Of a DNA stretch of 64,000 nucleotides, positions 1 through 64,000 are shown piece after piece (positions within the stretch are counted from its first letter, which is position 1; the number at the start of each line of letters is the position of its first letter). Below the pieces are notes generated by a model that saw nothing but the letters and a program-made list of their open reading frames with translations, did not search any database and had not been told where the DNA came from. The stretch lies in NCBI GenBank assembly GCA_028819295.1, contig JAPPMA010000053.1, positions 1-64,000 on the forward strand. Direction: 5' to 3'. The position numbers and the translations under genes were made by a program. Source of the stretch: a bacterium. GTDB lineage: Bacteria; Actinomycetota; Acidimicrobiia; Acidimicrobiales; Bin134.

Positions 1-162
1 TCCTTGCCGTACACTGGGAGTATGGCTGCGTCGGCGCGCCTTGCGAGGAACGCCGATGCCGTCGCAATCCACGGCGCTAAACCCAAGACACACCACTAGG
101 CTCTACTGTGCCTTGAGGCCCAGCGGATTATCGCCCGGCTCATGGGCGAGGCGTAGAGACAG

Positions 163-1389
163 GTGAATCCAATCATGCCCAACCACCCCACTCGCGACGA
201 CATCAACTTCCTCGACGGCTTCTGGTACCAGCACGAACCCCACGACACCTGGAGATGGATGCGCGAGAACGCCCCCGTCTACTACGACCCGAACAGCGAC
301 ACATGGGGCATCACCCGCTACCACGACATCCTGGAAGTCGAAAAGGATCCCAAAACCTTCTCCTCGTGGCGCAGCCCCCGGCCCCATGGCGACCCGCTGC
401 CCATGATGATCTCCATGGACGACCCCTTGCACAAGCAGCGCCGCAAGCTTGTGAACCGGGGCTTCACTCCCAAGCAGGTACGGGACCGCACCGCAGAGGT
501 CGGCGCGATCTGCGACGAGATCCTCGACAGGGTGTGCGAGCGGGGGGAGTGCGATTTCGTATGGGACATAGCCGCTCCACTGCCGCTGATCCTCATCGGC
601 GACATGCTGGGATTCCCCCGAGAGCACTACGACGACCTGCTGGAGTGGTCGGACGACATGATCCGCGCCACCACCGATACCGACCCGGCGGCGGCTGAGA
701 AGGGGATGTTGGCCGGCATTGCCTTTCGGGAGTTCCAGCTTGGGGTGATCGCCGACCGCCGATCCCGGTCGCCCCAGAAAGATTTGGTAAGCGTGTTGTG
801 CCACGCCGAGGTGGACGGCGAGAAGCTCGACGACGAATCGCTGGTGCAGGAGACGCTTCTGATCCTCATCGGGGGCGACGAGACGACCCGCCATGTGATC
901 AGCGGGGGAATGTTGGCCCTCATCGAGCATCCCGATCAGCGGGCACTGTTCAACCAGCGGGCAGCCGACGACGTCTGGATGGAGCGGGCCGTGGAGGAAC
1001 TGCTGCGGTGGGTGACCCCCATCAAGAACATGTCCCGCAGCGCTACCCGCGACGTGGAGATGCACGGCGAGATCATCCGCGACGGCGATCAGGTCATATT
1101 GCTGTACCCGTCGGCCAACAGAGACGAGACGGTGTACGACGATCCCTACACTTTTGATTTGGAACGCGATCCAAACCACCACCTGGCCTTCGGCTGGGGC
1201 ACTCACTTCTGTCTGGGTTCGTCACTGGCTCGCCTGGAGCTCAAGATCATGTTCCAGAAGCTGGCTGAGCGCATGCCCGACATCCATCTGGCCAGCGATG
1301 AGCCACTCCCCTGGCGGGCGTCCAACTTCATCGTCGGCCCCGAGGGCATGCCGGTCGCCTTCACCCCCAGCGCCCCGGTGGGGGCTTGA
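163..1389 (+). CDS. Cytochrome P450, CYP142/CYP125-like
   Basis: A 408-aa soluble bacterial P450, a haem-thiolate monooxygenase. Visible landmarks are the I-helix oxygen-binding motif GGDETT (237-242), the K-helix ExxR pair (E279, R282) and the haem loop FGWGTHFCLG with Cys350 as the axial ligand. The stretch from the I-helix through PIKNMSR and NHHLAFG closely resembles what I know of CYP142, a sterol C26/27-hydroxylase of mycobacteria, so a steroid or branched-lipid substrate is likely but inferred. The start shown is GTG; an in-frame ATG at 175 would remove four residues. The stop overlaps the start of a lipoprotein cytochrome c, suggesting translational coupling. No dedicated ferredoxin or ferredoxin reductase gene lies beside it. 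Confidence 0.93.
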   Translation: MNPIMPNHPTRDDINFLDGFWYQHEPHDTWRWMRENAPVYYDPNSDTWGITRYHDILEVEKDPKTFSSWRSPRPHGDPLPMMISMDDPLHKQRRKLVNRGFTPKQVRDRTAEVGAICDEILDRVCERGECDFVWDIAAPLPLILIGDMLGFPREHYDDLLEWSDDMIRATTDTDPAAAEKGMLAGIAFREFQLGVIADRRSRSPQKDLVSVLCHAEVDGEKLDDESLVQETLLILIGGDETTRHVISGGMLALIEHPDQRALFNQRAADDVWMERAVEELLRWVTPIKNMSRSATRDVEMHGEIIRDGDQVILLYPSANRDETVYDDPYTFDLERDPNHHLAFGWGTHFCLGSSLARLELKIMFQKLAERMPDIHLASDEPLPWRASNFIVGPEGMPVAFTPSAPVGA

Positions 1390-1775
1390 CCCCATCCCGC
1401 TCCCGCAGGGAGGTCGCACTGGCAGTATTGCTGATTGGCTTCTTGGGCTTGGCGGTGGGTTGCAGCGGAAGGACAGACCCCGAAGGGCCGACTGTTTCGA
1501 CGGCTCCTCCGGCTACCGAGGAGGCAACCGCAGGTGAGATTGCGGCGGGCAAGAGTGTGTATTTGATGCGCTGTGTGGGGTGCCACGCGCTCGACGGCAG
1601 CGGCATCGTCGGCCCCGACATCCGCCCCGGCGAAGTCCTAGAAAAGTACGCCTCAGCCGAGGCTATGGCGGCTGTGGTGCGCGACGGCATCGGTGAGATG
1701 CCCGAGTTCGGCTCCAGGCTCAGGGATGAGGAAATAGTCGCCGTCGTCGCCTATGTAAGAGGCGGTTTAGGTTGA
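1386..1775 (+). CDS. Lipoprotein class I cytochrome c
   Basis: A 129-aa protein with an arginine-rich n-region, a hydrophobic core and a lipobox LAVGC (Cys about 26), so it should be lipid-anchored outside the membrane. A low-complexity Thr/Ala/Pro/Glu linker precedes a single haem site CVGCH (about 63-67). A Met within the segment GEMPEF is a plausible sixth haem ligand. The rest fits a minimal class I cytochrome c fold. The start is a TTG that overlaps the TGA of the upstream P450; no later start keeps the signal peptide. A P450 works in the cytoplasm and this protein outside, so the overlap more likely reflects operon packing than direct electron transfer. Confidence 0.85.
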   Translation: MTPSRSRREVALAVLLIGFLGLAVGCSGRTDPEGPTVSTAPPATEEATAGEIAAGKSVYLMRCVGCHALDGSGIVGPDIRPGEVLEKYASAEAMAAVVRDGIGEMPEFGSRLRDEEIVAVVAYVRGGLG

Positions 1776-1776
1776 C

Positions 1777-2391
1777 CTAGCCCGCCCAGGCGTCGACCAC
1801 GTCGGCGGTAGTGGTGACGGTGGCGACGATGCCGAGGGTGTGCTCGAAGACGGCGTCGACGTAGTCGGGCGGGGTGCCGGCCACCGCGTCGCGGGGGATC
1901 ACCACCACGTAGCCGGCGTTGACGGCGTCGAAGGTCAGGTTGATGATGGCCACGTTCACCGAAACGCCCACGGCCACGATGGTGCGGATGCCCTCGTTGC
2001 GCAGCAGCGAGTCGAGCTCGGTGCCCTCGAAAGGCGACAGGCCGTGGTGCCGGGGCAGCACGATATCGGCATCGGCCACCCCGATCTCGGGCACCACCTC
2101 CACCGCGGCCGTGCCGAGATGCAACTGCACCGGCATCTTGGGCATGGCCCGGAACAGGCGGGCGTTGCGATTGCCGCCCCACCCGTCGGCGCGGTGCTGG
2201 GCCGTGCAGTGGATCACCCGCACCCCAGCGGTGCGGGCTGCGGTCGCCAGCGCCGCCACGTTGGGGATCAGCCCCTCCTTGGCGGCCTCTGCCAGCGCGG
2301 GCAGGGCCGACAGCTCCCCGATCACCCCGTTTTGGCACTCCTGAAGCACCAACGCCGTGGTGGCCGGATCAATGATGTCGCCCAACTCCAT
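1777..2391 (-). CDS. Isochorismatase-fold protein, triad degenerate
   Basis: A 204-aa protein with the isochorismatase/cysteine-hydrolase fold: an N-terminal strand LVLQECQNG, a middle segment ending SPFEGTEL, and the glycine-rich turn AVGVSVNVAI. In active relatives these positions carry Asp (in the D-x-Q strand), Lys (before SAFxGT) and the nucleophilic Cys (GxxTxxC). Here they read Glu, probably His, and Ala. All three catalytic residues therefore appear substituted, so hydrolase activity of the usual type is doubtful. I believe similar QECQ/QEVQ proteins exist in other actinobacteria, so it may be a conserved noncanonical branch. It is convergent with the cytochrome gene, one base away. 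Confidence 0.8.
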   Translation of the reverse strand: MELGDIIDPATTALVLQECQNGVIGELSALPALAEAAKEGLIPNVAALATAARTAGVRVIHCTAQHRADGWGGNRNARLFRAMPKMPVQLHLGTAAVEVVPEIGVADADIVLPRHHGLSPFEGTELDSLLRNEGIRTIVAVGVSVNVAIINLTFDAVNAGYVVVIPRDAVAGTPPDYVDAVFEHTLGIVATVTTTADVVDAWAG

Positions 2392-2448
2392 GTGTGTTCA
2401 CTCTCCCATGCCGAGTTCTGTGGGACTGCCAGCCATAATGACCACCCT

Positions 2449-4734
2449 ATGGCCGGATCGATCTTGGGGACCGAAGTTGTGCGGAGGGAGGACGGGACCC
2501 TCCTGATCGGGGAGGGTCGGTTCACCGGGGATTTGCGGCCCGACGGGTTGCTGACGGCCTATTTCGTGCGGTCGCCGGTGGCCCACGCGGAAGTTGCAAG
2601 CGTTGATTGTGAGGGCGCGGCCAAGTGCCCCGGTGTTGTCGGCGTGTACACCGCCGAAACCATTGGGGTGGAGCAGGTGAAGCCCCGGTTTCCGCTTGAT
2701 CCCCACTTCGGGCGCGGGCCGTTGGCCAGCGATCGGGTCCGCTTCGTGGGCGAGCCGGTGGCCATGGTGGTGGCCGAGAGCCTGGCCGCAGCCCAAGACG
2801 CGGCCGACGAGATCATGGTCGACTATGAGCCGCTCCCGGTGTCGCTGGCCGCCGAGGCCGCGGTGGCCAATGGTGCAGCGGTGCTGTTTCCCGGACGGGG
2901 ATCGGACTCGATATTCAGGGTTTTCGATCCGGTGGATGGCCTGCACGACGGGGCTGACCGGATCATCACCGGCCGCATCGTCCACAACCGCATGGCGGTG
3001 GTGCCGATGGAAACCGACGCCGTGCTGGTTGATCCCACTGGAGAGCCGCTCACCTTGTGGGTGTCTACCCAAGGGGCCCACAACACCCGAGCCGGCATCG
3101 CCGAGTCGCTGGGTTTGGAGCCGGACGCCGTTCGGGTGATTGCCCCCTGCGTGGGGGGAGGTTTCGGGGCCAAGGGCGGGTGGCGGGTGGAGCATGTGGC
3201 GGTGGCTGCGGCTGCCCGGCAACTGGGCCGCCCCGTGGTGTGGACGGAGACCCGGGCCGAGAACCTCATCTCCATGCAGGCTCGCGACCAGGTGCATTAC
3301 GCCCGCCTGGGGGTGACCGACGATGGCCGCATGGTGTCGCTGGAGGTGGTGGTGCTGGTGGACGCCGGGGCCTATCCCGGTTTGGGCGGCATTCTCCCCG
3401 TCATCACCAGGGTGATGGCGACCGGCGTCTACGGCATCGAAAAGGTGCAGTTCGACTATGGCTTGGCCGCTACCAATAGGGCTCCTTTGGGGGCATTCCG
3501 AGGGGCAGGCCGACCCCAGGCCACCCTCACCATTGAGCGCATGGCCGACCTGGCCGCGGCCGAGCTGGGTAGCGACCCGGTGGAGTTCCGTCGTCGCAAC
3601 TTCTTGGCGCCCGAGGATTTCCCGCTGGTGACCCCCACCGGCGGGGCCTACGACACCGGCGAATACAACAAGGCGCTGGACCGAGCCTGCGAGCTGGTGG
3701 GCTACGAGGAGTTGCGGGCCGAGCAGTCCGCCCGCCGAGCCGCGGGCGACCCCCGAAGGCTGGGCATCGGGCTGTCGAGCTACGTGGAGGTGACCGCCCC
3801 CATCGGCCAGGAAGAGCACGCGGTGGTGGAAGTCCACCCCGACGGCTCGGCCACGGTGTCGGTGGGCACCTCCTCCCACGGCCAGGGCCATGAGACGGCG
3901 TTCACCATGATCGTGGCCGACCGGCTGGGCATCGACTTGGACAGGATCGCTTTTGTGCAGTCCGACACCGCGTTGGTGGCCCGGGGCAGCGGCACGGGCG
4001 GGTCGCGCAGCGCCCAGCTTGGGGGCAGCGCCATTCATGTTGCCTCCCTGGAAGTCCTGGAAATCGCCCGACAGCGCGCTGCGGAGCTGTTGGAGGCCAG
4101 CGCCGACGACATCGTGGTCACCGACGATGGTCGCCTGGGGGTGACCGGCGTGCCCTCGGCCACGGTCAGCTGGGAGGAGGTGGCGGCGATGTCGGAGGAG
4201 CCGCTGCGGGCCGAGCTCGACCACACCACCGACGGCCCCACCTTCCCGTTCGGCACCCACATCTGCGTGGTGGAGGTGGACACCGAGACCGGCATGGTGA
4301 CTCTGCGGCGCTTTGTGGCGGTGGACGACGCCGGAAACCTGCTCAATCCGCTGATCGTGGCCGGCCAGCAGCACGGCGGGGTGGCCTCGGGCATCGGCCA
4401 GGCGCTGTACGAGCACGTGGTATACGACGACCACGGCAACCCCCTCACCACCGGCCTGGCCGACTACGCCATGCCCTCGGCCGCCGAGTTCTGCGACTTC
4501 ACCGTGGCGAGCACCATCACCCCCACCCACCTCAACCCCCTAGGGGTGAAGGGCATCGGGGAGGCGGCCACCATCGGCGCCACCCCCGCGGTGCAGAACG
4601 CGGTGATCGACGCCCTGAGCGACCTCGGAATCCGTCACATCGACCTGCCGCTCACCCCCGAACGGGTGTGGCAGGCCATCCAGGCGGCGGGCCGCCCCGA
4701 ATCGGAGATCATCTGGCCGGACCTGTCCCGCTAG
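2449..4734 (+). CDS. Molybdenum hydroxylase large subunit (CoxL/XdhA family)
   Basis: A 761-aa protein of the xanthine dehydrogenase/aldehyde oxidase/CO dehydrogenase large-subunit family, which binds molybdopterin cytosine dinucleotide. N-terminal part: the aldehyde oxidase a/b hammerhead (VRRED, GRFTGD, FVRSPVAHA). The active-site loop reads GAFRGAGRPQA near residues 348-358; form II CoxL-like enzymes have AYRGAGR, while true CO dehydrogenase has AYxCSFR, so CO oxidation is unlikely. The C-terminus has the expected GVKGIGEAATIG segment, with Glu as the likely base. The open frame extends far upstream, but the ATG at 2449 is where family similarity begins. The FAD and 2Fe-2S subunits these enzymes normally need are not adjacent. 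Confidence 0.88.
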   Translation: MAGSILGTEVVRREDGTLLIGEGRFTGDLRPDGLLTAYFVRSPVAHAEVASVDCEGAAKCPGVVGVYTAETIGVEQVKPRFPLDPHFGRGPLASDRVRFVGEPVAMVVAESLAAAQDAADEIMVDYEPLPVSLAAEAAVANGAAVLFPGRGSDSIFRVFDPVDGLHDGADRIITGRIVHNRMAVVPMETDAVLVDPTGEPLTLWVSTQGAHNTRAGIAESLGLEPDAVRVIAPCVGGGFGAKGGWRVEHVAVAAAARQLGRPVVWTETRAENLISMQARDQVHYARLGVTDDGRMVSLEVVVLVDAGAYPGLGGILPVITRVMATGVYGIEKVQFDYGLAATNRAPLGAFRGAGRPQATLTIERMADLAAAELGSDPVEFRRRNFLAPEDFPLVTPTGGAYDTGEYNKALDRACELVGYEELRAEQSARRAAGDPRRLGIGLSSYVEVTAPIGQEEHAVVEVHPDGSATVSVGTSSHGQGHETAFTMIVADRLGIDLDRIAFVQSDTALVARGSGTGGSRSAQLGGSAIHVASLEVLEIARQRAAELLEASADDIVVTDDGRLGVTGVPSATVSWEEVAAMSEEPLRAELDHTTDGPTFPFGTHICVVEVDTETGMVTLRRFVAVDDAGNLLNPLIVAGQQHGGVASGIGQALYEHVVYDDHGNPLTTGLADYAMPSAAEFCDFTVASTITPTHLNPLGVKGIGEAATIGATPAVQNAVIDALSDLGIRHIDLPLTPERVWQAIQAAGRPESEIIWPDLSR

Positions 4735-4797
4735 CGGCTGGTCGCAGGTTGGACGACGTGGATTGCGGGAGCGCTGGGGCCCCTCGCAAGATGCGCC

Positions 4798-6042
4798 TCA
4801 GGTGCAGGCGGTGCCGTCGCGGTTCCCGTCTAGGCGGTAGGGGTCTTCGCCTATGTCCCTGATGGTTACCGGGGCCATCCCCATCTCCCGTATGTCGGAG
4901 CAGTTGAGGTCGGCGACGATCGGCAGGCAGGGGTCGTAAGCCGGGTGGCAATCGGAGTCGTCGGACGACGATGATTGGGCGGCGGCGGTCGGCGCCTCGT
5001 CGGTTGGGGGTGTTTGCGTTGCCACCGTGATGCGAACGACGCCCGAGTCGGCTGCCGCTGCGTCGATGCGGGTGTCGGCGCACTGGCCTTCGGCGTAGCG
5101 GGCGATTGTCTGGTGCTCGGCGCTGTCCATGGCCAATTCCCAGCGGACCTTGATGGTGGTCCACCAGGCCAGGTAGGTGCAGACGGCTTCGGGGTTTGCC
5201 GGCAGCCATTCGGCCGGGTCGCGGGCGCCCTTGCTCCGATTGGAGCTGGACGACACGGCAATCAGATGTTCTGGCAAGCTGAGGTCGTTGGCGTAGAGCT
5301 GGCGGGTGAGGGTGTCCCAAGCCCACCCGCCCGACTCGTGCGCCTCGTTCAAAGCGACAACGTGATCCACGTCGAAGTCGCCCGGAGTGCTGGTCTGCAC
5401 GCCGTCGTAAAGGCTTGCCCAGAGTCCGGTTTGCACTCGGTTCCCAGATATGGCCGGATCTTGCAGGGACTCGTCCGCCAGCACTTCTTGGCGGGTGTCG
5501 AGGCCGTCGCCATCCTGGTCGACCCAGTGTTTCCAGTCGTCGCGGCTGTATCCAGCCGGCACCTCTTCAGCAATGGTCGCTTTATCGAGCAACTCCGCCA
5601 AAGATACAAATCGGGGGCTGCTGAGCGGCGTCGATGTGCTGGATTGCTGCGGTTGCTCTACAGCAGTAACAGCGGTTGGCTCTGGAGTTGATGGCGCAGG
5701 AGCCCCAGCCGCCGACGGATCGGGCTCTGGAGCAGGCGGAGTCGGCCCCGTGTCAACAGGAGTCGGCGCTGGAGTCGCCAAGGCGTCTGGAGCAGGGGTT
5801 GCCGGGATGGTAGGTGCAGGTTCCGGGGCTGCGGACAGTTGTGGGGTTGCCGGGATGGTAGGTGCAGGTTCCGGGGCTGCGGACAGTTGTGGGGTTGCCG
5901 GGATGGTAGGTGCAGGTTCCGGGGCTGCGGACAGATTCGGCTCGGAGTTAGAGTCGCTGTCTGGCGCGCAGCCCGAGATGAGGAGGAGAAGTGCTGCCAG
6001 GCTGGTGCAGATTCGTCGGGGGACAGAGGAGTGCTTAGACAT
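4798..6042 (-). CDS. Secreted lipoprotein, HNH (DUF1524-like) nuclease with excalibur domain
   Basis: A 414-aa predicted extracytoplasmic lipoprotein. Residues 1-25 form a signal peptide with lipobox LISGC. Residues about 35-135 are a Pro/Ala/Thr/Glu-rich stalk holding three near-identical 16-residue repeats (LSAAPEPAPTIPATPQ). A calcium-type loop DQDGDGLDTRQE follows. The core DVDHVVALNEAH and the downstream SNRSKGARDPAEWLP match the His-Asn-His pattern of DUF1524/GmrSD-type HNH nucleases of secreted actinobacterial proteins. The C-terminus (DCHPAYDPC to DGNRDGTACT) is an excalibur calcium-binding domain. The architecture suggests a surface-tethered nuclease, perhaps for DNA scavenging or competition; substrate is unknown. 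Confidence 0.85.
   Translation of the reverse strand: MSKHSSVPRRICTSLAALLLLISGCAPDSDSNSEPNLSAAPEPAPTIPATPQLSAAPEPAPTIPATPQLSAAPEPAPTIPATPAPDALATPAPTPVDTGPTPPAPEPDPSAAGAPAPSTPEPTAVTAVEQPQQSSTSTPLSSPRFVSLAELLDKATIAEEVPAGYSRDDWKHWVDQDGDGLDTRQEVLADESLQDPAISGNRVQTGLWASLYDGVQTSTPGDFDVDHVVALNEAHESGGWAWDTLTRQLYANDLSLPEHLIAVSSSSNRSKGARDPAEWLPANPEAVCTYLAWWTTIKVRWELAMDSAEHQTIARYAEGQCADTRIDAAAADSGVVRITVATQTPPTDEAPTAAAQSSSSDDSDCHPAYDPCLPIVADLNCSDIREMGMAPVTIRDIGEDPYRLDGNRDGTACT
5797..5934. repeat. 48-bp in-frame tandem repeat, about 2.9 copies
   Basis: Three nearly perfect head-to-tail copies of a 48-bp unit beginning ggttgccgggatggtaggtg, within the stalk-coding part of the minus-strand lipoprotein gene. 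Each copy encodes 16 residues, so copy-number changes keep the reading frame. The near identity suggests recent expansion or ongoing length variation of the stalk. Confidence 0.9.
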
Positions 6043-6109
6043 CAGGCTGAGCCGAGGCTGAGCCAGCGGTCGGTCAGCGCGATGGGATCAGAGGGCCGGG
6101 TGTCTGCCG

Positions 6110-6991
6110 TCAAAGCTCGAACGGCCCCTTGCCCATCTGGTTGCGGATGGTGGTGACGGCGGGGTTGGTCATCGAGCGGCGCTGCCAGTTGGCCCCGTCC
6201 ACCACCATGGTGTGGCCGCTGATGAACCGGGCGAAGGGGGAGGCTAAGAAGGTGGCCGCCCAGCCCAGCTCCCGCAGTCGCCCCACCCGCATGGCGGGCT
6301 GGCACGGGTCCTTCTCGTGGGTGCGATCCAGGCTGGAGCGGATGTCGGCGGTCATGTCCTCATGGGGGAACAGCCCCGGCACCAGGCCGTTCACCTGGAT
6401 GCCGTAGGGCCCCCACTCCACGGCCAGGCTCTCGGTCATCGACTTGACCCCGGCTTTGGCCGCGGCCGAGTGGGCGAACCCGGGGCCGCCGGTCCAGGCG
6501 TAGGAGGCCCCGATGTTGATGATGGAACCCGTAGTGCCGGCCGCCAGATGACGTCGGGCGAACTCCCGGGCGCAGAAGAAGGTGCCGTTGAGGGTGATGT
6601 CCACCACCGTGCGCCAGGCGTTGGCCGACATGTCCTCGGCCGGCACCGGGAAGTTGGCCGCCGCGTTGTTGATCAAAACGTCGGGCATGGCGAAGCGCTC
6701 GGTGGCCGCGTCGAACGCCTCGGCGATCTGCTCAGCCTGGCGGATGTCGCAGCCCACCACCAGCACCTCGGCGCCGACCTCCTCGATGGCGACCTGACCT
6801 GCCTCCAAGTGCTCGGGCTTGCGGCTGGCGATGACCAGGTTGGCGCCCAGCCGGGCGAACTCAGAGGCGATGGCCTTGCCCAGCCCGGTGCCCCCGCCGG
6901 TGACGAACACGGTCTGGCCGTCGTAGGTGCCGGGCGCCAGCGCGGTGGCGCCCTCTGGAGCGGGTTCGGGCAGTCCGATGATCTCAGCCAT
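6110..6991 (-). CDS. SDR-type 2,4-dienoyl-CoA reductase-like protein
   Basis: A 293-aa short-chain dehydrogenase. The cofactor motif TGGGTGLG (31-38) and the NNAAANF segment fit the Rossmann fold. The canonical YxxxK is absent; instead the sequence reads ASYAWTG and then HSAAAKAGV. In mitochondrial/peroxisomal 2,4-dienoyl-CoA reductases the active Tyr lies in SIYAETG and the Lys in SASAKAGV, so this protein matches that subclass residue for residue. It probably reduces dienoyl-CoA intermediates in unsaturated fatty-acid oxidation with NADPH. The enoyl-CoA hydratase gene ends 14 nt upstream on the same strand, supporting a beta-oxidation operon. Confidence 0.88.
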   Translation of the reverse strand: MAEIIGLPEPAPEGATALAPGTYDGQTVFVTGGGTGLGKAIASEFARLGANLVIASRKPEHLEAGQVAIEEVGAEVLVVGCDIRQAEQIAEAFDAATERFAMPDVLINNAAANFPVPAEDMSANAWRTVVDITLNGTFFCAREFARRHLAAGTTGSIINIGASYAWTGGPGFAHSAAAKAGVKSMTESLAVEWGPYGIQVNGLVPGLFPHEDMTADIRSSLDRTHEKDPCQPAMRVGRLRELGWAATFLASPFARFISGHTMVVDGANWQRRSMTNPAVTTIRNQMGKGPFEL

Positions 6992-7005
6992 TGGTCAAAA
7001 CCTCC

Positions 7006-7788
7006 CTAAGACCGCTTGTACTCGGGGCTGCGCTCTTCGGCTCGCGCGGCACGGAACTCGGCGAAGTCGTCCGACCGGTTGATGAGCGTCTGATAGGCGT
7101 ACTCGTCGTTCATGGAGCTGCGCAGTCTCTCGATGGCCAGGTTGCGGATCACCCGGCGGGCGAGCTGAACCGTGTAGGGCGAGGCGGCGGCAATCTGGGT
7201 CGCCATCTCCATCGCGGTGTCGTCCAATTCCTCGGGGGGCACGATGCGGGACACGATGCCGTGGGTCAGAGCCTCCTCAGCGCTCAGTATTCGGCCGGTG
7301 AGCACCATGTCGCTCACCAGGCCCGACCCGCAGATCTCGAACAGCCGACCCACCCCGCCGGTGTCGGGGATCACCCCGTGGGTCACTTCGGGAAGCCTGA
7401 ATCGAGCCCCCTCGGCCGCCACCCGGATGTCGCACAACAGGGCTCGCTGGAAGGAGCCGCCCATGGCCCATCCCTGGATGGCCACGATGATGGGGGCGTC
7501 GATGTCCCAAACCTGCTGAATGCCCTTCTGGCCCCGGTCCATGAGGGCGTGGTGGGCCATTTCCACCTGGCCGCCGCCAATGGCCGACACGTCTCGGCCC
7601 GACGACCACGACTTGCCCTCGCCCCGCCACACCACAGCCCGGATGGACTTGTCGGCCTTGATCTCGCTCAAGATGTCGAACAGCGCGAGATCCATGTCAT
7701 CGTCGAACGCGTTGTGCTTGGCGGGATTGTTGTTGGTGATGACGGCGATGTGCTCGTCCACCGTGAGCTGTACTCGATCATCGGCCAT
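7006..7788 (-). CDS. Enoyl-CoA hydratase/isomerase family protein
   Basis: A 260-aa crotonase-fold protein. The oxyanion-hole region WSSGRDVSA and the segment AMGGSFQRALLCDIRVA are clear. In hydratases the latter carries a catalytic Glu (GGGCELAxxCD); here the position holds Gln or Arg, while the second acidic region LPEVTHGVIPDTGG keeps Glu and adds Asp. It may therefore act as an isomerase, hydrolase or other crotonase variant rather than a classical hydratase. It is the first gene of a two-gene unit with the dienoyl-CoA reductase-like SDR and is divergent from the MaoC-family gene. Confidence 0.85.
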   Translation of the reverse strand: MADDRVQLTVDEHIAVITNNNPAKHNAFDDDMDLALFDILSEIKADKSIRAVVWRGEGKSWSSGRDVSAIGGGQVEMAHHALMDRGQKGIQQVWDIDAPIIVAIQGWAMGGSFQRALLCDIRVAAEGARFRLPEVTHGVIPDTGGVGRLFEICGSGLVSDMVLTGRILSAEEALTHGIVSRIVPPEELDDTAMEMATQIAAASPYTVQLARRVIRNLAIERLRSSMNDEYAYQTLINRSDDFAEFRAARAEERSPEYKRS

Positions 7789-7854
7789 GGCCTCACCGTA
7801 TCTGTCGCTTCAGCTTTAGGAAGAATGGGGCCGATTTGGGACACAATGGCAGCC

Positions 7855-8727
7855 ATGGCGATGTATCTGGACATGGTGGGACACCGCGGAGAGCCCCATC
7901 AGCGGGGATGGCTGCCCCGGGACTGCACGCTCTATGCGCTCAGCGTGGGGGCGGGGTTCGACGATCTGGCGTTTGTGGGGGAGAAGGCCGCCGGGCATCC
8001 CCAGCAGGTGTACCCCAGCTTCGTTTGCTCGGGAGGTCGGTCGGACAAGGCCAGCAGCGGCGAGGGTAATCCCATGTTCCGATTCGGCGACTACCAGGTT
8101 CACCAACTGGTTCACGGCGAGCAGGAGCTGACCATTCACGGGGAGATCAGTCCCAACGGGTCGGTGATCAGCACCTCGACCGTGGTCGGCATCTACGACA
8201 AGGGCTCCGGCGCGGTGGTCCACGCCGCGAGCGAGTCGGTGGACGCCGCCACCGGCGAGCCCCTTTTTACCACCGGCTCCAAGCTGTTCGTGATGGGCGA
8301 GGGGGGTTTTGGCGGCGACCCCGGCCCCAAAACACCGGACTGGGATGTCGGCGACGCGCCCCCCGACACCGCGGTCGATTGGCAGACCCTGCCGGTGCAA
8401 TCGCTGCTCTACCGGCACGGGGGCAACGACCCCAACCTGATCCACTACGACCCCGCGGTGGCCGGGGCCGCCGGGTTTGACGGCCCCATCCTCATGGGGC
8501 TCAACACCTACGGTTTCGCCTGCCGGGCCCTGGTGGAAACGGTGTGTGGGGGCGACCCCCTGGCGTTGGGCTCGATAGGCGGGCGCTTCGCCTCCCCCGG
8601 CTACAACGGCGACGTGCTCACCACCCAGATCTGGCGCGACCCCGCCGAAGAGAACGGAGTGCTGTTCCGAGTGGTTTCCAACCGGGGCACCACCGTCTTC
8701 GACAAGGGCCGGGCCACGCTGCGGTGA
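7855..8727 (+). CDS. MaoC-family acyl-CoA dehydratase (two hot-dog domains)
   Basis: About 290 aa, the length of double hot-dog hydratase-2 proteins related to MFE-2 and HSD17B4. The N-terminal part starts like known relatives (LDMVGHRGEP, then DCTLYALSVGAG). The C-terminal half carries the hydratase-2 motif as YRHGGNDPNLIHYDP, with Asp and His as catalytic residues, followed by GPILMGLNTYGF. It should hydrate trans-2-enoyl-CoA to (R)-3-hydroxyacyl-CoA. Starts are ambiguous: in-frame ATGs lie at 7825, 7846, 7855 and 7861. I chose 7855 because similarity begins there, although AGGA lies just before 7825. The divergent enoyl-CoA hydratase gene is 66 nt away. Confidence 0.85.
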   Translation: MAMYLDMVGHRGEPHQRGWLPRDCTLYALSVGAGFDDLAFVGEKAAGHPQQVYPSFVCSGGRSDKASSGEGNPMFRFGDYQVHQLVHGEQELTIHGEISPNGSVISTSTVVGIYDKGSGAVVHAASESVDAATGEPLFTTGSKLFVMGEGGFGGDPGPKTPDWDVGDAPPDTAVDWQTLPVQSLLYRHGGNDPNLIHYDPAVAGAAGFDGPILMGLNTYGFACRALVETVCGGDPLALGSIGGRFASPGYNGDVLTTQIWRDPAEENGVLFRVVSNRGTTVFDKGRATLR

Positions 8728-8758
8728 ACGCAGAGAGGCGAATAAGGAGGGCAATGCC

Positions 8759-10018
8759 ATGAGCAGATTGGTGATCGACGCCGACGGCCACATCAGCGAG
8801 CCGCCCGAGCTGTGGGAGTTGGCCAGCGGTGAGGGGATGCCGCGCCGCCAGTTTCTGGCCCTGCTGGTGGCCGGTGGGGCCGCAGCGGTACTGGCGGCCT
8901 GCGGTGGCCGCGGTTCGTCTTCAGCGCCGATTACCGGCAGCCTCGGCTCGACAGCTGAGTCTGCCGCGCTGTTCAAGGACCCGTGGCCGTTCATTCAGCG
9001 GGGGGCATCGCTGGAGTCTCGCCTGGAGTTGATGCCGGGGCTGATCACGCCCAACGACCTGTTCTTCGTCCGCAACAACTCCACCAGCGTCGATTTGTCG
9101 GTGGACGACTGGTCGCTGGTCGTCGAGGGCGACGCCGTGGAGCAGCGCCTCGACCTCAGCTACGACGATATCCGTCGTCTCCCGAGCCGCTCGGTGACCG
9201 CTTATCTGGAATGCGCCGGCAACCATCGGGTGATGTTCGACCGGTTGCAGGGCCGCGCCGCCGACGGCACGCAGTGGGGAAGAGGCGCGATCGGCAACGG
9301 CATTTGGATCGGCGTTTCGCTGGCCGATGTGCTGACTCTGGCCGGATTGGCCGACGACGCCGTCAGCGTGCTGTTGGTGGGGCTCGACGAGGATTCGCCC
9401 GAGGGGGGCTTCCAACGTGTTCTGCCGCTGGAAAAGGCCCTGGATCCCGACACGATTCTGGCCTATGAGATGAACGGCGAGCCGCTGCCCCGCGACCACG
9501 GTTTCCCACTGCGAGCCATTGTTCCCGGGTGGGTGGGAAGCTCGCAGATCAAGTGGCTGGGTCGCATTGTGGTTTCGGCCGATCCGCAGTGGACCCGCAA
9601 CAACACCACTTCCTACGTGCTGATCGGAGACGATTACTCGCCAGAGGGTGAGGCGCTGGGCCAAGTGGTGACCGAGCAGAACATCAAGAGCGCCTTGGCG
9701 CTGCCGTGGCCGGCTCGGCTGGATGCCGGCCATCACACTCTGAGGGGCTACGCCCACTCACCCCATGGACGAGTTCACCGAGTGCAATACAGCGAAGATG
9801 GCGGGGCCAGTTGGCGTGATTCACGGGTGCTCGACCCGCAACCCCAGTATTCGTGGGCCCGATTCGAGTTCGACTGGTCAGCCGCCGTCGGCGAGCACAC
9901 GATCATGACTCGGGCCACCGATGCCGCAGGCAACACCCAGCCCGATCGGGTTCCGTTCAACCAGAAGGGCTATCTGTTCAACCAGCCCCTGCCCCATCCC
10001 ATTCGGGTGAGCGCGTAG
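8759..10018 (+). CDS. Sulfite-oxidase-like molybdoprotein, chimeric N-terminus
   Basis: A 419-aa frame. Residues 27 onward are a Tat lipoprotein (MPRRQFLALL, lipobox LAAC) with a sulfite oxidase/nitrate reductase molybdopterin domain: YLECAGNHR with Cys152 as the Mo ligand, RDHGFPLRAIVPGW, and KWLGRIVV, then a dimerisation domain (RVHRVQYSEDGG). The first 26 residues (MSRLVIDADGHISEPPELWE) instead resemble the start of an amidohydrolase-2 protein. A strong ribosome site (aaggagg, 8742-8748) precedes that false head, while the natural start is probably ATG 8837, preceded by gaggg. If initiated at 8759, the Tat signal would be internal. It lies 31 nt after the MaoC gene. Confidence 0.85.
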   Translation: MSRLVIDADGHISEPPELWELASGEGMPRRQFLALLVAGGAAAVLAACGGRGSSSAPITGSLGSTAESAALFKDPWPFIQRGASLESRLELMPGLITPNDLFFVRNNSTSVDLSVDDWSLVVEGDAVEQRLDLSYDDIRRLPSRSVTAYLECAGNHRVMFDRLQGRAADGTQWGRGAIGNGIWIGVSLADVLTLAGLADDAVSVLLVGLDEDSPEGGFQRVLPLEKALDPDTILAYEMNGEPLPRDHGFPLRAIVPGWVGSSQIKWLGRIVVSADPQWTRNNTTSYVLIGDDYSPEGEALGQVVTEQNIKSALALPWPARLDAGHHTLRGYAHSPHGRVHRVQYSEDGGASWRDSRVLDPQPQYSWARFEFDWSAAVGEHTIMTRATDAAGNTQPDRVPFNQKGYLFNQPLPHPIRVSA

Positions 10019-10025
10019 CGAATGT

Positions 10026-10931
10026 CTACAGCCCCATGTCGTGGTGGTCGGGCACGTCGTAGCGGCCGATGGCCTCGGCTCGGCGGTGGAGGAGGGCGAC
10101 GGTGTCCTCGATGTTGCGGCCGATGATGAACCGGCGCTGCTCCACGCAGTCGACCACGAAGTTGCCGTGCTCCACCAGGTCGGCCACCTCGGGTTCCTCG
10201 CCCCGGACCTCGGTCATGACGTCCTTGAGCTCTTGGAAGGTCATGCTGCGCCGCCCGGTGGCTTCGCCCACCCGGGCGAAATGGGCGGGCCGGTTGCGCT
10301 GGGCGGTGAACAATCCGGTGTCCAGCATGCCCCCCGACGGGTAGAGCACCGAGGCCCGCAGGTCGCTGCCCTCCCGGATCAGGTTGGTGTGAAGGGCCTC
10401 GGTGAAGCAGCTAACCGCGGCCTTGGAGGCGGCGTACACCGAAGCGGTGGGCACGGGGGCAAACCCGCCGTCGCCCGATGAGGTGTTGATGATCTGGCCG
10501 GGTTCGCCGCCGGCCAGCATTCGGGGCACGAACTCGGTGGTGCCGATGGCCACGCCGAACACGTTCACGCTGAAGCACCACCGCCAGTCGTTGGGCTCCT
10601 GCTCCCAGGGCTTTCCGCCCCCGCCGGAGGTCACCCCGGCGTTGTTGAAGAGCAGGTTGCAGCGCCCGTGGGCGTCGTAGACATGGTCGGCGAGGGCGGC
10701 CACCGAAGCCTCGTCGGCCACATCGGTGGGCCAGCCCGACACCGGGCCCAGATCGGACAGCTCGGCCACGGTGGCCTCGGTTGTGTCGGCCTCGATGTCG
10801 GCGATCACCACGGTGGCGCCGCGCTGGAGGAGGGCGGTCACGATGCCCTTGCCGATGCCGCCAGCCCCGCCGGTGACCACCGCCACCATGCCGTTTACGT
10901 CGAGACGCTCAGTTGGGGTTTCGCTGCTCAT
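10026..10931 (-). CDS. Short-chain dehydrogenase/reductase
   Basis: A 301-aa classical SDR with cofactor motif TGGAGGIG near residues 20-27, structural NNAG, catalytic Ser in NTSSGDGG and the YxxxK pair in YAASK. Asp in VVIADIEAD after the second strand favours NAD(H) over NADP(H). About 50 extra C-terminal residues (EDTVALLHRRAEAIGRYD) extend past the usual core. The gene is convergent with the sulfite-oxidase-like gene, 7 nt away. The substrate is not predictable; the surroundings suggest an acyl-CoA, alcohol or steroid intermediate. Confidence 0.9.
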   Translation of the reverse strand: MSSETPTERLDVNGMVAVVTGGAGGIGKGIVTALLQRGATVVIADIEADTTEATVAELSDLGPVSGWPTDVADEASVAALADHVYDAHGRCNLLFNNAGVTSGGGGKPWEQEPNDWRWCFSVNVFGVAIGTTEFVPRMLAGGEPGQIINTSSGDGGFAPVPTASVYAASKAAVSCFTEALHTNLIREGSDLRASVLYPSGGMLDTGLFTAQRNRPAHFARVGEATGRRSMTFQELKDVMTEVRGEEPEVADLVEHGNFVVDCVEQRRFIIGRNIEDTVALLHRRAEAIGRYDVPDHHDMGL

Positions 10932-10994
10932 GGTGACTCCCGTGTTCGGCCGAACCGAAGTGGTCTAGCAGTTTTTTCGCTACTGGCCTAACGC

Positions 10995-11209
10995 TCAGTC
11001 GGCATTGAGGGATTCCCGGGCTACTTGAGCCGGATCGGGAGGCGCGGCGCTGGGCGTAGTGATGTCGATATGGGAGATGATGCCGGTCCACGGGAACGGG
11101 GGCCGGTAGTCGTCGTTGACCGGGAAGCCCGCGTCATGGCCGATGATCAGCCCGGTGCCCCCGTTCTGCCACGAATTGGGGAACGTGCGGTTGAGCACCA
11201 GCCGGTCGG
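10995..11209 (-). pseudogene. Arylsulfatase C-terminal remnant
   Basis: A headless reading frame ending at 10995. Its translation includes LVLNRTFPNSW, GLIIGHDAGFPVNDDY and PFPWTGIISHIDI. This matches the C-terminal beta-sandwich of type I arylsulfatases, where relatives read VGRDTGSPVSxDY...FTGxI. Nothing of the catalytic domain (CxPxR) is present, since the frame upstream runs into the tail of the next SDR gene at 11210. I read it as the residue of a deleted sulfatase gene; it has no credible start or ribosome site. Confidence 0.6.
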
Positions 11210-11962
11210 CTAGCGGCGCGACCAGTAGTCGCTGCCGGGGACTTTGGCGAAGGGGAACGGCTCGGGCTGTCGGCCCTTGAACAGAGCGAAGCATTCGCCG
11301 GTGAGTCCCGAATCGAGGATGGCCATGGTCGCCTCAGCCACCTCCTCGGATTCCATGATGTCTATGCCGTCGGCTTCCAGCTGCTCTCGGTTGTCGCTGA
11401 GGAATCCCGTGGCCACCATGGCCGGGCAGATGGCGTTGAGGGTGATGTGGTGGTCGATGAGGTTGGGGGCGGCGCTGCGGACCAATCCGGCCACAGCGTG
11501 CTTGGCCATCGAATATCCCAGATCCAGCGGCAGAGGGCTCAAGGAGGCCAACGACGCGGTTACCAGCGCATGCCCGCCGCCGGCCGCCTCCAGCAGCGGC
11601 ACCGCGGCCCGCAGGCCGAACACCACTCCGTGCTGGTTGATCCCGATGATGCGGAGGTAGTCCTCGTCGGAGAGCTGGGCGATGTCCCCCACCCCCGATG
11701 TGATTCCGGCGTTGAGGTGGGCCACATGCAGACAGCCGGGATCTTCGGCCAGATCCGCGCCCAGCGCCGCCCAGGCCGCGGAGTCGGCCACATCGAGGTG
11801 GAGGTACCGACCGCCGATCTCGTCGGCCACCTGCCGGCCGGGGCCGTCGGCCACGTCGGCGCAGATCACCTGGGCACCGGCGGCCGCGAAGCGGCGGGCG
11901 CAGGCCGCCCCGATTCCCGATGCTGCCCCGGTGACCAGGGCGTTCTTGCCGTTGAGGTCCAT
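11210..11962 (-). CDS. Short-chain dehydrogenase/reductase
   Basis: A 250-aa SDR: TGAASGIG cofactor loop near residues 11-18, Asp after the second strand (ICADVAD) for NAD preference, a variant NAG segment (LNAGITSGVG), Ser in VTASLASLS and the YxxxK pair in YSMAK. The open frame extends much farther upstream, but the ATG at 11962 starts the conserved fold. It is 2 nt downstream of another SDR gene, so the two are probably co-translated. The C-terminus is proline/phenylalanine-rich (QPEPFPFAKVPG), which may shape the substrate pocket. Confidence 0.9.
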   Translation of the reverse strand: MDLNGKNALVTGAASGIGAACARRFAAAGAQVICADVADGPGRQVADEIGGRYLHLDVADSAAWAALGADLAEDPGCLHVAHLNAGITSGVGDIAQLSDEDYLRIIGINQHGVVFGLRAAVPLLEAAGGGHALVTASLASLSPLPLDLGYSMAKHAVAGLVRSAAPNLIDHHITLNAICPAMVATGFLSDNREQLEADGIDIMESEEVAEATMAILDSGLTGECFALFKGRQPEPFPFAKVPGSDYWSRR

Positions 11963-11964
11963 CG

Positions 11965-12840
11965 TCAGCCTCCTGAAGACTCGGGATCGCGGGTGAAGCG
12001 GTTGTCGGCGTCGAGGTCGTACAGGCCGTTGATGAACTGGAGCGGGGGTTTGGCGGGATGCTCTTCTTCTGCCAGAGACGGCATGATGTTCTCCCGGTGG
12101 CGCAGGTCCCACATGCTCTCGCACTGCCCGGAATAGCTGTCGGGCTGCTCCAGCATCCACATGATGCCGTCGGCCGGAACCGATGTGGGCTCCCAGTTGG
12201 TGAGGTCGACGTCGCCCATGTTGGCTAGCGTGCCTTCGGAGGCCACCGGGAGGTCGATGCGGAAGCAGTTGACCGCGATGCGGTCTCGGTAGAGCTGCCG
12301 GGCGAGGTCGGTGGTCATCCGCTCCAACGCCATCTTCGACATGCCGTAGGCCATGAGTCCGGGCACCGGGCGGATGGCGGCCTGCGACGAGAGGCTGAGG
12401 ATGCGTCCCCTTCCGGCGGCGCGCAAGTGGGGCAGGGCGGCCTGCGCGGTGAGAACCGGCGCCCGCAGGTTGATGTCCATGATGAGGTTGTAGCGCTTGA
12501 TGGGAATGTCCAGTTCGCCCACGAAAGTGACCGCCGCGTTGTTGACGATCACGTCGAGGCGCCCCCAAGCCTCCACTGGGGCGGCCACCATGGCCTCGAT
12601 TTCCTCGGGCCGGGACAAATCGGTGGGCACGGCCATGGCCTCACCGCCGGCGTCGATCACCGTCTCCACGGTTTCGTCGATTGTGCCGGGCAGGGGCTTG
12701 GGCGAAGCCTTGGTGGACCGGGCCGCGCAGGCCACCTTGGCTCCTTTGGCCGCCGCGGCCACCGCGATGGCCGTCCCCACCCCTCGGCTGGCGCCAGTGA
12801 CGAGCACCACCTTTCCGTCAAGATCATAGGGATCAGACAT
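11965..12840 (-). CDS. Short-chain dehydrogenase/reductase
   Basis: A 291-aa SDR with TGASRGVG cofactor motif, CAARST after the second strand (favours NADPH), NNAAVTF, Ser in LSLSSQAA and YxxxK as YGMSK. The ATG at 12840 is preceded by ggag at good spacing, so I prefer it over the GTG two codons upstream. The C-terminal 60 residues (MWMLEQPDSYSGQ to FTRDPESSGG) exceed the usual core. It forms a tandem pair with the next SDR, 2 nt downstream. Confidence 0.9.
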   Translation of the reverse strand: MSDPYDLDGKVVLVTGASRGVGTAIAVAAAAKGAKVACAARSTKASPKPLPGTIDETVETVIDAGGEAMAVPTDLSRPEEIEAMVAAPVEAWGRLDVIVNNAAVTFVGELDIPIKRYNLIMDINLRAPVLTAQAALPHLRAAGRGRILSLSSQAAIRPVPGLMAYGMSKMALERMTTDLARQLYRDRIAVNCFRIDLPVASEGTLANMGDVDLTNWEPTSVPADGIMWMLEQPDSYSGQCESMWDLRHRENIMPSLAEEEHPAKPPLQFINGLYDLDADNRFTRDPESSGG

Positions 12841-12905
12841 CCGCACTCCTTTTCATGCGTCGTTACCCTAGCGAGCAACCAGCACCAGGCCGTAGTGGAG
12901 CCCTC

Positions 12906-13034
12906 GTGGATGAGCATCGACGTCTGGCCGTGGTCCCGGTGGGCGGCTGTATGGGCGCATAGATCGGCGGGGTGGACCTCCGAGGCCACCTGTCCGACGA
13001 GGTGGTGGCCGAGATCCGAGGCGAGCCCCGCTAG
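12906..13034 (+). pseudogene. TauD/TfdA-type dioxygenase N-terminal remnant
   Basis: Reading in one frame gives RRLAVVPVGGCMGA, then a TAG stop (12960-12962), then IGGVDLRGHLSDEVVAEIR and a second stop. Alpha-ketoglutarate dioxygenases of the TauD/TfdA family begin with a nearly identical segment, GAEIGGVDL followed by LSxExxxEI; the amber codon sits exactly where Glu is expected, a single G-to-T change from GAG. The body with the HxD...H iron site is missing, and the remnant runs into the 3' end of the minus-strand ligase gene. A nonfunctional relic. Confidence 0.65.
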
Positions 13035-14590
13035 ACGATGCGGGAGTCGGAGTCGGCGGGCCAGTAGCGGTCGCGCAGGTAGCGCTTCATCAGCTTGCCG
13101 TTGGGGTCGCGGGGCAGCGACTGGTCGAAGTCCACCGCCCGGGGCCGCTTGAAGGGGGCCAGGCGCTCGGCGCACCAGGCCAGCAGCTCACCCTCCATGT
13201 CGTCGCCCGCCGCCGCCGGGTCCACCAGTTGGGCCACGGCCCTCACCTCTTCGCCCCAGTCGTCGTTGGGCACCCCGATCACGGCCACGTCGGCCACCTT
13301 GGGGTGCATGATGAGCGCGTCCTCGATCTCCTGGGGGTAGATGTTGACCCCGCCGCTGATGATGGTGTGGGCCACCCGGTCGGTGAGGTACAGGTAGCCC
13401 TCCTCGTCGAGCCGTCCCATGTCGCCCAGCGTCCGCCAGCCGTTGGGATGGGCCGCGGCCGCAGTGCGCTCGGGATCATTGTGGTACTGGAACTCCCTTC
13501 CCCCGCCGAAGTACACCACGCCGACCTCGCCCGGCGGCACCTCGCTGCCGTCGGGGCCCACGATGTGTACTTCGGTCAGCGGCCGTCCCACCGAGCCTGG
13601 ATGGGCCAGCCACTCCTCGGAGGTGATGACGCTGTGGCCGATGTCCTCGGTGCCGGCGTAGTACTCGAGCAGGATCGGCCCCCACCATTCGATCATCTGC
13701 CGCTTGACCTCCACCGGGCAGGGAGCGGCGGCGTGGATGGCCAGTTGCAGGCTGGACACGTCGGCGGCTGATCGAGTCTCGGCGGGCAGCTTTAGCAACC
13801 GGGAGAACATGGTGGGCACGAACTGGGCATGGGTCACCCGGTGACGGCCGATGAGCCGCAGGCACTCGGCCGCGTCGAATCGCTCCATGAGCACCACGGT
13901 GGCGCCCACCCGGTGAGAGCACATGCAGAACACCAGCGGGGCCGAGTGGTAGAGGGGTGCGGGCGACAGGTACACGCTGGTGCGGTCGATGCCGTAGACG
14001 TCCATGATCGCCGCGGTCTGCACCGCAGGATTGGCGGGGTCGCCGATGGGAGTCGGCGCGGTGGGTTTGCGAATGCCCTTCGGCCGGCCGGTGGTGCCGC
14101 CCGAGTACACCATCTCCCGGCCCTCGCCCTCGTCGGCAATCGGCGTGGCGGGCAGGTCGGCGGCGGCTTCGGCCGCCGGCTCGAAACCGGCGGCGCGGGG
14201 GCCGGTGGTGAGGCGCACCGGCACCCGGGCCAAGTCCAGCCCTGCCACCGCGGGGGCGGTCGCGCCCGATGCCACCACCGCGGCGGCGCCGCAGTCGTCG
14301 AGCACGGCTTGGATCTCGCCGGTGGTGAGGTGGTGGTTGATCGGCGTGTAGATCAGCCCGGCCAGCTGAGCAGCCCAGAACACCGCCATCGACTGCGGGG
14401 TGGTCTCCGACACGATGGCCAGGTGGTCACCGGCGCTCAGCCCTCGGTGTCGGAGCAGGTGGGCCAAGCGGTTGGCCTCTTCGTCAAGCATCCGGTAGGT
14501 GATCACCTGGCCGGTGCGGCCCATGATCACCGCTGGATGATCGGGAGTTCGGGCCGCGAACCGCCGGGGGTGCAGCATCTCCGAATCCAT
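13031..14590 (-). CDS. AMP-binding acyl-CoA synthetase
   Basis: A 519-aa ANL-superfamily ligase that would activate a carboxylic acid to acyl-AMP and then acyl-CoA. The P-loop YSGGTTGRPKG, the A5 region YYAGTEDIGHS, the A7-A8 hinge GYLYLTDRVAHTIISGG with VNIYPQEIE, and the A10 lysine in PNGKLMKR are all present. The ATG at 14590 begins the family similarity (MLHPRRFAARTPDHPAV); the longer frame upstream is not credible. Probably a fatty-acid or steroid side-chain ligase of FadD type; the exact substrate cannot be read. It is divergent from an aldehyde dehydrogenase gene across 163 nt that should contain both promoters. Confidence 0.92.
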   Translation of the reverse strand: MDSEMLHPRRFAARTPDHPAVIMGRTGQVITYRMLDEEANRLAHLLRHRGLSAGDHLAIVSETTPQSMAVFWAAQLAGLIYTPINHHLTTGEIQAVLDDCGAAAVVASGATAPAVAGLDLARVPVRLTTGPRAAGFEPAAEAAADLPATPIADEGEGREMVYSGGTTGRPKGIRKPTAPTPIGDPANPAVQTAAIMDVYGIDRTSVYLSPAPLYHSAPLVFCMCSHRVGATVVLMERFDAAECLRLIGRHRVTHAQFVPTMFSRLLKLPAETRSAADVSSLQLAIHAAAPCPVEVKRQMIEWWGPILLEYYAGTEDIGHSVITSEEWLAHPGSVGRPLTEVHIVGPDGSEVPPGEVGVVYFGGGREFQYHNDPERTAAAAHPNGWRTLGDMGRLDEEGYLYLTDRVAHTIISGGVNIYPQEIEDALIMHPKVADVAVIGVPNDDWGEEVRAVAQLVDPAAAGDDMEGELLAWCAERLAPFKRPRAVDFDQSLPRDPNGKLMKRYLRDRYWPADSDSRIV

Positions 14591-14753
14591 TGACGAGACG
14601 TTAGTTGCTGGCGCGGCCGGAGGAATCAGCGGCAAGTTGCCTGCCGAACCACCAACCGCGGCTTGCCCCCGGGCTTGCCCGGTCGGACGGGTTCTCGGCC
14701 CGATCACTGGTATAGGGTGAGGCCAACATCGGGCAATGAGGGAGAAGTCAGCC

Positions 14754-16226
14754 ATGTGGCATGAAGAAAAGCTCATGATCGACGGTCAGCTTCGGGCCGC
14801 CGAAGGCGGCGGAGTGTTTGAGACGGTGAACCCCGCCACCGAGGAGGTGCTCGGGGTGGCCGCCAATGCCACCGACGCCGATGCGCAGGCCGCGGTGGCC
14901 GCGGCCCGCCGCGCCTTCGACACCACCGACTGGGCCCGGAACCATGAGTTTCGGGCTCATTGCCTGCGCCAGTTCCACGCCGCGATGGAGCGCCGCCTCG
15001 AGGAGATGCGGGAGCTGACTGTGACCGAGGTGGGCGCCCCCGTGATGCTCACCTACGGCGCCTTCGGCGCGCAGCTCGAGGGCCCGGTGGGAATGGTCAA
15101 GTGGGTGGCCGACATGATGGACGGGTATCAGTGGTCTGAGGAGCTCGGCGTGGTGGAGTTCGACGGGGTCAACCACCGTCGGTGGATCGAGCGGGAGGCG
15201 CTCGGCGTGGTGGCCGCCATCACCGCCTACAACTTCCCTGTGCAGCTCAACTTGGCCAAGCTGGCCCCATCGCTGGCCGCCGGAAACACCGTGGTGTTGA
15301 AGGGCGCGCCCGACACGCCGTGGTCGGCGCTTGCTTTGGGCCGGTTGATCGCCGAGGAGACCGACATCCCCCCCGGCGTGGTCAATATCTTGACCTCAGC
15401 GGAGAACTCGGTTGGCGAAGTGCTCACCACCCATCCCGACGTGGACATGGTGACCTTCACCGGCTCCACCGCCACTGGGCGCAAGATCATGGCCGCGGCC
15501 AGCGCCACGGTGAAGAAGACCTTCTTGGAACTGGGGGGCAAGAGCGCCTTCTTGGTGCTCGACGACGCCGACGTGGAGGCGGCGGCCGCCATGAACTCCT
15601 TCATGGTCTGCACCCACGCGGGACAGGGCTGCTCCATCCCCACCCGGCTGCTGGTGCCCGCCTCGATGGCCGACACCGCGGCCGAGGTGGTGGCGGGCAC
15701 ATTGGCCAACCTGCCCTACGGCGACCCCACCGACCCGGGCACCATGATGGGCCCCCTCATCAATGCCCGCCAGCGGGACAAGGTCCACAAGATGGTGGAC
15801 GATGCCGTCGAGCAGGGGGCGAAGCTGGTCGCCGGCGGCAAACGCCCCGATCATCTGCCGGAGGGCTACTACTACGAGCCCACCGTGCTGGCCGGGGTGG
15901 ACGAGAACGATTCGGTGGCCCAACAGGAGGTGTTCGGGCCGGTTCTGGCCATCATCGGCTACGAGGGAGGCGACGACGAGGCGGTGCGGATCGCCAACAA
16001 CTCCATCTACGGCTTGTCGGGGTCGGTGAACAGCGCCGATCCCGAACGGGCTCGGGCCGTGGCCCGCAGGATCCGCTCGGGCACGATGAGCGTGAACGGC
16101 GGCCTGTACTACGCCCCCGACGCCCCCTTCGGCGGCTACAAGCAATCGGGCAACGGCCGGGAGATGGGCGTGGCCGGCTTCGAGGAGCTGTTGGAGATCA
16201 AGACCCTGGCCGAGCCCGCGGCGTAA
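14754..16226 (+). CDS. Aldehyde dehydrogenase (NAD(P)+)
   Basis: A 490-aa ALDH-superfamily enzyme oxidising an aldehyde to a carboxylate. The segment AAITAYNFPVQLNLAKLAPSLAAGN, TFTGSTATGRKIM, the general-base Glu in LELGGKS, the nucleophile in AGQGCSIPTR and the C-terminal PFGGYKQSGNGREMG are all intact. ATG 14754 follows a purine-rich gagggagaag sequence, better than the upstream ATG at 14736. Placed opposite the acyl-CoA ligase, it could supply that ligase with acids derived from alcohols or aldehydes, for instance after P450 oxidation. Confidence 0.95.
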   Translation: MWHEEKLMIDGQLRAAEGGGVFETVNPATEEVLGVAANATDADAQAAVAAARRAFDTTDWARNHEFRAHCLRQFHAAMERRLEEMRELTVTEVGAPVMLTYGAFGAQLEGPVGMVKWVADMMDGYQWSEELGVVEFDGVNHRRWIEREALGVVAAITAYNFPVQLNLAKLAPSLAAGNTVVLKGAPDTPWSALALGRLIAEETDIPPGVVNILTSAENSVGEVLTTHPDVDMVTFTGSTATGRKIMAAASATVKKTFLELGGKSAFLVLDDADVEAAAAMNSFMVCTHAGQGCSIPTRLLVPASMADTAAEVVAGTLANLPYGDPTDPGTMMGPLINARQRDKVHKMVDDAVEQGAKLVAGGKRPDHLPEGYYYEPTVLAGVDENDSVAQQEVFGPVLAIIGYEGGDDEAVRIANNSIYGLSGSVNSADPERARAVARRIRSGTMSVNGGLYYAPDAPFGGYKQSGNGREMGVAGFEELLEIKTLAEPAA

Positions 16227-16286
16227 CTGCTCGCAACGGCATCTGAAACAGGCTGGGCCTCAGCACTGCCGGGGGCACCTGAAAGG

Positions 16287-17576
16287 CTAGGCGGCGGGCT
16301 GGATCTGGTTGAGGGGGTTCATGCCCGGACAGCCCTTGGCCCGCTCGGGGATGTCGGTGTAGTCGATGGGGGTGTCCACCTCGGCCTTGGTGGGGCAGAA
16401 CTGCTCGGCCAGCGGGGCCAGCGCATCCAAGTCGAACCCGTACACCTCAGCGGCGTTGGTGGTGAGAATCTGAGCGGTCTCTTCGGGGGTGAGGTTGGCG
16501 AACGTGAGCCGCAGGTGCTGGCGGGTGTGGGGGTGCGAGCCCTCGATGTGGGGGTAGTCGGAGCCCCACATGACGCGGTCAGTGCCCACCGTGCGGGTGA
16601 GCAGTGCCTCCGATGGCCGCAGGAACGACGCCCCGATGTAGCACTGGCGGGCAAAATACTCGCGCGGAGTGAGCGACATGTCGGCCACTGCTTGGCTGCC
16701 GAACACGGTTTCGGAGCCGTATTTGGAATACCGCATCCGGTGGAAGAAACTCTCCAGCTTCTCCAGGGTCTCGGGCACCCAGGCGGTGCCGGTCTCGGTG
16801 GTCACGTATTTGAGCGTGGGGTAGCGCTCGAACACCCCCGAGAACATGAGGTGCCACAGTGCCCGCTGGGTCCACCAGGTGGCTTCGAGGATGAACATGG
16901 CCAGCGACGAGGGGAAGTGGTTGCCATAGTTGGGCGATCCCCCGCCGGCGTGGTGGTTCAGCGGCAGCCCGGCGGCTGCGGTGGCGGCCCAGATGGGCTC
17001 ATAGGCCTGGGAGTACAGCGGCTCGAACGGCGAGTCGGGCGGTGCGCCGGGTATGAGCACGCCGCCAGTCAGCCCTTGTTCGGCGGCCCACTCGATCTCC
17101 TTCACCGATCCCTCCACATCGCCCAAGAACACCTGGGCGATGCCGGCCCGCCTCTTGGGGGCCTGGCTCACGAAGTCGGCCACCCACCGGTTGTGGGCCC
17201 TCAACCCGGCCCATCGGTGCTCGAAGTTGTCAGAGTAGGGCGGGGCCTCGAAGGCGGTGGCGGCGGGCGGGGCGAACGGGGGCTGGGTGTTGGGGAAGAG
17301 CACCTCGGCGATGAAGCCGTCAGCCTCCTGCTCGGCCAGGCGCTGATCAGACGACCAGTTCCGGAAACCCCACACCTCCGGGTCGCCGTCCACCCCAACC
17401 TCCATGGGTGAGCGCTCCATGTCGGCGAACATGGCCTTGCGGCGCTCGTTGAGGTTTTCGATGAACCGGGCCCACTCGTCGAACTCGTCGTGGTAGCGCG
17501 ACTCCAAGTAGGGCTTGTAGTCCCACAGGTCGGCGCCGCAATGCGTGTCGGCGCTGATGACAAGGTGATGTTCCAT
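16287..17576 (-). CDS. Amidohydrolase-2 family metal-dependent hydrolase
   Basis: A 429-aa TIM-barrel protein of the amidohydrolase-2 (ACMSD-like) family. Metal-site candidates are ISADTHCG at the N-terminus (D-x-H), His-His in LPLNHHAGGG, and the Asp of MWGSDYPHIEGSHP. Such proteins in actinobacterial catabolic clusters are decarboxylases or C-C bond hydrolases of ring-cleavage intermediates. The C-terminal about 50 residues (CPTKAEVDTPIDYTDIP) extend beyond the barrel. The gene stands alone between the aldehyde dehydrogenase and the acrylyl-CoA reductase-like gene. Confidence 0.88.
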   Translation of the reverse strand: MEHHLVISADTHCGADLWDYKPYLESRYHDEFDEWARFIENLNERRKAMFADMERSPMEVGVDGDPEVWGFRNWSSDQRLAEQEADGFIAEVLFPNTQPPFAPPAATAFEAPPYSDNFEHRWAGLRAHNRWVADFVSQAPKRRAGIAQVFLGDVEGSVKEIEWAAEQGLTGGVLIPGAPPDSPFEPLYSQAYEPIWAATAAAGLPLNHHAGGGSPNYGNHFPSSLAMFILEATWWTQRALWHLMFSGVFERYPTLKYVTTETGTAWVPETLEKLESFFHRMRYSKYGSETVFGSQAVADMSLTPREYFARQCYIGASFLRPSEALLTRTVGTDRVMWGSDYPHIEGSHPHTRQHLRLTFANLTPEETAQILTTNAAEVYGFDLDALAPLAEQFCPTKAEVDTPIDYTDIPERAKGCPGMNPLNQIQPAA

Positions 17577-17600
17577 CGGCCTCCCCCGTTGGCGGAAAAC

Positions 17601-18590
17601 CTAGTGGCTCACGTCGATGACTACTCGGCCGCGGATGGTGCCGGCGAGGATCTGGGCGGCAGCAGCAGGCACATCGGACAAGTTGATGGTGTCGGTCATG
17701 GCGTCGAGTTTGGCGGTGTCGAGGTCCTGCGCCAGCCGATTCCAGGCTTGGGCCCGGCGCTCGGCGGGCTCATACACGCAGTTGATGCCAGCCAGGGTGA
17801 CGGCTCGGAGGATGAACGGGGCCACGGAGCTGGGGAAGTCCATGCCCTGGGCCAGGCCGCAGGCGGCCACGCAACCGTGGGGCTGGGTCTGGGAGACGAT
17901 GTTGGCCAGGGTGTGGCTGCCCACCGTGTCGACGCCGCCCGCGAAGCGGGTCTTGCCCAGGGGCCGGGCCGGGCCGGAGAGCTCGTCGCGGTGGATGAGC
18001 TCGGCGGCGCCCAGCTCCCGCAGGTAGCCCCCTTCGCTGTCGATGCGGCCGCTGGAGGCGATCACCTCGTAGCCCAGCTTGGCCAGCACGGCCACCGCCA
18101 CGCTGCCCACTCCTCCGGCGGCCCCGGTAACGATCACCGGGCCGGCATCAGGGGTGATGTCGTGCTCCTCTAGGGCCAGCACGCACAGCATGGCGGTGTA
18201 GCCCGCGGTGCCGACCGCCATGGCCTGGTGGGCGGTGTAGGCGTCGGGCAGGGGGGTGAGCCAGCCGCCGTCCATGGCCGCCTTGGTGGACATGCCCCCC
18301 CAGTGCGCCTCCCCCACATCCCAGCCGTTCACAATCACCTTGTCGCCCGGCGACCATGCCGGGTCGTCGCTGCGGACCACGGTGCCGGCCAAGTCGATGC
18401 CGGGGACCATGGGCCAGGCCCGCACGATGGGCGCGCCGTTCATGATGGCCAGGCCGTCCTTGTAGTTGAGGGTGGAGTATTCCACATCCACGATCACCGG
18501 CCGGTCGGGCAGCGCGGCGTCGTCCATTTCAGCAATGGCGTGGGAGCGGTTCCCGTCGTCGTCTTGGTTGAGGAGTAGAGCCCTGAACAT
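17601..18590 (-). CDS. acuI: Acrylyl-CoA reductase (AcuI/YhdH family)
   Basis: A 329-aa zinc-free medium-chain reductase. It is colinear with E. coli YhdH/AcuI: ALLLNQDD start, STLNYKDGLAIM, MVPGIDLAGTVV, GWDVGEAHWGGMSTKA, AVGTAGYTAMLCVLALE, VTGAAGGVGSVAVA, GCVAACGLAQGMDFP, PFILRAVTLAGINCV and ERRAQAWNRLAQDL. AcuI reduces acryloyl-CoA to propionyl-CoA with NADPH, detoxifying acrylate from dimethylsulfoniopropionate or other C3 pathways. The ATG at 18590 is the conserved start. No DMSP lyase or acuK/acuN gene is adjacent, so a general detoxifying role is equally possible. It lies 24 nt downstream of the amidohydrolase start region on the same strand and is divergent from the thiolase-like gene. 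Confidence 0.9.
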   Translation of the reverse strand: MFRALLLNQDDDGNRSHAIAEMDDAALPDRPVIVDVEYSTLNYKDGLAIMNGAPIVRAWPMVPGIDLAGTVVRSDDPAWSPGDKVIVNGWDVGEAHWGGMSTKAAMDGGWLTPLPDAYTAHQAMAVGTAGYTAMLCVLALEEHDITPDAGPVIVTGAAGGVGSVAVAVLAKLGYEVIASSGRIDSEGGYLRELGAAELIHRDELSGPARPLGKTRFAGGVDTVGSHTLANIVSQTQPHGCVAACGLAQGMDFPSSVAPFILRAVTLAGINCVYEPAERRAQAWNRLAQDLDTAKLDAMTDTINLSDVPAAAAQILAGTIRGRVVIDVSH

Positions 18591-18712
18591 CCCGCCAGCC
18601 TGCCTCAGGCGCACCCACTCCGCCTAGCCGAGAACGCCCTGCCCGCATCCACTCCCCCGTGGGGGGCGGTCGTGTCGCCGGGAGAGTGCGGGGGCGACTA
18701 GACATTGAGGCC

Positions 18713-19879
18713 GTGGCCAGACACCCATTCCACGATGTCGCCATCGTCGGTATCGCCAACTCCGACCAGGCCCGCATGCTCGACGGACACGATTCGACGA
18801 CCATCACCTTCCAGGCGGTCCACCGGGTGCTGGCCGACACCGGCCTTGGCCCGTCGGACATCGACGGCGTCGCTGCCGGTCCGTTCAGCGGCCCGCTCAC
18901 CTACTACATGCGCAACGGCCCGTCCTGGCGGAGCCACATGGTCCCGTCTATCCCCATCATCTTGGATGCCGCCTCTGCCATCGCCACCGGCCAGTGCCAC
19001 ACCGTGCTGGTGGCCCACGGCTCGGCCGGCGTCTACACCGAGCGGACGTCCACGGCCCCGTGGACCCGGCCGGCCAACGAGTTCGTGGTGGCTTACGGCA
19101 TGTTCACCGCCGCCGAGTTCGCCCTCATCGCCCAGCGCCACATGCACATGCACGGCACCATCCCCGAGCATCTGGCGACGGTGGCCGCCACCATCCGCAA
19201 CAACGGCCACGCCCATCCCGATGCGGTGTACCACGGCCGAGGGCCGTTCACTCCCGACGACATCTTGGCGTCGCGCATGGTTGCCGACCCCTTCCACCTG
19301 CTCGACTGCGCCATGACCTCCGAGGGGGCGTGTGCGCTGATCCTCACCACCCGGGAGCGGGCCCGAGACTTGCCCACCAAGCCGGTGTACATCTTGGGCG
19401 GAGCGAGCGACAGCTTCGGCCCCTCCTATCAGCACCCGCCGGCGTGGGATCTGGCCGGGCCGTCGGGCCGGATCAACGGCTACGCCGGCCGGTGGGCGGC
19501 CCAGAAGTCGTTTGCCATGGCCGAGCTCGGTCCCACCGACGTGGACGTGTGCGAGTTCTACGATCCGTTCTCTTTCGAGATCATCCGCCAGTTCGAGGCC
19601 TACGGGTTCTGCGGGGAGGGCGAGGGCGGCGAGTTCATCATGGGTGGCCGCATCGGCCCCGGCGGCCAGTTCCCGGTGACCACCGACGGGGGCACCATGT
19701 CGTTCAGCCACGGCGGTGCCGCTGTGCAACAGCTCCAAAGAGTCTTCCGAGGCGTCGAGCAGCTCCGGGGCGCTTGCGCCACGTCGCAGGTGCCCGGCGC
19801 CCAGGTGGCCATGTGCTCCAACGGCGGCGCCGGCGCCCTGTTCACCGACGTCATGCTGCTGGGTACGGAAACCCCGTGA
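18713..19879 (+). CDS. Thiolase-like protein (Ltp/SCP2-thiolase family)
   Basis: A 388-aa condensing-enzyme-fold protein of the lipid-transfer/acetyl-CoA acetyltransferase-like group. Landmarks: VAIVGIANSDQAR, DGVAAGPF, CAMTSEGACALILTTRERA, and the C-terminal CSNGGAGALF. The usual N-terminal nucleophilic Cys of biosynthetic thiolases is not apparent (the region reads ILDAASAIATGQC), as in Ltp2-type retro-aldolases. The start shown is GTG; a GTG at about 18686 is an alternative. It overlaps the following DUF35 gene by 4 nt, and such thiolase-like/DUF35 pairs form complexes in steroid side-chain degradation, so a retro-aldol or related C-C cleavage is a reasonable inference. Confidence 0.85.
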   Translation: MARHPFHDVAIVGIANSDQARMLDGHDSTTITFQAVHRVLADTGLGPSDIDGVAAGPFSGPLTYYMRNGPSWRSHMVPSIPIILDAASAIATGQCHTVLVAHGSAGVYTERTSTAPWTRPANEFVVAYGMFTAAEFALIAQRHMHMHGTIPEHLATVAATIRNNGHAHPDAVYHGRGPFTPDDILASRMVADPFHLLDCAMTSEGACALILTTRERARDLPTKPVYILGGASDSFGPSYQHPPAWDLAGPSGRINGYAGRWAAQKSFAMAELGPTDVDVCEFYDPFSFEIIRQFEAYGFCGEGEGGEFIMGGRIGPGGQFPVTTDGGTMSFSHGGAAVQQLQRVFRGVEQLRGACATSQVPGAQVAMCSNGGAGALFTDVMLLGTETP

Positions 19880-20298
19880 CCGAGATTCTGCAACCCCAGT
19901 CGCCTGGTATCCCCCTGCCGGTGCCCACGCTGTACTCCCAGCCCTATTGGGACGGCTGCAAGGTCGGCGAGCCGCGCTATCAGCGGTGCCGGGACTGCGG
20001 GGCCATCACCATGGACCCGGCGCCGGCCTGCTCGGGCTGCTTCTCAACCAACCTCGACTGGGAGGTCAGCACCGGCCAAGGCGAGGTGTACTCCTGGACC
20101 ACGGTGTGGCGACCCCAAACCCCGGCATTCACCGTGCCCTACGTGGCGGTGATCGTGACGCTGGACGAGGGATTCTGGCTGCTGGCCAACCTCATCAACT
20201 GCCCCGTCGACGCCGTACATGTCGGGATGCGAGTCAAGACCGTCTTCGTGGAGCTGAGCGAAGAGATCACCCTGCCCTACTTCGAGCCGGCCGAGTAG
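19876..20298 (+). CDS. DUF35 zinc-ribbon/OB-fold protein
   Basis: A 140-aa protein starting with GTG in a GTGA overlap with the thiolase-like gene. Residues 35-60 contain a rubredoxin-like zinc ribbon (YQRCRDCGAITMDPAPACSGC: two CxxC pairs). An OB-fold follows (GQGEVYSWTTV, PYVAVIVTLDEGFWLLANL, GMRVKTVFVEL). DUF35 proteins bind acyl-CoA or partner thiolases and hydratases; fused or separate versions assist Ltp2-type aldolases. Tight coupling supports a stoichiometric partner role for the preceding protein. Confidence 0.9.
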   Translation: MTEILQPQSPGIPLPVPTLYSQPYWDGCKVGEPRYQRCRDCGAITMDPAPACSGCFSTNLDWEVSTGQGEVYSWTTVWRPQTPAFTVPYVAVIVTLDEGFWLLANLINCPVDAVHVGMRVKTVFVELSEEITLPYFEPAE

Positions 20299-20386
20299 GG
20301 CGCAGAGCGCGCCAAGGCCTGCCTTGGTGCTGCCTCCAGTGGCCATGCCGCTGGCCACCACACTTCGGGCGGGTAGTCTCAACTGC

Positions 20387-21160
20387 GTGTTCAGCATTGA
20401 GACCGAGGGGCCGGTGGCCCGGATCACCCTGGCCAACCCCAAGCGGCGCAACGCGCTGAGCCTGGAGCTGATGCAGCGCCTCACCGAGGCGCTGAGCGAG
20501 TTGGGCCAAAAGACCGATGTCGGGGTGATCGTGGTGGCCGGCGAGGGGCCTGCGTTCTCGGCCGGCCATGACCTGTCTGAGATGGTCGACCGGGACGCCC
20601 AGTTCTACGACGACTTGTTCGCCGCGTGTACCGAGCTGATGGACGCCGTCCACGCCGTGCCCCAGCCGGTGATCGCCGAGGTGGCCGGCGTGGCCACCGC
20701 CGCTGGTTGCCAGTTGGTGGCGGCCTGTGATCTGGCAGTGGCATCCACCGAGGCCACCTTCGCCACCCCCGGAGTGCGCATAGGCCTGTTCTGCTCCACC
20801 CCGATGGTGCCCATCTCTAGGGCGGTGGGCCGGAAGCGGGCCATGGAGATGCTGCTCACCGGCGAGCCCATCGGCGCGGCCACCGCAGCCGAATGGGGCC
20901 TGGTGAATCGGGTGGCACCCCCCGACCAGTTGCGGGCGGAGGTCGACAAGCTGGCCGCCCGGATTACCCGGTACAGCGACCACACCATCGCCATCGGCAA
21001 GCGGGCTTTCTACCGCCAGATCGACTTCAGCGAGCCCGAGGCCTATGAGCTGACTCGCGAGGTGATGGCGGCCAACGCGGGCACCGCGGATGCCCAGGAG
21101 GGCATCGACGCTTTCTTGACCAAGCGCTCCCCATCGTGGTCGGGCCGCCGGGGCAGCTAG
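20387..21160 (+). CDS. Enoyl-CoA hydratase (ECHDC3-like)
   Basis: About 257 aa of crotonase fold. The stretch AGVATAAGCQLVAACDLAVAS, followed by FATPGVRIGLFCSTPMVPISRAVGRK and EMLLTGEPI, is closely like eukaryotic ECHDC3 and its bacterial relatives. FSAGHDLSEM supplies the oxyanion hole. The canonical catalytic Glu pair is not obvious (AGCQ and TPG at those positions), so hydratase activity is uncertain. The start is uncertain: GTG 20387 begins the family similarity, but ATG 20345 is in frame. It probably follows the thiolase/DUF35 pair in one transcription unit, with the MaoC gene 10 nt downstream. Confidence 0.88.
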   Translation: MFSIETEGPVARITLANPKRRNALSLELMQRLTEALSELGQKTDVGVIVVAGEGPAFSAGHDLSEMVDRDAQFYDDLFAACTELMDAVHAVPQPVIAEVAGVATAAGCQLVAACDLAVASTEATFATPGVRIGLFCSTPMVPISRAVGRKRAMEMLLTGEPIGAATAAEWGLVNRVAPPDQLRAEVDKLAARITRYSDHTIAIGKRAFYRQIDFSEPEAYELTREVMAANAGTADAQEGIDAFLTKRSPSWSGRRGS

Positions 21161-21170
21161 TTTCCCCCCA

Positions 21171-21629
21171 ATGGGAACTGTTTTTGCCACTGTCGATGAC
21201 CTGTCTGCCGCTGTCGGCCAGCACTTGGGCTGGAGCGACTGGATGGAGATCACCCAGGAGCGGGTGAACCAGTTCGCCGATGCCACCGGCGACCACCAGT
21301 GGATTCACATCGACCCCGAGCGGGCCGCGGCCGAGAGCCCCTACGGCGCCACCATCGCCCACGGCTATCTCACGCTGTCGCTGACCAACATGTTCTTGCC
21401 CAGCCTGATCACCGTGGAGCAGATCTCCATGGGCATCAACTACGGCGTCAACAAGGTGCGGTTCCCCGCGCCTGTCCCGGTGGGGTCGCGCATCAGGGTG
21501 GGCGCCGAGCTCAGCTCGGTGGACGAGATCACCGGCGGCGTGCAGGCCGTCATCACCATCACCGTGGAAGTCGAGGGCAGCCCCAAACCCGCCTGCGTAG
21601 CAGAGAGCCTCACCCGCTACATGCGCTGA
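21171..21629 (+). CDS. MaoC-like (R)-enoyl-CoA hydratase, single domain
   Basis: A 152-aa single hot-dog protein. The hydratase-2 motif is FADATGDHQWIHIDPERAA, with Asp and His as expected, followed by YGATIAHGYLTLSLT. The length and motif match NodN/MaoC-type (R)-specific hydratases such as mycobacterial HtdZ-like proteins. It would hydrate short- or medium-chain enoyl-CoA. It lies 10 nt downstream of the crotonase gene and is the last gene of the catabolic block before base composition drops. Confidence 0.93.
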   Translation: MGTVFATVDDLSAAVGQHLGWSDWMEITQERVNQFADATGDHQWIHIDPERAAAESPYGATIAHGYLTLSLTNMFLPSLITVEQISMGINYGVNKVRFPAPVPVGSRIRVGAELSSVDEITGGVQAVITITVEVEGSPKPACVAESLTRYMR

Positions 21630-21719
21630 GCCCGAGGACAACTGCGAGCCTCATTTTGGCAGCACACCGCGGATTCTCTGCGGATCGAATTGTCGCTAGT
21701 TGTGGGTAGTTTCGCCGTA

Positions 21720-23276
21720 ATGTTGACTGGTATCGAAACGGTCTGGGACGAATTGGAGGACATTCGACGAGCTGCTGTTGCTGAGGTCCATCCGGAGTGC
21801 CGCAAGGACCTTGGTCAGGTGCTCACACCCGTTCCTGTTGCCCGATTGCTAGCGGAGATGTTCTCCGATTGGCGTGGCGATGTGGAGTTGGTTGATGCGG
21901 GTGCAGGTGCAGGCACCCTCGGTGCGGTCGCTGCGCTCATTGCGCTTTCTCGTGGTGGGCGTCCGGCATCGATGCGCGTCCTAGCCTGGGAAGTGGATCC
22001 AGAGCTTGCCGTTAAGTCAAAGCATACACTCGCCGCCGTATCAGAGCGGTATGACGAAGAGGGCATTCCATTTGAGTTCGAAGTCCTAGATGAGGACTTT
22101 CTTCAGAGGGCCGCGCAGAAGTCTGCTGGGTTGTCGTCTCATGGGGCAACAGCCACTCATGCGATTCTCAACCCCCCCTACGCCAAGCTCTCATCGTCCT
22201 CCAACGAGCGAGCGTTGGCCGAACGGCTAGGAGCGCCGGTTCCGAACCTCTATGCCGCATTCATGCTTGCTGCTTCTGCTTTGCTCAAGGTTGGCGGTGA
22301 GATGGTTGCGATTACCCCGCGGAGTTTCTGTAACGGCCCCTATTTCAAGAGGTTCAGGAGGGCCTTGCTTGGCCAGAATGGGCTGTCTACGATCCGGATT
22401 TTCGAGAGCAGGATGTGTGCATTTGCAGATCAGGACGTGCTTCAGGAGAATGCCATCACTCACTTGGTAAGAGGTCGAGTACAGCCGGAGATGGTCCGAG
22501 TGCAGGTGGGAGATCCTGGTGGACCAGTGACCGAAAGAGCCGTCCCGTCGGAGGAGGTTGTATTCCTAGGAGATCGCGATGTCGTCATCCATGTCGCTGA
22601 ATCTGAGGGCGCAGCCAAGGCGGCATCTCTCATGCGCGAACTCCCCGCGACGCTTGAGACAATTGGGGTCGATGTGTCGACGGGTCCGGTGGTGGATTTT
22701 CGGGCGCGCCGGTGGTTGCAAGCCGAACACCGGCTTGGATCGGTCCCGTTGTTGTACCCGTCATCGGTGGACACCGACGGTGTCTTTTGGCCGAGCTCAG
22801 GCAACAAGCCAATCGCCATTGACGACCTGGAGGCGACTGCATCTCTATTGACGCCGCGTGGAAACTACGTACTCGTCAAGCGATTCAGCAGCAAGGAAGA
22901 ACGACGTCGGATTGTTGCCGGCCCCCTGTTGGCTGATGCGTTTCCGGAGTGTTCAAGATTCGGGATCGAGAATCATGTCAACTATCTGCATAGCCGGCGA
23001 CGACCTCTTGGTCGCCAGCTAGCAATCGGACTGGCTGCCTTCCTCAACCACGAGCTGGTTGATGTCTATTTCCGGTCGTTCAGCGGGCATACCCAGGTCA
23101 ACGCAACAGATCTACGCCGCTTCCGAATTCCTGACCGGGCCACTCTTGAGGAGTTCGGCTCTGCATCATGTCCTAACGAAGCCTGCGACGAGTGGATTCG
23201 CAGCTTTGCCGCAGCCATCGGCGTCAGCGGTATAGGGGAGGTTGACCGTGTTGGCCAAACCTCTGCCGCACGCTAG
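21720..23276 (+). CDS. DNA adenine-specific methyltransferase (type II RM-like)
   Basis: A 518-aa N6-adenine methylase. With the ATG start, LGQVLTP (31-37) is the motif X region, VDAGAGAGTLG (58-68) the AdoMet loop (motif I) and NPPY (151-154) the catalytic motif IV. The C-terminal half (VSTGPVVDFRARR, YVLVKRFSSKEERRRIV, FLNHELVDVYFRSFSGHTQVNATDLR) is the target-recognition type I associate with stand-alone type II methylases of the PaeR7I/Eco57I-like group. A TTG at 21690 is an alternative start. Codon use is less GC-rich than in neighbouring genes, suggesting transfer. The gene overlaps the convergent HhH nuclease-like gene by 53 bp. Confidence 0.9.
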   Translation: MLTGIETVWDELEDIRRAAVAEVHPECRKDLGQVLTPVPVARLLAEMFSDWRGDVELVDAGAGAGTLGAVAALIALSRGGRPASMRVLAWEVDPELAVKSKHTLAAVSERYDEEGIPFEFEVLDEDFLQRAAQKSAGLSSHGATATHAILNPPYAKLSSSSNERALAERLGAPVPNLYAAFMLAASALLKVGGEMVAITPRSFCNGPYFKRFRRALLGQNGLSTIRIFESRMCAFADQDVLQENAITHLVRGRVQPEMVRVQVGDPGGPVTERAVPSEEVVFLGDRDVVIHVAESEGAAKAASLMRELPATLETIGVDVSTGPVVDFRARRWLQAEHRLGSVPLLYPSSVDTDGVFWPSSGNKPIAIDDLEATASLLTPRGNYVLVKRFSSKEERRRIVAGPLLADAFPECSRFGIENHVNYLHSRRRPLGRQLAIGLAAFLNHELVDVYFRSFSGHTQVNATDLRRFRIPDRATLEEFGSASCPNEACDEWIRSFAAAIGVSGIGEVDRVGQTSAAR

Positions 23277-24258
23277 CCATTTCCCCAGATCGCCAGTGTT
23301 CCTCAAACTCTTCGAATGGCCTGAATCGATCGGTTGAGTAGTAAGCGGCGGTCTTGGTTTCGCGAGGCCGAGTACGGCTGGTCTGGTAGCTCTCGCTGAA
23401 GCTGAACGGATCAATCCACCAAAGCCCGACTGCCTCGAATCGAGTCGTGGGTGGCTCGGCTCGGTCGATGACTTGGGCGTGGAAGAGATAGACGACAATT
23501 CCATCGGAGGTCGCAACTTCGCTGATGTCGTCGCAGTCGCCATGGTCGAGTTGGAATGTAGCCATCTTGGCCCCAACGGGAGCCCATCCTCCGAGATGAC
23601 TGCGACCTGTCTTGAGTTCGATGCCGGCGATAGGAGTGCCCTCTTCGTGGATCATAAAGTCGATGGAAGGTGTCTTTTGCTCCAAAATCTGCGCGTCATG
23701 CGCTCTCAGAACAGGCTGATCTAGCTGTTCTAACTCGAGGAGCGATTGTCGGAAGGCCTCCTCGAACCGAGTTGCCACGTACATCTCCGCGGCGATGCTT
23801 CGCCCTATCGACCGCGCGACCCGCTCGCAGTTTCCGCATAGAAGCCATTGGGCGAGATGGAGATCGCTGGCGACCTGAGTGCAGTTCTGGCAACTGCCCG
23901 ACAAAACCGTTGCATCGAACACCGGCGGCTCCCCTCGAAAGGCGCCAACCGTCCATTCAGCCACACACGCCTCGCAAAGATGAAACGAGCAAAGCCGCAC
24001 GTCCCACGCCGCCCGCCCCTCACGAACGCATTCGTAGGGAGAAAGGGGATCATCAGTGAGCGCCAGCCCAACTTCCCCGAGGGCCTCTTCGATCCTGTCA
24101 AGGCTCTTGTCACCGACTCCCGGTATCGAATCCAGCTCACGCCGATTCCACGATGCTAGCTTTTCAACGGTTTTGATCCCCGCCTCCACAAGCCGCTCCG
24201 CTAGCGCTTTTCCAAGCCCAAGGTCATGTAGAACTGCCAAGGTCTCATCGTGGCACAA
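23224..24258 (-). CDS. HhH + Cys-rich + PD-(D/E)XK-like protein, candidate restriction endonuclease
   Basis: A 344-aa protein I cannot assign to a named family. Residues 10-62 form two helix-hairpin-helix units (LGLGKALAERLVEAGI; LDSIPGVGDKSLDRIEEAL), a sequence-independent DNA-binding fold. Residues 90-144 hold seven cysteines (C90, C95, C98, C123, C126, C141, C144) in CxxC-type pairs, probably zinc ribbons. Residues 199-216 read IDFMIHEEGTPIAGIELK, which fits the D...ExK core of PD-(D/E)XK nucleases (D200, E214, K216). It starts with TTG, immediately after an in-frame stop. It is convergent with and overlaps the methylase gene; both have lower GC than the flanks. Cognate nuclease function is inferred from context. 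Confidence 0.75.
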   Translation of the reverse strand: MCHDETLAVLHDLGLGKALAERLVEAGIKTVEKLASWNRRELDSIPGVGDKSLDRIEEALGEVGLALTDDPLSPYECVREGRAAWDVRLCSFHLCEACVAEWTVGAFRGEPPVFDATVLSGSCQNCTQVASDLHLAQWLLCGNCERVARSIGRSIAAEMYVATRFEEAFRQSLLELEQLDQPVLRAHDAQILEQKTPSIDFMIHEEGTPIAGIELKTGRSHLGGWAPVGAKMATFQLDHGDCDDISEVATSDGIVVYLFHAQVIDRAEPPTTRFEAVGLWWIDPFSFSESYQTSRTRPRETKTAAYYSTDRFRPFEEFEEHWRSGEMASVRQRFGQHGQPPLYR

Positions 24259-24274
24259 CTAGCATTAGTCGGCG

Positions 24275-25216
24275 ATGGCGAAGAGGAAGAGGGCTCGGAC
24301 GGCTTTGTTGGAGCGGGTGCCGGTGTCTGACCCGCCGGTGAGGCCGGGGCTCATCGGACCCCGGCGTCGGGTTCCCCGCCACATTGAGCGTCCTCCCTAT
24401 GCCCGCACGGGGGAGCCGGGGCCCGCGGTGTCGCCCATGGTGCGCAGCTCCGCAGAGATCGAGGCGATGCGCCGGGCGGGTCAGATGGCCGCGGAGGTGC
24501 TGCTCTTCGCTGGAGAATTGGTGGCCCCTGGGGTGACCACCGACAGCATCGACGCCCAAGTTCACGAGGAGATCTTGCGCCGGGGGGCCTATCCCAGCCC
24601 GCTCAACTATCGGGGCTATCCCAAGTCGGTGTGTACGTCGATCAACGAGGTCATCTGCCACGGCATCCCCGACAGCCGGGCGCTGGCCGACGGCGACATC
24701 GTCAACATCGACGTCACCGTTTACCTCGACGGGGTTCACGGCGACACGTCGGTCACGTTCGAGGTGGGGGACGTGGAAGACCACTCCCGGCTGCTGGTGC
24801 GAGAAACCCGGACCGCTATGTATTTGGGCATCGGCGCGGTGCGGGCCGGCGCGCCGGTCAGCGCCATCGGAAAGGCCATCGAGTCCCACGCCCGACTCCA
24901 CCGGCTGGGGGTGGTGCGGGAGTTCATCGGCCACGGGGTGGGCACCGAGTTCCATTCCGGGCTGCAAATCCCCCACTACTACGACCGCTCCCATTCCACG
25001 CCGCTGGAAACCGGCATGACCTTCACCATCGAGCCCATGCTCACGCTGGGTTCCCCCGACCTGTACCTGTGGGACGACCAGTGGACCGCGGTTACCGCCG
25101 ACCAGCGCCGCAGCGCCCAGTTCGAGCACACGCTGCTGTGTACACACCACGGCGCCGAGATCCTCACCCGCACCCCCGCTGGGGAGGGTGCCGCCGAGGT
25201 GTACGCCAACGACTGA
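24275..25216 (+). CDS. map: Methionine aminopeptidase, type I
   Basis: A 313-aa pita-bread metallopeptidase removing N-terminal Met from new proteins. Residues 1-50 form a basic, proline-rich extension (LIGPRRRVPRHIERPPY) like the ribosome- or SH3-linked extension of actinobacterial type Ic enzymes. Metal ligands: Asp in NIDVTVYLDG and GDTSVTF, His in FIGHGVGTEFH, Glu in TIEPML and the final QFEHTLL. The substrate His lies in VICHGIPD. The gene begins only 16 nt from the divergent HhH nuclease gene, so its promoter must overlap the beginning of that gene. Confidence 0.96.
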   Translation: MAKRKRARTALLERVPVSDPPVRPGLIGPRRRVPRHIERPPYARTGEPGPAVSPMVRSSAEIEAMRRAGQMAAEVLLFAGELVAPGVTTDSIDAQVHEEILRRGAYPSPLNYRGYPKSVCTSINEVICHGIPDSRALADGDIVNIDVTVYLDGVHGDTSVTFEVGDVEDHSRLLVRETRTAMYLGIGAVRAGAPVSAIGKAIESHARLHRLGVVREFIGHGVGTEFHSGLQIPHYYDRSHSTPLETGMTFTIEPMLTLGSPDLYLWDDQWTAVTADQRRSAQFEHTLLCTHHGAEILTRTPAGEGAAEVYAND

Positions 25217-25220
25217 GCCG

Positions 25221-26045
25221 CTAGTCCCAGTACCAGGCCAAGCCGCGCACCCCGGTCCCGGAGTTGATCATCATCGCCTGGCCGAACCCGCTTATGAACG
25301 AGTCGGCGGGCGACGCCTCGGCGCGAACCGCTTCCAGCAGTTCGACCGCGTGTTGGGGGGCCTCGGCGTGGAGGCTCACCAGGTGGAGCTGCCCAGCCTT
25401 GGCGGCCTCACGGGTGCGCCGCCAGGCGCGGAGGATGCGCTGGTGGGCGGCCTCGTCACTGAGGGCGGGCCGCAGGCGGCGGATGGCCCCGTCGTGAATG
25501 TCGAACAGGGGGCGCAGCCCGATCAGGTTGCCGGCCCGGCCCGCCAACCCCGGCATCCGCCCGCTGCGAATCAGCTGGTCAAGGTTGCCCAGCGCTCCCA
25601 CGAGCTTCACACGCTTGGCCACCTGTTCGACCCTCGCGGCCACCTGGTTGAGGCCAGCGCCGGAATGGGCGGCTCGGGCGGCGGCCACCGCCACCAGCGC
25701 CTGCCCTCCGGCGGCGGTGCGGCTGTCAATCACCCTCACCGGGCACGACAAGCCCTTGGCGGCCAGAACGGCGGCCTGATGGGTGCTGCTCAGGTTGGAG
25801 GCAACCGTCACGACAACCACCCCGTCGCCCTGGTCGTGGTCAGAAATCCCCTGGACGAACGCTCCCGGCGATGGGCTGGCCGATGAGTGGGTTCGGGCGG
25901 CCAGTATCTCCGCGGTGCCCAGTTCGCCGTCGTCCACTGTTCTGCCGTCCACGGTGATGGCAAGGGGCACCAGCCCGATCCCCCACTGAGAACGCACCGC
26001 CTCGGGGAGCGCGGCGGTGCTGTCGGTGACGACGCCCACGGACAT
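25221..26045 (-). CDS. DegV family fatty-acid-binding protein
   Basis: A 274-aa DegV/FakB-like protein. VVTDSTAALP at the N-terminus, SSASPSPGAF (the TSxPSP-type fatty-acid-binding loop), VVVTVASNLSSTHQAA and VRVIDSRTAAGGQ are the family signatures. Such proteins present a fatty acid to a kinase (FakA) or act as carriers. No fakA lies nearby. The gene directly abuts the MFS transporter gene on the same strand with no spacer, suggesting co-transcription. It is convergent with map. Confidence 0.9.
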   Translation of the reverse strand: MSVGVVTDSTAALPEAVRSQWGIGLVPLAITVDGRTVDDGELGTAEILAARTHSSASPSPGAFVQGISDHDQGDGVVVVTVASNLSSTHQAAVLAAKGLSCPVRVIDSRTAAGGQALVAVAAARAAHSGAGLNQVAARVEQVAKRVKLVGALGNLDQLIRSGRMPGLAGRAGNLIGLRPLFDIHDGAIRRLRPALSDEAAHQRILRAWRRTREAAKAGQLHLVSLHAEAPQHAVELLEAVRAEASPADSFISGFGQAMMINSGTGVRGLAWYWD

Positions 26046-27296
26046 CTACGTCACCTTGTCGACGTCGAGAATCGGGCGCACGGTGGCCGCCGACGCCAGC
26101 ACCAAAAGGCCCGATGCCAGCAGCACCGAGCGGGTGCCGGGCAGCCCTGCCCCGTTCAGCCCGTCGCCGATGGCCCCCGCGGCCAGCGCAGCGGCGCCCA
26201 GCCCGATGCGGATCACCACATGAAACGCCGAGAAGGCCAGCACCCGCTCTTCTTCCTCGGGTATCCGGGCTTGGAGCGCGCTCATCCCCGACGTAAGGGC
26301 CACGGTGGCGCCGGCCCCGAAACCGGCGGCGCCGAGGAAGGTGAGCCACACCGCAGGGCTCTGGCTCATCAGCGCCACCAGTGCCCCCATCACCAGCGCG
26401 CCCCTCCGGGTGAGCACCAGAAGGTCCACATGGCGCGACTTGTGGGTGAGGGCCAAGCCGATGCCGGCACCGGCGCCGAACAACACGATGAGCACCCCGT
26501 ACTCGATGTCGGAAGCCTCCAGCTCCTCTTGCACCAGCTTGATCCCCAGCGAGAACAACGCCCCGAGGCCCACGGCCGCGGCCGCGGTGGCGGGCAGGAT
26601 GCGGCGCACCAGAGGCACCGACCAGGCGTCGCGCAGCCGGCTGGGGGAGACGGCGATCTCGCTGTCGGCGGGGCTGGTGCCACCGGCGGCCTCACCAGCG
26701 CCCTGACCTCGCCCTCGAAGTCCCAGCGCCCGGGCGATGAAGAAGGCCGAAACGCCGAAGGTGACCGCGTCGATCCAAAAGACCAGGGCGTAGGGGTGCG
26801 AACCCAGCCAGCCGTCGTCGAGTGGAAGGGCGGCGAAGGCGGCGAACAGGCCCGCTCCAATCGGGATGTTGCCGTACGACGAACCCATCATGGCGGCGTT
26901 GGCCAAGGGCAGGTCGGATTCGTCCACCAGGTCGGGGATGGCCGAGTCGCGGGAGGCCAGGAACACCACGCTGGGCGCCTCCAGTGCGAACGCCCAGAGA
27001 TACACCCACCAGAGCTCCTGCACGAAAGGGACAACCGCGATCATCCCGGCCCGCAGAAGATCCATGGTGATCATGGTCCGGCGGCGGTCCCAGCGATTCA
27101 CCAGCTTGGCGGCCAGCGTTCCGCCCAGCGCCGCCGGGATGAGCCGGAAGGCGAGGATGCCGCCGACGGCGGCGGCCGAGTCGCTCAGGTGGTCGACCAG
27201 CGCCATGAGGGCGAACGTGCCCATCCAGTCGCCGAGCGCAGACGCCCCCTGTCCAACGAGGAGGCGGCGGAAGTCGGACTGGGTGCGAAGGCTCAA
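26046..27296 (-). CDS. MFS transporter
   Basis: A 416-aa major facilitator protein with about 12 hydrophobic segments. The loop NRWDRRRTMITMDLLRAG between helices 2 and 3 and SRDSAIPDLVDESDLPLANA (helix 4-5 loop) are typical of the enterobactin-exporter-like/DHA3 subfamily. A charged central loop (LRGRGQGAGEAA to SRLRDAW) separates the two halves. The start is TTG; no ATG precedes the first helix. It is probably an exporter, and the direct junction with degV may indicate a lipid-related cargo, but the substrate is unknown. Confidence 0.88.
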   Translation of the reverse strand: MSLRTQSDFRRLLVGQGASALGDWMGTFALMALVDHLSDSAAAVGGILAFRLIPAALGGTLAAKLVNRWDRRRTMITMDLLRAGMIAVVPFVQELWWVYLWAFALEAPSVVFLASRDSAIPDLVDESDLPLANAAMMGSSYGNIPIGAGLFAAFAALPLDDGWLGSHPYALVFWIDAVTFGVSAFFIARALGLRGRGQGAGEAAGGTSPADSEIAVSPSRLRDAWSVPLVRRILPATAAAAVGLGALFSLGIKLVQEELEASDIEYGVLIVLFGAGAGIGLALTHKSRHVDLLVLTRRGALVMGALVALMSQSPAVWLTFLGAAGFGAGATVALTSGMSALQARIPEEEERVLAFSAFHVVIRIGLGAAALAAGAIGDGLNGAGLPGTRSVLLASGLLVLASAATVRPILDVDKVT

Positions 27297-27399
27297 CGTT
27301 CTCGACTGGGGTGGTCGGCTGGGGCTGCGAGAATCAAGGGCGAATCCCGGCCGAGTGGGGGTGGAGCAGGCTTTCTTGGATCGACTGGGATGCGAAGTA

Positions 27400-28026
27400 T
27401 CAAGGGTTGGATGGGGCCGCTGAGATCCAGCTGTCGTTGTCGAAGACCAGACGGTGGGCGGCGGCCTTCAACCGGTTGGGGGCGGGCAGCGGTTCATTGC
27501 CGAGAACGCGCTTGATGAATATGGGGATGATGATCACGGTGCCGGCAATGGCGGCTTGGCCGTCGGCCGCCAACAGCAAAAAGGGGGGCAGCGCTGGCAT
27601 GGTGATGAACACCACCAGCCCGGTTTGCCGCAGAATTCGTCCAAGAGCCAAACCGCCCAGCAGGAAGAGGGCCGCGGGCCAGGCGATCACCGCAAAGGCG
27701 CCGAGAGCAGGTGACAGGCCCCGGCCTCCGGCGCCGTTCAGGAACATCGACCAGTTGTGGCCGACCACCGACACGGCGCCCGCGAACGCCATCAGCAGCC
27801 AGCGGTCACCGGCCAATAGCGGGCCGAGGGCGCCTTTGCCTATGTCGCACAGGCCGCCCGCCACCAAAGGGATGAATCCGGCCACCCGGTAGAGGCTGGT
27901 CCCTGAGACCGTGCCGGTTCCCACTTGGCGCAAGTCGGTACCGGCCAGCGACTGGGCGATCATGTAGGAGAACGGCACTGCACCGGCGGCGAAAGCCACG
28001 ATGAGCACCAACGTCCCCCACATCAT
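27400..28026 (-). CDS. PlsY-like membrane acyltransferase
   Basis: About 208 aa with five or six transmembrane segments. It resembles glycerol-3-phosphate acyltransferase PlsY: motif 1 region GAVPFSYMIAQ, motif 2 region LRQVGTGTVSGTSLYRVAG (PlsY: VGSGNxGxTNxxR) and motif 3 region GHNWSMFLNGAGGRGLSPALG (PlsY: GHxxxxFxxxxGGKGVATxxG). Key residues differ (GGRG for GGKG, SGTSLYR for GATNVLR), so it is a diverged paralogue that may use another acceptor. Two adjacent ATGs (28026 and 28023) are possible starts; a longer GTG-initiated frame is less likely. Confidence 0.75.
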   Translation of the reverse strand: MMWGTLVLIVAFAAGAVPFSYMIAQSLAGTDLRQVGTGTVSGTSLYRVAGFIPLVAGGLCDIGKGALGPLLAGDRWLLMAFAGAVSVVGHNWSMFLNGAGGRGLSPALGAFAVIAWPAALFLLGGLALGRILRQTGLVVFITMPALPPFLLLAADGQAAIAGTVIIIPIFIKRVLGNEPLPAPNRLKAAAHRLVFDNDSWISAAPSNP

Positions 28027-28094
28027 CGTTAAAGATTCTGCCCCATGCCGGGGCTGCATTGCCACAGATTGCAGAAGACGGCTGGTTTGTGGGG

Positions 28095-31000
28095 TTAGTT
28101 GGTGTAGGTGACGTTGCCCTGTGCGCGGTTGTTGGCGAGTCCTGTGTTCCAGACGAGGGCAAGGGCCAGCTGGTTTTCTGTGCCGATTGCGATGGTGACG
28201 GTGGCTGTGGTCTGTTGTCTTGTGAGGGGGACGAAAATGTTCTCGCCGATGTCGCCGTCGCGCACTGGGGTCAAGAGGATCACCGGTCTTGTGTTGGGGA
28301 TGCAGCTCAGGCTGATCTGGAAGTCGACTGTGGTGTCATGGCGGCTGGCTTCGGGATTGTTGATGGACAGGGTGGGCTTTGCGGCGCCGCAGGGGGCCAG
28401 CGCCGCGTCGTCGAGCTCGTCCTGCACCGGCGGCGGAGGCGGTGGAGGAGGCGGAGGGGGTGGCGGAGGGGGTGGCGGAGGAGGCGGAGGCGGCGGAGGA
28501 GGCGGAGGCGGCGGAGGCGGCGGAGGCGGCGGAGGTGGCGGCGGCGGTGGAGGCGGTGGAGGCGGTGGTGGCGGCGGCGGTGGTGTTTGCTGTTGAGTTG
28601 TTTCGAGGGCGGTGAGTTCGGCGGCGACTTCGTCCCAGACGGGGCTGCTGTGGGTTTTCGCCATTTGGCGGGCTTGTTGGGCGGTCATGGGGCCGCCGGT
28701 GACGCCGGTGCCGTCGTGTTCGCCGAACGCCACGAGGACGCGGTTCCATCGGTTGACGTGGTCTGTGCCGTGCTGGGTTTGCGCGGCGAGCGCGCCGACT
28801 TTGGCTATCACTTGCGGGTCGGGTGCGGTGTGGGGTGTGTGTTGGTCGGCTGTGGCGATGGTGAAGCCTTCTTCCCTCTGTGGGGGGCTGTGGCCTGTGA
28901 GGCGCTGCGCGACGGTGATGGTCGCGGTGATGGTGGCGGGATCCGTGGTGTAGGCCCACCTCACAGGAAAAAGCCGGGCGGTGATGGTGTGGCCGGCCTC
29001 GCCGCGGGTGGCCACGTCTATGCACAGCTTGTGGGTGCGCGGGGACAGCTGTATGGCGCCCCTCCTGCTGTGCGCTACCTGCCGTCCCGACGTGGACTCG
29101 ATGGCATAGATGGCTTTGATGATGACCGTGGGCGGCGTGCCTGTGTACACGCCCCAGCAGAAGTAGGCGTAGTCGCCGGCCGACACCTGCCGGGACTGCA
29201 CGGCGGTTCCCCAGCGGGTGCTGACCTGCACGCGGGGCGGTATGTACGGCGGCGGGGCGGGGTCGTTGTCGCGGACCTCCACCGACGCCTCGACGCCGAA
29301 GGCGGAGTAGACAACCGGAGACCAGCCCCTGCTGTTGCGCGGCCCCCGCGCGCTGAACAGCCTGGCGGTGACATAACTGTTGGCCTCGTGGGTGGAGTCG
29401 TCGGTGGTGGGCACCACCAAAGCCGCAGAGGTGCTCCCGGCGGGGATGAGCAAATACTGGGTGCGGGCGTTGTAACGGCCCGTCACGTAGTGCGCCCTGT
29501 TCGGCGACGCGTCGCGCACCCACACCCGCACGTCCAGATCCACAGGAGGCGCCGGATGCGCCAACACAGTGAACAAAAGCTCACCGCCCTCATCCACGCC
29601 GCCGGGCGGGTCGGCCACCACCCACACGCACTGGTAGCACCCCGAAGCCGGCTCCGACAACACCACCTCAGCCTCCGAAACCTCCCCGACCGCGACGCCC
29701 GACGGCAAAGACCCTGTATCCACCGACAGCGTGAACGACTCGCTGCCCTCCACTGCCGAGTCCGCCGCCACCGGCACCACCACCTCCCCCTCGGTGGTCC
29801 CCGCCGGGAACGAAACCTCGTAGGGGCCCGCCGTGTAATCGCCCGGCGCCGAAGCCGTGCCCGCCGAATCCGCGAACCTCACTGTCACAGCCCGGTCCAA
29901 AACCGCGTCCAGCGCAACGGGCACCCGAGCCTGCCCCGAAGCCTCGCTTGCCACCACACGATCCGAGACGAACCCGACCAGAGCCTTCGGCTCGTCGTCT
30001 GCGAACGCGAACGAAACCTCGTCGTCGTCGGGATGGGCCGCCGCGCCGCCGCTCAGGTTTGTGAAAGAGTCGGAGAACCCGTCGGTGTCTATGCCCAAAG
30101 AGAACGACCCGTCGTCCGCGTCCGCGTCGCCGGTCCCGGTCGGCGTCAACACCACCTCCGCCTCCTGCACTGTGTTCACATCATGGCCGGCGAACAGCAA
30201 AGCCGGGTCGCCCGACAGTCCCGTCGCCGTCACACCCGTTCCCGACACAGACACGGAAAAACTCGGATTCGTGTTCTCCGGGATCACCACCCCCGACACG
30301 TCGCCGTAGCCCAAATCCACCCGCAACTGCTCCCCCGCGAACAAACGCCGGCCCAGCCGCACCCTCAACGACGCAGTGTCAGACGCATCCTGCTCCGTCA
30401 ACACAGTGTCGGACGACGACACCGACACCACCGTCGCGTCATCATCGGTGATCGTGACCGCCGCCTCAGACGCGTCCTCGTCGGCCACCCACACCTCCGG
30501 CAGCGTTCCCAACTCCACTGTCACCGTCTCATCCGGCTCGTCCTCATCGTCGTCCGCCGCGGTGAAATCCACCCGGCCGCTCAGCGCCCCATCCGCAATG
30601 CTCACAGACCCCGCAAAGCTGTAATCCGACGAGGAAGCCGTCGTGCCCGCCGCCTTCACCCTGACCGGCACCGACAAAGCCGCACCCGTGCTGTTCGCCT
30701 CGCTCAACTGCACCACCAACTGCACCGCATCACCCCCCTCCAACACAACCGGGCCGGCAAACTGCAAGCTCACAGTCGGCCGCTGCTCCACCTTGAACAC
30801 CGGCGACAAACCGTAGAACCGATGGACGACGGTTTTGGTGATTCTGCCTCGGTTGATCGGGTCGGATAAGGGTGCCGCTAGCCCGAAGCGCACCAGGGTC
30901 GTGGAATTGCCGAGGTGCTCGGTGGCGTGCTTGGTGCCGTCGCTGTTGCTGCCCGTGAGGACATTGTTCCGACCTCTGGCCAGGCCGCTCTCGTTGCGGT

Positions 31001-32030
31001 GTATTTGAACGCTGTCCCACGTCTGGTCGTAGAAGTCGGCGTAGTTGGTGGCCACCCTGCCGCCGCCCAACCACCAAATGGAAGCATCCGTGTCCGACGA
31101 CTCCGTGGACGTGTTCACGCGGGCATCCACAGCGGAGGTGGACGCCACCGCGGTGAACAGGTCGCCGCACGCGTCGCTAATCGCCCAGTGCCCGTCCTTC
31201 GCCGCGGTCTGCACGTGGGTGTTGTAATCCGCGATGGCAGACGATGACCCGTCCCGCTCCGACTGAGACACGAACAGCAGCCGGAACTTGTCCCCGTCCA
31301 TCAAAGAAGAAGGCTTCAACGCCCAATCATAGGGCACCTCATAAGAACCATCCGCCGAGTCGGCAGTCGCGCATCCCACCCGCCGCTCCACGCCGCTCAG
31401 GCGCAGCTTGAGACTCTGGGCACCTGTGCTCCATGTGCCCGTTGTGTCATCCAGCCTGGACTGGATGTTGTCGGCGATGCTCCAGCCAGCCGAGGCGCCG
31501 GCGTCCTCGGCGTCGGAGGCCGTGTTGCGCACACTCGTGCTGGCGTGGACACTGCTACTGGTGTCCAAGACGAGGAAGTATGTGGTGCTCGCCTTGAGGT
31601 CGATGCCAAACGGGTGCCCGAACGAGACCAGCTGATCCGAGTTCGAAACACGCGAGCTCAGGTCGGTCAAAGAGCCGATAGAAGACCCCGGTTCCCCGCT
31701 CGACTCGGTGAAAACGCCCACCGCTACCGAGGTATCCAACAAAGCGCCAACCGCAGCGAACTCCACCTGGGCTCTGGTCAGGACATAACCGCCCGCGTTG
31801 CCGCCGGTCGTGAACGCCTGCGCGAGATCAACGGCACCGGTGCCCCCTATAGACGTGGCGACCCCGTCTGCTTGGCCAGTGTTGCCGACAAACGTCGACA
31901 CAGACTGCGATGGCGGAGACTGCGCGGAAACCCCACCAGCAGGCACAACCGCCGACACCGCCACCGCCAGCAAACCCGCGAACAACATCCAACAAACCAG
32001 AACATCGGCGGACTTTCCAAAATGTCGCAT
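28095..32030 (-). CDS. Large secreted Calx-beta protein with polyproline tract
   Basis: A 1311-aa predicted exported protein. Residues 1-37 are a signal peptide (hydrophobic VLVCWMLFAGLLAVAV, cleavage near VSAQS). Residues 40-215 look like a choice-anchor-type beta domain (AQAFTTGG...YVLTRAQVEF). Repeated Calx-beta-like modules follow (VVLEGGDAVQLVVQLSE, DEPDETVTVELG, VVASEASGQARVPVALD, AVEGSESFTLSVDTG), which usually bind calcium and mediate adhesion. After a Cys-containing region comes a run of about 52 consecutive prolines and a C-terminal beta-domain with two cysteines (PCGAAKP, LSCIPN). No sortase signal or transmembrane anchor is seen. Likely a surface or matrix adhesin; function unproven. 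Confidence 0.85.
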   Translation of the reverse strand: MRHFGKSADVLVCWMLFAGLLAVAVSAVVPAGGVSAQSPPSQSVSTFVGNTGQADGVATSIGGTGAVDLAQAFTTGGNAGGYVLTRAQVEFAAVGALLDTSVAVGVFTESSGEPGSSIGSLTDLSSRVSNSDQLVSFGHPFGIDLKASTTYFLVLDTSSSVHASTSVRNTASDAEDAGASAGWSIADNIQSRLDDTTGTWSTGAQSLKLRLSGVERRVGCATADSADGSYEVPYDWALKPSSLMDGDKFRLLFVSQSERDGSSSAIADYNTHVQTAAKDGHWAISDACGDLFTAVASTSAVDARVNTSTESSDTDASIWWLGGGRVATNYADFYDQTWDSVQIHRNESGLARGRNNVLTGSNSDGTKHATEHLGNSTTLVRFGLAAPLSDPINRGRITKTVVHRFYGLSPVFKVEQRPTVSLQFAGPVVLEGGDAVQLVVQLSEANSTGAALSVPVRVKAAGTTASSSDYSFAGSVSIADGALSGRVDFTAADDDEDEPDETVTVELGTLPEVWVADEDASEAAVTITDDDATVVSVSSSDTVLTEQDASDTASLRVRLGRRLFAGEQLRVDLGYGDVSGVVIPENTNPSFSVSVSGTGVTATGLSGDPALLFAGHDVNTVQEAEVVLTPTGTGDADADDGSFSLGIDTDGFSDSFTNLSGGAAAHPDDDEVSFAFADDEPKALVGFVSDRVVASEASGQARVPVALDAVLDRAVTVRFADSAGTASAPGDYTAGPYEVSFPAGTTEGEVVVPVAADSAVEGSESFTLSVDTGSLPSGVAVGEVSEAEVVLSEPASGCYQCVWVVADPPGGVDEGGELLFTVLAHPAPPVDLDVRVWVRDASPNRAHYVTGRYNARTQYLLIPAGSTSAALVVPTTDDSTHEANSYVTARLFSARGPRNSRGWSPVVYSAFGVEASVEVRDNDPAPPPYIPPRVQVSTRWGTAVQSRQVSAGDYAYFCWGVYTGTPPTVIIKAIYAIESTSGRQVAHSRRGAIQLSPRTHKLCIDVATRGEAGHTITARLFPVRWAYTTDPATITATITVAQRLTGHSPPQREEGFTIATADQHTPHTAPDPQVIAKVGALAAQTQHGTDHVNRWNRVLVAFGEHDGTGVTGGPMTAQQARQMAKTHSSPVWDEVAAELTALETTQQQTPPPPPPPPPPPPPPPPPPPPPPPPPPPPPPPPPPPPPPPPPPPPPPPPPPPPVQDELDDAALAPCGAAKPTLSINNPEASRHDTTVDFQISLSCIPNTRPVILLTPVRDGDIGENIFVPLTRQQTTATVTIAIGTENQLALALVWNTGLANNRAQGNVTYTN
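28428..28583. repeat. Trinucleotide GGN repeat coding polyproline
   Basis: About 52 uninterrupted codons whose plus-strand triplets are almost all cgg, agg or tgg, encoding only proline on the minus strand. The plus strand is a dense run of GG dinucleotides with strong G-quadruplex potential. The mixed codon use argues against pure slippage of one triplet, but length variation and assembly error are both plausible here. Confidence 0.9.
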
Positions 32031-32116
32031 GAGCTGTATTCAGTTTCGTGGAGAGTTTGATTATGGGGATCGGTGGGGTGGACTTGTTCGTAACGTTAGG
32101 GGTTAGACCACACCTC

Positions 32117-32158
32117 CGCAATAGATCAGGCGCAATAGATCAGGCGCAATAGATCAGG
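32117..32158. repeat. Perfect 14-bp tandem repeat, three copies
   Basis: Three exact head-to-tail copies of cgcaatagatcagg in the 196-bp divergent intergenic region between the large secreted protein (minus) and the histidine phosphatase (plus). The rest of that region shows no gene. Iterated short sites between divergent starts can be regulator-binding sites, but they may also be neutral. Confidence 0.85.
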
Positions 32159-32226
32159 GGGGAATCCCAGGGGAAAGTTCGAGCCCGGTGCCGGCTGGCA
32201 GCCAGGCATGGCAAGATGGGGCCGAC

Positions 32227-32889
32227 ATGGGCTCAAAAGAACGGACTCGCCTGCTGTTGATCCGCCACGGCGAGTCAGAGGTGACGGTGAAGCAGATAAT
32301 CGGCGGCGACTTGGCGTGTACTGGCCTGTCGCCGCTGGGCCGGCGCCAAGCCGAGGCTCTGGGGGAGCGCTGGGAGCAAGGCTGCGAGCCGAAAGTGGAC
32401 GCGTTGTGGGCCAGCACCCTTCCCCGGGCGACTGAGACGGCCGAACTTCTGTCGCGGTCGTTGGGCGGTTTGGAAGTACATACCCATCCCGATCTTGTTG
32501 AGCGCCGCCCCGGCGAGGCCGACGGTGTGGGTTACGAGGAGTTCGGCAACCGGTTCGACTGGACGGGAGATTTCCACCCCCACCTGCCGCTGGCGCCGGG
32601 CGGTGAGAGTTTGGCCGCGTTCTCCTACCGCACCGGGCAGGCGCTGTATGAGCTGGTAGACGGCCATCCTGGCACCACCATGATGGTGGTGTGCCATGGA
32701 GGGGTGATCGATATCGCCATGCGGCTCTTTTTGGGCTTGGGGATGACCACGAAATTTGTGCTGTGGACCCTCAACACCTCGATCACCGAGTTCGCGGCCA
32801 CCGACGAGCCCGGGATGTGGCGGCTGGTGCGGTACAACGATGCCGCCCACCTCCACGAACTGCCAGCCCGCACCGAGCCGGCTGCTTGA
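32227..32889 (+). CDS. Histidine phosphatase (phosphoglycerate-mutase-like)
   Basis: A 220-aa histidine-phosphatase-family protein. The phosphorylated His is in LLLIRHGESEV near residue 13; partners are the Arg in ASTLPRATETAELL, the Glu in LVERRPGEADG and the second His in MVVCHGGVID. It resembles broad-specificity phosphatases (CobC/GpmB-like) rather than glycolytic mutase. ATG 32227 is the conserved start; the 13-codon upstream extension is not supported. It is convergent with selD, 42 nt away. Confidence 0.92.
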   Translation: MGSKERTRLLLIRHGESEVTVKQIIGGDLACTGLSPLGRRQAEALGERWEQGCEPKVDALWASTLPRATETAELLSRSLGGLEVHTHPDLVERRPGEADGVGYEEFGNRFDWTGDFHPHLPLAPGGESLAAFSYRTGQALYELVDGHPGTTMMVVCHGGVIDIAMRLFLGLGMTTKFVLWTLNTSITEFAATDEPGMWRLVRYNDAAHLHELPARTEPAA

Positions 32890-32931
32890 CCCGAGCCGGC
32901 TGATCCGCGCTGGGCGACTGACCCGAGCCCG

Positions 32932-33993
32932 TCAGGTCACCATCAGCGCGCCGGGGTCGGTTGCGATGAGCTCGCCTATGACTGCCGCGGTGTGGCCGCT
33001 GTCGGCGAGCCGGGCGACGGCGTTGTCGGCTGCGGCCGCCGGGCAGCAGAACAGCAGTCCCCCGGAGGTCTGGGCGTCGGCCAGCATGGTCAGGATCCGC
33101 TGGTCGCTTGACCCCTTCACCCAGGGACGCACAAAATCGAGGTTCTGCACCGTGCCGCGGGGGGCTAACCCCTGGGCCAGCAGGCCCCAGACACCGGGCA
33201 GCACTGGCACGGCCTCGGCGCGTAACACCGCGCCGGTTCCGCTGGCCGCAGCCAGCTTCTGGAGATGGCCGAGCAGCCCGAAACCGGTGATGTCGGTGGC
33301 CGCGGTGGCCTTGGCCTCAAGCGCCGCCGAAGCGGCCTCGGCGTTCAGTCGGGTCATCTCGGCCACCCCCGCGGCGTAGGCCCCTTCCAGCCAGCCGCCG
33401 GCCTGCACCGCCTCGGGTTCCGAGCGCTTGACCGCGGTGGCCAGCAGCCCGGTGCCCAGCGGCTTGGTCAGCACCAGCGACTGCCCGGGCTGGGCCCCGG
33501 CGTTGGTCAGCAGATTCTTCTCATGGGCTTCGCCGGTTACGGCTTGGCCGTACATAGGCTCGGGTCCGTCCACGGTGTGGCCCCCCACCACAGCCCAGCC
33601 CCCCTGCTCGGCGGCCGCGGCCCCGCCGGCCAGCACTTTGGAGAGGATTTCCAGAGGCAGCTCCCCTTGGGGCCAGGCCACCAGGTTCAGCGCGAACCGG
33701 GGGCTGCCGCCCATGGCGTACACGTCTGATGCGGCATTGGCGGCCGCGATGCGCCCCCAGGTGTGGGGATCGTCGACCACCGGTGCGAAGAAGTCGGCGG
33801 TTGAGACCAGGGCGCGGCCCTCACCGATGCGCCACACCGCGGCATCGTCTCCGGTTTCAATGCCCACGATCAGGTTCTCATGGGGCTGGAATGGCAGTGT
33901 GCGCACGACCTGCGCCAACTCGGCCGGTCCGAGCTTGCCGGCTCAACCGGCACCGTGGCTATAGGCCGTGAGCCTCCCTGTTTGCGGGTCCAC
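32932..33993 (-). CDS. selD: Selenide, water dikinase with in-frame UGA (Sec17)
   Basis: SelD makes selenophosphate from selenide and ATP. A stop-limited frame would begin at a TTG (33918) and lack the N-terminus. Reading upstream through the TGA at 33943-33945 restores the family start: GTG 33993, then RLTAYSHGAG-Sec-AGKLGPAEL. In SelD this position is the catalytic Cys or Sec, followed by a conserved Lys. The rest is intact: GDDAAVW, ADFFAPVVDDP, NAASDVYAMGG, GGHTVDGPEP, TDITGFGLLGHL, DAQTSGGLL. Total 353 aa with Sec17. A hairpin immediately after the UGA fits a bacterial SECIS. The gene starts 10 nt after the sensor-kinase stop, as the last gene of a six-gene operon. Confidence 0.88.
33914..33938 (-). 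promoter_or_regulatory. SECIS-like hairpin downstream of selD UGA
   Basis: Starting 5 nt after the UGA, the minus strand reads gcaag-ctcgg-accgg-ccgag-ttggc. The inner 5 bp (ctcgg/ccgag) are perfect and the outer five positions add G-C, C-G, A-T and a G-U pair with one A-G mismatch. The loop accgg begins 15 nt after the UGA, within the range of bacterial SECIS elements that recruit SelB. High GC makes chance hairpins common, so this supports rather than proves recoding. Confidence 0.6.
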
Positions 33994-34003
33994 GCCCTTG
34001 ACG

Positions 34004-36244
34004 CTATCGGGCCGCAGCCGGTTGGCGTGGGTTGGCGTCGCCTTCGTCGCCCCCATTGGGGGTGGTGCTCTGGGGGCGGGTCAGGGGGAGTTCCACCACC
34101 ATCTCGGTGAACTCACCGGGCTCGGTGTGTACGGTGATGGTGCCGCCGTGCTCGCGGATGATGTCGTTGGACAGCGCCAAGCCCAGCCCGGTTCCCTGGT
34201 TGGCGGGCTTGGTGGTGAAGAACGGGTCGAAGATCTTCTCGACCACATCAGGGGGAATCCCGTTGCCGTTGTCCCGCACGCTCAAGATGGCGCTGTCCTC
34301 GGTGCGGCGGCTCCTCAGCACCACGGTGGGGGTGTAGTCGCCGACGGTGCCGGCCTCCATCAACTCCTTCTGCTTCTTGTTGGTGGCATAGCCGGCGTTG
34401 GCCACAAAATTCAAGAACACCCGCCCTAGGTCTTGGGGGACAACCTCCATCTGGCCCATGTCGGGGTCGAACTCCTCTTCCAACAAGACTTGGAACTCGG
34501 GATCTTGGGCTCGGGCGCTGTGGTAGGCCAAAAGCGAGTGCTCATGGATGAGGTCGTTTATGTCGGTTGGCTGGGTCTCTCCCCCGCCCCGGCCCATGAG
34601 CAGCATGTCTTGAACGATCCGGTTGGCCCGCTTGCCGTGCGACTGAATGCGCTCGAGGTTGTCGTTGAGATCTTGGTTGATCTCCTGGATGAGGCTCTTG
34701 TCCTCATCAGAGAGACTGTCTTGGAGTTCGGCGTAGATGTCGGTCATCTCTTCCAGCAACTCTGTCGACGCCGCCGAGAAGTTGTTGATGAAATTGAGCG
34801 GGTTGCGGATTTCGTGGGCAACGCCGGCGGTGACCTCGCCGAGCGCCGCCAGCTTCTCCCGGGCCACGATCTGATCTTGGGCTTGGCTGAGCTCTTCCAA
34901 CACGTCCTGGAGCTCGTCGTTGCGCTCGCTCAACTCCTGGGCAAGCTGCTCCACCAGGTTCAAACGCTGGATTTCCAGCGCGTGGCGGCGGAACACCTCT
35001 AAGGCCGATGCCATCTCGGCGATCTCGTCGCGGCCGCTTACCTCCACCTCTTCCTCCAGCTCGCCCTTGGCCAGGGTCAGCATGCGACCGGACAGCCGCC
35101 CGATTCGGCGCAACAGGACGCGGCCGATGAAGAGCCAGCTGATCAGCCCCGCTCCGAGAACGCCGACGAAGCTGATGATCGCCAAGAGGATGCGGGCGGT
35201 GTTGATGGTTTGCGCCGAGTTCTCGGTGGCCTCATCGGCCCCAGCCTGGGCAGCGAGGACGATGGCGTTGACCTGCGAGAGGAGATTCACCGCTGCCTCT
35301 TGGTTCAAGGCCAAGAGGCTGTCTTGGCGCTCGGTGATCTCCAGGCGGTCGAAGGACACCTGGAAGGCGCCGTTGCTGCCGCTTCCCAATGCCAGCAGCC
35401 GTTCGACCGCTGAACCCAGCCCGGGAGCGATCTCGGAGGCGGCGATGGCCGACAAGCTGATTCGGATGCGGTCGGCGGTTGACTCGAAGCTCTCCAGCAG
35501 CGGTTCCACGAAGTCGGACTCGGATGCTATGAGGGCGCTGCCCATCAATTCGGTGATCTGGGCCATGTCGGCTTGCAAGGCGTTCAGATGGCGGTAGAGG
35601 AGCAGCTCGCCACCTGAAGTTCTGCCCATGACGTCAGTCGGCTCGGACTCGAAGTCTCGATAGCCGGTTACCTGGAAGAAGAGCTGATCGTCGATGGCGG
35701 GAACGATGATGCTCTCTACCGAGTCGTAGAGCGCGGGTATCTGGGTTTGGAGTCCTTCGATCCGCCTGCTCAGGCTGTAGAAGTGGGGCATGTCGGCGGT
35801 AATTGTGGTGATGTTCTGCTCCAGGGCGTCGGCGGCATCGGCGATGCCCTGAACGTGGATGTCTTCGGGGTTCTCGAGCCTGAGGGACTCGAACCGCTCT
35901 TGGAACTCCCGTTGGGCGTCGGAAATCTCGGCGGAGATGTCGGAGAACTGGCTGGGAGGCGCAGAGGTGATGCGGGGAGCGGCCACCACCAGCGCATTGC
36001 TGAACTCTGCCAGGCTGAACGCTCCCGCCAGTTCGGGCACGCTCTCCTCGCTGACCCGCTTTTGGCTTCGGTCCACGTTGGTGAACGAGATCCAGCTCAC
36101 CACGCTGGCCACGATGGTCAGCGCCACCGTGACGAATATCCCGGCGTAGAGCTGAGTGGATATGCGGCGGTGCAGCGCGGGCCTCAGGGCCTCGGTGTCT
36201 GCCCCCTCGGGTGCGGGCACTGGAGACAGGGCGGAGTCGGTCAC
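34004..36244 (-). CDS. TorS-like membrane sensor histidine kinase
   Basis: A 746-aa kinase. Transmembrane helix 1 at about 32-54, a large mostly helical extracytoplasmic domain (55-350) like the TorS sensor that docks a periplasmic binding protein, transmembrane helix 2 at about 352-377, a HAMP domain (378-425), a coiled coil, the dimerisation box VAHEIRNPLNF with His477, and a HATPase (FLNFVANAGYATN, DNGNGIPPDVVEKIFDPFFTTK, GTGLGLALS). It starts with GTG in a GTGA overlap with the binding-protein gene. It probably senses the neighbouring binding protein and phosphorylates the receiver-PP2C protein of the same operon; both links are inferred. Confidence 0.92.
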   Translation of the reverse strand: MTDSALSPVPAPEGADTEALRPALHRRISTQLYAGIFVTVALTIVASVVSWISFTNVDRSQKRVSEESVPELAGAFSLAEFSNALVVAAPRITSAPPSQFSDISAEISDAQREFQERFESLRLENPEDIHVQGIADAADALEQNITTITADMPHFYSLSRRIEGLQTQIPALYDSVESIIVPAIDDQLFFQVTGYRDFESEPTDVMGRTSGGELLLYRHLNALQADMAQITELMGSALIASESDFVEPLLESFESTADRIRISLSAIAASEIAPGLGSAVERLLALGSGSNGAFQVSFDRLEITERQDSLLALNQEAAVNLLSQVNAIVLAAQAGADEATENSAQTINTARILLAIISFVGVLGAGLISWLFIGRVLLRRIGRLSGRMLTLAKGELEEEVEVSGRDEIAEMASALEVFRRHALEIQRLNLVEQLAQELSERNDELQDVLEELSQAQDQIVAREKLAALGEVTAGVAHEIRNPLNFINNFSAASTELLEEMTDIYAELQDSLSDEDKSLIQEINQDLNDNLERIQSHGKRANRIVQDMLLMGRGGGETQPTDINDLIHEHSLLAYHSARAQDPEFQVLLEEEFDPDMGQMEVVPQDLGRVFLNFVANAGYATNKKQKELMEAGTVGDYTPTVVLRSRRTEDSAILSVRDNGNGIPPDVVEKIFDPFFTTKPANQGTGLGLALSNDIIREHGGTITVHTEPGEFTEMVVELPLTRPQSTTPNGGDEGDANPRQPAAAR

Positions 36245-37530
36245 GGACCGGTTTCTCCCAGCGAAGCCGCCGACCGGTAGGCGCCGTTGGCGTCGATGGC
36301 GGTCAAGAAGACGGCGTCGGAGCCCTGGTTGTCTACAGCCTGGTCTGCTTCTGCGCCGAAGTCGAGGTTGAAACCGTCTATGTCGATCTGCCCCGCGCCC
36401 AAGATGTTCTCCAAAAAGCAGTCGCGGGTGAGCTCGGCACCGCAGGCCTGAAGTCCGGCGATGGCCATTCGGCCGGCGATGTAGCCCTCCAGCGACACGA
36501 ACCCCGGTTCGACCTGGGGGTCGTAGGCCGCCAGGGCTGCGGTGTAGGAGGCGACCACCGGAATGGACCCATCATGGGGGAACGGCACCACTTGGGTCAC
36601 GTAGACGCCTTCGCCTCCCGAGCCGAGCTCGTCGGCGAGCGCGTTGCTGCCCACAAAGGAGACCGTCATGAAAATGGGATCGAAGCCGATGTGGCGGGCC
36701 CACGAGACGAGAGCGGCCACCGGCTGGTAGGCGCCGATGACGATGACCGCCTCGGGGTTGCCCGACCTAAGATCCAGCAGCCCCGACTTCACCGCGGTGG
36801 TGTTTCGGGGGTACACGCCGGTGGACACAAGTTCCATGCCCCGGCGTTCCATGGCGGCCAGCGCCCCGTTGTAGCCGGCTCGCCCGAAGGAGTCGTCTTG
36901 GAACATGACCGCGATCCGGGTGACGCCCAGGTCGGTGGTTAGCCGCTCGACCATCTCCTCGGTCTCTTGGGCGTAGGAGGCCCGGAGATTGACGATGTTG
37001 TCCCAATCGTCGTTCCGAAGGAAGCCGGCGCCCGTGAACGGCGCCACGTAGGGAATGCCCGCATCGGCGGCCACCGGGGTGGCCGAGCGCGAAGTCGGCG
37101 TGCCCACCGCGCCGATGAGGGCGAAGACCTGCTCGGCCTCGATCAGATCTTGGGTATTGGTGATGGCGGCTTCGGGTTCATAGGCGTCGTCTCGCGTTCT
37201 CAGCTCCAAGATGCGTCCGTGGATGCCGCCGCTTCGGTTGGCCTCCTCGAATGCGGCCATTATCCCCAGATTCATGTTGATGCCCAACTCCTGGGCGGGG
37301 CCGCTGAACGCGGCCGACTGTCCGAACACCACCCGGTCGTCGAACACCCCGGGCACCGCGGCGCCGGCGGAGGGGTCGGGGGTTGCTTGGGCATCGGCCG
37401 TGGCAGCGGCATCGGGGGTCCGGGATTCGCCGCCGCCTGAACCGCACCCGGCCAGAACAAGGGCGATCACCGCGACCCCCCGGACGGAGCGACGCGTCCA
37501 GCGCAGGAGTCCCTGTGCTGTTTGCGTCAC
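36241..37530 (-). CDS. Periplasmic ligand-binding lipoprotein (LivK-like)
   Basis: A 429-aa type I periplasmic binding protein of the branched-chain amino acid/amide family. The signal peptide ends in lipobox LVLAGC (Cys about 29), followed by a Gly/Ser/Thr/Pro linker. The fold signatures are VFGQSAAFSGPAQELG, AFEEANRSGGIHGR, AYEPEAAITNTQDLI, FALIGAVGTPTSRSATP and QDDSFGRAGYNGAL. No ABC permease or ATPase genes are adjacent; instead it overlaps the kinase gene (GTGA) and the RsbW-like gene (GTGA). That organisation suggests a receptor for the sensor kinase rather than a transporter component. The ligand is unknown. Confidence 0.9.
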   Translation of the reverse strand: MTQTAQGLLRWTRRSVRGVAVIALVLAGCGSGGGESRTPDAAATADAQATPDPSAGAAVPGVFDDRVVFGQSAAFSGPAQELGINMNLGIMAAFEEANRSGGIHGRILELRTRDDAYEPEAAITNTQDLIEAEQVFALIGAVGTPTSRSATPVAADAGIPYVAPFTGAGFLRNDDWDNIVNLRASYAQETEEMVERLTTDLGVTRIAVMFQDDSFGRAGYNGALAAMERRGMELVSTGVYPRNTTAVKSGLLDLRSGNPEAVIVIGAYQPVAALVSWARHIGFDPIFMTVSFVGSNALADELGSGGEGVYVTQVVPFPHDGSIPVVASYTAALAAYDPQVEPGFVSLEGYIAGRMAIAGLQACGAELTRDCFLENILGAGQIDIDGFNLDFGAEADQAVDNQGSDAVFLTAIDANGAYRSAASLGETGP

Positions 37531-37958
37531 GACTCGGGGAGCACGACGAGCTTGAGATGGTTGCGCCCGTCTTCTCGGTGGTACTCCAGATCCTGGGCGA
37601 TGGCCTGCACGAGATGGACTCCGAGCCCGCCGATGGGGCGCTCGGCCAGCGGCAGGGTCATGTCGGGTGCCGGAGCGTCGGTGAGCGGGTTGAACGCCGC
37701 TCCGTCATCGGCGAGACGGATGATCAGCCTGTTGTCGCGGTACTCCAACTCGACATCGATCACGGTCAACCCGCTGGTATCGCCGTGGGTCAAGGTGTTG
37801 AGCACCAGCTCCTCCAGGATCAAGTTGGCCCGCATGGTGAGCGTGGCCGGCCAATCTCCGGCCTCAGACATCTCGGTGAGGAGATCCTCGACCAGCGGCA
37901 GGGCATCGGAGGGCGCCTTGTGCTCGGAGGGATGCGAGAGGCGAAGAGACCTCTTCAT
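37527..37958 (-). CDS. RsbW/SpoIIAB-like serine kinase (HATPase_c_2)
   Basis: A 143-aa GHKL-type kinase. N box LILEELVLNTLTHG (Glu, Asn), G1 box LADDGAAFNPL and G2 box GGLGVHLVQAI are intact. Proteins of this form phosphorylate STAS-domain anti-anti-sigma factors and sequester sigma factors in partner-switching systems. The operon supplies the matching STAS substrate and PP2C phosphatase, but no sigma-factor gene, so the downstream target lies elsewhere or is not a sigma factor. It overlaps the binding-protein gene by 4 nt. Confidence 0.9.
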   Translation of the reverse strand: MKRSLRLSHPSEHKAPSDALPLVEDLLTEMSEAGDWPATLTMRANLILEELVLNTLTHGDTSGLTVIDVELEYRDNRLIIRLADDGAAFNPLTDAPAPDMTLPLAERPIGGLGVHLVQAIAQDLEYHREDGRNHLKLVVLPES

Positions 37959-38012
37959 TTCAGGGACCCCTCGAATCGGGCGAGGAGAGGAGCGCTGAAG
38001 CGGCGACCGACA

Positions 38013-39164
38013 TCAGTGGCGTCGAAGGGCGAGGCAGGTGATGTCGTCGGATTGCGGGGCGTCGCCGGCGAAGGCCCGCACGCGTTCGAACACCGCGGCG
38101 TTGGCCTCGGAGGCGCTCTTGGGCGGGCTGCCCTCGAAAACTCCGGTCAGCCGATTCATCCCGAATTGCTCATTGCTGGAGTTCATCGCCTCGGTCACGC
38201 CGTCGGTGAACAGAATGACGGTATCGCCGGGGGCCAGGTTCACCGTTTGCTGCGAGTAGACGACGTCGGAGGCGATTCCCAGCGCCACCCCCTTGGTGGT
38301 GGGCAGCTCGGTGACCGCTCCGTCGGCGTCAACCAGCAGCGGGGGGTCGTGGCCTGCGATGGAGTAGGTGAGCGATCCGGTATCGGGGTTGAACAGGGCA
38401 TACACCAGGGTCACGAACATGAAAGTGGGGTTGTCCTGATGGAGTTGGTTGTTGATCTCGGTCAAGACCGACTGGGGATCGCGAACGCCGATGGCCGAGC
38501 CCTTCAGGGCGGTGCGGCTCGACATCATGAACATGGAGGCGGGGATTCCCTTGTCGGAGACATCAGCTACGACCACGCCGATCTCGTTGTCGAGCCTGAA
38601 GTAGTCGTAGAAGTCGCCGCCCACATTGCGGGCCGGCTCCATGTTGGCGGCGACTTCGAACTCTCCGCTGGAGAGGGGCTTTTTGGGAAGAATGGACTGC
38701 TGGAGCTGGCTGGCGATGCCCAGCTCGTTTTGCAGGGCCACTAGCTGGTCTCGCGATGCCAGGGCCTCTCGCCATTCAGCCAGGTGCTCCAAGGTGCGGG
38801 TGATGGTGATTTTGAGGTCGTCGAAATCGATGGGTTTGGTGACGAAATCGAACGCCCCCCGGTTCATGGCGGTGCGGATGTTGTCCATATCGCCGTAGGC
38901 CGAGATGATCACGGCCCGGAGGTTGGGATCTACCCCGGGAAGCTGCTGGAGCAGGGTGAGGCCGTCCATCTTGGGCATGTTGATGTCGGAGAGCACCATG
39001 TCGATGGTGGGATCGGCGTTCAGCTTCTCGAGCGCCTCCACACCGTTGTGGGCGAAAACGAACTCGTATTCATTGGAGCGGATCTGTCGGCGCATCCGCT
39101 GCAAAATCAGGGGTTCGAGATCTGGCTCGTCGTCGACGACCAGGATCCGGTAGGGCTGAGCCAA
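38013..39164 (-). CDS. Response regulator with PP2C (RsbU/SpoIIE-type) phosphatase output
   Basis: A 383-aa two-domain protein. Residues 1-125 are a receiver domain (VVDDEPD; phosphoacceptor Asp60 in LSDINMPKMDG; Lys in VTKPID). A short coiled coil (LASRDQLVALQNELGIASQLQQSILP) links to a PP2C phosphatase with metal residues in GGDFYDYF, VADVSDKGIPASMFM, LFTDGVTEAMN and SDDITCLALRR. Phosphorylation at Asp60, presumably by the operon's kinase, would switch dephosphorylation of the STAS protein. The start is TTG, 4 nt after the STAS stop. Confidence 0.94.
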   Translation of the reverse strand: MAQPYRILVVDDEPDLEPLILQRMRRQIRSNEYEFVFAHNGVEALEKLNADPTIDMVLSDINMPKMDGLTLLQQLPGVDPNLRAVIISAYGDMDNIRTAMNRGAFDFVTKPIDFDDLKITITRTLEHLAEWREALASRDQLVALQNELGIASQLQQSILPKKPLSSGEFEVAANMEPARNVGGDFYDYFRLDNEIGVVVADVSDKGIPASMFMMSSRTALKGSAIGVRDPQSVLTEINNQLHQDNPTFMFVTLVYALFNPDTGSLTYSIAGHDPPLLVDADGAVTELPTTKGVALGIASDVVYSQQTVNLAPGDTVILFTDGVTEAMNSSNEQFGMNRLTGVFEGSPPKSASEANAAVFERVRAFAGDAPQSDDITCLALRRH

Positions 39165-39168
39165 GGGT

Positions 39169-39498
39169 TTACCCTTGCTTGGCGGTTTCTACCGATGGGA
39201 AGACGTTGATGATTTGATCGAAGCCGCTGATTCGGAACACATCGCCCACCGACTCCGTCAAGGAGCAGATGCTGAAGGACTTGCCCTGCTTGTCCAGATT
39301 TTGAGCCGCCATCAACAGCACTCGGAGCCCCGCGCTGCTGATGTACTCAAGGCCGGCTAGATCCAAGATGATCTTCTGGTCGCCGGGGTCGAACAGACCT
39401 TGTAGCGTGTCCAAGAAATCCGATGCGTTTGATCCGTCTACCCGGCCGGAAGCATTGACGATCAGAGCGTCGCCCGATCGTTCGTGGCTGAATTCCAT
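39169..39498 (-). CDS. STAS-domain anti-anti-sigma factor
   Basis: A 109-aa single STAS domain. The segment IILDLAGLEYISSAGLRVLL contains the phosphorylatable serine (Ser54 or Ser55) of RsbV/SpoIIAA relatives; GRVDGSNASDF is the N-terminal STAS signature. It is the first gene of the operon: the 132 nt upstream (39499-39630) hold no gene and should carry the promoter. It would be phosphorylated by the RsbW-like kinase and dephosphorylated by the receiver-PP2C protein, relaying the external signal. Confidence 0.93.
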   Translation of the reverse strand: MEFSHERSGDALIVNASGRVDGSNASDFLDTLQGLFDPGDQKIILDLAGLEYISSAGLRVLLMAAQNLDKQGKSFSICSLTESVGDVFRISGFDQIINVFPSVETAKQG

Positions 39499-39630
39499 CG
39501 TTGGGGCCTCTCTTGTTGGGTCCTGGTATCGAACATTTTGTCAGCCGGCATCATACACAAGCCAATGGGATGGGGGCGGGAAAGCGGCAAACTTGTGGGA
39601 TTCCCTCCCCGACAGCGCGAATCAGCGGGC

Positions 39631-40809
39631 TCAGCGGGGCTGGGACAGTATGAGCGCACTGGTGGGAACCGCAGTTCCTGCGGTAGCCAGCACGTTTTCC
39701 ACGTTGTTGATCTGGTTCACCGAGGTGCCCCGAATCTGGCGCACACCCTCGGCGATGCCGTTGAGGCCGTGGATGTAGGCCTCTCCGAGTTGGCCCCCGT
39801 TGGTGTTGATGGGAAGGCGGCCGTCTCGTTCGAGATGGCCGTCGCGGATGAAATCCTTGGCCTCGCCCCGGCCGCAGAAGCCGAACTCCTCGAGCTGGGG
39901 CAGCACCAGCGGAGTGAAGTGGTCGTAGATGATCGCAGTCTGGATGTCGTCGGCGCTCAAGCCGCTGGACTGGTAGAGCTGTCGGGCGCACAACCCCATT
40001 TCGGGGATGCCGGTGATGCTGTCCCGGTAGTAGCTCCTCATCATGTGCTGGTCTTCGGAGGCGCCCTGGGCGGCCGAGGCGATGACCGCCGGCTTCTGCT
40101 TGAGGTCCTTGGCCCGCTCGGCGGTGGTTACCAGCAGGGCCTGGGCGCCGTCGGTTTCCTGGCAGCAGTCCAAAAGGCGCAGCGGTTCCACGATCCAGCG
40201 GCTGTTCTGGTGGTCTTCGAGGGTTATGGGCCGCTGGAAGAAGTGGGCGTAGGGGTTGGTGGCCGCGAAGGCCCGGTCGACCACCGACACCCGGCCGAAG
40301 TCCTCAGTAGTGGCCCCGTACTCGTGCATGTATCGGGTGGCGAACATGGCCACCCAGGAGGCCGGGGTGACCAAACCGAAGGGCGAGCTCCACGAGAAGC
40401 TGACTTCTGACGCTTCGGCGCCGGCCGGCCGGTCTTGCACCCCGGTGCCGAAGCGGTGCCAGGAGCGCTCGTTGAAGGCCCGGTAGCACAGCACGTAATC
40501 GGCGGCGCCGGAATAGACGGCCTGGCAGGCCACCGCGATCACCCCGCAGGCCGCCCCGCCGCCGTGGTGGACCATGGAGAAGTGGGTCAGCTCTTCGATG
40601 CCCAGGTTGCGGGCCACCTCGATCTCGGGGTTCTGCTCGGCCGAGTAGGTCACGAAGCCGTTGACCTTCTCGGGCGGAAGCCCGGCGTCCTCGCAGGCGG
40701 CCAGGCAGGCTTCCACCGCCTGGCCCATCGGCGTGCGGCCCGAGTCCTTGGTGAACGGGGTGGCGCCAATCCCGGCGATGGCGCATTCGTAGGCGTATTT
40801 CAGGGGCAT
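39631..40809 (-). CDS. Ltp2-like thiolase-fold aldolase
   Basis: A 392-aa lipid-transfer/thiolase-like protein: CAIAGIGATPFTKDSGRT, FSMVHHGGGAACGVIAVACQAV, LDCCQETDGAQALLVTTAERA, IYDHFTPLVLPQLEEFGFC, NTNGGQLGEAYIHGLNGI. The gene follows a ChsH2-ChsH1-like fusion, the same partners that Ltp2 (Rv3540c) has in mycobacterial cholesterol degradation, where it splits the C22-hydroxylated 3-carbon side chain by retro-aldol. The start ATG 40809 follows taggag. A 38-bp duplication spans this start, with a short out-of-frame upstream frame ending on it. Confidence 0.88.
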   Translation of the reverse strand: MPLKYAYECAIAGIGATPFTKDSGRTPMGQAVEACLAACEDAGLPPEKVNGFVTYSAEQNPEIEVARNLGIEELTHFSMVHHGGGAACGVIAVACQAVYSGAADYVLCYRAFNERSWHRFGTGVQDRPAGAEASEVSFSWSSPFGLVTPASWVAMFATRYMHEYGATTEDFGRVSVVDRAFAATNPYAHFFQRPITLEDHQNSRWIVEPLRLLDCCQETDGAQALLVTTAERAKDLKQKPAVIASAAQGASEDQHMMRSYYRDSITGIPEMGLCARQLYQSSGLSADDIQTAIIYDHFTPLVLPQLEEFGFCGRGEAKDFIRDGHLERDGRLPINTNGGQLGEAYIHGLNGIAEGVRQIRGTSVNQINNVENVLATAGTAVPTSALILSQPR

Positions 40810-40882
40810 GGCATTCTCCTACGACATCCCTCGGAGCAAACCCGTTCGTAGGCGTATTTCAGGGGCATGGCATTCTCCTACG
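40786..40882. repeat. 38-bp direct repeat with 21-bp spacer (59-bp duplication)
   Basis: The sequence starting ttcgtaggcgtatttcaggg occurs exactly twice, at 40786-40823 and 40845-40882. Each copy includes the ribosome site, the ATG and the first eight codons of the Ltp2-like gene on the minus strand. The second copy also overlaps the stop codon of the upstream fusion gene. The pattern is that of a recent tandem duplication. Confidence 0.95.
40800..40868 (-). CDS. Possible 22-codon upstream frame
   Basis: The duplicated ribosome site and ATG (40868) open a frame that starts like the Ltp2-like protein (MPLKYAYE) but, because the duplication is 59 bp, is out of register with it. It ends at TGA 40800-40802, within the first codons of the true gene. 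Ribosomes finishing it could reinitiate on ATG 40809, so it might couple or dampen aldolase translation. It is probably an accident of duplication rather than a functional peptide. Confidence 0.35.
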   Translation of the reverse strand: MPLKYAYERVCSEGCRRRMPCP

Positions 40883-42287
40883 CTTTGGGCAGGGCCAGGT
40901 CGACGGTTCCGGTCACATGCGGCCCCCGGCTGTTCTGGCCCCGGAATGACACCTCGGCGATGCCTTCGCCGTCGGTCTCTTGCTTGGCGGTGACCGATCC
41001 CGACATGGTCATGCAGTCGTAGGGGTAGTTGGGGGCGCCCAGGCGGATCTTCAGGTTCTTGAATACGGCGTCGGGTCCGGCCCAGTCGCTGATGTAGCGA
41101 GCCGAGAGGCCGCTGGACGTGAGGATGTTCATGAAGATGTCCTCGGAGCCCTTCTTGATGGCCAGATCCCGGTCGTGGTGGACGTCTTGGTAGTCGCGCG
41201 AGGCAATAGCGGTGGACACGATCAGCGTGGGGGTGAGCGGGATCGGGCAGAGCGGCAGCTCGTCGCCAATGCTCACCTCGTCGAAAACCAGCGTGGTTGC
41301 ATTGCGGGGCACTCGGGCGGGTCGGAACACCGGGAGGCTCACGTCTTCGCAGGTCTGCATATGCCAGGCCTGAAGCGGCATGCCCACCTTGAGCTGGTCG
41401 GGGTCGCAGTCGGTGATGTTGGTGACGAGGCGGACACCCTCTTCCAGCTCCACCAGCCCGATGTTCAGCGGGTAGTCGAAGGAGGGCACCCGGGGATGGT
41501 GGGCCACCACGTATGAGTACAGCGTGCCCCTCCCCGAGGCAGTGGTGCAACCCATCTCGGTGGCGCCGCAGGCCGGGCAGCGGTTGCCGGGCGGGTGCTG
41601 GATGCGCCCGCACTTGAGGCACTGCTGTATGCGCAGCTCCCCTACCCGGCTGCCCTGCCAGAAGAAGTCGGTGTCCTGATTGCGGCTGGGACGGGGACGA
41701 GGCGGACGTTCGGCCGCTTTGTCGCCAGCGCTGCCGGTGCCGGCGGTGCGCCCGGTGCCGGGGCGGAACTTGAGGATGCGGAAGAACATGGAGCCCACGT
41801 GGTCGCCGTGCTGGTCGTGGTACTCGGTCTCGGTGGTGACGAAATGGCCGATGCCCAATGCCGTCTGCTTCTCGCCGGAAACATCCACCAGCTTTACGAT
41901 GCCGGTGAGGTGGTCGCCCAGCTTGAGATAGCGGTGATAGACGTGTTCGCAGTTGGTGGCCACCACGCCCACATAACCGGCTTCGTCCAACATGGCATAC
42001 ACCCCGGAAGCAGGATCTTTGGGGTCGTTCACCCTGGGGACCAGGCCGATCATGGTCCAGGCATTGAGCATCGCCGGAGGGGCGGCGATCTCGCCGTGGG
42101 CCCCTTGGTTGGCCGCGTCGGGGTCGGTGTACAGGGGGTTGGCGTCCTCCATGGCATCGCACCATTGGCGGATCATGGGCTGGTTCACCGGATCCCGAGC
42201 GATTGTCGGAGTGCCGGTATTACCGACCTCTTGGCGCAGCTTGGCGACGAACGCCTCCTTCTGCTCGTCGGTCATCTCACCGCTCAT
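40878..42287 (-). CDS. ChsH2-ChsH1-like fused enoyl-CoA hydratase (MaoC-DUF35-MaoC)
   Basis: A 469-aa three-domain protein. Residues 1-180 are a hot-dog domain (ANPLYTDPDAANQ, IAAPPAMLNAWTMIG). Residues about 205-325 are DUF35: zinc ribbon with CLKCGR and CPACGA, then an OB fold. Residues about 340-469 are a second hot-dog domain (DYQDVHHDRDLAIKKG, FMNILTSSGLSARYISDW). In M. tuberculosis ChsH2 (MaoC-DUF35) and ChsH1 (MaoC) are separate subunits hydrating the 3-carbon steroid side-chain enoyl-CoA and docking the Ltp2 aldolase. Here they appear fused in order and are followed by an Ltp2-like gene. The ATG at 42287 has a ggggaag ribosome site; the longer frame is not supported. Confidence 0.87.
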   Translation of the reverse strand: MSGEMTDEQKEAFVAKLRQEVGNTGTPTIARDPVNQPMIRQWCDAMEDANPLYTDPDAANQGAHGEIAAPPAMLNAWTMIGLVPRVNDPKDPASGVYAMLDEAGYVGVVATNCEHVYHRYLKLGDHLTGIVKLVDVSGEKQTALGIGHFVTTETEYHDQHGDHVGSMFFRILKFRPGTGRTAGTGSAGDKAAERPPRPRPSRNQDTDFFWQGSRVGELRIQQCLKCGRIQHPPGNRCPACGATEMGCTTASGRGTLYSYVVAHHPRVPSFDYPLNIGLVELEEGVRLVTNITDCDPDQLKVGMPLQAWHMQTCEDVSLPVFRPARVPRNATTLVFDEVSIGDELPLCPIPLTPTLIVSTAIASRDYQDVHHDRDLAIKKGSEDIFMNILTSSGLSARYISDWAGPDAVFKNLKIRLGAPNYPYDCMTMSGSVTAKQETDGEGIAEVSFRGQNSRGPHVTGTVDLALPKA

Positions 42288-42312
42288 GTGCTTCCCCTTT
42301 GCTCGTGGGACG

Positions 42313-43122
42313 CTAGCGCGGCTGGCATTGGGGGCAGAAAGTAAGCGTGCGGGCGTCGTAGGTGCGGTGTTGGAGCGGAGCAGCGCAGCGCAGACAGGGT
42401 TGGCCCGAGCGGCCGTAGCAGGCCAGAGCATTCTGGTGGCTTCCCTTGCCCCCGTCGGCGTTGCGGTAGTCGCGCAGGGTGGTGCCGCCATTGTCCAGCC
42501 CGGCCTTTAGCACCTCTAGGAGCGCAGTGTGGAGGGTGGTGGCGGCCGGACGGCTGATCCGACGCTTGGCCGGGTGGATGCCGGCCATCCACAGGGCCTC
42601 GGTTCCGTAGATGTTGCCGACGCCGGCCACTGGCTTCTGGCTGAGGAGCTGAGTGGGGATTCGGCGGCGGCTGTTGCGAAGGGCCCGATAGAAGCCCTCC
42701 GCGGTGAAGTCAGGACCGAGGGCGTCGGGGCCTTGGGCAGCCAGGGTGGGAATCGTGTCGTATCGGCCGGCGGGCACACAGCGGATTCGGCCGAAACGGC
42801 GCACGTCCCGGTAGGCCAGGTATTCGCTGCCGTCGAGTTGCCACCAGGCCCGGATGTAGGGATCGTCGGGGATGGCGGGGATGGCGGGGACGATGGCCAG
42901 GGCCCCGGTCATGCCCAGGTGGATGATGAGCTCCCGGCCGTCGTCTAGGGGGGCGATCAGGTACTTGCCTTTGCGGTTCAGTCCTTGGACCGCGGTGCCG
43001 ACAGCGGCCGCCGCGGGGGTGAACTTCTCTGATTCGTGGGAGCGGGCATCCTGGATGTGGCGGCCTTCGAGCCGGGGTGCCAGTTGGCGGCGGATGGTCT
43101 CGACTTCGGGCAGCTCGGGCAC
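42313..43122 (-). CDS. mutM: Formamidopyrimidine-DNA glycosylase
   Basis: A 269-aa Fpg/MutM repair enzyme that excises oxidised purines. It begins MPELPEVETIRR with catalytic Pro2 and Glu3; the beta-clamp Lys is in LNRKGKYL; the helix-two-turn-helix reads KPVAGVGNIYGTEALW; and the C-terminal zinc finger has CYGRSGQPCLRC and FCPQC. All key residues are present. It lies 3 nt downstream of the nucleotidyltransferase gene and 25 nt upstream of the ChsH-like fusion, in a long minus-strand run. Confidence 0.96.
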   Translation of the reverse strand: MPELPEVETIRRQLAPRLEGRHIQDARSHESEKFTPAAAAVGTAVQGLNRKGKYLIAPLDDGRELIIHLGMTGALAIVPAIPAIPDDPYIRAWWQLDGSEYLAYRDVRRFGRIRCVPAGRYDTIPTLAAQGPDALGPDFTAEGFYRALRNSRRRIPTQLLSQKPVAGVGNIYGTEALWMAGIHPAKRRISRPAATTLHTALLEVLKAGLDNGGTTLRDYRNADGGKGSHQNALACYGRSGQPCLRCAAPLQHRTYDARTLTFCPQCQPR

Positions 43123-43125
43123 GGG

Positions 43126-43929
43126 TTAGCGGGACTCGAGGGCGGTGCGGGCGATTTCGAGGTCACCGGGGTTGGTGACGCCGATCCAGGTTTCGTCGGT
43201 GGTGACTACTCGGACGGTGAGCGCCCTCTTCTCCATTTCTTCTGCGACGGCGTGGGGGAGTAGGTATTCGGCCGTGGGATCGTCGCCGTGTTCGGCGAGG
43301 AATCGACCGAAGCCCTCTTGCAGCACGTCCAAGAACATCGGTGAGAACGCCCATAGGTTCATGGACACGATGGTGCCCTCGGGGAAGGCGTTGTCGGCAC
43401 GGGAGATGCCCTCCTGCTCGACGATGCCGACCAGGCGGTCGCCGTCAACCTGGCACACACCCCGGGTCACGGTGCCCTCGGCGGGCAGGGTGCGGTCGAG
43501 GCGGTAGCCGCACAGCCAAGCCTCGTTGTGGGCCGTGGTCGGCATGGCTTGGGCGAGGGCGGCATAGGCGGTGGGGCCGTAGTAGTCGTCGGCGTTGCAC
43601 ACCACGAACGGGCCAGATACCGCCTCGGCGGCCGATAGCACGGCATGGGCGGTACCCCACGGCTTGGGGCGGGCCGGGCCGTGCTCGTCTTGGCGCACGT
43701 AGGCCACATCGATATCTGCGGGAAGGCCGCCACGCATTTCAAAGTGCCGTTGCACGTCGGCTTCGATGTCGCTGCGCACGATGAGCACCACCCGGCTGGC
43801 GCCGGCGGCTCGGGCGTCGGCAATGGCGAAGTCCAGAAACGCCTCGCCGTTGGGCCCCACCCGCGCAAGCTGCTTGGTTCCGCCGAATCGCGACCCAAGC
43901 CCCGCGGCCATAACCACCAGTGTGAACAT
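43126..43929 (-). CDS. Sugar-phosphate nucleotidyltransferase-like protein
   Basis: A 267-aa Rossmann-type NTP transferase. VVMAAGLGSRFGGTKQL is the nucleotide-binding signature (GxGxRxG...K) and VVCNADDYYGPTAYA supplies the metal-binding Asp residues. GTAHAVLSAA also fits. It lacks the C-terminal hexapeptide repeats of GlmU or RmlA-type enzymes. It probably forms an NDP-sugar or related activated compound; the substrate is not readable. It sits 13 nt after the helicase-nuclease gene. Confidence 0.88.
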   Translation of the reverse strand: MFTLVVMAAGLGSRFGGTKQLARVGPNGEAFLDFAIADARAAGASRVVLIVRSDIEADVQRHFEMRGGLPADIDVAYVRQDEHGPARPKPWGTAHAVLSAAEAVSGPFVVCNADDYYGPTAYAALAQAMPTTAHNEAWLCGYRLDRTLPAEGTVTRGVCQVDGDRLVGIVEQEGISRADNAFPEGTIVSMNLWAFSPMFLDVLQEGFGRFLAEHGDDPTAEYLLPHAVAEEMEKRALTVRVVTTDETWIGVTNPGDLEIARTALESR

Positions 43930-43942
43930 CGCCTTCTTCTTA

Positions 43943-46900
43943 TCAGGCCGCAGCCGATGCCAGCCTTCGGCGGACTTCTTGTTGGGCTGAGGCTAGGACA
44001 TCGCCGGCGATGACCACCTCGATTGCGTCTTCGCTTTGGCGGGCGAATATCAGCACGCAGCGGGCCACGGCCTCACCCACTGCCTGCTCCACGGCCAGGG
44101 AATAGGCCGCCACTTGGAGCTTGTAGCGGTCGATCTTGTCTTGGAATACACCGTCGTCGTGAGTGTCGTCGGTCTTGTAGTCCACCACCACCAAACCCTC
44201 GGGGGTGCGGTAGAGCAGATCGATATAGCCCTCCACCACTGTTCCCGCCAATGGCGCGGCGACGAAGAGCTCCTTCCAGTGTTTTGAGGCTGCCGCCTCT
44301 CGCACGGTGGTGGACTCCAGGGCCGACTTGACCAGGGCGCGAACAGTGCTCTTGGCCTGTATGACGCCCTCAGACTTGGCCTGGTTGTCGACAACCAGGC
44401 CAAACCCCTTCGCATTGGTGGCCAGGTCTACGGTTTGCAGAACGCCATGAACAGCCCTGCCGATCTGCGTGCCTCCCCGTCCTTTGCGCCTCGGGGTTTG
44501 CCGATCGTCGTCGTGGTCGTCGGGGATGTCCTTGGGATCGGGTCTTGCTGAATCCAGGGTAGCGCCAGCCTCGATTTGCCCGATTGCCGAGCCGCTTATC
44601 GCCAGCGGCCTTTGGGCGTCGGCCAACGCGGATTCTCGTTCGGCCTTCCAGCCGGTGTACGACATCAAGGGGGAGACGACAGCCCTTTCGGCGGGCAGGG
44701 TGTCTGGCTGCCAGTCGACTTCGGGAAGGTCGGCAGCATGTTCAGCCACTAGATCGGCCATGGTCGGTTTGGCGGTGCTGTTCTCGGGGCGCTCCACGCG
44801 ATGGGCCGAAACGACCAGGTGGTCTCTGGCCCGGGTGAGGGCCACATACAGCAGGCGCACCCGCTCGGCCTCTTCCATCTGCTCTTCACGAGCTCGGTGC
44901 TCGGCGAAGGTCTTGGTCAACAGAGAATTGGTGAAGCGAACTCCGAAGCCGCCCGAGGCGGGCCACACCAGGTTGGCGGTCATGGTTCGGGACCGGGCGT
45001 AGGTGCCCGACAGGATCACGATAGGGAACTCCCGGCCCTTGGCGGCGTGGACGGTGGTGATTCGAACCGCGTTGTCGTCGGTCTCAGACAAGATGACGTC
45101 GGTCTCCCTCGTCCTCTCACTCACTTTGCGGTCGACCCAGGCGATGAACTCCCTCAGCCCTCCACCGGCGGCCTCTTCGAACTGGCGGGCCTGATCGGCC
45201 ACCACTTGGAGGTTTCTCCACACGTCGCGGGGGCGCTGGCCGCCGAAGCAGCCGGACTCCATCAGGCGCCGGTCGGCCACGATGCGCTCAATGAGCACAC
45301 TGGGGCTCAGCCACCGCACTTGGTTGTGGAGGGCGGCTAGCCAGCCCATCGCTTCCGCCACCGGATGATCGGCAGAAAGCGACGGGGGCAGTGGCGCCAA
45401 GAAGTTCCATCGGCCGCCGTGCATTACCCGGAAGGTGAAGAGGTCGTCGTCACCGCAGCCAAAGGCTGGGGAGCGCAGCGCATTGAGCAGCGCCACCTCG
45501 TCGGCGGGATCGGCAGCAGTCCTGACAACGGCCATCACATCCCGAATGGCCCGGCTGGCCCAGATCAGCGAGCCGGCCTCGATCCGGTAGGGGATGCCGT
45601 GGCGATCCAGCGCCGGCTCAAGCTGGGACATCGACGTACGGGTGGGCAGCAATATGCAGATGTCCTCCAGCCGAGCTGCCCGCCACAGGTCGTGGTCGTC
45701 TTCGTCCCGGCCGTCGCCTACCGACCAGCCTTGGCCGATGGCGGTCAAGATGGCCTGAGCGACGTCTTCGGCCTCGGCTTCGCGCAACTCGCCGGTGCGT
45801 GTTCCCCGAGGATGCTCTGTGTTCAATACGACCACCGGAGCTCCCGTCGGCGGTTCGCCGCGGACGGGGTCGAGCCGCTGATAGGGGGGCTGGACATGCT
45901 GCTCTCCGTCGTCGGGCGGCGCCATGAAACCGTCGAACAGTTCGTTGATCCAAGCGATGATGGGTTTGACCGTGCGGAAGTTCCGGGTGAGCGTCTTGCG
46001 GGCGACGGTCGGCCCGCTTCCGGCTTCGGCGAGCACCGCGATGTCAGCTCGGCGGAAACGGTAGATCGACTGCTTGGGGTCGCCAACGTAGAACAACCGT
46101 CCGGGCTGGTCTTGGAGACTGGGCCAGTCCTCGGCGTCCTCAGGTGGGCTGGCAATGAGCTTGGCCAGGTCGATCTGGATGGGGTCGGTGTCTTGAAACT
46201 CGTCGAGCAGCAGCCGCTGATAGCGCTCTGCCAGGGCGGCTCGCACTCCTGCGCCGTGTCGGGGGTGTCGCAACAGGTCCCGGGCCAGCACCAACAGGTC
46301 GTGGAACTCCAGCACTCCCCGTTGTCGGCGGTCATCGGCAGCTTCCAGGGTGAGTGCCCCCAATACCAGGGCAAGCCGCTCGAGGATCGCATCAACGATG
46401 TCCTGCTTGGCTCGGGTGATGGCATCGCCCAGGTCGCGGAGCTGGCCGGCCACTTCCGATAGCGAGGGGCGTTCGTCGTCTCCTTCGGGCCAGTTGGCTT
46501 TTCGGCCTGCTTTGGCAAACCTCAAGCCCGGCTGCACCAGCAAGGTCAAGATCTGCTCGTTGTTGCCCTTGGCTCGGCGGAGCAGTTCGGCTCGCTCGCC
46601 GACCGCTTCGAGCCGGGGCAGCATCTTGTCGTCAGGGTCGAGGCAAAACTCGGCCAAGCGGGCCACCGCTTGGAGCCGGTCGGCGAAATCACTGAGGTCG
46701 GGCAGCTCGACTGGTCCGGTGGGAGGGGGGAGCGCTCCCATGCGTTCGGCTACCAGATCCCAGTTGTTGTCGAGCTCTTGGGCCAGATCATGCAGATGGG
46801 TGATGGAGATTCCCAGAATTCGGGCCAACACCAGGGGGTGTTGGTGCTCGGGGCTGTGCAGCAGTCGCGCCCGCGACTCCTCCCAGCGATCCTCAAACGT

Positions 46901-47281
46901 GTCAAAGGGGCTCACCTCCAGCCGGGGCGGCAGACCGGCTTCGATGGCGTGTTGGGAGAGGATGCGGAGCGCGAATCCGTGGAGGGTGGTGATGGCCGCA
47001 CCGTCGAGCTGGTCGAGGGCTTCGGGGTGGTTGCCGGTGCGGGAGAGCCGCTGGCGAAGGCGGTTCTTCAGTTCTTCGGCGGCCTTCTCGGTAAAGGTGA
47101 TTGCCGCGATGTTCTCCATGGCGATGCCGTGGTCGAGCAGGGCCAGCACCCGCTCAACCAACGCGGTGGTCTTGCCCGATCCGGCACCGGCTTCCACAAA
47201 CAGGGTCGAGCCCAAATCGGCGGTGATGGTTTTCCGGTCGGCTTCATCTTGGGCGGGTCGGGTGGGCTCAGGCGCGGCCAT
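43943..47281 (-). CDS. UvrD/AddA-type helicase with C-terminal nuclease
   Basis: About 1112 aa, a superfamily 1A helicase for double-strand break processing. Walker A AGAGSGKTTAL near residue 32, motif Ia ITFTEKAAEEL, motif II LLDEFQDTDPIQIDL, motif III YVGDPKQSIYRFR, motif V HAAKGREFPIVIL and motif VI RLLYVALTRARDHL are complete. The C-terminal RecB nuclease domain has GYIDLLYRTPEGLVVVDYKTD (D...DYK). It lacks an iron-sulphur cysteine set. ATG 47281 is preferred over a TTG two codons upstream. It lies 2 nt after its AddB-like partner; together they resemble AddAB or mycobacterial AdnAB. Confidence 0.94.
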   Translation of the reverse strand: MAAPEPTRPAQDEADRKTITADLGSTLFVEAGAGSGKTTALVERVLALLDHGIAMENIAAITFTEKAAEELKNRLRQRLSRTGNHPEALDQLDGAAITTLHGFALRILSQHAIEAGLPPRLEVSPFDTFEDRWEESRARLLHSPEHQHPLVLARILGISITHLHDLAQELDNNWDLVAERMGALPPPTGPVELPDLSDFADRLQAVARLAEFCLDPDDKMLPRLEAVGERAELLRRAKGNNEQILTLLVQPGLRFAKAGRKANWPEGDDERPSLSEVAGQLRDLGDAITRAKQDIVDAILERLALVLGALTLEAADDRRQRGVLEFHDLLVLARDLLRHPRHGAGVRAALAERYQRLLLDEFQDTDPIQIDLAKLIASPPEDAEDWPSLQDQPGRLFYVGDPKQSIYRFRRADIAVLAEAGSGPTVARKTLTRNFRTVKPIIAWINELFDGFMAPPDDGEQHVQPPYQRLDPVRGEPPTGAPVVVLNTEHPRGTRTGELREAEAEDVAQAILTAIGQGWSVGDGRDEDDHDLWRAARLEDICILLPTRTSMSQLEPALDRHGIPYRIEAGSLIWASRAIRDVMAVVRTAADPADEVALLNALRSPAFGCGDDDLFTFRVMHGGRWNFLAPLPPSLSADHPVAEAMGWLAALHNQVRWLSPSVLIERIVADRRLMESGCFGGQRPRDVWRNLQVVADQARQFEEAAGGGLREFIAWVDRKVSERTRETDVILSETDDNAVRITTVHAAKGREFPIVILSGTYARSRTMTANLVWPASGGFGVRFTNSLLTKTFAEHRAREEQMEEAERVRLLYVALTRARDHLVVSAHRVERPENSTAKPTMADLVAEHAADLPEVDWQPDTLPAERAVVSPLMSYTGWKAERESALADAQRPLAISGSAIGQIEAGATLDSARPDPKDIPDDHDDDRQTPRRKGRGGTQIGRAVHGVLQTVDLATNAKGFGLVVDNQAKSEGVIQAKSTVRALVKSALESTTVREAAASKHWKELFVAAPLAGTVVEGYIDLLYRTPEGLVVVDYKTDDTHDDGVFQDKIDRYKLQVAAYSLAVEQAVGEAVARCVLIFARQSEDAIEVVIAGDVLASAQQEVRRRLASAAA

Positions 47282-47283
47282 TG

Positions 47284-50200
47284 TCAATCCGCCTCGCCGT
47301 GGGGATCATCCTCTGGGGGTTCGGCCAAGGTGCGGTAACCGGCCAGCTCATCCTGATGCAGCATGCGCTCCCATTTCCGGCGCCGGTCCTCAGTGCCGAG
47401 GCGGTCGGCGTTGCAGTAGTCGCAGTATTGGCTGAACGCGCCATCGGTTTGGCCGGGTTGAGGCCGGTCGCAGAACACGCCGGCCCCGATTCCCTCGGTG
47501 ATGGCGCCCAGAGCGTCTCGAAAGCGGCTGAGCGCGGTCTCGTCGAGGGTGTAGCCGCAGGTCTTGAACTCTTGCTCGCCGGTAACGAACCAGTACTGCC
47601 CTCGCACCGGGACACCGGAGTTGGCCAGGCCAGCCCGAGCCGCCAGTCCGTACACCGGAAGCTGGAGCCGGGTGCCCCGCTGGACCGGATCCCAATTTTT
47701 GCTGCCTTCGTCCAAGTCTTTGTAAGGATCGGATTTGCCGATCTTGTAATCGGTTACCAGCAGGCCGCCTTCTCCCTGGTCGACCCGGTCGATTTGTCCT
47801 CGGAACCGCACCGCCTGGCCATTGGGCATGTCAACTTCGATTGCCTCGTAGTCGCCGGCCTTGTTGTCGCCCATCCCGAAGGCCAACTCGCTGGCCACGG
47901 GGGCGACGAGGCGTTGTTGGCGCAGTTCATTGTCCTCTCGCAAGAAGCGGTCCAGGTCGGCCATGATCCGGCTGCGGTCGTGGTGCCAGTAAACCGGTGT
48001 GCCGGTCAATCCCTTGGCCTCGGCCTCGGCACACTTCTGCTCTCCGATCTCCAGCAGCCGACGGTGCTGCTCTTCGGTCCAAGGTTGGCCGGGAGGAGGC
48101 ACCAGGCCGCGGCCCAGCTGATCTTTCATGAACTCGTCCAGCACCTCGTGAACCAGCGATCCCTTTTCCAAAGCGGAGATGGCCACCAGCTCCTCGGGCT
48201 GCTCCGCGGTCTGCACTCCCAAGACGTGTCTGAACAGGTAGCGCATCGGGCAGTCGGCCCACGCCTCCAGGCTGGTGGGCGACATCACGCTTCCGGTCAG
48301 CTCGGAGAGGTCGAGGGCGCTCAAGTTGCCGTCGAAGCGGGTGAACCGGTCTGAGGCTCGGGCGGAAGCCAACTCTGCCCCTCGGGCCAGCACCCGGTCG
48401 TCGGGAAGCGGGTGATCGTCGGAGCTGCTGGCCGGGGCCAGCAGCCGCAACCGGAACTCCTGGTCGGTGGCGGGGAATTCGGCAGCCACCACCCGGCCTG
48501 AGAATGAGGGTATGTGCTCGAACCAATCACAAGACTCGTCACCGGACAGGCGTTCCAGATCGCCGCTCTCCACCCGGCGGCCGGCCAGGGCGGTGGCGGT
48601 GTCGAGCAGCCAGCGCGACGGATGCTGCTCGGAAGCCCGCCGAGCGTCGCCTCGGGCGTAAACCAGCGTGGTCGAACGGGCAGAAGCCATTGCGGCAAGA
48701 AAGCTGCGGTGCTGATCGTGGTGCTGGTCGGCCAATAAACACAGGTCGTCTCCGGCCGCTTTGCGCTCTCGGTCGGGCAGGAGCGGATCGTCGGAGGGGC
48801 TGTGGGGGAAGGTCCCCTCGGCCATGCCGAGGATGATCAACCGTTCGAGCTCCATGCCCAGCGGGTCGCCAACCTGACCCACAAACACACCCTTTCCCAC
48901 TACTCCCGCCCTGGCTGCGGGGACCCCCAACGACGAAACCAGGGTGGGCAAGAACGCGCCGGTTCGAGGACGGCCCTCGATGTCGTCAAGGCATCCCAGT
49001 CGGTCGATGACTTCCCGGATGGCCTTGGCCGCCTGTTGCTCAGACTCGGGCCAATTGTCGTCGGGTGCCCCCATCCCCAAGTAGACGCCGATGAGGCCCT
49101 CGACCCACTGGCACCAATCCTTCCAAGTGGTCGGAGCGGGATTGGGGGAGAGGTCGCGTTCCAATTTGGCCATGAACTGGGCCAGCGAGTCGGCGTGGCC
49201 TGCCTGACGGTTGAGCCACTCTACGCGGCCGGGGGTGCCGTCGGCGCTCTGCTGCTCCTTCGCTGCCTTGACCCGAAGTTCGTCGGCGTGCTGACGGAGA
49301 CGCATCTGCCACTGATCGGCCCCCCTGGACACACCGGCCCGACGGGATACTTGCTCCCAGGCCATCACCGGCGCGGGCTGGGCACCGGTTCTCGCCGGTG
49401 ATGATGGGTCAGACTCGGGAGCGACGGTGGGGAAGGCCGCCGACAGCAGGGCAAACACCTCATCGCGGCGAAAGTCGCGGTTTTTCAGGTGCAGCATGGC
49501 AAGGAGCCCTCGCCCCACCAGCGAGTCGGCCAGAGTGCGCCCGCTGGGGCCGTTGAACTCGATGCCAGCGGCGTCGAACTGCTCCTGCACTTGTCGGATC
49601 ACGGGTGGTCCGCCTCCGCACAGCACAGCGATGCGAGCCAGCGGGATGCCCAGTCGAGCCGCCTCCACCACTTCTCGCAATGCCACCTGGACCTCTTCGG
49701 CCCCAGTGGCCGCGGTGATGATCCTCTGTCCATGCGGGGGAGATGGGGATGTCTTGGCACCCAGCGCCCCACCCATGCGAAGCACCGACGCCTCCACCGG
49801 TGCGTCGGCCTGGTGATCACCGGTGAGCCCGGCGATCACCACTACCGGGACCCTCTCGGCCACCGCCGACACCATCCGCCCCTGCGACTTGGTGACCCGC
49901 TGAGGCAGATACACGATCACCGAGCCGAGTTCGCCGAGGACTTCGGCGCTCAGATTGGGCTTCAGTGCTTCGATTGCGAGTTCGGCCAAGTCTTGTCCGT
50001 CGTACCATCTGTCGCGCAGCTCGCCTCGAACGTGGCGGCACAAGCGGACCACATCGGCGGCCCGTGTGCTCTGTGCGGCTAGCTTGTCGAGCCCGTCGTT
50101 GGAAATGTCCCGCAGATCGCGATACGACCGCATCAATGCCTGCTCGGTGGCCGGGTGGTGGGCTGAGGCGTGAAACAAGCCGGGGTCGGTGTCCAGTACC

Positions 50201-50493
50201 TGGCGTATAGCCACGCCGATCTCCAGATCTGACAGCGGCTTGCGAGCAAGCTCCACTGCCATCTTCCGTCCAGCCAGACGTTCGGCCAGGTCGAAGAGCT
50301 TGAGGAAGTTCACCGCGGTTATTCCCCGGCCCTTGGTTCCCAGCGCACGCCGAGCCGCCAAGCCGGCGATGTTGGTGGGCACTACCACCGTCACCGGGGC
50401 CAGCGGATCGCCCTGTTTGAACGCGGCGATCTGCTCGCCCAGCCGCTCGATGGCGGGTGGCCCGTAGGGGGTGCAGATGACCTCGACGCTCAC
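47284..50493 (-). CDS. AddB-like helicase-nuclease subunit
   Basis: A 1069-aa partner of the AddA-like protein. The N-terminal Walker A position reads VVVPTNIAGLAARRAL with no GxGK(S/T), so the motor appears inactive, as in subunits that only scan DNA. Residues about 580-620 (LIILGMAEGTFPHSPSDDPLL) match AddB. The C-terminal nuclease has FRGQIDRVDQGEGGLLVTDYKIGK. Cysteines in ADCPMRYLF, GVFCDRP and SQYCDYC form a likely 4Fe-4S set around the nuclease domain, as in AddB and AdnA. The gene is first of a minus-strand run reaching 39631. Confidence 0.88.
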   Translation of the reverse strand: MSVEVICTPYGPPAIERLGEQIAAFKQGDPLAPVTVVVPTNIAGLAARRALGTKGRGITAVNFLKLFDLAERLAGRKMAVELARKPLSDLEIGVAIRQVLDTDPGLFHASAHHPATEQALMRSYRDLRDISNDGLDKLAAQSTRAADVVRLCRHVRGELRDRWYDGQDLAELAIEALKPNLSAEVLGELGSVIVYLPQRVTKSQGRMVSAVAERVPVVVIAGLTGDHQADAPVEASVLRMGGALGAKTSPSPPHGQRIITAATGAEEVQVALREVVEAARLGIPLARIAVLCGGGPPVIRQVQEQFDAAGIEFNGPSGRTLADSLVGRGLLAMLHLKNRDFRRDEVFALLSAAFPTVAPESDPSSPARTGAQPAPVMAWEQVSRRAGVSRGADQWQMRLRQHADELRVKAAKEQQSADGTPGRVEWLNRQAGHADSLAQFMAKLERDLSPNPAPTTWKDWCQWVEGLIGVYLGMGAPDDNWPESEQQAAKAIREVIDRLGCLDDIEGRPRTGAFLPTLVSSLGVPAARAGVVGKGVFVGQVGDPLGMELERLIILGMAEGTFPHSPSDDPLLPDRERKAAGDDLCLLADQHHDQHRSFLAAMASARSTTLVYARGDARRASEQHPSRWLLDTATALAGRRVESGDLERLSGDESCDWFEHIPSFSGRVVAAEFPATDQEFRLRLLAPASSSDDHPLPDDRVLARGAELASARASDRFTRFDGNLSALDLSELTGSVMSPTSLEAWADCPMRYLFRHVLGVQTAEQPEELVAISALEKGSLVHEVLDEFMKDQLGRGLVPPPGQPWTEEQHRRLLEIGEQKCAEAEAKGLTGTPVYWHHDRSRIMADLDRFLREDNELRQQRLVAPVASELAFGMGDNKAGDYEAIEVDMPNGQAVRFRGQIDRVDQGEGGLLVTDYKIGKSDPYKDLDEGSKNWDPVQRGTRLQLPVYGLAARAGLANSGVPVRGQYWFVTGEQEFKTCGYTLDETALSRFRDALGAITEGIGAGVFCDRPQPGQTDGAFSQYCDYCNADRLGTEDRRRKWERMLHQDELAGYRTLAEPPEDDPHGEAD

Positions 50494-50668
50494 GGGTCAG
50501 ACTCTAGAGAACCCCGGTGACAGTTCTCGGCGCCTGGTCGATCAGGTGTCGAATTTGACCACTCGAAATGGTGGTTGTCGGGTGTCGTGCCTGCCAGTAG
50601 GATGGGAGCACCACGTGTGGGCGGTGTATCGGTCCTCCTTTCGGAATTCTGGATGGAAGAGGCTAGGT

Positions 50669-51073
50669 ATGCTGGTGGACGAGAGCAGGCGGTTGACGCT
50701 GCTAGATCGGTTGAGAGAGGTGCTAGGTGAGGAGGAGGCGAGAACTTTGATCGAGTGTTTGCCTCCTGTGCGCTGGGAACAGCTCGCCACCAAAGACGAC
50801 GTCAAAGCGAGCGAAGACCGGATTCGCACCGAGATGAACGGCAAATTCGCCAACGTCGACGGCAAATTCGCCCAGGTTGAGGCCGGATTCGAGCGCGTCT
50901 GGGCCGAGTTCGCCACTGTTCGAGGCGAGTTGGCGGAGCACCGCGGCGAGTTGGCGGAGCACCGCGGCGAGATTGCGCTTCAGATGGCCCGGCAGACCCG
51001 GACGTTGGTGTTCATCATGTCGGGGTTCATGCTGACCATCTGGGGCACTCTGCTGGGTGTCGGCCTGACGTAG
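50669..51073 (+). CDS. Heptad-repeat coiled-coil protein with C-terminal membrane anchor
   Basis: A 134-aa small protein not assigned to a named family, though it recalls CCDC90/DUF1640-type proteins. After an N-terminal helix (LLDRLREVLGEEEARTLIE) it has seven consecutive 7-residue units: GKFANVD, GKFAQVE, AGFERVW, AEFATVR, GELAEHR, GELAEHR, GEIALQM. This is an almost ideal coiled coil. It ends in one transmembrane helix (TLVFIMSGFMLTIWGTLLGVGL). The exact GELAEHR repeat corresponds to a 21-bp DNA duplication (about 50930-50971). ATG 50669 follows ggaagagg. It is divergent from the AddB-like gene across 175 nt. Confidence 0.8.
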   Translation: MLVDESRRLTLLDRLREVLGEEEARTLIECLPPVRWEQLATKDDVKASEDRIRTEMNGKFANVDGKFAQVEAGFERVWAEFATVRGELAEHRGELAEHRGEIALQMARQTRTLVFIMSGFMLTIWGTLLGVGLT

Positions 51074-51096
51074 CTGCCCTCCGAGCCGGCAAACGC

Positions 51097-51186
51097 TTAG
51101 ACGGCGTAGAGGGGGTCGCCGGGTGTGCCCGGGGGGATGCACTGCTTGATCACCGGCTCGGCCCATCCGTCGGCGGCTTCGAAATG
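51097..51186 (-). pseudogene. Methyltransferase C-terminal remnant
   Basis: The minus strand encodes FEAADGWAEPVIKQCIPPGT, then PGDPLYAV and a TAA stop. The intact methyltransferase at 53723-54328 ends with FEAAEGWAEPVTKQCIPLGT and PGDPLYAVYAA. The two DNA segments are about 85% identical and in the same orientation. Only the tail of this second copy remains, with no upstream frame. It marks a past duplication or a deletion between paralogues. Confidence 0.75.
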
Positions 51187-51220
51187 GTGGGATCAGCCCG
51201 CCCGTCGTTTCCCCTCCCGC

Positions 51221-51256
51221 GGGCATCTAGATTTGCTAAAGCAAGACTAGATGCCC
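51221..51256. terminator. Strong hairpin, possible bidirectional terminator
   Basis: A perfect 10-bp stem (gggcatctag / ctagatgccc) encloses a further stem (tttgc / gcaag) around the loop taaa, with one A-A mismatch between them. It lies downstream of both the plus-strand coiled-coil gene and the minus-strand secreted-protein gene. No long U-tract follows on either strand, so factor-assisted termination or another RNA role is possible. Confidence 0.6.
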
Positions 51257-51300
51257 CCCTCTCTCCCATGAAAGAGGGGAACTGGCATGGCTCAGACACT

Positions 51301-52254
51301 CTAGCTGTTGAGTAGTTGTAGCACCTCGGAGATTTTGACCCGAGCATTGTCCACTGCTTGTCTTATCAAAAACAAAGCATTCTCTGGGACTTCGAGAATT
51401 TCTACCTGATCAACGGCATCCTCAATTTGACTGAAAATATCTCCAGATAGCGAGTTAAGTAGTCCGCTACTTTGAGATTTCAGTTGGGCAAAAGTGGTTG
51501 CATCTGGAGTATTATATCCATTTGCAATTGCAGAGAATGTATCTATCAGCGTATATAATGTTCTTAATATATCTGCCATTTGCTGGATTATCGGCAACAA
51601 AATGTCCCTACCATAAGAACGACCATAAACATCTGTCATGTTCTCTATAATCGATGCATGTATGTGTGCTTCCATAGTCCAAGAACATTCAGCTCCTCCA
51701 CTAAGACAACCATAGATATCAAAAAATGATTGCAAAACCATATCATCTGCAGTGTTATAAACTAGATCACTAAGCTGTACACTTAGATTCCTTGCCTGAG
51801 CTGGAATATTAGTGCTAGATACTTGAGGTGATTCAGGGTCAGGTCCGGCGTTCGGTGCTGCCTGGGAAACCCCGGTGTGAGGGCATCCCCCGGGCACGAT
51901 CTCAGTGTCGACACTGAACCGGCACCGATAGGTGTTGAGCAGCGCTTCTTGGGCTTCGATGAGGGCGTCGCGCACATCGATGTCGCTCTGGGCCGGGTTG
52001 GGCGGCGACGGCGCCGGCTCGGCGAGCGGTCGGGCCGGCTGCCCGTTCTTGCAGCCTCCGGGCACCGCGGCAACATCGACTGAGAACATGCACCGGTACA
52101 CGTTCAACAACGCCTCCTGGGCGGCTATAAGCCGGTCGCGGGCCTCCACCTCTGCGGCGACCGGCACCGTCGCTGCCGCTCCGACGGTGGTGACGCAAAG
52201 CGAGAACACCGCCACCGCAACAGCCGCCGCGAGTGTTCTCCGGGCTGCCCGCAT
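51301..52254 (-). CDS. Secreted two-repeat protein with AT-rich C-terminal half
   Basis: A 317-aa exported protein, family unknown to me. Residues 1-27 are a signal peptide. Two tandem Cys-containing repeats follow: RDRLIAAQEALLNVYRC...VPGGC (about 39-68) and RDALIEAQEALLNTYRC...VPGGC (about 94-124), each with two cysteines that could pair. Residues 150-317 form a different, helical domain with two further cysteines (YGCLSGGAEC). The DNA changes abruptly near 51840: the repeat half is GC-rich with GC-ending codons, whereas the second half is AT-rich with codons such as ata, tta and aat. This looks like a gene fusion in which the C-terminal domain was acquired from a low-GC source. Confidence 0.8.
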   Translation of the reverse strand: MRAARRTLAAAVAVAVFSLCVTTVGAAATVPVAAEVEARDRLIAAQEALLNVYRCMFSVDVAAVPGGCKNGQPARPLAEPAPSPPNPAQSDIDVRDALIEAQEALLNTYRCRFSVDTEIVPGGCPHTGVSQAAPNAGPDPESPQVSSTNIPAQARNLSVQLSDLVYNTADDMVLQSFFDIYGCLSGGAECSWTMEAHIHASIIENMTDVYGRSYGRDILLPIIQQMADILRTLYTLIDTFSAIANGYNTPDATTFAQLKSQSSGLLNSLSGDIFSQIEDAVDQVEILEVPENALFLIRQAVDNARVKISEVLQLLNS

Positions 52255-52393
52255 TCACGACCTCCATCCTGCGCGCTGTTGGTTGGGCTGGGCGAAAACC
52301 ATACAACAAGCACAACCGCTCTGGCTGCGGGGGACCACGGCGATGCCTACGTTGCGTCGGTAGGCCGATGGTCCAGTGGTGATGATGGCTGCG

Positions 52394-52762
52394 TCATGGT
52401 GGTGGTGCCCGGTATTCGAGCAGGGACGATTGGCCGCGCATGTCGATTATGCGCAGGTCGCATTTGTTGCCGTTGGCATCTTCGAGGCGAAGGGTCTCGT
52501 CTCCGATTGTGAAATGGACGGCGCCGGAACTGAGTTTGCCGTTGACGGCGACGTTGGTCGTGTACAGAAATGTCCGACCTTGCTCGTCGAGAATCGGGTT
52601 GAGACGGCCTTCGATGCCGGGGAGGAAGCCGGTTTGGTCCTCGAAGATGGCCGATCCGCCGCCGGTGAGCGGTGCCAGTTCGACCTTCAGCGCACCAGCA
52701 GCGGGGATCCAACCAGTCGAGGCGTGGGCGCCGGGGCCGGCGGCCGCGGTTCCAGCAGTGCT
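52394..52762 (-). pseudogene. Headless C-terminal fragment of an unidentified gene
   Basis: An open frame of 122 codons with strongly GC-biased third positions and sensible composition: ALKVELAPLTGGGSAIFEDQ, FLPGIEGRLNPILDE, TFLYTTNVAVNGKLSSGAVH, CDLRIIDMRGQSSLLEYRAP. No ATG, GTG or TTG lies near its beginning; a TGA precedes it at 52763-52765, inside the broken ATPase gene. I read it as the 3' part of a gene whose beginning was lost when it was joined to the ATPase remnant. The protein family is not recognised. Confidence 0.45.
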
Positions 52763-53662
52763 TCACTGCCTCGGCTACGACGATGTTCTCGAACATCTGG
52801 CCGCGCAGGGGATGGGTCGCAATCTGGCCGGTTTCTTGGATTCCAGGAGGTGGGCGGTTAAACCGACATCGTAGAAGTAGATCTTCGGCGTCTTCACCAG
52901 CCGCTTGCCAATGTTGGCGTGGTACGGCTGAAGCAGAAACACGATGTAGCTGCGTTCTAGCACGGCGAGCCAGTTCCGGATGGTCGTCTGGGACACGCCG
53001 ACATCGTTGCCGAGCGACGTGAGATCCAGCAGACTGCCAACACGGCCAGCGCAAAGGGCTGCGAACTGCCGAAAGGCCGACAGATCGCCGACGCCACCCA
53101 TCCGACGCACGTCGCGTTCGACATAGGTCTCGAAATAGTCGGCAAGAGCCTGGCGGGGTTCGAGTCGCTGATCAACGATGCGCGGGTAAAAGCCTCCGTA
53201 TGCGATGTCGGAGAACGAGGCGCCCCCGTCCGCTCTTCGGCGCTCTTCTAGCGAGAACGGCAGCAGCCGAAGCTGGGCGACGCGGCCGGCGAGTGACTCG
53301 CCGATGGCCTCGTTGAGAGCGAAGTTCTCGCTGCCGCTTAGCACGTACTGGCCGTTGGCGCCGCTGGTGTCGGACGATTCCTTGAGATACGAAAACAGCG
53401 ACGGCACATTCTGCACCTCGTCAATGATCGCAGGCGTGCCGAGGTCGCGCAGGAAACCCCGAGGGTCGTGCTCGGCGCGGTCGCGGACATCAAACGCATC
53501 CAAGCTGATGTAGGAGACCTCTGTACTAGCAAAGACGGCTTTGCACAGCGTCGTCTTGCCTGACTGGCGCGGCCCGGTCACCGACACGAACGGGTACTGT
53601 CGAAACAACTTCGGAAGCAGGTCAGCGATCTCACGCGGGATCACCGCCGAAGGCCAGCTCAT
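52735..53662 (-). pseudogene. DUF4143-type AAA ATPase, frameshifted and truncated
   Basis: From ATG 53662 the frame encodes an ATP-binding protein of the DUF4143 group: Walker A VTGPRQSGKTTL, Walker B TPAIIDEVQNVP, sensor region YVLSGSENFAL and LLPFSLEE, then the DUF4143 part FETYVERDVRRMGG and IYFYDVGLTAHLL. Near 52848 the frame is lost; adding one base restores GIQETGQIATHPLRGQMFEN, the expected continuation. After GRRPR (about 52735) family similarity ends and an unrelated fragment follows, so the C-terminal nuclease-like part (VDLLIE...IKSG) is absent. A one-base sequencing error could explain the frameshift but not the truncation. Confidence 0.75.
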
Positions 53663-53722
53663 TTTCTTGCAATCCGAAACGTAAAGTTCCGAATTGCAGA
53701 ATTTCACCGCATTGGCGAAAGG

Positions 53723-54328
53723 TCAGAGGGCGGCGGCGTAGACGGCATAGAGGGGGTCGCCGGGGGTGCCCAAAGGGATGCACTGCTTGGTCACCGGCTC
53801 GGCCCATCCTTCGGCGGCCTCGAAGTAGCGCTTGACGATCTCTAAGTGGCCGGCGTCGTCGGAGTAGAGCCAGCCCCGGATGGCTTTGGCGGGGAAGCAC
53901 CGATTGGAGAACGTGACCACAAACAGGCCGCCGGGACGCAGCACCCTGGCCACATCGGTGAACACCTCGATTGGCCGGATCAGGTAGTCCACCGAGACAC
54001 AGCAGGTGGCGGCGTCGAAGGATGCGTCGTCGAAGGGCAGCCGGGGGGTGTGGTTGAGGTCGTGTATCAGCCACTCGTGGGCCTGAGGGTTGGCGGCCAA
54101 CTCGGTCTGGTTCATTCCGAGGGCCACAAGACGGGCCGGGGGTTCGGTGAAATGCGAGATCCATGACGACATCAGATCCAGTACTTCTCCGGTGAGGCCC
54201 AGCTCTCGATAGAGGGCGCCGACCGCGGCGATGGCCTGGTCGTCGATGTGGGCGACTAGGCGGGGTGGCGAGTAGAAGACTTGGTCGGGGCTGGGATCAG
54301 CCCGATCAAAGAAGCCCGGTGGAAACAC
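53723..54328 (-). CDS. SAM-dependent methyltransferase-like protein
   Basis: A 201-aa class I methyltransferase-fold protein. The AdoMet region is GEVLDLMSSWISHF, which lacks the usual GxGxG glycines; the acidic loop is DLNHTPRLPFDDASFDAATCC; and VLRPGGLFVVTFSNRCFP is the post-motif III strand. It resembles ubiE/COQ5-type domain proteins with a divergent cofactor loop. The start is GTG at 54328. A near-copy of its last 25 codons persists at 51097-51186. It lies 60 nt upstream of the ATPase relic start, on the same strand. Confidence 0.82.
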   Translation of the reverse strand: MFPPGFFDRADPSPDQVFYSPPRLVAHIDDQAIAAVGALYRELGLTGEVLDLMSSWISHFTEPPARLVALGMNQTELAANPQAHEWLIHDLNHTPRLPFDDASFDAATCCVSVDYLIRPIEVFTDVARVLRPGGLFVVTFSNRCFPAKAIRGWLYSDDAGHLEIVKRYFEAAEGWAEPVTKQCIPLGTPGDPLYAVYAAAL

Positions 54329-54388
54329 TAGGAGTTGATCGTAGACGCCTTGCGCGCGACAGGTGGCGGTGGGGTTTAGCCTGGTCGG

Positions 54389-55603
54389 GTGAGCGGGCTG
54401 GAACCCGAGCTGTTGAAGTGGGTGGAGGAGTGCTGTGGCCAGGCGGTTGCCGATGCCTCCCGCATTCCGGGAGGTGCTTCCCGCCAGGCGTGGGTGGTGA
54501 CGCTGGAAGACGGGGTCCGGCGTTTTTTGCGAATGGACGCAGGAACATCAGCGCTCTCCGCAGTGGGCTACGACCTGGATCGAGAGGCTGGGGTGTATCG
54601 ATGGCTGACCGACAAGCCAGTGCGAGCGGCCGGGTTCTGCGGCATCAGCCCCGACGGGCGGGCGCTGCTGTTGGACTTTGTCGAGGGCGCGCCAGACCCG
54701 CTGGACGATCCCGCATTGGCCAGGGATTTCATGGAGCAGGTCAACGCCCTTCATGCTTTGGCTCCGCCGGACGATCTGGCCCGCGACGACCTGTCCCAAG
54801 GCGAAATGAAATTGTGGACCCGGCTCTATCGGGAGCACTGCCCTGAGCCCGACCCGCTTATCGATTTGGGCTTGCGCCGACTGGCCGAAATGGCGCCTGG
54901 CCCCCCCGAGCGGGTGGTGCTGGTACACGGAGACCTGGGGCCGGGCAACGTGCTCCACGATGGCCGACGGGTGACAGGGCTGTGCGATTGGGAATTGGCC
55001 CACGCGGGCGATCCCATGGAGGATCTGGCCTGGATCACGGTGCGGGCCATGCTCACCCCGTTCGCCGACATCGACACCGCGTTCGGTTGGTACGACGGCC
55101 CGGTTCACGCCGAGCGGGTGCGCTACTGGCAACTGGCCTGCCAGGTTCGCAATCTCATCGGCCTGGGAGTGGCCGGTTCGGCCGGCGGGGATCTGGGCAT
55201 GGGCATGTTGTTCTCCACCCTCCACCGGCGGGTGACCGCGGAGCTGGTATGCGAAGCCCTCGGGGTGGAATGCGAACCGGCGGACATCCCTGAACCGCCC
55301 GACACCGAGTCGAGCGGGGTCTACGCCGCGGTTTTGGACGACCTTCGCACAGTGGTCGTCCCGGCGTTGGACGGATACGCCTCTGCCCGGGCCAAATCTG
55401 TTGCCCGGCTCATCCGATATCTGGACATGGTGGACCGCATCGGTCCGATGTTGGCCGAACAAGACAAGGGCGACCGGGAACGCTTCGATATGGGCGACGA
55501 TGCCGAGGCAGCCTGCTACTGGGTTCGGGCTGCCCAGCGGCAAGAGGCGCTCATGGGCCCGGCAATGGGCCGGCTCGCCGGAACACGGCTGACCCGGTTC
55601 TAG
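54389..55603 (+). CDS. Aminoglycoside phosphotransferase-like kinase (acyl-CoA-linked type)
   Basis: A 404-aa protein-kinase-like-fold phosphotransferase. The Brenner motif VLVHGDLGPGNVLHDG supplies catalytic Asp and Asn, and LCDWELAHAGDPMEDLAW supplies the metal-binding Asp. The N-terminal lobe has PGGASRQAWVV. In actinobacterial catabolic regions such proteins are often annotated as APH-type kinases near acyl-CoA dehydrogenases; the substrate is probably a small alcohol, not an antibiotic. GTG start. Its stop shares a palindromic CTAG with the convergent nuclease gene. Confidence 0.88.
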   Translation: MSGLEPELLKWVEECCGQAVADASRIPGGASRQAWVVTLEDGVRRFLRMDAGTSALSAVGYDLDREAGVYRWLTDKPVRAAGFCGISPDGRALLLDFVEGAPDPLDDPALARDFMEQVNALHALAPPDDLARDDLSQGEMKLWTRLYREHCPEPDPLIDLGLRRLAEMAPGPPERVVLVHGDLGPGNVLHDGRRVTGLCDWELAHAGDPMEDLAWITVRAMLTPFADIDTAFGWYDGPVHAERVRYWQLACQVRNLIGLGVAGSAGGDLGMGMLFSTLHRRVTAELVCEALGVECEPADIPEPPDTESSGVYAAVLDDLRTVVVPALDGYASARAKSVARLIRYLDMVDRIGPMLAEQDKGDRERFDMGDDAEAACYWVRAAQRQEALMGPAMGRLAGTRLTRF

Positions 55604-56511
55604 CCGCCAGCCTTTTCAGCTTGGGCGATCCGTTCGAGGGCAGGCGCATCAGACCGCAGCTTGCCGATTTCTTCTCGATGATGCACTTCAGCGGTGCCTT
55701 CGGGGCACTGGGCCACGAACGGGCACCAGCCGCACAGCGGGCCGACTGAGGCTTCGAACTCCTGGGAGATGCAGCTTTCCATGATGGCCAGCCAGGTTGC
55801 CCTCAGCTCGTCGACCGCCTCAGCGAGGTTCTCTTCGGTGATCTCCACCTCCACGGCCTTTTGGCCCAGATAGAGAAGCTGGGCTTTGGCCGGCTTGCGG
55901 CCCTCCAACTCGGTGAGCGCCGCCGCGTACAACAGCATCTGGGTGGCATAGTTGGCCGAAAACCGCTCCGACGGCGCCTTGCCCGACTTGTAATCGGTGA
56001 CCACCAAGCCGTCGTCGGTTTCATCGACGCGGTCGATGATGCCTCGGAACGGGACTCCATTGATCTCAACCCTCACGTCCTGCTCGGTGGCAGCCACCCG
56101 AACCTTGCCCGGGTCTTCCAACTCCCACAGCCCCTCGATGGCCTTCCAGCCGTTCCACCGGAAATTGCGGCTGGCATTTTCGTCCAGTTCCAGGGACCGG
56201 TAGTCCCGGCTGTTCTCCATGTTGGGCCAGACCTCGCGAGCCAGCTCCTTGGCCCGGTCTACCGTGCGGTTCTCCACCGGCTCCTGCATCAGCTTCTCCA
56301 GCACCATGTGGGCGAAGGTGCCGGTGACCGCGGCCTCGCCCGGCGGGTCGGGCAGGCGGTCGACGTAGCGGAACTTCCAGCGCCGGGCACACTCCCGATA
56401 GGACGAGGCGCTGGAAGGCGACAAGTGTTTGGGAATGTAGCGCTCAGGAATCTCCATGAGCTTGTCGCTGACGGGCTCCTCGGCTCGTTCGACGGATTCT
56501 GTCATGGTCAT
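55600..56511 (-). CDS. RecB/Cas4-family PD-(D/E)XK nuclease with FeS cysteines
   Basis: A 303-aa single-domain nuclease. SPSSASSYRECARRWKFRYV begins the fold with the first cysteine; FRGIIDRVDETDDGLVVTDYKSGK gives the D...DYK catalytic core; YATQMLLYAAAL is the QxxxY helix; and LCGWCPFVAQC supplies the last three cysteines, giving a C...CxxCxxxxxC iron-sulphur set as in Cas4 and AddB. No cas genes or CRISPR array are present, so it is a stand-alone RecB-like nuclease probably linked to repair, next to the topoisomerase genes. Confidence 0.9.
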   Translation of the reverse strand: MTMTESVERAEEPVSDKLMEIPERYIPKHLSPSSASSYRECARRWKFRYVDRLPDPPGEAAVTGTFAHMVLEKLMQEPVENRTVDRAKELAREVWPNMENSRDYRSLELDENASRNFRWNGWKAIEGLWELEDPGKVRVAATEQDVRVEINGVPFRGIIDRVDETDDGLVVTDYKSGKAPSERFSANYATQMLLYAAALTELEGRKPAKAQLLYLGQKAVEVEITEENLAEAVDELRATWLAIMESCISQEFEASVGPLCGWCPFVAQCPEGTAEVHHREEIGKLRSDAPALERIAQAEKAGG

Positions 56512-56540
56512 GTCTGTTTACCCGATTTCTCTTGTGGCGG

Positions 56541-58634
56541 TCAGTAGTCGAGGGCTTCGCGGTCGACCAGCTCGCTGTGGGCGATGAGGAAGTCCTTGCG
56601 GCGGCCCACGTCTGAGCCCATCAGCGTCTCGAACATCTCCTCCGCGACCTGGGCGTCGTCCAGTGTGAGCTGGCGCAGGGTGCGGGTGGCGGGGTCGAGA
56701 GCGCACTCGGCCAGCTCATCGGTGTCCATTTCGCCCAGCCCCTTGAAGCGGGACCACCGGATGTTCTCGGCCTTGCGATTGCCCTTGGACAGCTCAGCGG
56801 TGATCTCGTCTCGCTGGGCGTCGGACCAAGCCCGGTGGGTTTGGTCGCCCACCTTGGCGGTGTACAGCGGGGGCTGGGCGGCGAACACCCGGCCCGCATC
56901 CAGCATGGGGCGCATGAAGCGGTGGATCAGGGTGAGCAGCAGGCAGCGGATGTGGCTGCCGTCCACATCGGCGTCGCACAGGATCACGATGCGCCCGTAC
57001 CGGGCCTTGGCCAAGTCGAAGTCGTCGCCCGAGCCCGCTCCCATGGCCGTGAACAGGGCTTGGGCCTCGGCGTTGTCCAACACCTGCTTCACCGACGACT
57101 TGGCCGCGTTCACCACCTTGCCCCGCAACGGCAAGATGGCCATGTTCTCGGCGTTGCGCCCCGCCTTGGCCGGGCCGGCGGCCGAGTCGCCCTCCACCAG
57201 GATCAGCTCGGACTCCGGCCCGTGAACCCGGCAGTCGGCCAGCTTGTCGGGCATCCCGGTGGAGCCCAGCGAGGCGGCTCGGCGCTTGTTCTCCAGGGTC
57301 TGGCGCGCCGACACTCGGTTGATCACCGCGTCGGCAATCTTGGACTGCAAGGCGTTCACATGGCTCTTGGGCCCGGTCTGGAACCAGCTCTCCAAACCGT
57401 CTTTGAGCACGTTGTAGACGATGGACTGCACCGGCGGCGTGCCGAGCTCCTGCTTGGTCTGGCCTCGGAACTGCGGCTCGGGCAGGGTCACTTTGACCGC
57501 AGCCACCAAGCCCTCCTGCACGTCTTCGCGTTGGGCCCGGTCGTTGCCCTGCTTGGCCAATCGAGCCAGCTTTTTCGATTCGGCCAGCAGGCTGTCGTTC
57601 ACCGCCCTGGTGAGAGCCCGCTCAAAGCCAACCAGATGGGTGCCGCCGTGGGGGGTGGGGATGGTGTTCACGAAGGTCAGCACCTTGGAGTCGTATCCCC
57701 TCACCCAGCGCACGGCGATGTCCACCTGGCACAGCCGGGAGACAACGGACATGGCCCCGTCTACCGGCACCTTCTCTTCAAACTCCCCCTCGCCGGGAAT
57801 GGAGATGACCTCGGTGACGGTCTCTGAAGTCGACAGTTGGCCCACCAGATCGGCCAGTCCGCCGTGGGAGATCAAATCCACCGGCTCGTTGTCGCGGCCC
57901 CGGCGCTTGTCCTCCAGCCTGATCCGCAGGCCGGGCACTAGGAAGCAAGCCTGCTGGGCCCGCTGGCGGATGGTCTCGAAGTCCACCGCCGCGTCGGGAT
58001 CGAACATGTCGATGTCGGGCCAGAAGCGGATGCGGGTGCCGGTCTTGCGGGTGGAGCGGACTCGGCGGAGCTTGTGGCCCTTGGCGAAGCGGTCGCCGTC
58101 GAGCTGCCCCGCCTTCTGCTTCACGAACCAGAGCTGCCAGGTGGCGCCGTCTCGGTCGACCTCTGCTCGCAGCCGGGTGGACAGGGCGTTGACCACCGAT
58201 GCGCCCACCCCGTGCAGCCCGCCAGAGGCCCCGTACACCCCGCCGCCGAACTTGCCGCCGGAGTGCAACTCGGTGAGCACCACCTCCAGCGCCGAAACCT
58301 TCTTGGTGGGATGGGGGTCTATGGGGATGCCCCGCCCGTTGTCGCTGACCTCTATCGAGCCGTCGGCATGCAGGGCCACGTCGATGCGGGTGGCGAATCC
58401 GGCCCCGGCCTCGTCCACCCCGTTGTCGATCAGCTCCCACACCAAGTGCATGAGACCGTCGCTGCCGGTACCCCCGATATACATGCCGGGCCGCTTGCGG
58501 ACTGCTTCCAGACCTTCCAGGGTGACGATGTCGGAGGCGTCGTAGCTGCCGTTGCCGCTTCCGCCGTTCGGGGGCGTGAGCAGATCGGCGTTGCGCCCTG
58601 GCGCACGGGGAGCAGAGCTGGTCTGGGTCACCAT
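56541..58634 (-). CDS. Type IIA topoisomerase subunit B (GyrB/ParE)
   Basis: A 697-aa ATPase subunit. GHKL motifs LVWELIDNGVDEA, VSDNGRGIPIDPHP and ASGGLHGVGASVVNALS are intact; the TOPRIM region has ILVEGDSAAGPAKAGRN and VILCDADVDGSHIR (Glu and DxD); and the C-terminus RFKGLGEMDTDEL is normal. No GyrB-specific large insertion is present. It overlaps the end of the A-subunit gene by 7 nt, so translation is coupled. Whether it acts as gyrase or topoisomerase IV cannot be settled here; no recF, dnaN or dnaA is nearby, which fits a second (ParE-like) copy. Confidence 0.95.
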   Translation of the reverse strand: MVTQTSSAPRAPGRNADLLTPPNGGSGNGSYDASDIVTLEGLEAVRKRPGMYIGGTGSDGLMHLVWELIDNGVDEAGAGFATRIDVALHADGSIEVSDNGRGIPIDPHPTKKVSALEVVLTELHSGGKFGGGVYGASGGLHGVGASVVNALSTRLRAEVDRDGATWQLWFVKQKAGQLDGDRFAKGHKLRRVRSTRKTGTRIRFWPDIDMFDPDAAVDFETIRQRAQQACFLVPGLRIRLEDKRRGRDNEPVDLISHGGLADLVGQLSTSETVTEVISIPGEGEFEEKVPVDGAMSVVSRLCQVDIAVRWVRGYDSKVLTFVNTIPTPHGGTHLVGFERALTRAVNDSLLAESKKLARLAKQGNDRAQREDVQEGLVAAVKVTLPEPQFRGQTKQELGTPPVQSIVYNVLKDGLESWFQTGPKSHVNALQSKIADAVINRVSARQTLENKRRAASLGSTGMPDKLADCRVHGPESELILVEGDSAAGPAKAGRNAENMAILPLRGKVVNAAKSSVKQVLDNAEAQALFTAMGAGSGDDFDLAKARYGRIVILCDADVDGSHIRCLLLTLIHRFMRPMLDAGRVFAAQPPLYTAKVGDQTHRAWSDAQRDEITAELSKGNRKAENIRWSRFKGLGEMDTDELAECALDPATRTLRQLTLDDAQVAEEMFETLMGSDVGRRKDFLIAHSELVDREALDY

Positions 58635-61048
58635 CGGGGCATTCCCACGCTCAGGACCACCGTGTGGTCGCCGTCACCGTTGGCCAGCGGGAACGGAACC
58701 GGTGCCTTGGCCGGCTTGCCGTTGTCGTCCACTTCAGCCAACAGGTCGGCCGGGGGGGCCACAACCGCGGTGACCAGCTTGCCTTCTCCGGTCTGGAGCG
58801 TGCCCAGCCCGCCTCGAGCGGTAGACGGGATGTCGGTCACCGGGGTGATGCCCACCAGCCCGGACCTGTTCACCATGATGACGGCCTCTTCTCCGCTCAC
58901 GCCGTCGGCGGCAATGATCCGGTCGTCGCCCCGCAGCTTCATGCCTACCACCCCCGCGGCCCCCCGCCCCTGCACCGGCACAGGCTCGACCGGGGTCCGC
59001 AGCACCCGGCCTTGGACGCTGACCAGCACCATCTCGGCATCCTCCGGTGCGCAGAACGCGGCCACAACCCTGTCTTTGGGCTTCAGCTTGATCACCTGCT
59101 TGGCGGCCCGGCCCTTGTCGGCGACGGACAGGTCGACCCGCTTGACCGTGCCGGCCTCGGTAACGATCACGAGGGGATCGCCGCCCGGCATTACCAGGGT
59201 CAGCACCGCCTCGCTTCGCATGGTTCCGAACACCTCGGACGACCCGGTTCCGCGGCTGCGGCCGGACACCTCGGGGACGGCCGAAACAGGCGTGGCGATA
59301 ATCCGGCCCCCCGAGGTGACGGCCAGAACATTTTCGCCGGGATCGGCCTCCACCGAGGCGGTGAGCACGTCGTGGCGGCCGAACTGGGACCGGCGCCGCC
59401 CTCCGGCCGCCGCCCGGCCCACGACGCCGGTGGTGGACAGCGTGACCACCCACGGCCCATCGGCTGTGGTCGCCATCTCCGACACCGGAGTGGGCTCATA
59501 GACCGGGGCGTCTTCATGGGACACGATCTCGGTTCGGCGATCCTGCCCAAACCGGTCCGCCAATTCGTCGAGCTCCCTCAACACAATCGTGCGCTGGCGC
59601 TGCTCAGAGCCCAAGAGCTTCTCCAGGTCTTCGATCTGGGCGATGAGCTCGTCTCGCTCGTCGATGATCTTCTGCTTCTCCAAAGCGGTGAGCCGCCGAA
59701 GCTGCATGTCCAAGATGTGGGCGGCCTGAATCTCGGTCAGGTTCAAGGCGTCCTGCAACCGATGGCGGGCCTCGGCGGCATCGTCTGATCCCCGGATGAT
59801 GGCCACCACCTCGTCGATGCTGTCCAGCGCGATCACGAGCCCCTCCAGGATGTGGAGGCGGTCGCGGGCCCGGCCCAAGCGGAAGCGGGTGCGCCGCACC
59901 ACCACGTCGAGGCGGTGGTCGATGTAGTGGCGGCAGAGGTCGTAGAGCCCCACCGTGGTGGGAACCCCGTTCACCAGCACCACGTTGTTGATGGCGAAGG
60001 TCTCCTCCAGCGGGGTGAGCCGGAACAAGTCGTAGTACAGCTTCTCGGGCACCACATGGGGTTCGCACTCGATGAGGATGCGCAGCCCGTGGTGGCGGTC
60101 GGACAGGTTGCGGGCGTCGTGGACGCCGGGCAGCTTGCCGTCGACGATCAGGTCGTTGATGCGCTTGACCACCTTTTCGGGCCCGACCATGTAGGGCAGC
60201 TCGGTTACCTCGATCCCCTTGCGGCTGCGGGTGAGCTTGACCGGCTTCATCTTGGCCTGGATCCGAATCGAGCCCCGTCCGGTGGCGTAGGCCTGGCGCA
60301 ATCCGCCGTCTTCGGAGTCGACCACCCTGCCACCGGTGGGGAAGTCGGGACCGGGCAGCACGTCGAGCAGATCCTCTAGGGCGGGCTTGGGCCGGCGCTT
60401 GGTCATCACCAGCCGGATGGCCTGGGCAACCTCCCGCAGATTGTGGGGCGCCATGTTGGTGGCCATGCCCACCGCGATGCCGGTGGTGCCGTTCACCAGC
60501 AGGTTGGGCAGCCGCCCCGGCAGGCACTCGGGCTCGGTGCTCTCGCCGTCGTAGGTGGGCCGGTGGTCCACGGTGCCCTCGTCGATCTCGGCCAGCATCT
60601 CCATGGCGGCGGCGGCCAGGCGGCACTCGGTGTAGCGGGGGGCGGCCGGGGGGTCGTCGAGGGTGCCGAAGTTGCCGTGGGGGTCGATCAGGGTGATGGG
60701 CCGGGAGAACTCCTGGGCCAGCCGCACGAGGGCGTCGTAGATGGCGGCATCGCCGTGGGGATGGTACTTGCCCATGGTGTCGCCCACCACCCGGGCGCTC
60801 TTGCGGTGGGGCCCGTCGGGGCGGATTCCCATGTTGAGCATGGAGTAGAGGATGCGGCGCTGCACCGGTTTCAGGCCGTCCCGTGCGTCGGGGATGGCCC
60901 GCGAGGTGATCACCGACAGGGAGTAGGCCAGAAACGACTCCGACATCTCCTCGGCCACCGGCACGGGCACGACTTCGCGCGCAAAGTCAACATCCGTGCC
61001 GCGATCTGCCGACACGCTGTCGAGGGACAACTGTGATTGTGGGGACAT
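58628..61048 (-). CDS. Type IIA topoisomerase subunit A (GyrA/ParC)
   Basis: An 806-aa breakage-reunion subunit. Catalytic Tyr139 lies in APRYTECRL; the quinolone-determining region reads [10 protein letters not shown], with Ala101 where E. coli GyrA has Ser83 and Asp105 where it has Asp87. A coiled-coil gate ([20 protein letters not shown]) and a six-bladed C-terminal domain follow. I see no clear GyrA box (QRRGGKG); GGRRRSQFG is only a weak resemblance, so decatenation rather than supercoiling is likely. The A gene precedes and overlaps the B gene, the reverse of the usual gyrB-gyrA order. Confidence 0.94.
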
Positions 61049-61143
61049 GATTCCCTTAGCGGATTCTCGTAGGGGGAAGTTCGGGTTTTACCCCTGATTA
61101 GAAGGTACCCGTCCAGGGTGACAGTTCAGCGGAAATCAGCAGC

Positions 61144-61902
61144 TTACGGTGAGATTCTCGGGGGGCGGGCGCGGCTGAGGCGCACGATTTGGCCGAACGA
61201 GCGAACGGCGGCCCGCAACGCCCCCAGACCCAAGATGGAGACCACCCCGGTGGTGCGGTCGCGGTGGGGCACCGGCACCTCGAGCATTCGGGCGCCGGAT
61301 CGGGCCAGCAGTCCCGATATCGCCACGTTGGGGGCAAAGGTGTCGTCGGGAATCACGGCCAGCAGCGGGACCAGAGCGCTCGACCGCATCAGCCGGTAGG
61401 GGCAGTTCACGTCGGCCAGGCGGCAGCCGAACGCGGCCCGGGCGGTGAGCCGGGCGGCTCGGGTGATGGCCCGGCGGCCGGGCGATTGATTGCGGCTGGT
61501 GCGGATGCCGATCACCGCGTCCGCTTCATGGCGAATCTCCCACAGCTCGCCAAAGGAACCCGCCGGCATCTCGTCGTCGGAGTCGGTTTGGAACACCCAG
61601 CCGGCGGTTGCCGCCCCCCGCCGGTATCCCCGCAAAATGGTGGGTCCGTGGCCGGTGTTGGGCTTGGCGTCCACCACCAGGCGCCGGTGGCGCTCGGCCA
61701 CCGCCCGCAGAACCTGCTCGCTGGCATCGGTGGCCCCGTCCACGATGGCCACAAGCTCATAGTCGATGCCCAAGCTGTCGAGCGTCTCGAGCCACCGCTC
61801 GGCCACCTCGCCGACGATCTCCTCCTCGTTGTACACCGGCATCACCGCACACAGCTCCAGCCGGGCGGCCGCTCCGCCGCCGACTGCGGCGTCGTCAGTC
61901 AC
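61144..61902 (-). CDS. Family 2 glycosyltransferase
   Basis: A 252-aa GT-A fold transferase. AVMPVYNEEEIVGEV begins the fold, VAIVDGATDASEQVL gives the first acidic region, and FQTDSDDEMPAGSF contains the metal-binding DSD. It resembles dolichyl-phosphate-mannose-synthase-like enzymes (TARAAFGCRLADVNCPYRLMR), but lacks C-terminal membrane helices. It overlaps the upstream SDR gene by 4 nt. The acceptor is unknown. Confidence 0.9.
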   Translation of the reverse strand: MTDDAAVGGGAAARLELCAVMPVYNEEEIVGEVAERWLETLDSLGIDYELVAIVDGATDASEQVLRAVAERHRRLVVDAKPNTGHGPTILRGYRRGAATAGWVFQTDSDDEMPAGSFGELWEIRHEADAVIGIRTSRNQSPGRRAITRAARLTARAAFGCRLADVNCPYRLMRSSALVPLLAVIPDDTFAPNVAISGLLARSGARMLEVPVPHRDRTTGVVSILGLGALRAAVRSFGQIVRLSRARPPRISP

Positions 61903-62831
61903 GCTTGGGCGCTCTGGGCCAAAAGCCCAGCTTCCTTGTCGGCCAGAACGGCGCCGCTCAGGTCGTAGCGGATGGCGGCGGTGTTGGGTACCGGGCCATC
62001 CCAGCCCGGCAAGAGCCCCCGCTCGTGGCAGAAGAACTGGGCCTCCACGTTGGTCCCATTCAGCTCGCTGGCCTCGGGATCGGTGGCCAGCCAGGCCACC
62101 ACCGCGCCGATCACATCGGCGGGCTGGCCGGTGTCCGCGAAGCCGAACTGGGCCATGTCCTGGGCGATGCGCTCGGTGGAGATGTAGCCGGGCTGCACAT
62201 TGAAGGTATTGATGCCGTCTTTGCCGTGCTCCACGGCCAGGAATCCGGCCACCCGGTGAAAGGCGCCCTTGCTGATGCCGTAACCCATGCCCCAGCCCCC
62301 GTCACCAGCGGCCTCGGTGGGATCGGCGAAGCCCGAGGCTGAGGTGATGTTCACGACGGTGCCCCCGCCCCGCTCGATCATCTGGGGCAGAAACGCCTTG
62401 GTCAGCACCAGCGGGGCCAGGCAGTTGGCCTTCAGGTGATAGTCGAGCAGTTCGATGGGGGTGTCCAGCAGTCGGTCCATGTGGCCGGGGCCGATGTAGC
62501 GCCCGTTGTTCACCAGCACGTCCACCCGGCCCCAGTGCTCCAACGTTGCAGCGGCCGCTGTCTCCAGGGAGTCGAAGTCGAGCAGGTCGGCGGCCACGAT
62601 CAGCGCGTCGCCCCCCGCCTCGGTCACCAGCGCCGCGGTCGCCGACAAGCTGCCCGGCAGCGGCGAGGTGTCCGACCGCTGCACCGTGGAGGAGTGCTCC
62701 CGCTGCTCGCCCTCCTGCACCGTCCGGGCCGACACCGCCACATCAAAGCCCGCCCGGGCCAGATGCGCCGAGCACGCTTTCCCAATCCCCCGGCTCGCCC
62801 CGGTCACAAACGCCACTGGCCGTTCACTCAT
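61899..62831 (-). CDS. Short-chain dehydrogenase/reductase
   Basis: A 310-aa SDR. TGASRGIG cofactor loop, VSARTV after strand two (NADPH-type), an unusual insertion (about 48-68, QREHSSTVQRSDTSPLPGS), then NNGRYIG, Ser in NITSASGFAD and the Tyr-Lys pair in YGISKGAF. C-terminal extension LAQSAQA. ATG 62831 begins the conserved sequence; the ten codons upstream are not credible. It is divergent from the VapBC pair with 92 nt between starts. Confidence 0.9.
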   Translation of the reverse strand: MSERPVAFVTGASRGIGKACSAHLARAGFDVAVSARTVQEGEQREHSSTVQRSDTSPLPGSLSATAALVTEAGGDALIVAADLLDFDSLETAAAATLEHWGRVDVLVNNGRYIGPGHMDRLLDTPIELLDYHLKANCLAPLVLTKAFLPQMIERGGGTVVNITSASGFADPTEAAGDGGWGMGYGISKGAFHRVAGFLAVEHGKDGINTFNVQPGYISTERIAQDMAQFGFADTGQPADVIGAVVAWLATDPEASELNGTNVEAQFFCHERGLLPGWDGPVPNTAAIRYDLSGAVLADKEAGLLAQSAQA

Positions 62832-62889
62832 GGCCCGTAGTCTGCTACCTCTGGCCTGCATCGCGCTCGTCGGGCCAGGACCGGTGTGC

Positions 62890-62917
62890 TTGTATTTCAG
62901 CGCTGTAGCGCTATTGT
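62890..62917 (+). promoter_or_regulatory. vapBC promoter and operator candidate
   Basis: A -35-like ttgtat (62890-62895) and -10-like tattgt (62912-62917) are separated by 16 bp. The -10 ends 6 nt before the antitoxin ATG, so the transcript would be leaderless. Between them, agcgct occurs twice with a 2-bp gap (62899-62904 and 62907-62912), making a 14-bp palindrome well placed for autorepression by the antitoxin. Confidence 0.5.
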
Positions 62918-62923
62918 GTTGGC

Positions 62924-63157
62924 ATGGCTACGATCCAGATCAGGGATGTTTCCGAGGAGGCCTATGAGACGATCCGGCGGCGGTCCCGTGCGGCGGGCCA
63001 GTCGATCCAGGCCTACATGAAGAAGCAGGTCGAGCGCCTCGCTCGCGAACCGGACGAAGACGCCCATTTCGCCGAGTTGGAGCGCTTCGCACAGTCACAC
63101 GGGACAGAACTCGACATCGACGTCTTGCTTGCCGACCTCGACAACAGTCGCCGGTGA
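62924..63157 (+). CDS. vapB: FitA/VapB-type antitoxin
   Basis: A 77-aa ribbon-helix-helix protein. MATIQIRDVSEEAYETIRRR is the DNA-binding RHH region and AGQSIQAYMKKQVERLA the second helix; the acidic C-terminal tail (ELDIDVLLADLDNSRR) would wrap the toxin. It overlaps the toxin gene by 4 nt (GTGA). The FitA-like N-terminus and PIN partner define a type II toxin-antitoxin pair. Confidence 0.9.
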   Translation: MATIQIRDVSEEAYETIRRRSRAAGQSIQAYMKKQVERLAREPDEDAHFAELERFAQSHGTELDIDVLLADLDNSRR

Positions 63158-63570
63158 GCTTGAATGCGGTGGTGGTGGACGCTTCCGCGCTGGTAGCGGC
63201 GGTGGCCGACAAAGGCCCCGTCGGAAATCAAGCCCGAGCCCAGTTGCGGGACCGCACGCGGTCGGCGCCGTTCCTTATTGATGCCGAGGCCGGCAGCGCC
63301 CTGCGCTCGATGGCTTTGCGCGGCAACCTCGACGAACGCTCTGCCGAGTCGGCCCGGCTGCTCGCTGAGCGGACGATCCACCACCGCCATCCCCACCACG
63401 GTCCGCTGGCGGCGCGCGCCTGGCAGCTACGCCACAGCCTCAGCTTCTACGACGCCCTATACCTCGCTCTCGCCGAGAGCCTCAACAGCCCCCTTGTCAC
63501 AGCGGACACCCGGATTGCCCGTGCCCATCCCGACCACCCACTCATCCTCCCCATCCTCCAACCCAGGTAG
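63154..63570 (+). CDS. vapC: PIN-domain toxin (VapC family)
   Basis: A 138-aa PIN-domain ribonuclease. Acidic active-site residues are Asp in VVDASALVAA, Glu in LIDAEAGSALR, Asp in SFYDALYLALAE and Asp in LVTADTRIA, all present. VapC proteins cleave tRNA or rRNA when freed from their antitoxin. GTG start in the overlap with the antitoxin gene. The pair looks intact and potentially active. Confidence 0.92.
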   Translation: MSLNAVVVDASALVAAVADKGPVGNQARAQLRDRTRSAPFLIDAEAGSALRSMALRGNLDERSAESARLLAERTIHHRHPHHGPLAARAWQLRHSLSFYDALYLALAESLNSPLVTADTRIARAHPDHPLILPILQPR

Positions 63571-63597
63571 CCGGGGACATTGCGGATCTGAAGCGTG

Positions 63598-63635
63598 GCC
63601 ATGCATTAAGCATACTTGCATGTAATTTGCATGGC
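63598..63635. terminator. AT-rich inverted repeat after vapC
   Basis: An 8-bp inverted repeat (gccatgca / tgcatggc) encloses an AT-rich loop with further tgcat motifs (cttgcatgtaattt). It lies between the convergent vapC and SnoaL-like genes and is much richer in AT than its surroundings. A bidirectional terminator is the simplest reading; the long loop makes this uncertain. Confidence 0.35.
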
Positions 63636-63648
63636 TGTCGCCATGGGA

Positions 63649-64000
63649 TCACACATGGCGGATGTCCACATCGTGCCAATCGCTTTTCAGCTCGTCGGGG
63701 GGTTTGGGGAAGGCGCCGCGGGCCCATTGGGGTCGGGCGGTGCGGGCGGTGATGAGCCAGCCCTCGTCGAAGCGGGCCACGTCGTCGCAGTAGTGAAGGC
63801 CCAAGATCAGGTCGCCTGCGCCCGAGTCCTCCGGGCGCATGTGGTAGGCCACCGCCCAGGTCTCGATGTGGCCCTCGTCGGCGCCCTCCTCCAGGTCGAT
63901 GTACTGGTTGCCCATGAAGTGCAGGGTGGACTCGAACTTGTGCAGCTCCTTCTCGGTCCAGTCCAGGTAGGGGTCGAGGGCCCCGGAGATGACCGTCCCG
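63649..64000 (-). CDS. SnoaL-like (NTF2-fold) protein, 5' end outside window
   Basis: The frame is open to the window edge, so the beginning is missing. The visible about 116 residues (DPYLDWTEKELHKFESTLHF, MGNQYIDLEEGADEGHIETW, AVAYHMRPEDSGAGDLILGL, YCDDVARFDEGWLITAR) match the SnoaL-like polyketide-cyclase/NTF2 fold common in steroid and aromatic catabolism of actinobacteria. An internal ATG at 63915 is not the start. Reaction unknown; isomerase or dehydratase roles are typical of the fold. Confidence 0.8.
   Translation of the reverse strand, partial: GTVISGALDPYLDWTEKELHKFESTLHFMGNQYIDLEEGADEGHIETWAVAYHMRPEDSGAGDLILGLHYCDDVARFDEGWLITARTARPQWARGAFPKPPDELKSDWHDVDIRHV

Follow-up and report, generated by a model that had tools for sequence, protein, structure and literature searches.

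A PstI/BsuBI-type methylase paired with a candidate endonuclease of a new family in Acidimicrobiales

The window analysed here, a stretch of 64,000 nucleotides from a 3.56-Mb Acidimicrobiales genome, carries two convergent genes that very probably form a type II restriction-modification (R-M) system, likely specific for CTGCAG, in which an endonuclease of a new family replaces the PstI one. A sequence-only reading of the window had proposed a new R-M pair, and this is supported by the constant linkage of the two genes and by a nuclease without detectable similarity to BsuBI/PstI endonucleases. Beyond that reading, the methylase is of PstI type, the usual endonuclease appears to have been replaced, and CTGCAG is deeply depleted across the genus. 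In its fuller form, to which we lean with less assurance, a new type II family built of a helix-hairpin-helix (HhH) domain, two Cys4 modules and a PD-(D/E)XK-like centre took the place of the PstI endonuclease next to a methylase of PstI type, perhaps on two occasions. It would act at CTGCAG as a non-homologous isoschizomer or neoschizomer and have influenced how often the site occurs throughout an actinobacterial genus.

Under the proposed mechanism, the PstI/BsuBI-family methylase most likely modifies the adenine of CTGCAG, judging by its family and by the site depletion, and the convergent 344-aa protein would be the endonuclease, probably cutting unmethylated CTGCAG. Its N-terminal HhH domain and two Cys4 zinc modules are expected to bind DNA, and a PD-(D/E)XK-type centre at D200, E214 and K216 would cut with Mg2+. 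Within the patchily lost or exchanged island the nuclease decays ahead of the methylase. Features are listed in Table 1.

Table 1. Features of the methylase-nuclease locus, in window coordinates.
Feature	Position	Strand	Basis or remark
Island	21630..24274		Flanked by the stop codon of a MaoC-like gene (21629) and the start of map (24275)
TANNNT -10-like element	21707..21712	+	7 nt before methylase ATG
N6-adenine DNA methyltransferase, PstI/BsuBI type, 518 aa	21720..23276	+	PADLOC, Pfam, homology
Methylase motif I region LVDAGAGAGTLG	21888..21923	+	L57, D59, G61, G63, G65 and L67 invariant in 11 methylases
Catalytic motif IV NPPY, methylase residues 151-154	22170..22181	+	Invariant in 11 methylases
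53-bp tail-to-tail gene overlap	23224..23276		From ORF coordinates; L032 has the same overlap
Candidate restriction endonuclease, 344 aa	23224..24258	-	ORF; homologues only beside the same methylase type
Candidate PD-(D/E)XK catalytic domain, residues 146-305	23344..23823	-	Invariant residues, low-confidence predicted core order
Active-site candidate D200 to E214-x-K216	23611..23661	-	Invariant in A4, A5, A7
Eight-cysteine segment, nuclease residues 77-144	23827..24030	-	Conserved in every homologue covering the segment
Helix-hairpin-helix domain, nuclease residues 10-65	24064..24231	-	Pfam HHH_5; PDB profile matches

The methylase and its convergent partner

Both reading frames lie where the sequence-only reading had placed them, overlapping tail to tail by 53 bp. 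The assignment of the first as a type II-like adenine methylase was borne out, with residues 10-488 matching the PADLOC MTase_II profile PDLC03227 (E 2e-133) and Pfam Eco57I matching over the NPPY region (E 1.4e-7). Full-length homology, motif I, NPPY and the C-terminal region all place it in the PstI/BsuBI methyltransferase family (Eco57I-type N6A MTase), and motif I, NPPY and a C-terminal GHTQVNATDLR block are common to it and PstI-type methylases. Its best plasmid relatives were 37-40% identical over ~88-97% of its length, and in the plasmid loci read in detail the neighbour of the methylase was annotated as a BsuBI/PstI family type II restriction endonuclease. Likewise, the nearest methylases of the same phylum outside the system (46, 40 and 37% identical) were each followed immediately, on their own strand, by a gene for a BsuBI/PstI endonuclease (E 1e-106 to 1e-114). 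The locus resembles PstI/BsuBI R-M systems, which act on CTGCAG, in having a methylase of the same family (~40% identical over nearly its full length), a partner gene adjoining it and CTGCAG depletion in the host genus, but differs in that the endonuclease has no detectable relation to PF06616 or PF17728. Gene order also differs, being tandem in most PstI/BsuBI relatives read, with one Vibrio plasmid divergent.

Analysis of the partner with Pfam HHH_5 gave a match at E 7.5e-11 (42.8 bits against a cut-off of 27), which places its N-terminus among HhH domains, and PDB profiles matched this part to the RNA polymerase alpha CTD. The HhH domain had been recognised from the letters, but the accompanying count of seven cysteines was not upheld; the protein has ten, of which eight are conserved (C77, C90, C95, C98, C123, C126, C141 and C144) and likely make up two Cys4 sites that would bind zinc. 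D200, E214 and K216, which had been numbered correctly, were invariant in 8/8 aligned homologues, down to 46-47% identity. Q236 and an SRTRPRETK block were also invariant, and a FQLDxxDCDDI block was conserved in the homologues. A D..ExK pattern alone is common by chance, and what raises this one above chance is its conservation, together with dN/dS of 0.08-0.12 and the occurrence of the gene only beside the methylase.

Outside the HhH domain no family in Pfam, NCBIfam, PADLOC, PHROGs or PDB covered the nuclease above threshold, in keeping with the earlier remark that it was not recognised as a known restriction family, and when the protein without the HhH part was run as a profile, nothing in PDB matched up to E 10. 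Searches of viral contigs, phages and plasmids turned up no relative of the nuclease domain. All other matches within the phylum covered HhH segments only, and a Natronococcus plasmid match was set aside for the same reason. Among HhH-containing nucleases and repair proteins, the haloarchaeal HhH/RNase H-like protein NATOC_RS20440 aligned over the HhH segment (29% over 141 residues), but the cysteines and catalytic domain of the nuclease are not common to both.

AlphaFold modelling of the full nuclease from an eight-sequence alignment reached a pLDDT of 43, with the HhH domain the only part confidently modelled, and residues 137-344 modelled separately gave a low-confidence pLDDT of ~36-37; too few diverse homologues are probably the cause. 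The low-confidence model of residues 137-344 has D200/E214/K216 within a set of three to four strands, preceded by one helix and followed by another and by further strands, an order that fits, without proving, a PD-(D/E)XK core. The nuclease resembles PD-(D/E)XK type II endonucleases in its invariant D200 and E214-x-K216 and in a predicted alpha-beta-beta-beta-alpha-beta order, but no solved member was matched by sequence or by the low-confidence model. Foldseek and VIA-align matches of this poor model were to unrelated folds only and were not interpreted. Sub-threshold matches of residues 146-205 to DUF234 (E 0.03-0.11), which we take to be PD-(D/E)XK-like, may point very weakly in the same direction.

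Distribution, linkage and decay of the pair

Homologues of the nuclease were found in nine genomes, all Acidimicrobiales, namely G000 (the window genome), G680 (L039), G992 (L040), G539 (L041), G1021 (L042), G935 (L043), G882, G972 (L044) and G696 (L045), and in a sample of 397 genomes from the whole order eight carried the gene. Seven carriers belong to the genus of the window genome, and G696 and G972 to other families. The L044 contig (QEUP01000022.1) is publicly labelled as an Acidobacteria bacterium; Acidobacteria was rejected as its host as the same contig is that of G972, and the label looks wrong. Whether homologues always neighbour the same methylase had been set beforehand as a check on the proposed pair, and in 9/9 genomes a methylase of the same type was adjacent and convergent, with none lacking it. 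An adjacent, co-inherited methylase and separate nuclease, as in type II R-M systems, is therefore present in every carrier. Between the two carrier groups the nucleases were 46-47% and the methylases 41-44% identical, so the two genes must have been paired for a long time. Methylase trees placed both nuclease-paired groups among methylases partnered with a PstI endonuclease, and an AU test of whether the two groups form one clade gave p 0.051.

Within the genus the methylase was intact in 7/7 carriers, the G539 copy stopping a dozen residues early, and the nuclease was broken in three of these seven, by a frameshift in the HhH part (G539), a 3' truncation after residue 308 (G1021) and an internal deletion of residues 120-212 (G882). 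Purifying selection on the intact nuclease copies is strong (dN/dS ~0.1; pairwise range 0.08-0.12). When an R-M system is lost, a methylase going first would expose the chromosome, so that restriction-modification demands loss of the nuclease first, and the asymmetry seen here, with the nuclease decaying before the methylase, is that pattern.

CTGCAG depletion and alternative readings

Site expectations were maximal-order Markov estimates, and for the window genome a 165-kb sample was used (the window plus L205-L211). In this sample CTGCAG was observed once against 47 expected, and the whole window genome held 70 CTGCAG against 891 of the reversed GACGTC. Likewise, observed and expected counts were 15 and 181 in G680, and 22 and 184 in the non-carrier G895, giving ratios of 0.02-0.12 for these three members of the genus, in each of which CTGCAG was the most depleted testable six-base palindrome. 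Three other genomes of the order, examined as controls, were near normal at 0.74-0.83. CTGCAC, CTGCAT and CTGCAA showed no depletion, which indicates that the effect falls on the palindrome CTGCAG, and it was to this exact palindrome that the genus-wide depletion was restricted. By whole-genome counts, CTGCAG/CAGCTG was below 0.30 in 21 of 22 genus members, with a value of 0.73 in the basal non-carrier G600 and 0.15 in the basal carrier G539. Carriers and non-carriers in the genus did not differ significantly (Mann-Whitney p 0.37 for CTGCAG/CAGCTG and 0.08 per Mb), which makes the depletion a trait of the genus (lineage), and as such it may stem from another or a lost system. The other-family carriers G696 and G972 gave 0.66-0.74, and did not clearly avoid the site, as would be expected if they acquired the pair recently or if its site is another one. 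Site avoidance is known to track long-lived orthodox type II systems and to outlast R-M loss in relatives (PMC4687349).

The window genome was also depleted in GTGCAC (1 against 34.3 expected) and ATGCAT (2 against 10.6 expected), both much more weakly depleted in G680 and G895, which suggests a second restriction system in the window genome. RE_ApaLI, searched for as the source of the GTGCAC depletion, gave no match, and the control likewise matched nowhere.

Given that most non-carriers are depleted as strongly as carriers, that other-family carriers show little CTGCAG depletion and that GTGCAC and ATGCAT are depleted as well, the pair could be a type II system whose site has drifted away from CTGCAG, with the genus-wide depletion left by a different, lost or undetected system. 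We consider this unlikely, as the methylase aligns with PstI-type methylases nearly end to end, GHTQVNATDLR block included, and no second methylase of the PstI/BsuBI family was seen in the genus genomes, all 22 of which also lack a BsuBI/PstI endonuclease. Furthermore, the exact CTGCAG palindrome alone is depleted genus-wide, the basal non-carrier G600 is undepleted while the basal carrier G539 is depleted, and avoidance persisting as the trace of a lost R-M system is documented in relatives (PMC4687349).

The nuclease might instead be an extremely diverged BsuBI/PstI endonuclease and no new family, which we rate as slightly less likely still. Its methylase partner is identical in type, an invariant D is followed 13-15 residues on by an invariant E in both, and its shallow profile (Neff 1.6) could let remote homology escape. 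Even so, the BsuBI/PstI family profiles (PF06616 and PF17728) gave no Pfam match to E 10, hhalign against nine BsuBI/PstI endonucleases returned a probability of 0.1%, and gene orientation is unlike; the architectures also differ, with an HTH domain (PF17728) and E-x-V in the BsuBI/PstI endonuclease against HhH, eight cysteines and ELK here. As the two nucleases are not detectably related, an endonuclease swap is the reading we prefer. We judge it very improbable that the methylase is effectively solitary and its neighbour not a sequence-specific restriction enzyme but an accessory nuclease for DNA binding or repair, since the nuclease is never found away from the methylase, is strongly conserved when intact and occupies the place where relatives keep a real endonuclease, and a methylase by itself would not select against CTGCAG. 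What would fit such a role is the retention of the methylase beside a broken nuclease in 3/7 genus carriers, the lack of a match to any restriction-enzyme family, and the resemblance of the HhH domain to the RNA polymerase alpha CTD and to repair proteins, HhH proteins being common in DNA repair.

Restriction endonucleases are usually dissimilar in sequence, and to our knowledge replacement of an endonuclease while its methylase stays has rarely been caught. Here a single methylase family occurs with either of two nucleases lacking detectable sequence similarity; unoccupied sites and degenerating copies are found alongside, and genomes are strongly depleted in the site expected for the pair. 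The proposed swap is thereby directly testable with two cloned genes and one predicted site. If it is borne out, endonucleases would gain an architecture, HhH with zinc modules, that lies outside the family libraries searched. Type II endonucleases have little sequence in common (PMC4081073), so new endonuclease families are not rare, and the pair is a good variant and not a new kind of system.

The island and its empty site

The genus of the window genome is partly sponge-associated, and 'Candidatus Poriferisocius anaerobius' is one of its MAGs. Within it the 2.5-kb island always occupies a single location, with a MaoC-like gene on one side and map on the other. The lower GC and the position next to map described earlier were both confirmed, with GC of 0.55-0.60 in the island against 0.65-0.72 in the flanks and the MaoC-like gene on the other side. 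Most non-carrier species have a clean ~38-bp empty site from the MaoC-like stop to the map start, in which TAGAGTTAG is conserved ahead of the map ATG, and carriers retain this sequence at the right-hand edge of the island. Among genus carriers the MaoC-like gene precedes the pair in every assembly that is clear on that side, and map comes after it as far as contigs extend. Carriers were scattered on a four-gene tree of the genus (five changes), a distribution compatible with repeated loss or with exchange of alleles via the flanks; in the genus the island is a presence/absence locus, patchily lost or exchanged.

The TANNNT element is a candidate promoter of the methylase, with TAGTTT, TAATTT or TAGCTT at the equivalent place in carriers. 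Window 21668-21712 comprises a short inverted repeat, CCGCGGATTCTCTGCGG, followed by this box, and the arms of the repeat vary between carriers yet still pair in some, with modest fold support (z -2.0, -3.4, -1.4 and -0.1). On the other side, the nuclease gene and map diverge from an interval of just 16 bp (window 24258-24275), so that their promoters probably overlap the opposite gene. In G680 (L224, ~1000-3500) a transposase-like ORF and small genes, read by eye, apparently lie between the nuclease and map, which indicates that this spot accepts other insertions too. In G992 (L225, ~10850-10960) a junction just past the nuclease start fuses the first ~58 bp of map with ~55 bp from the end of the MaoC-like gene; it lies ~10 kb from the intact map and probably records a tandem duplication that took in the island and its flanks.
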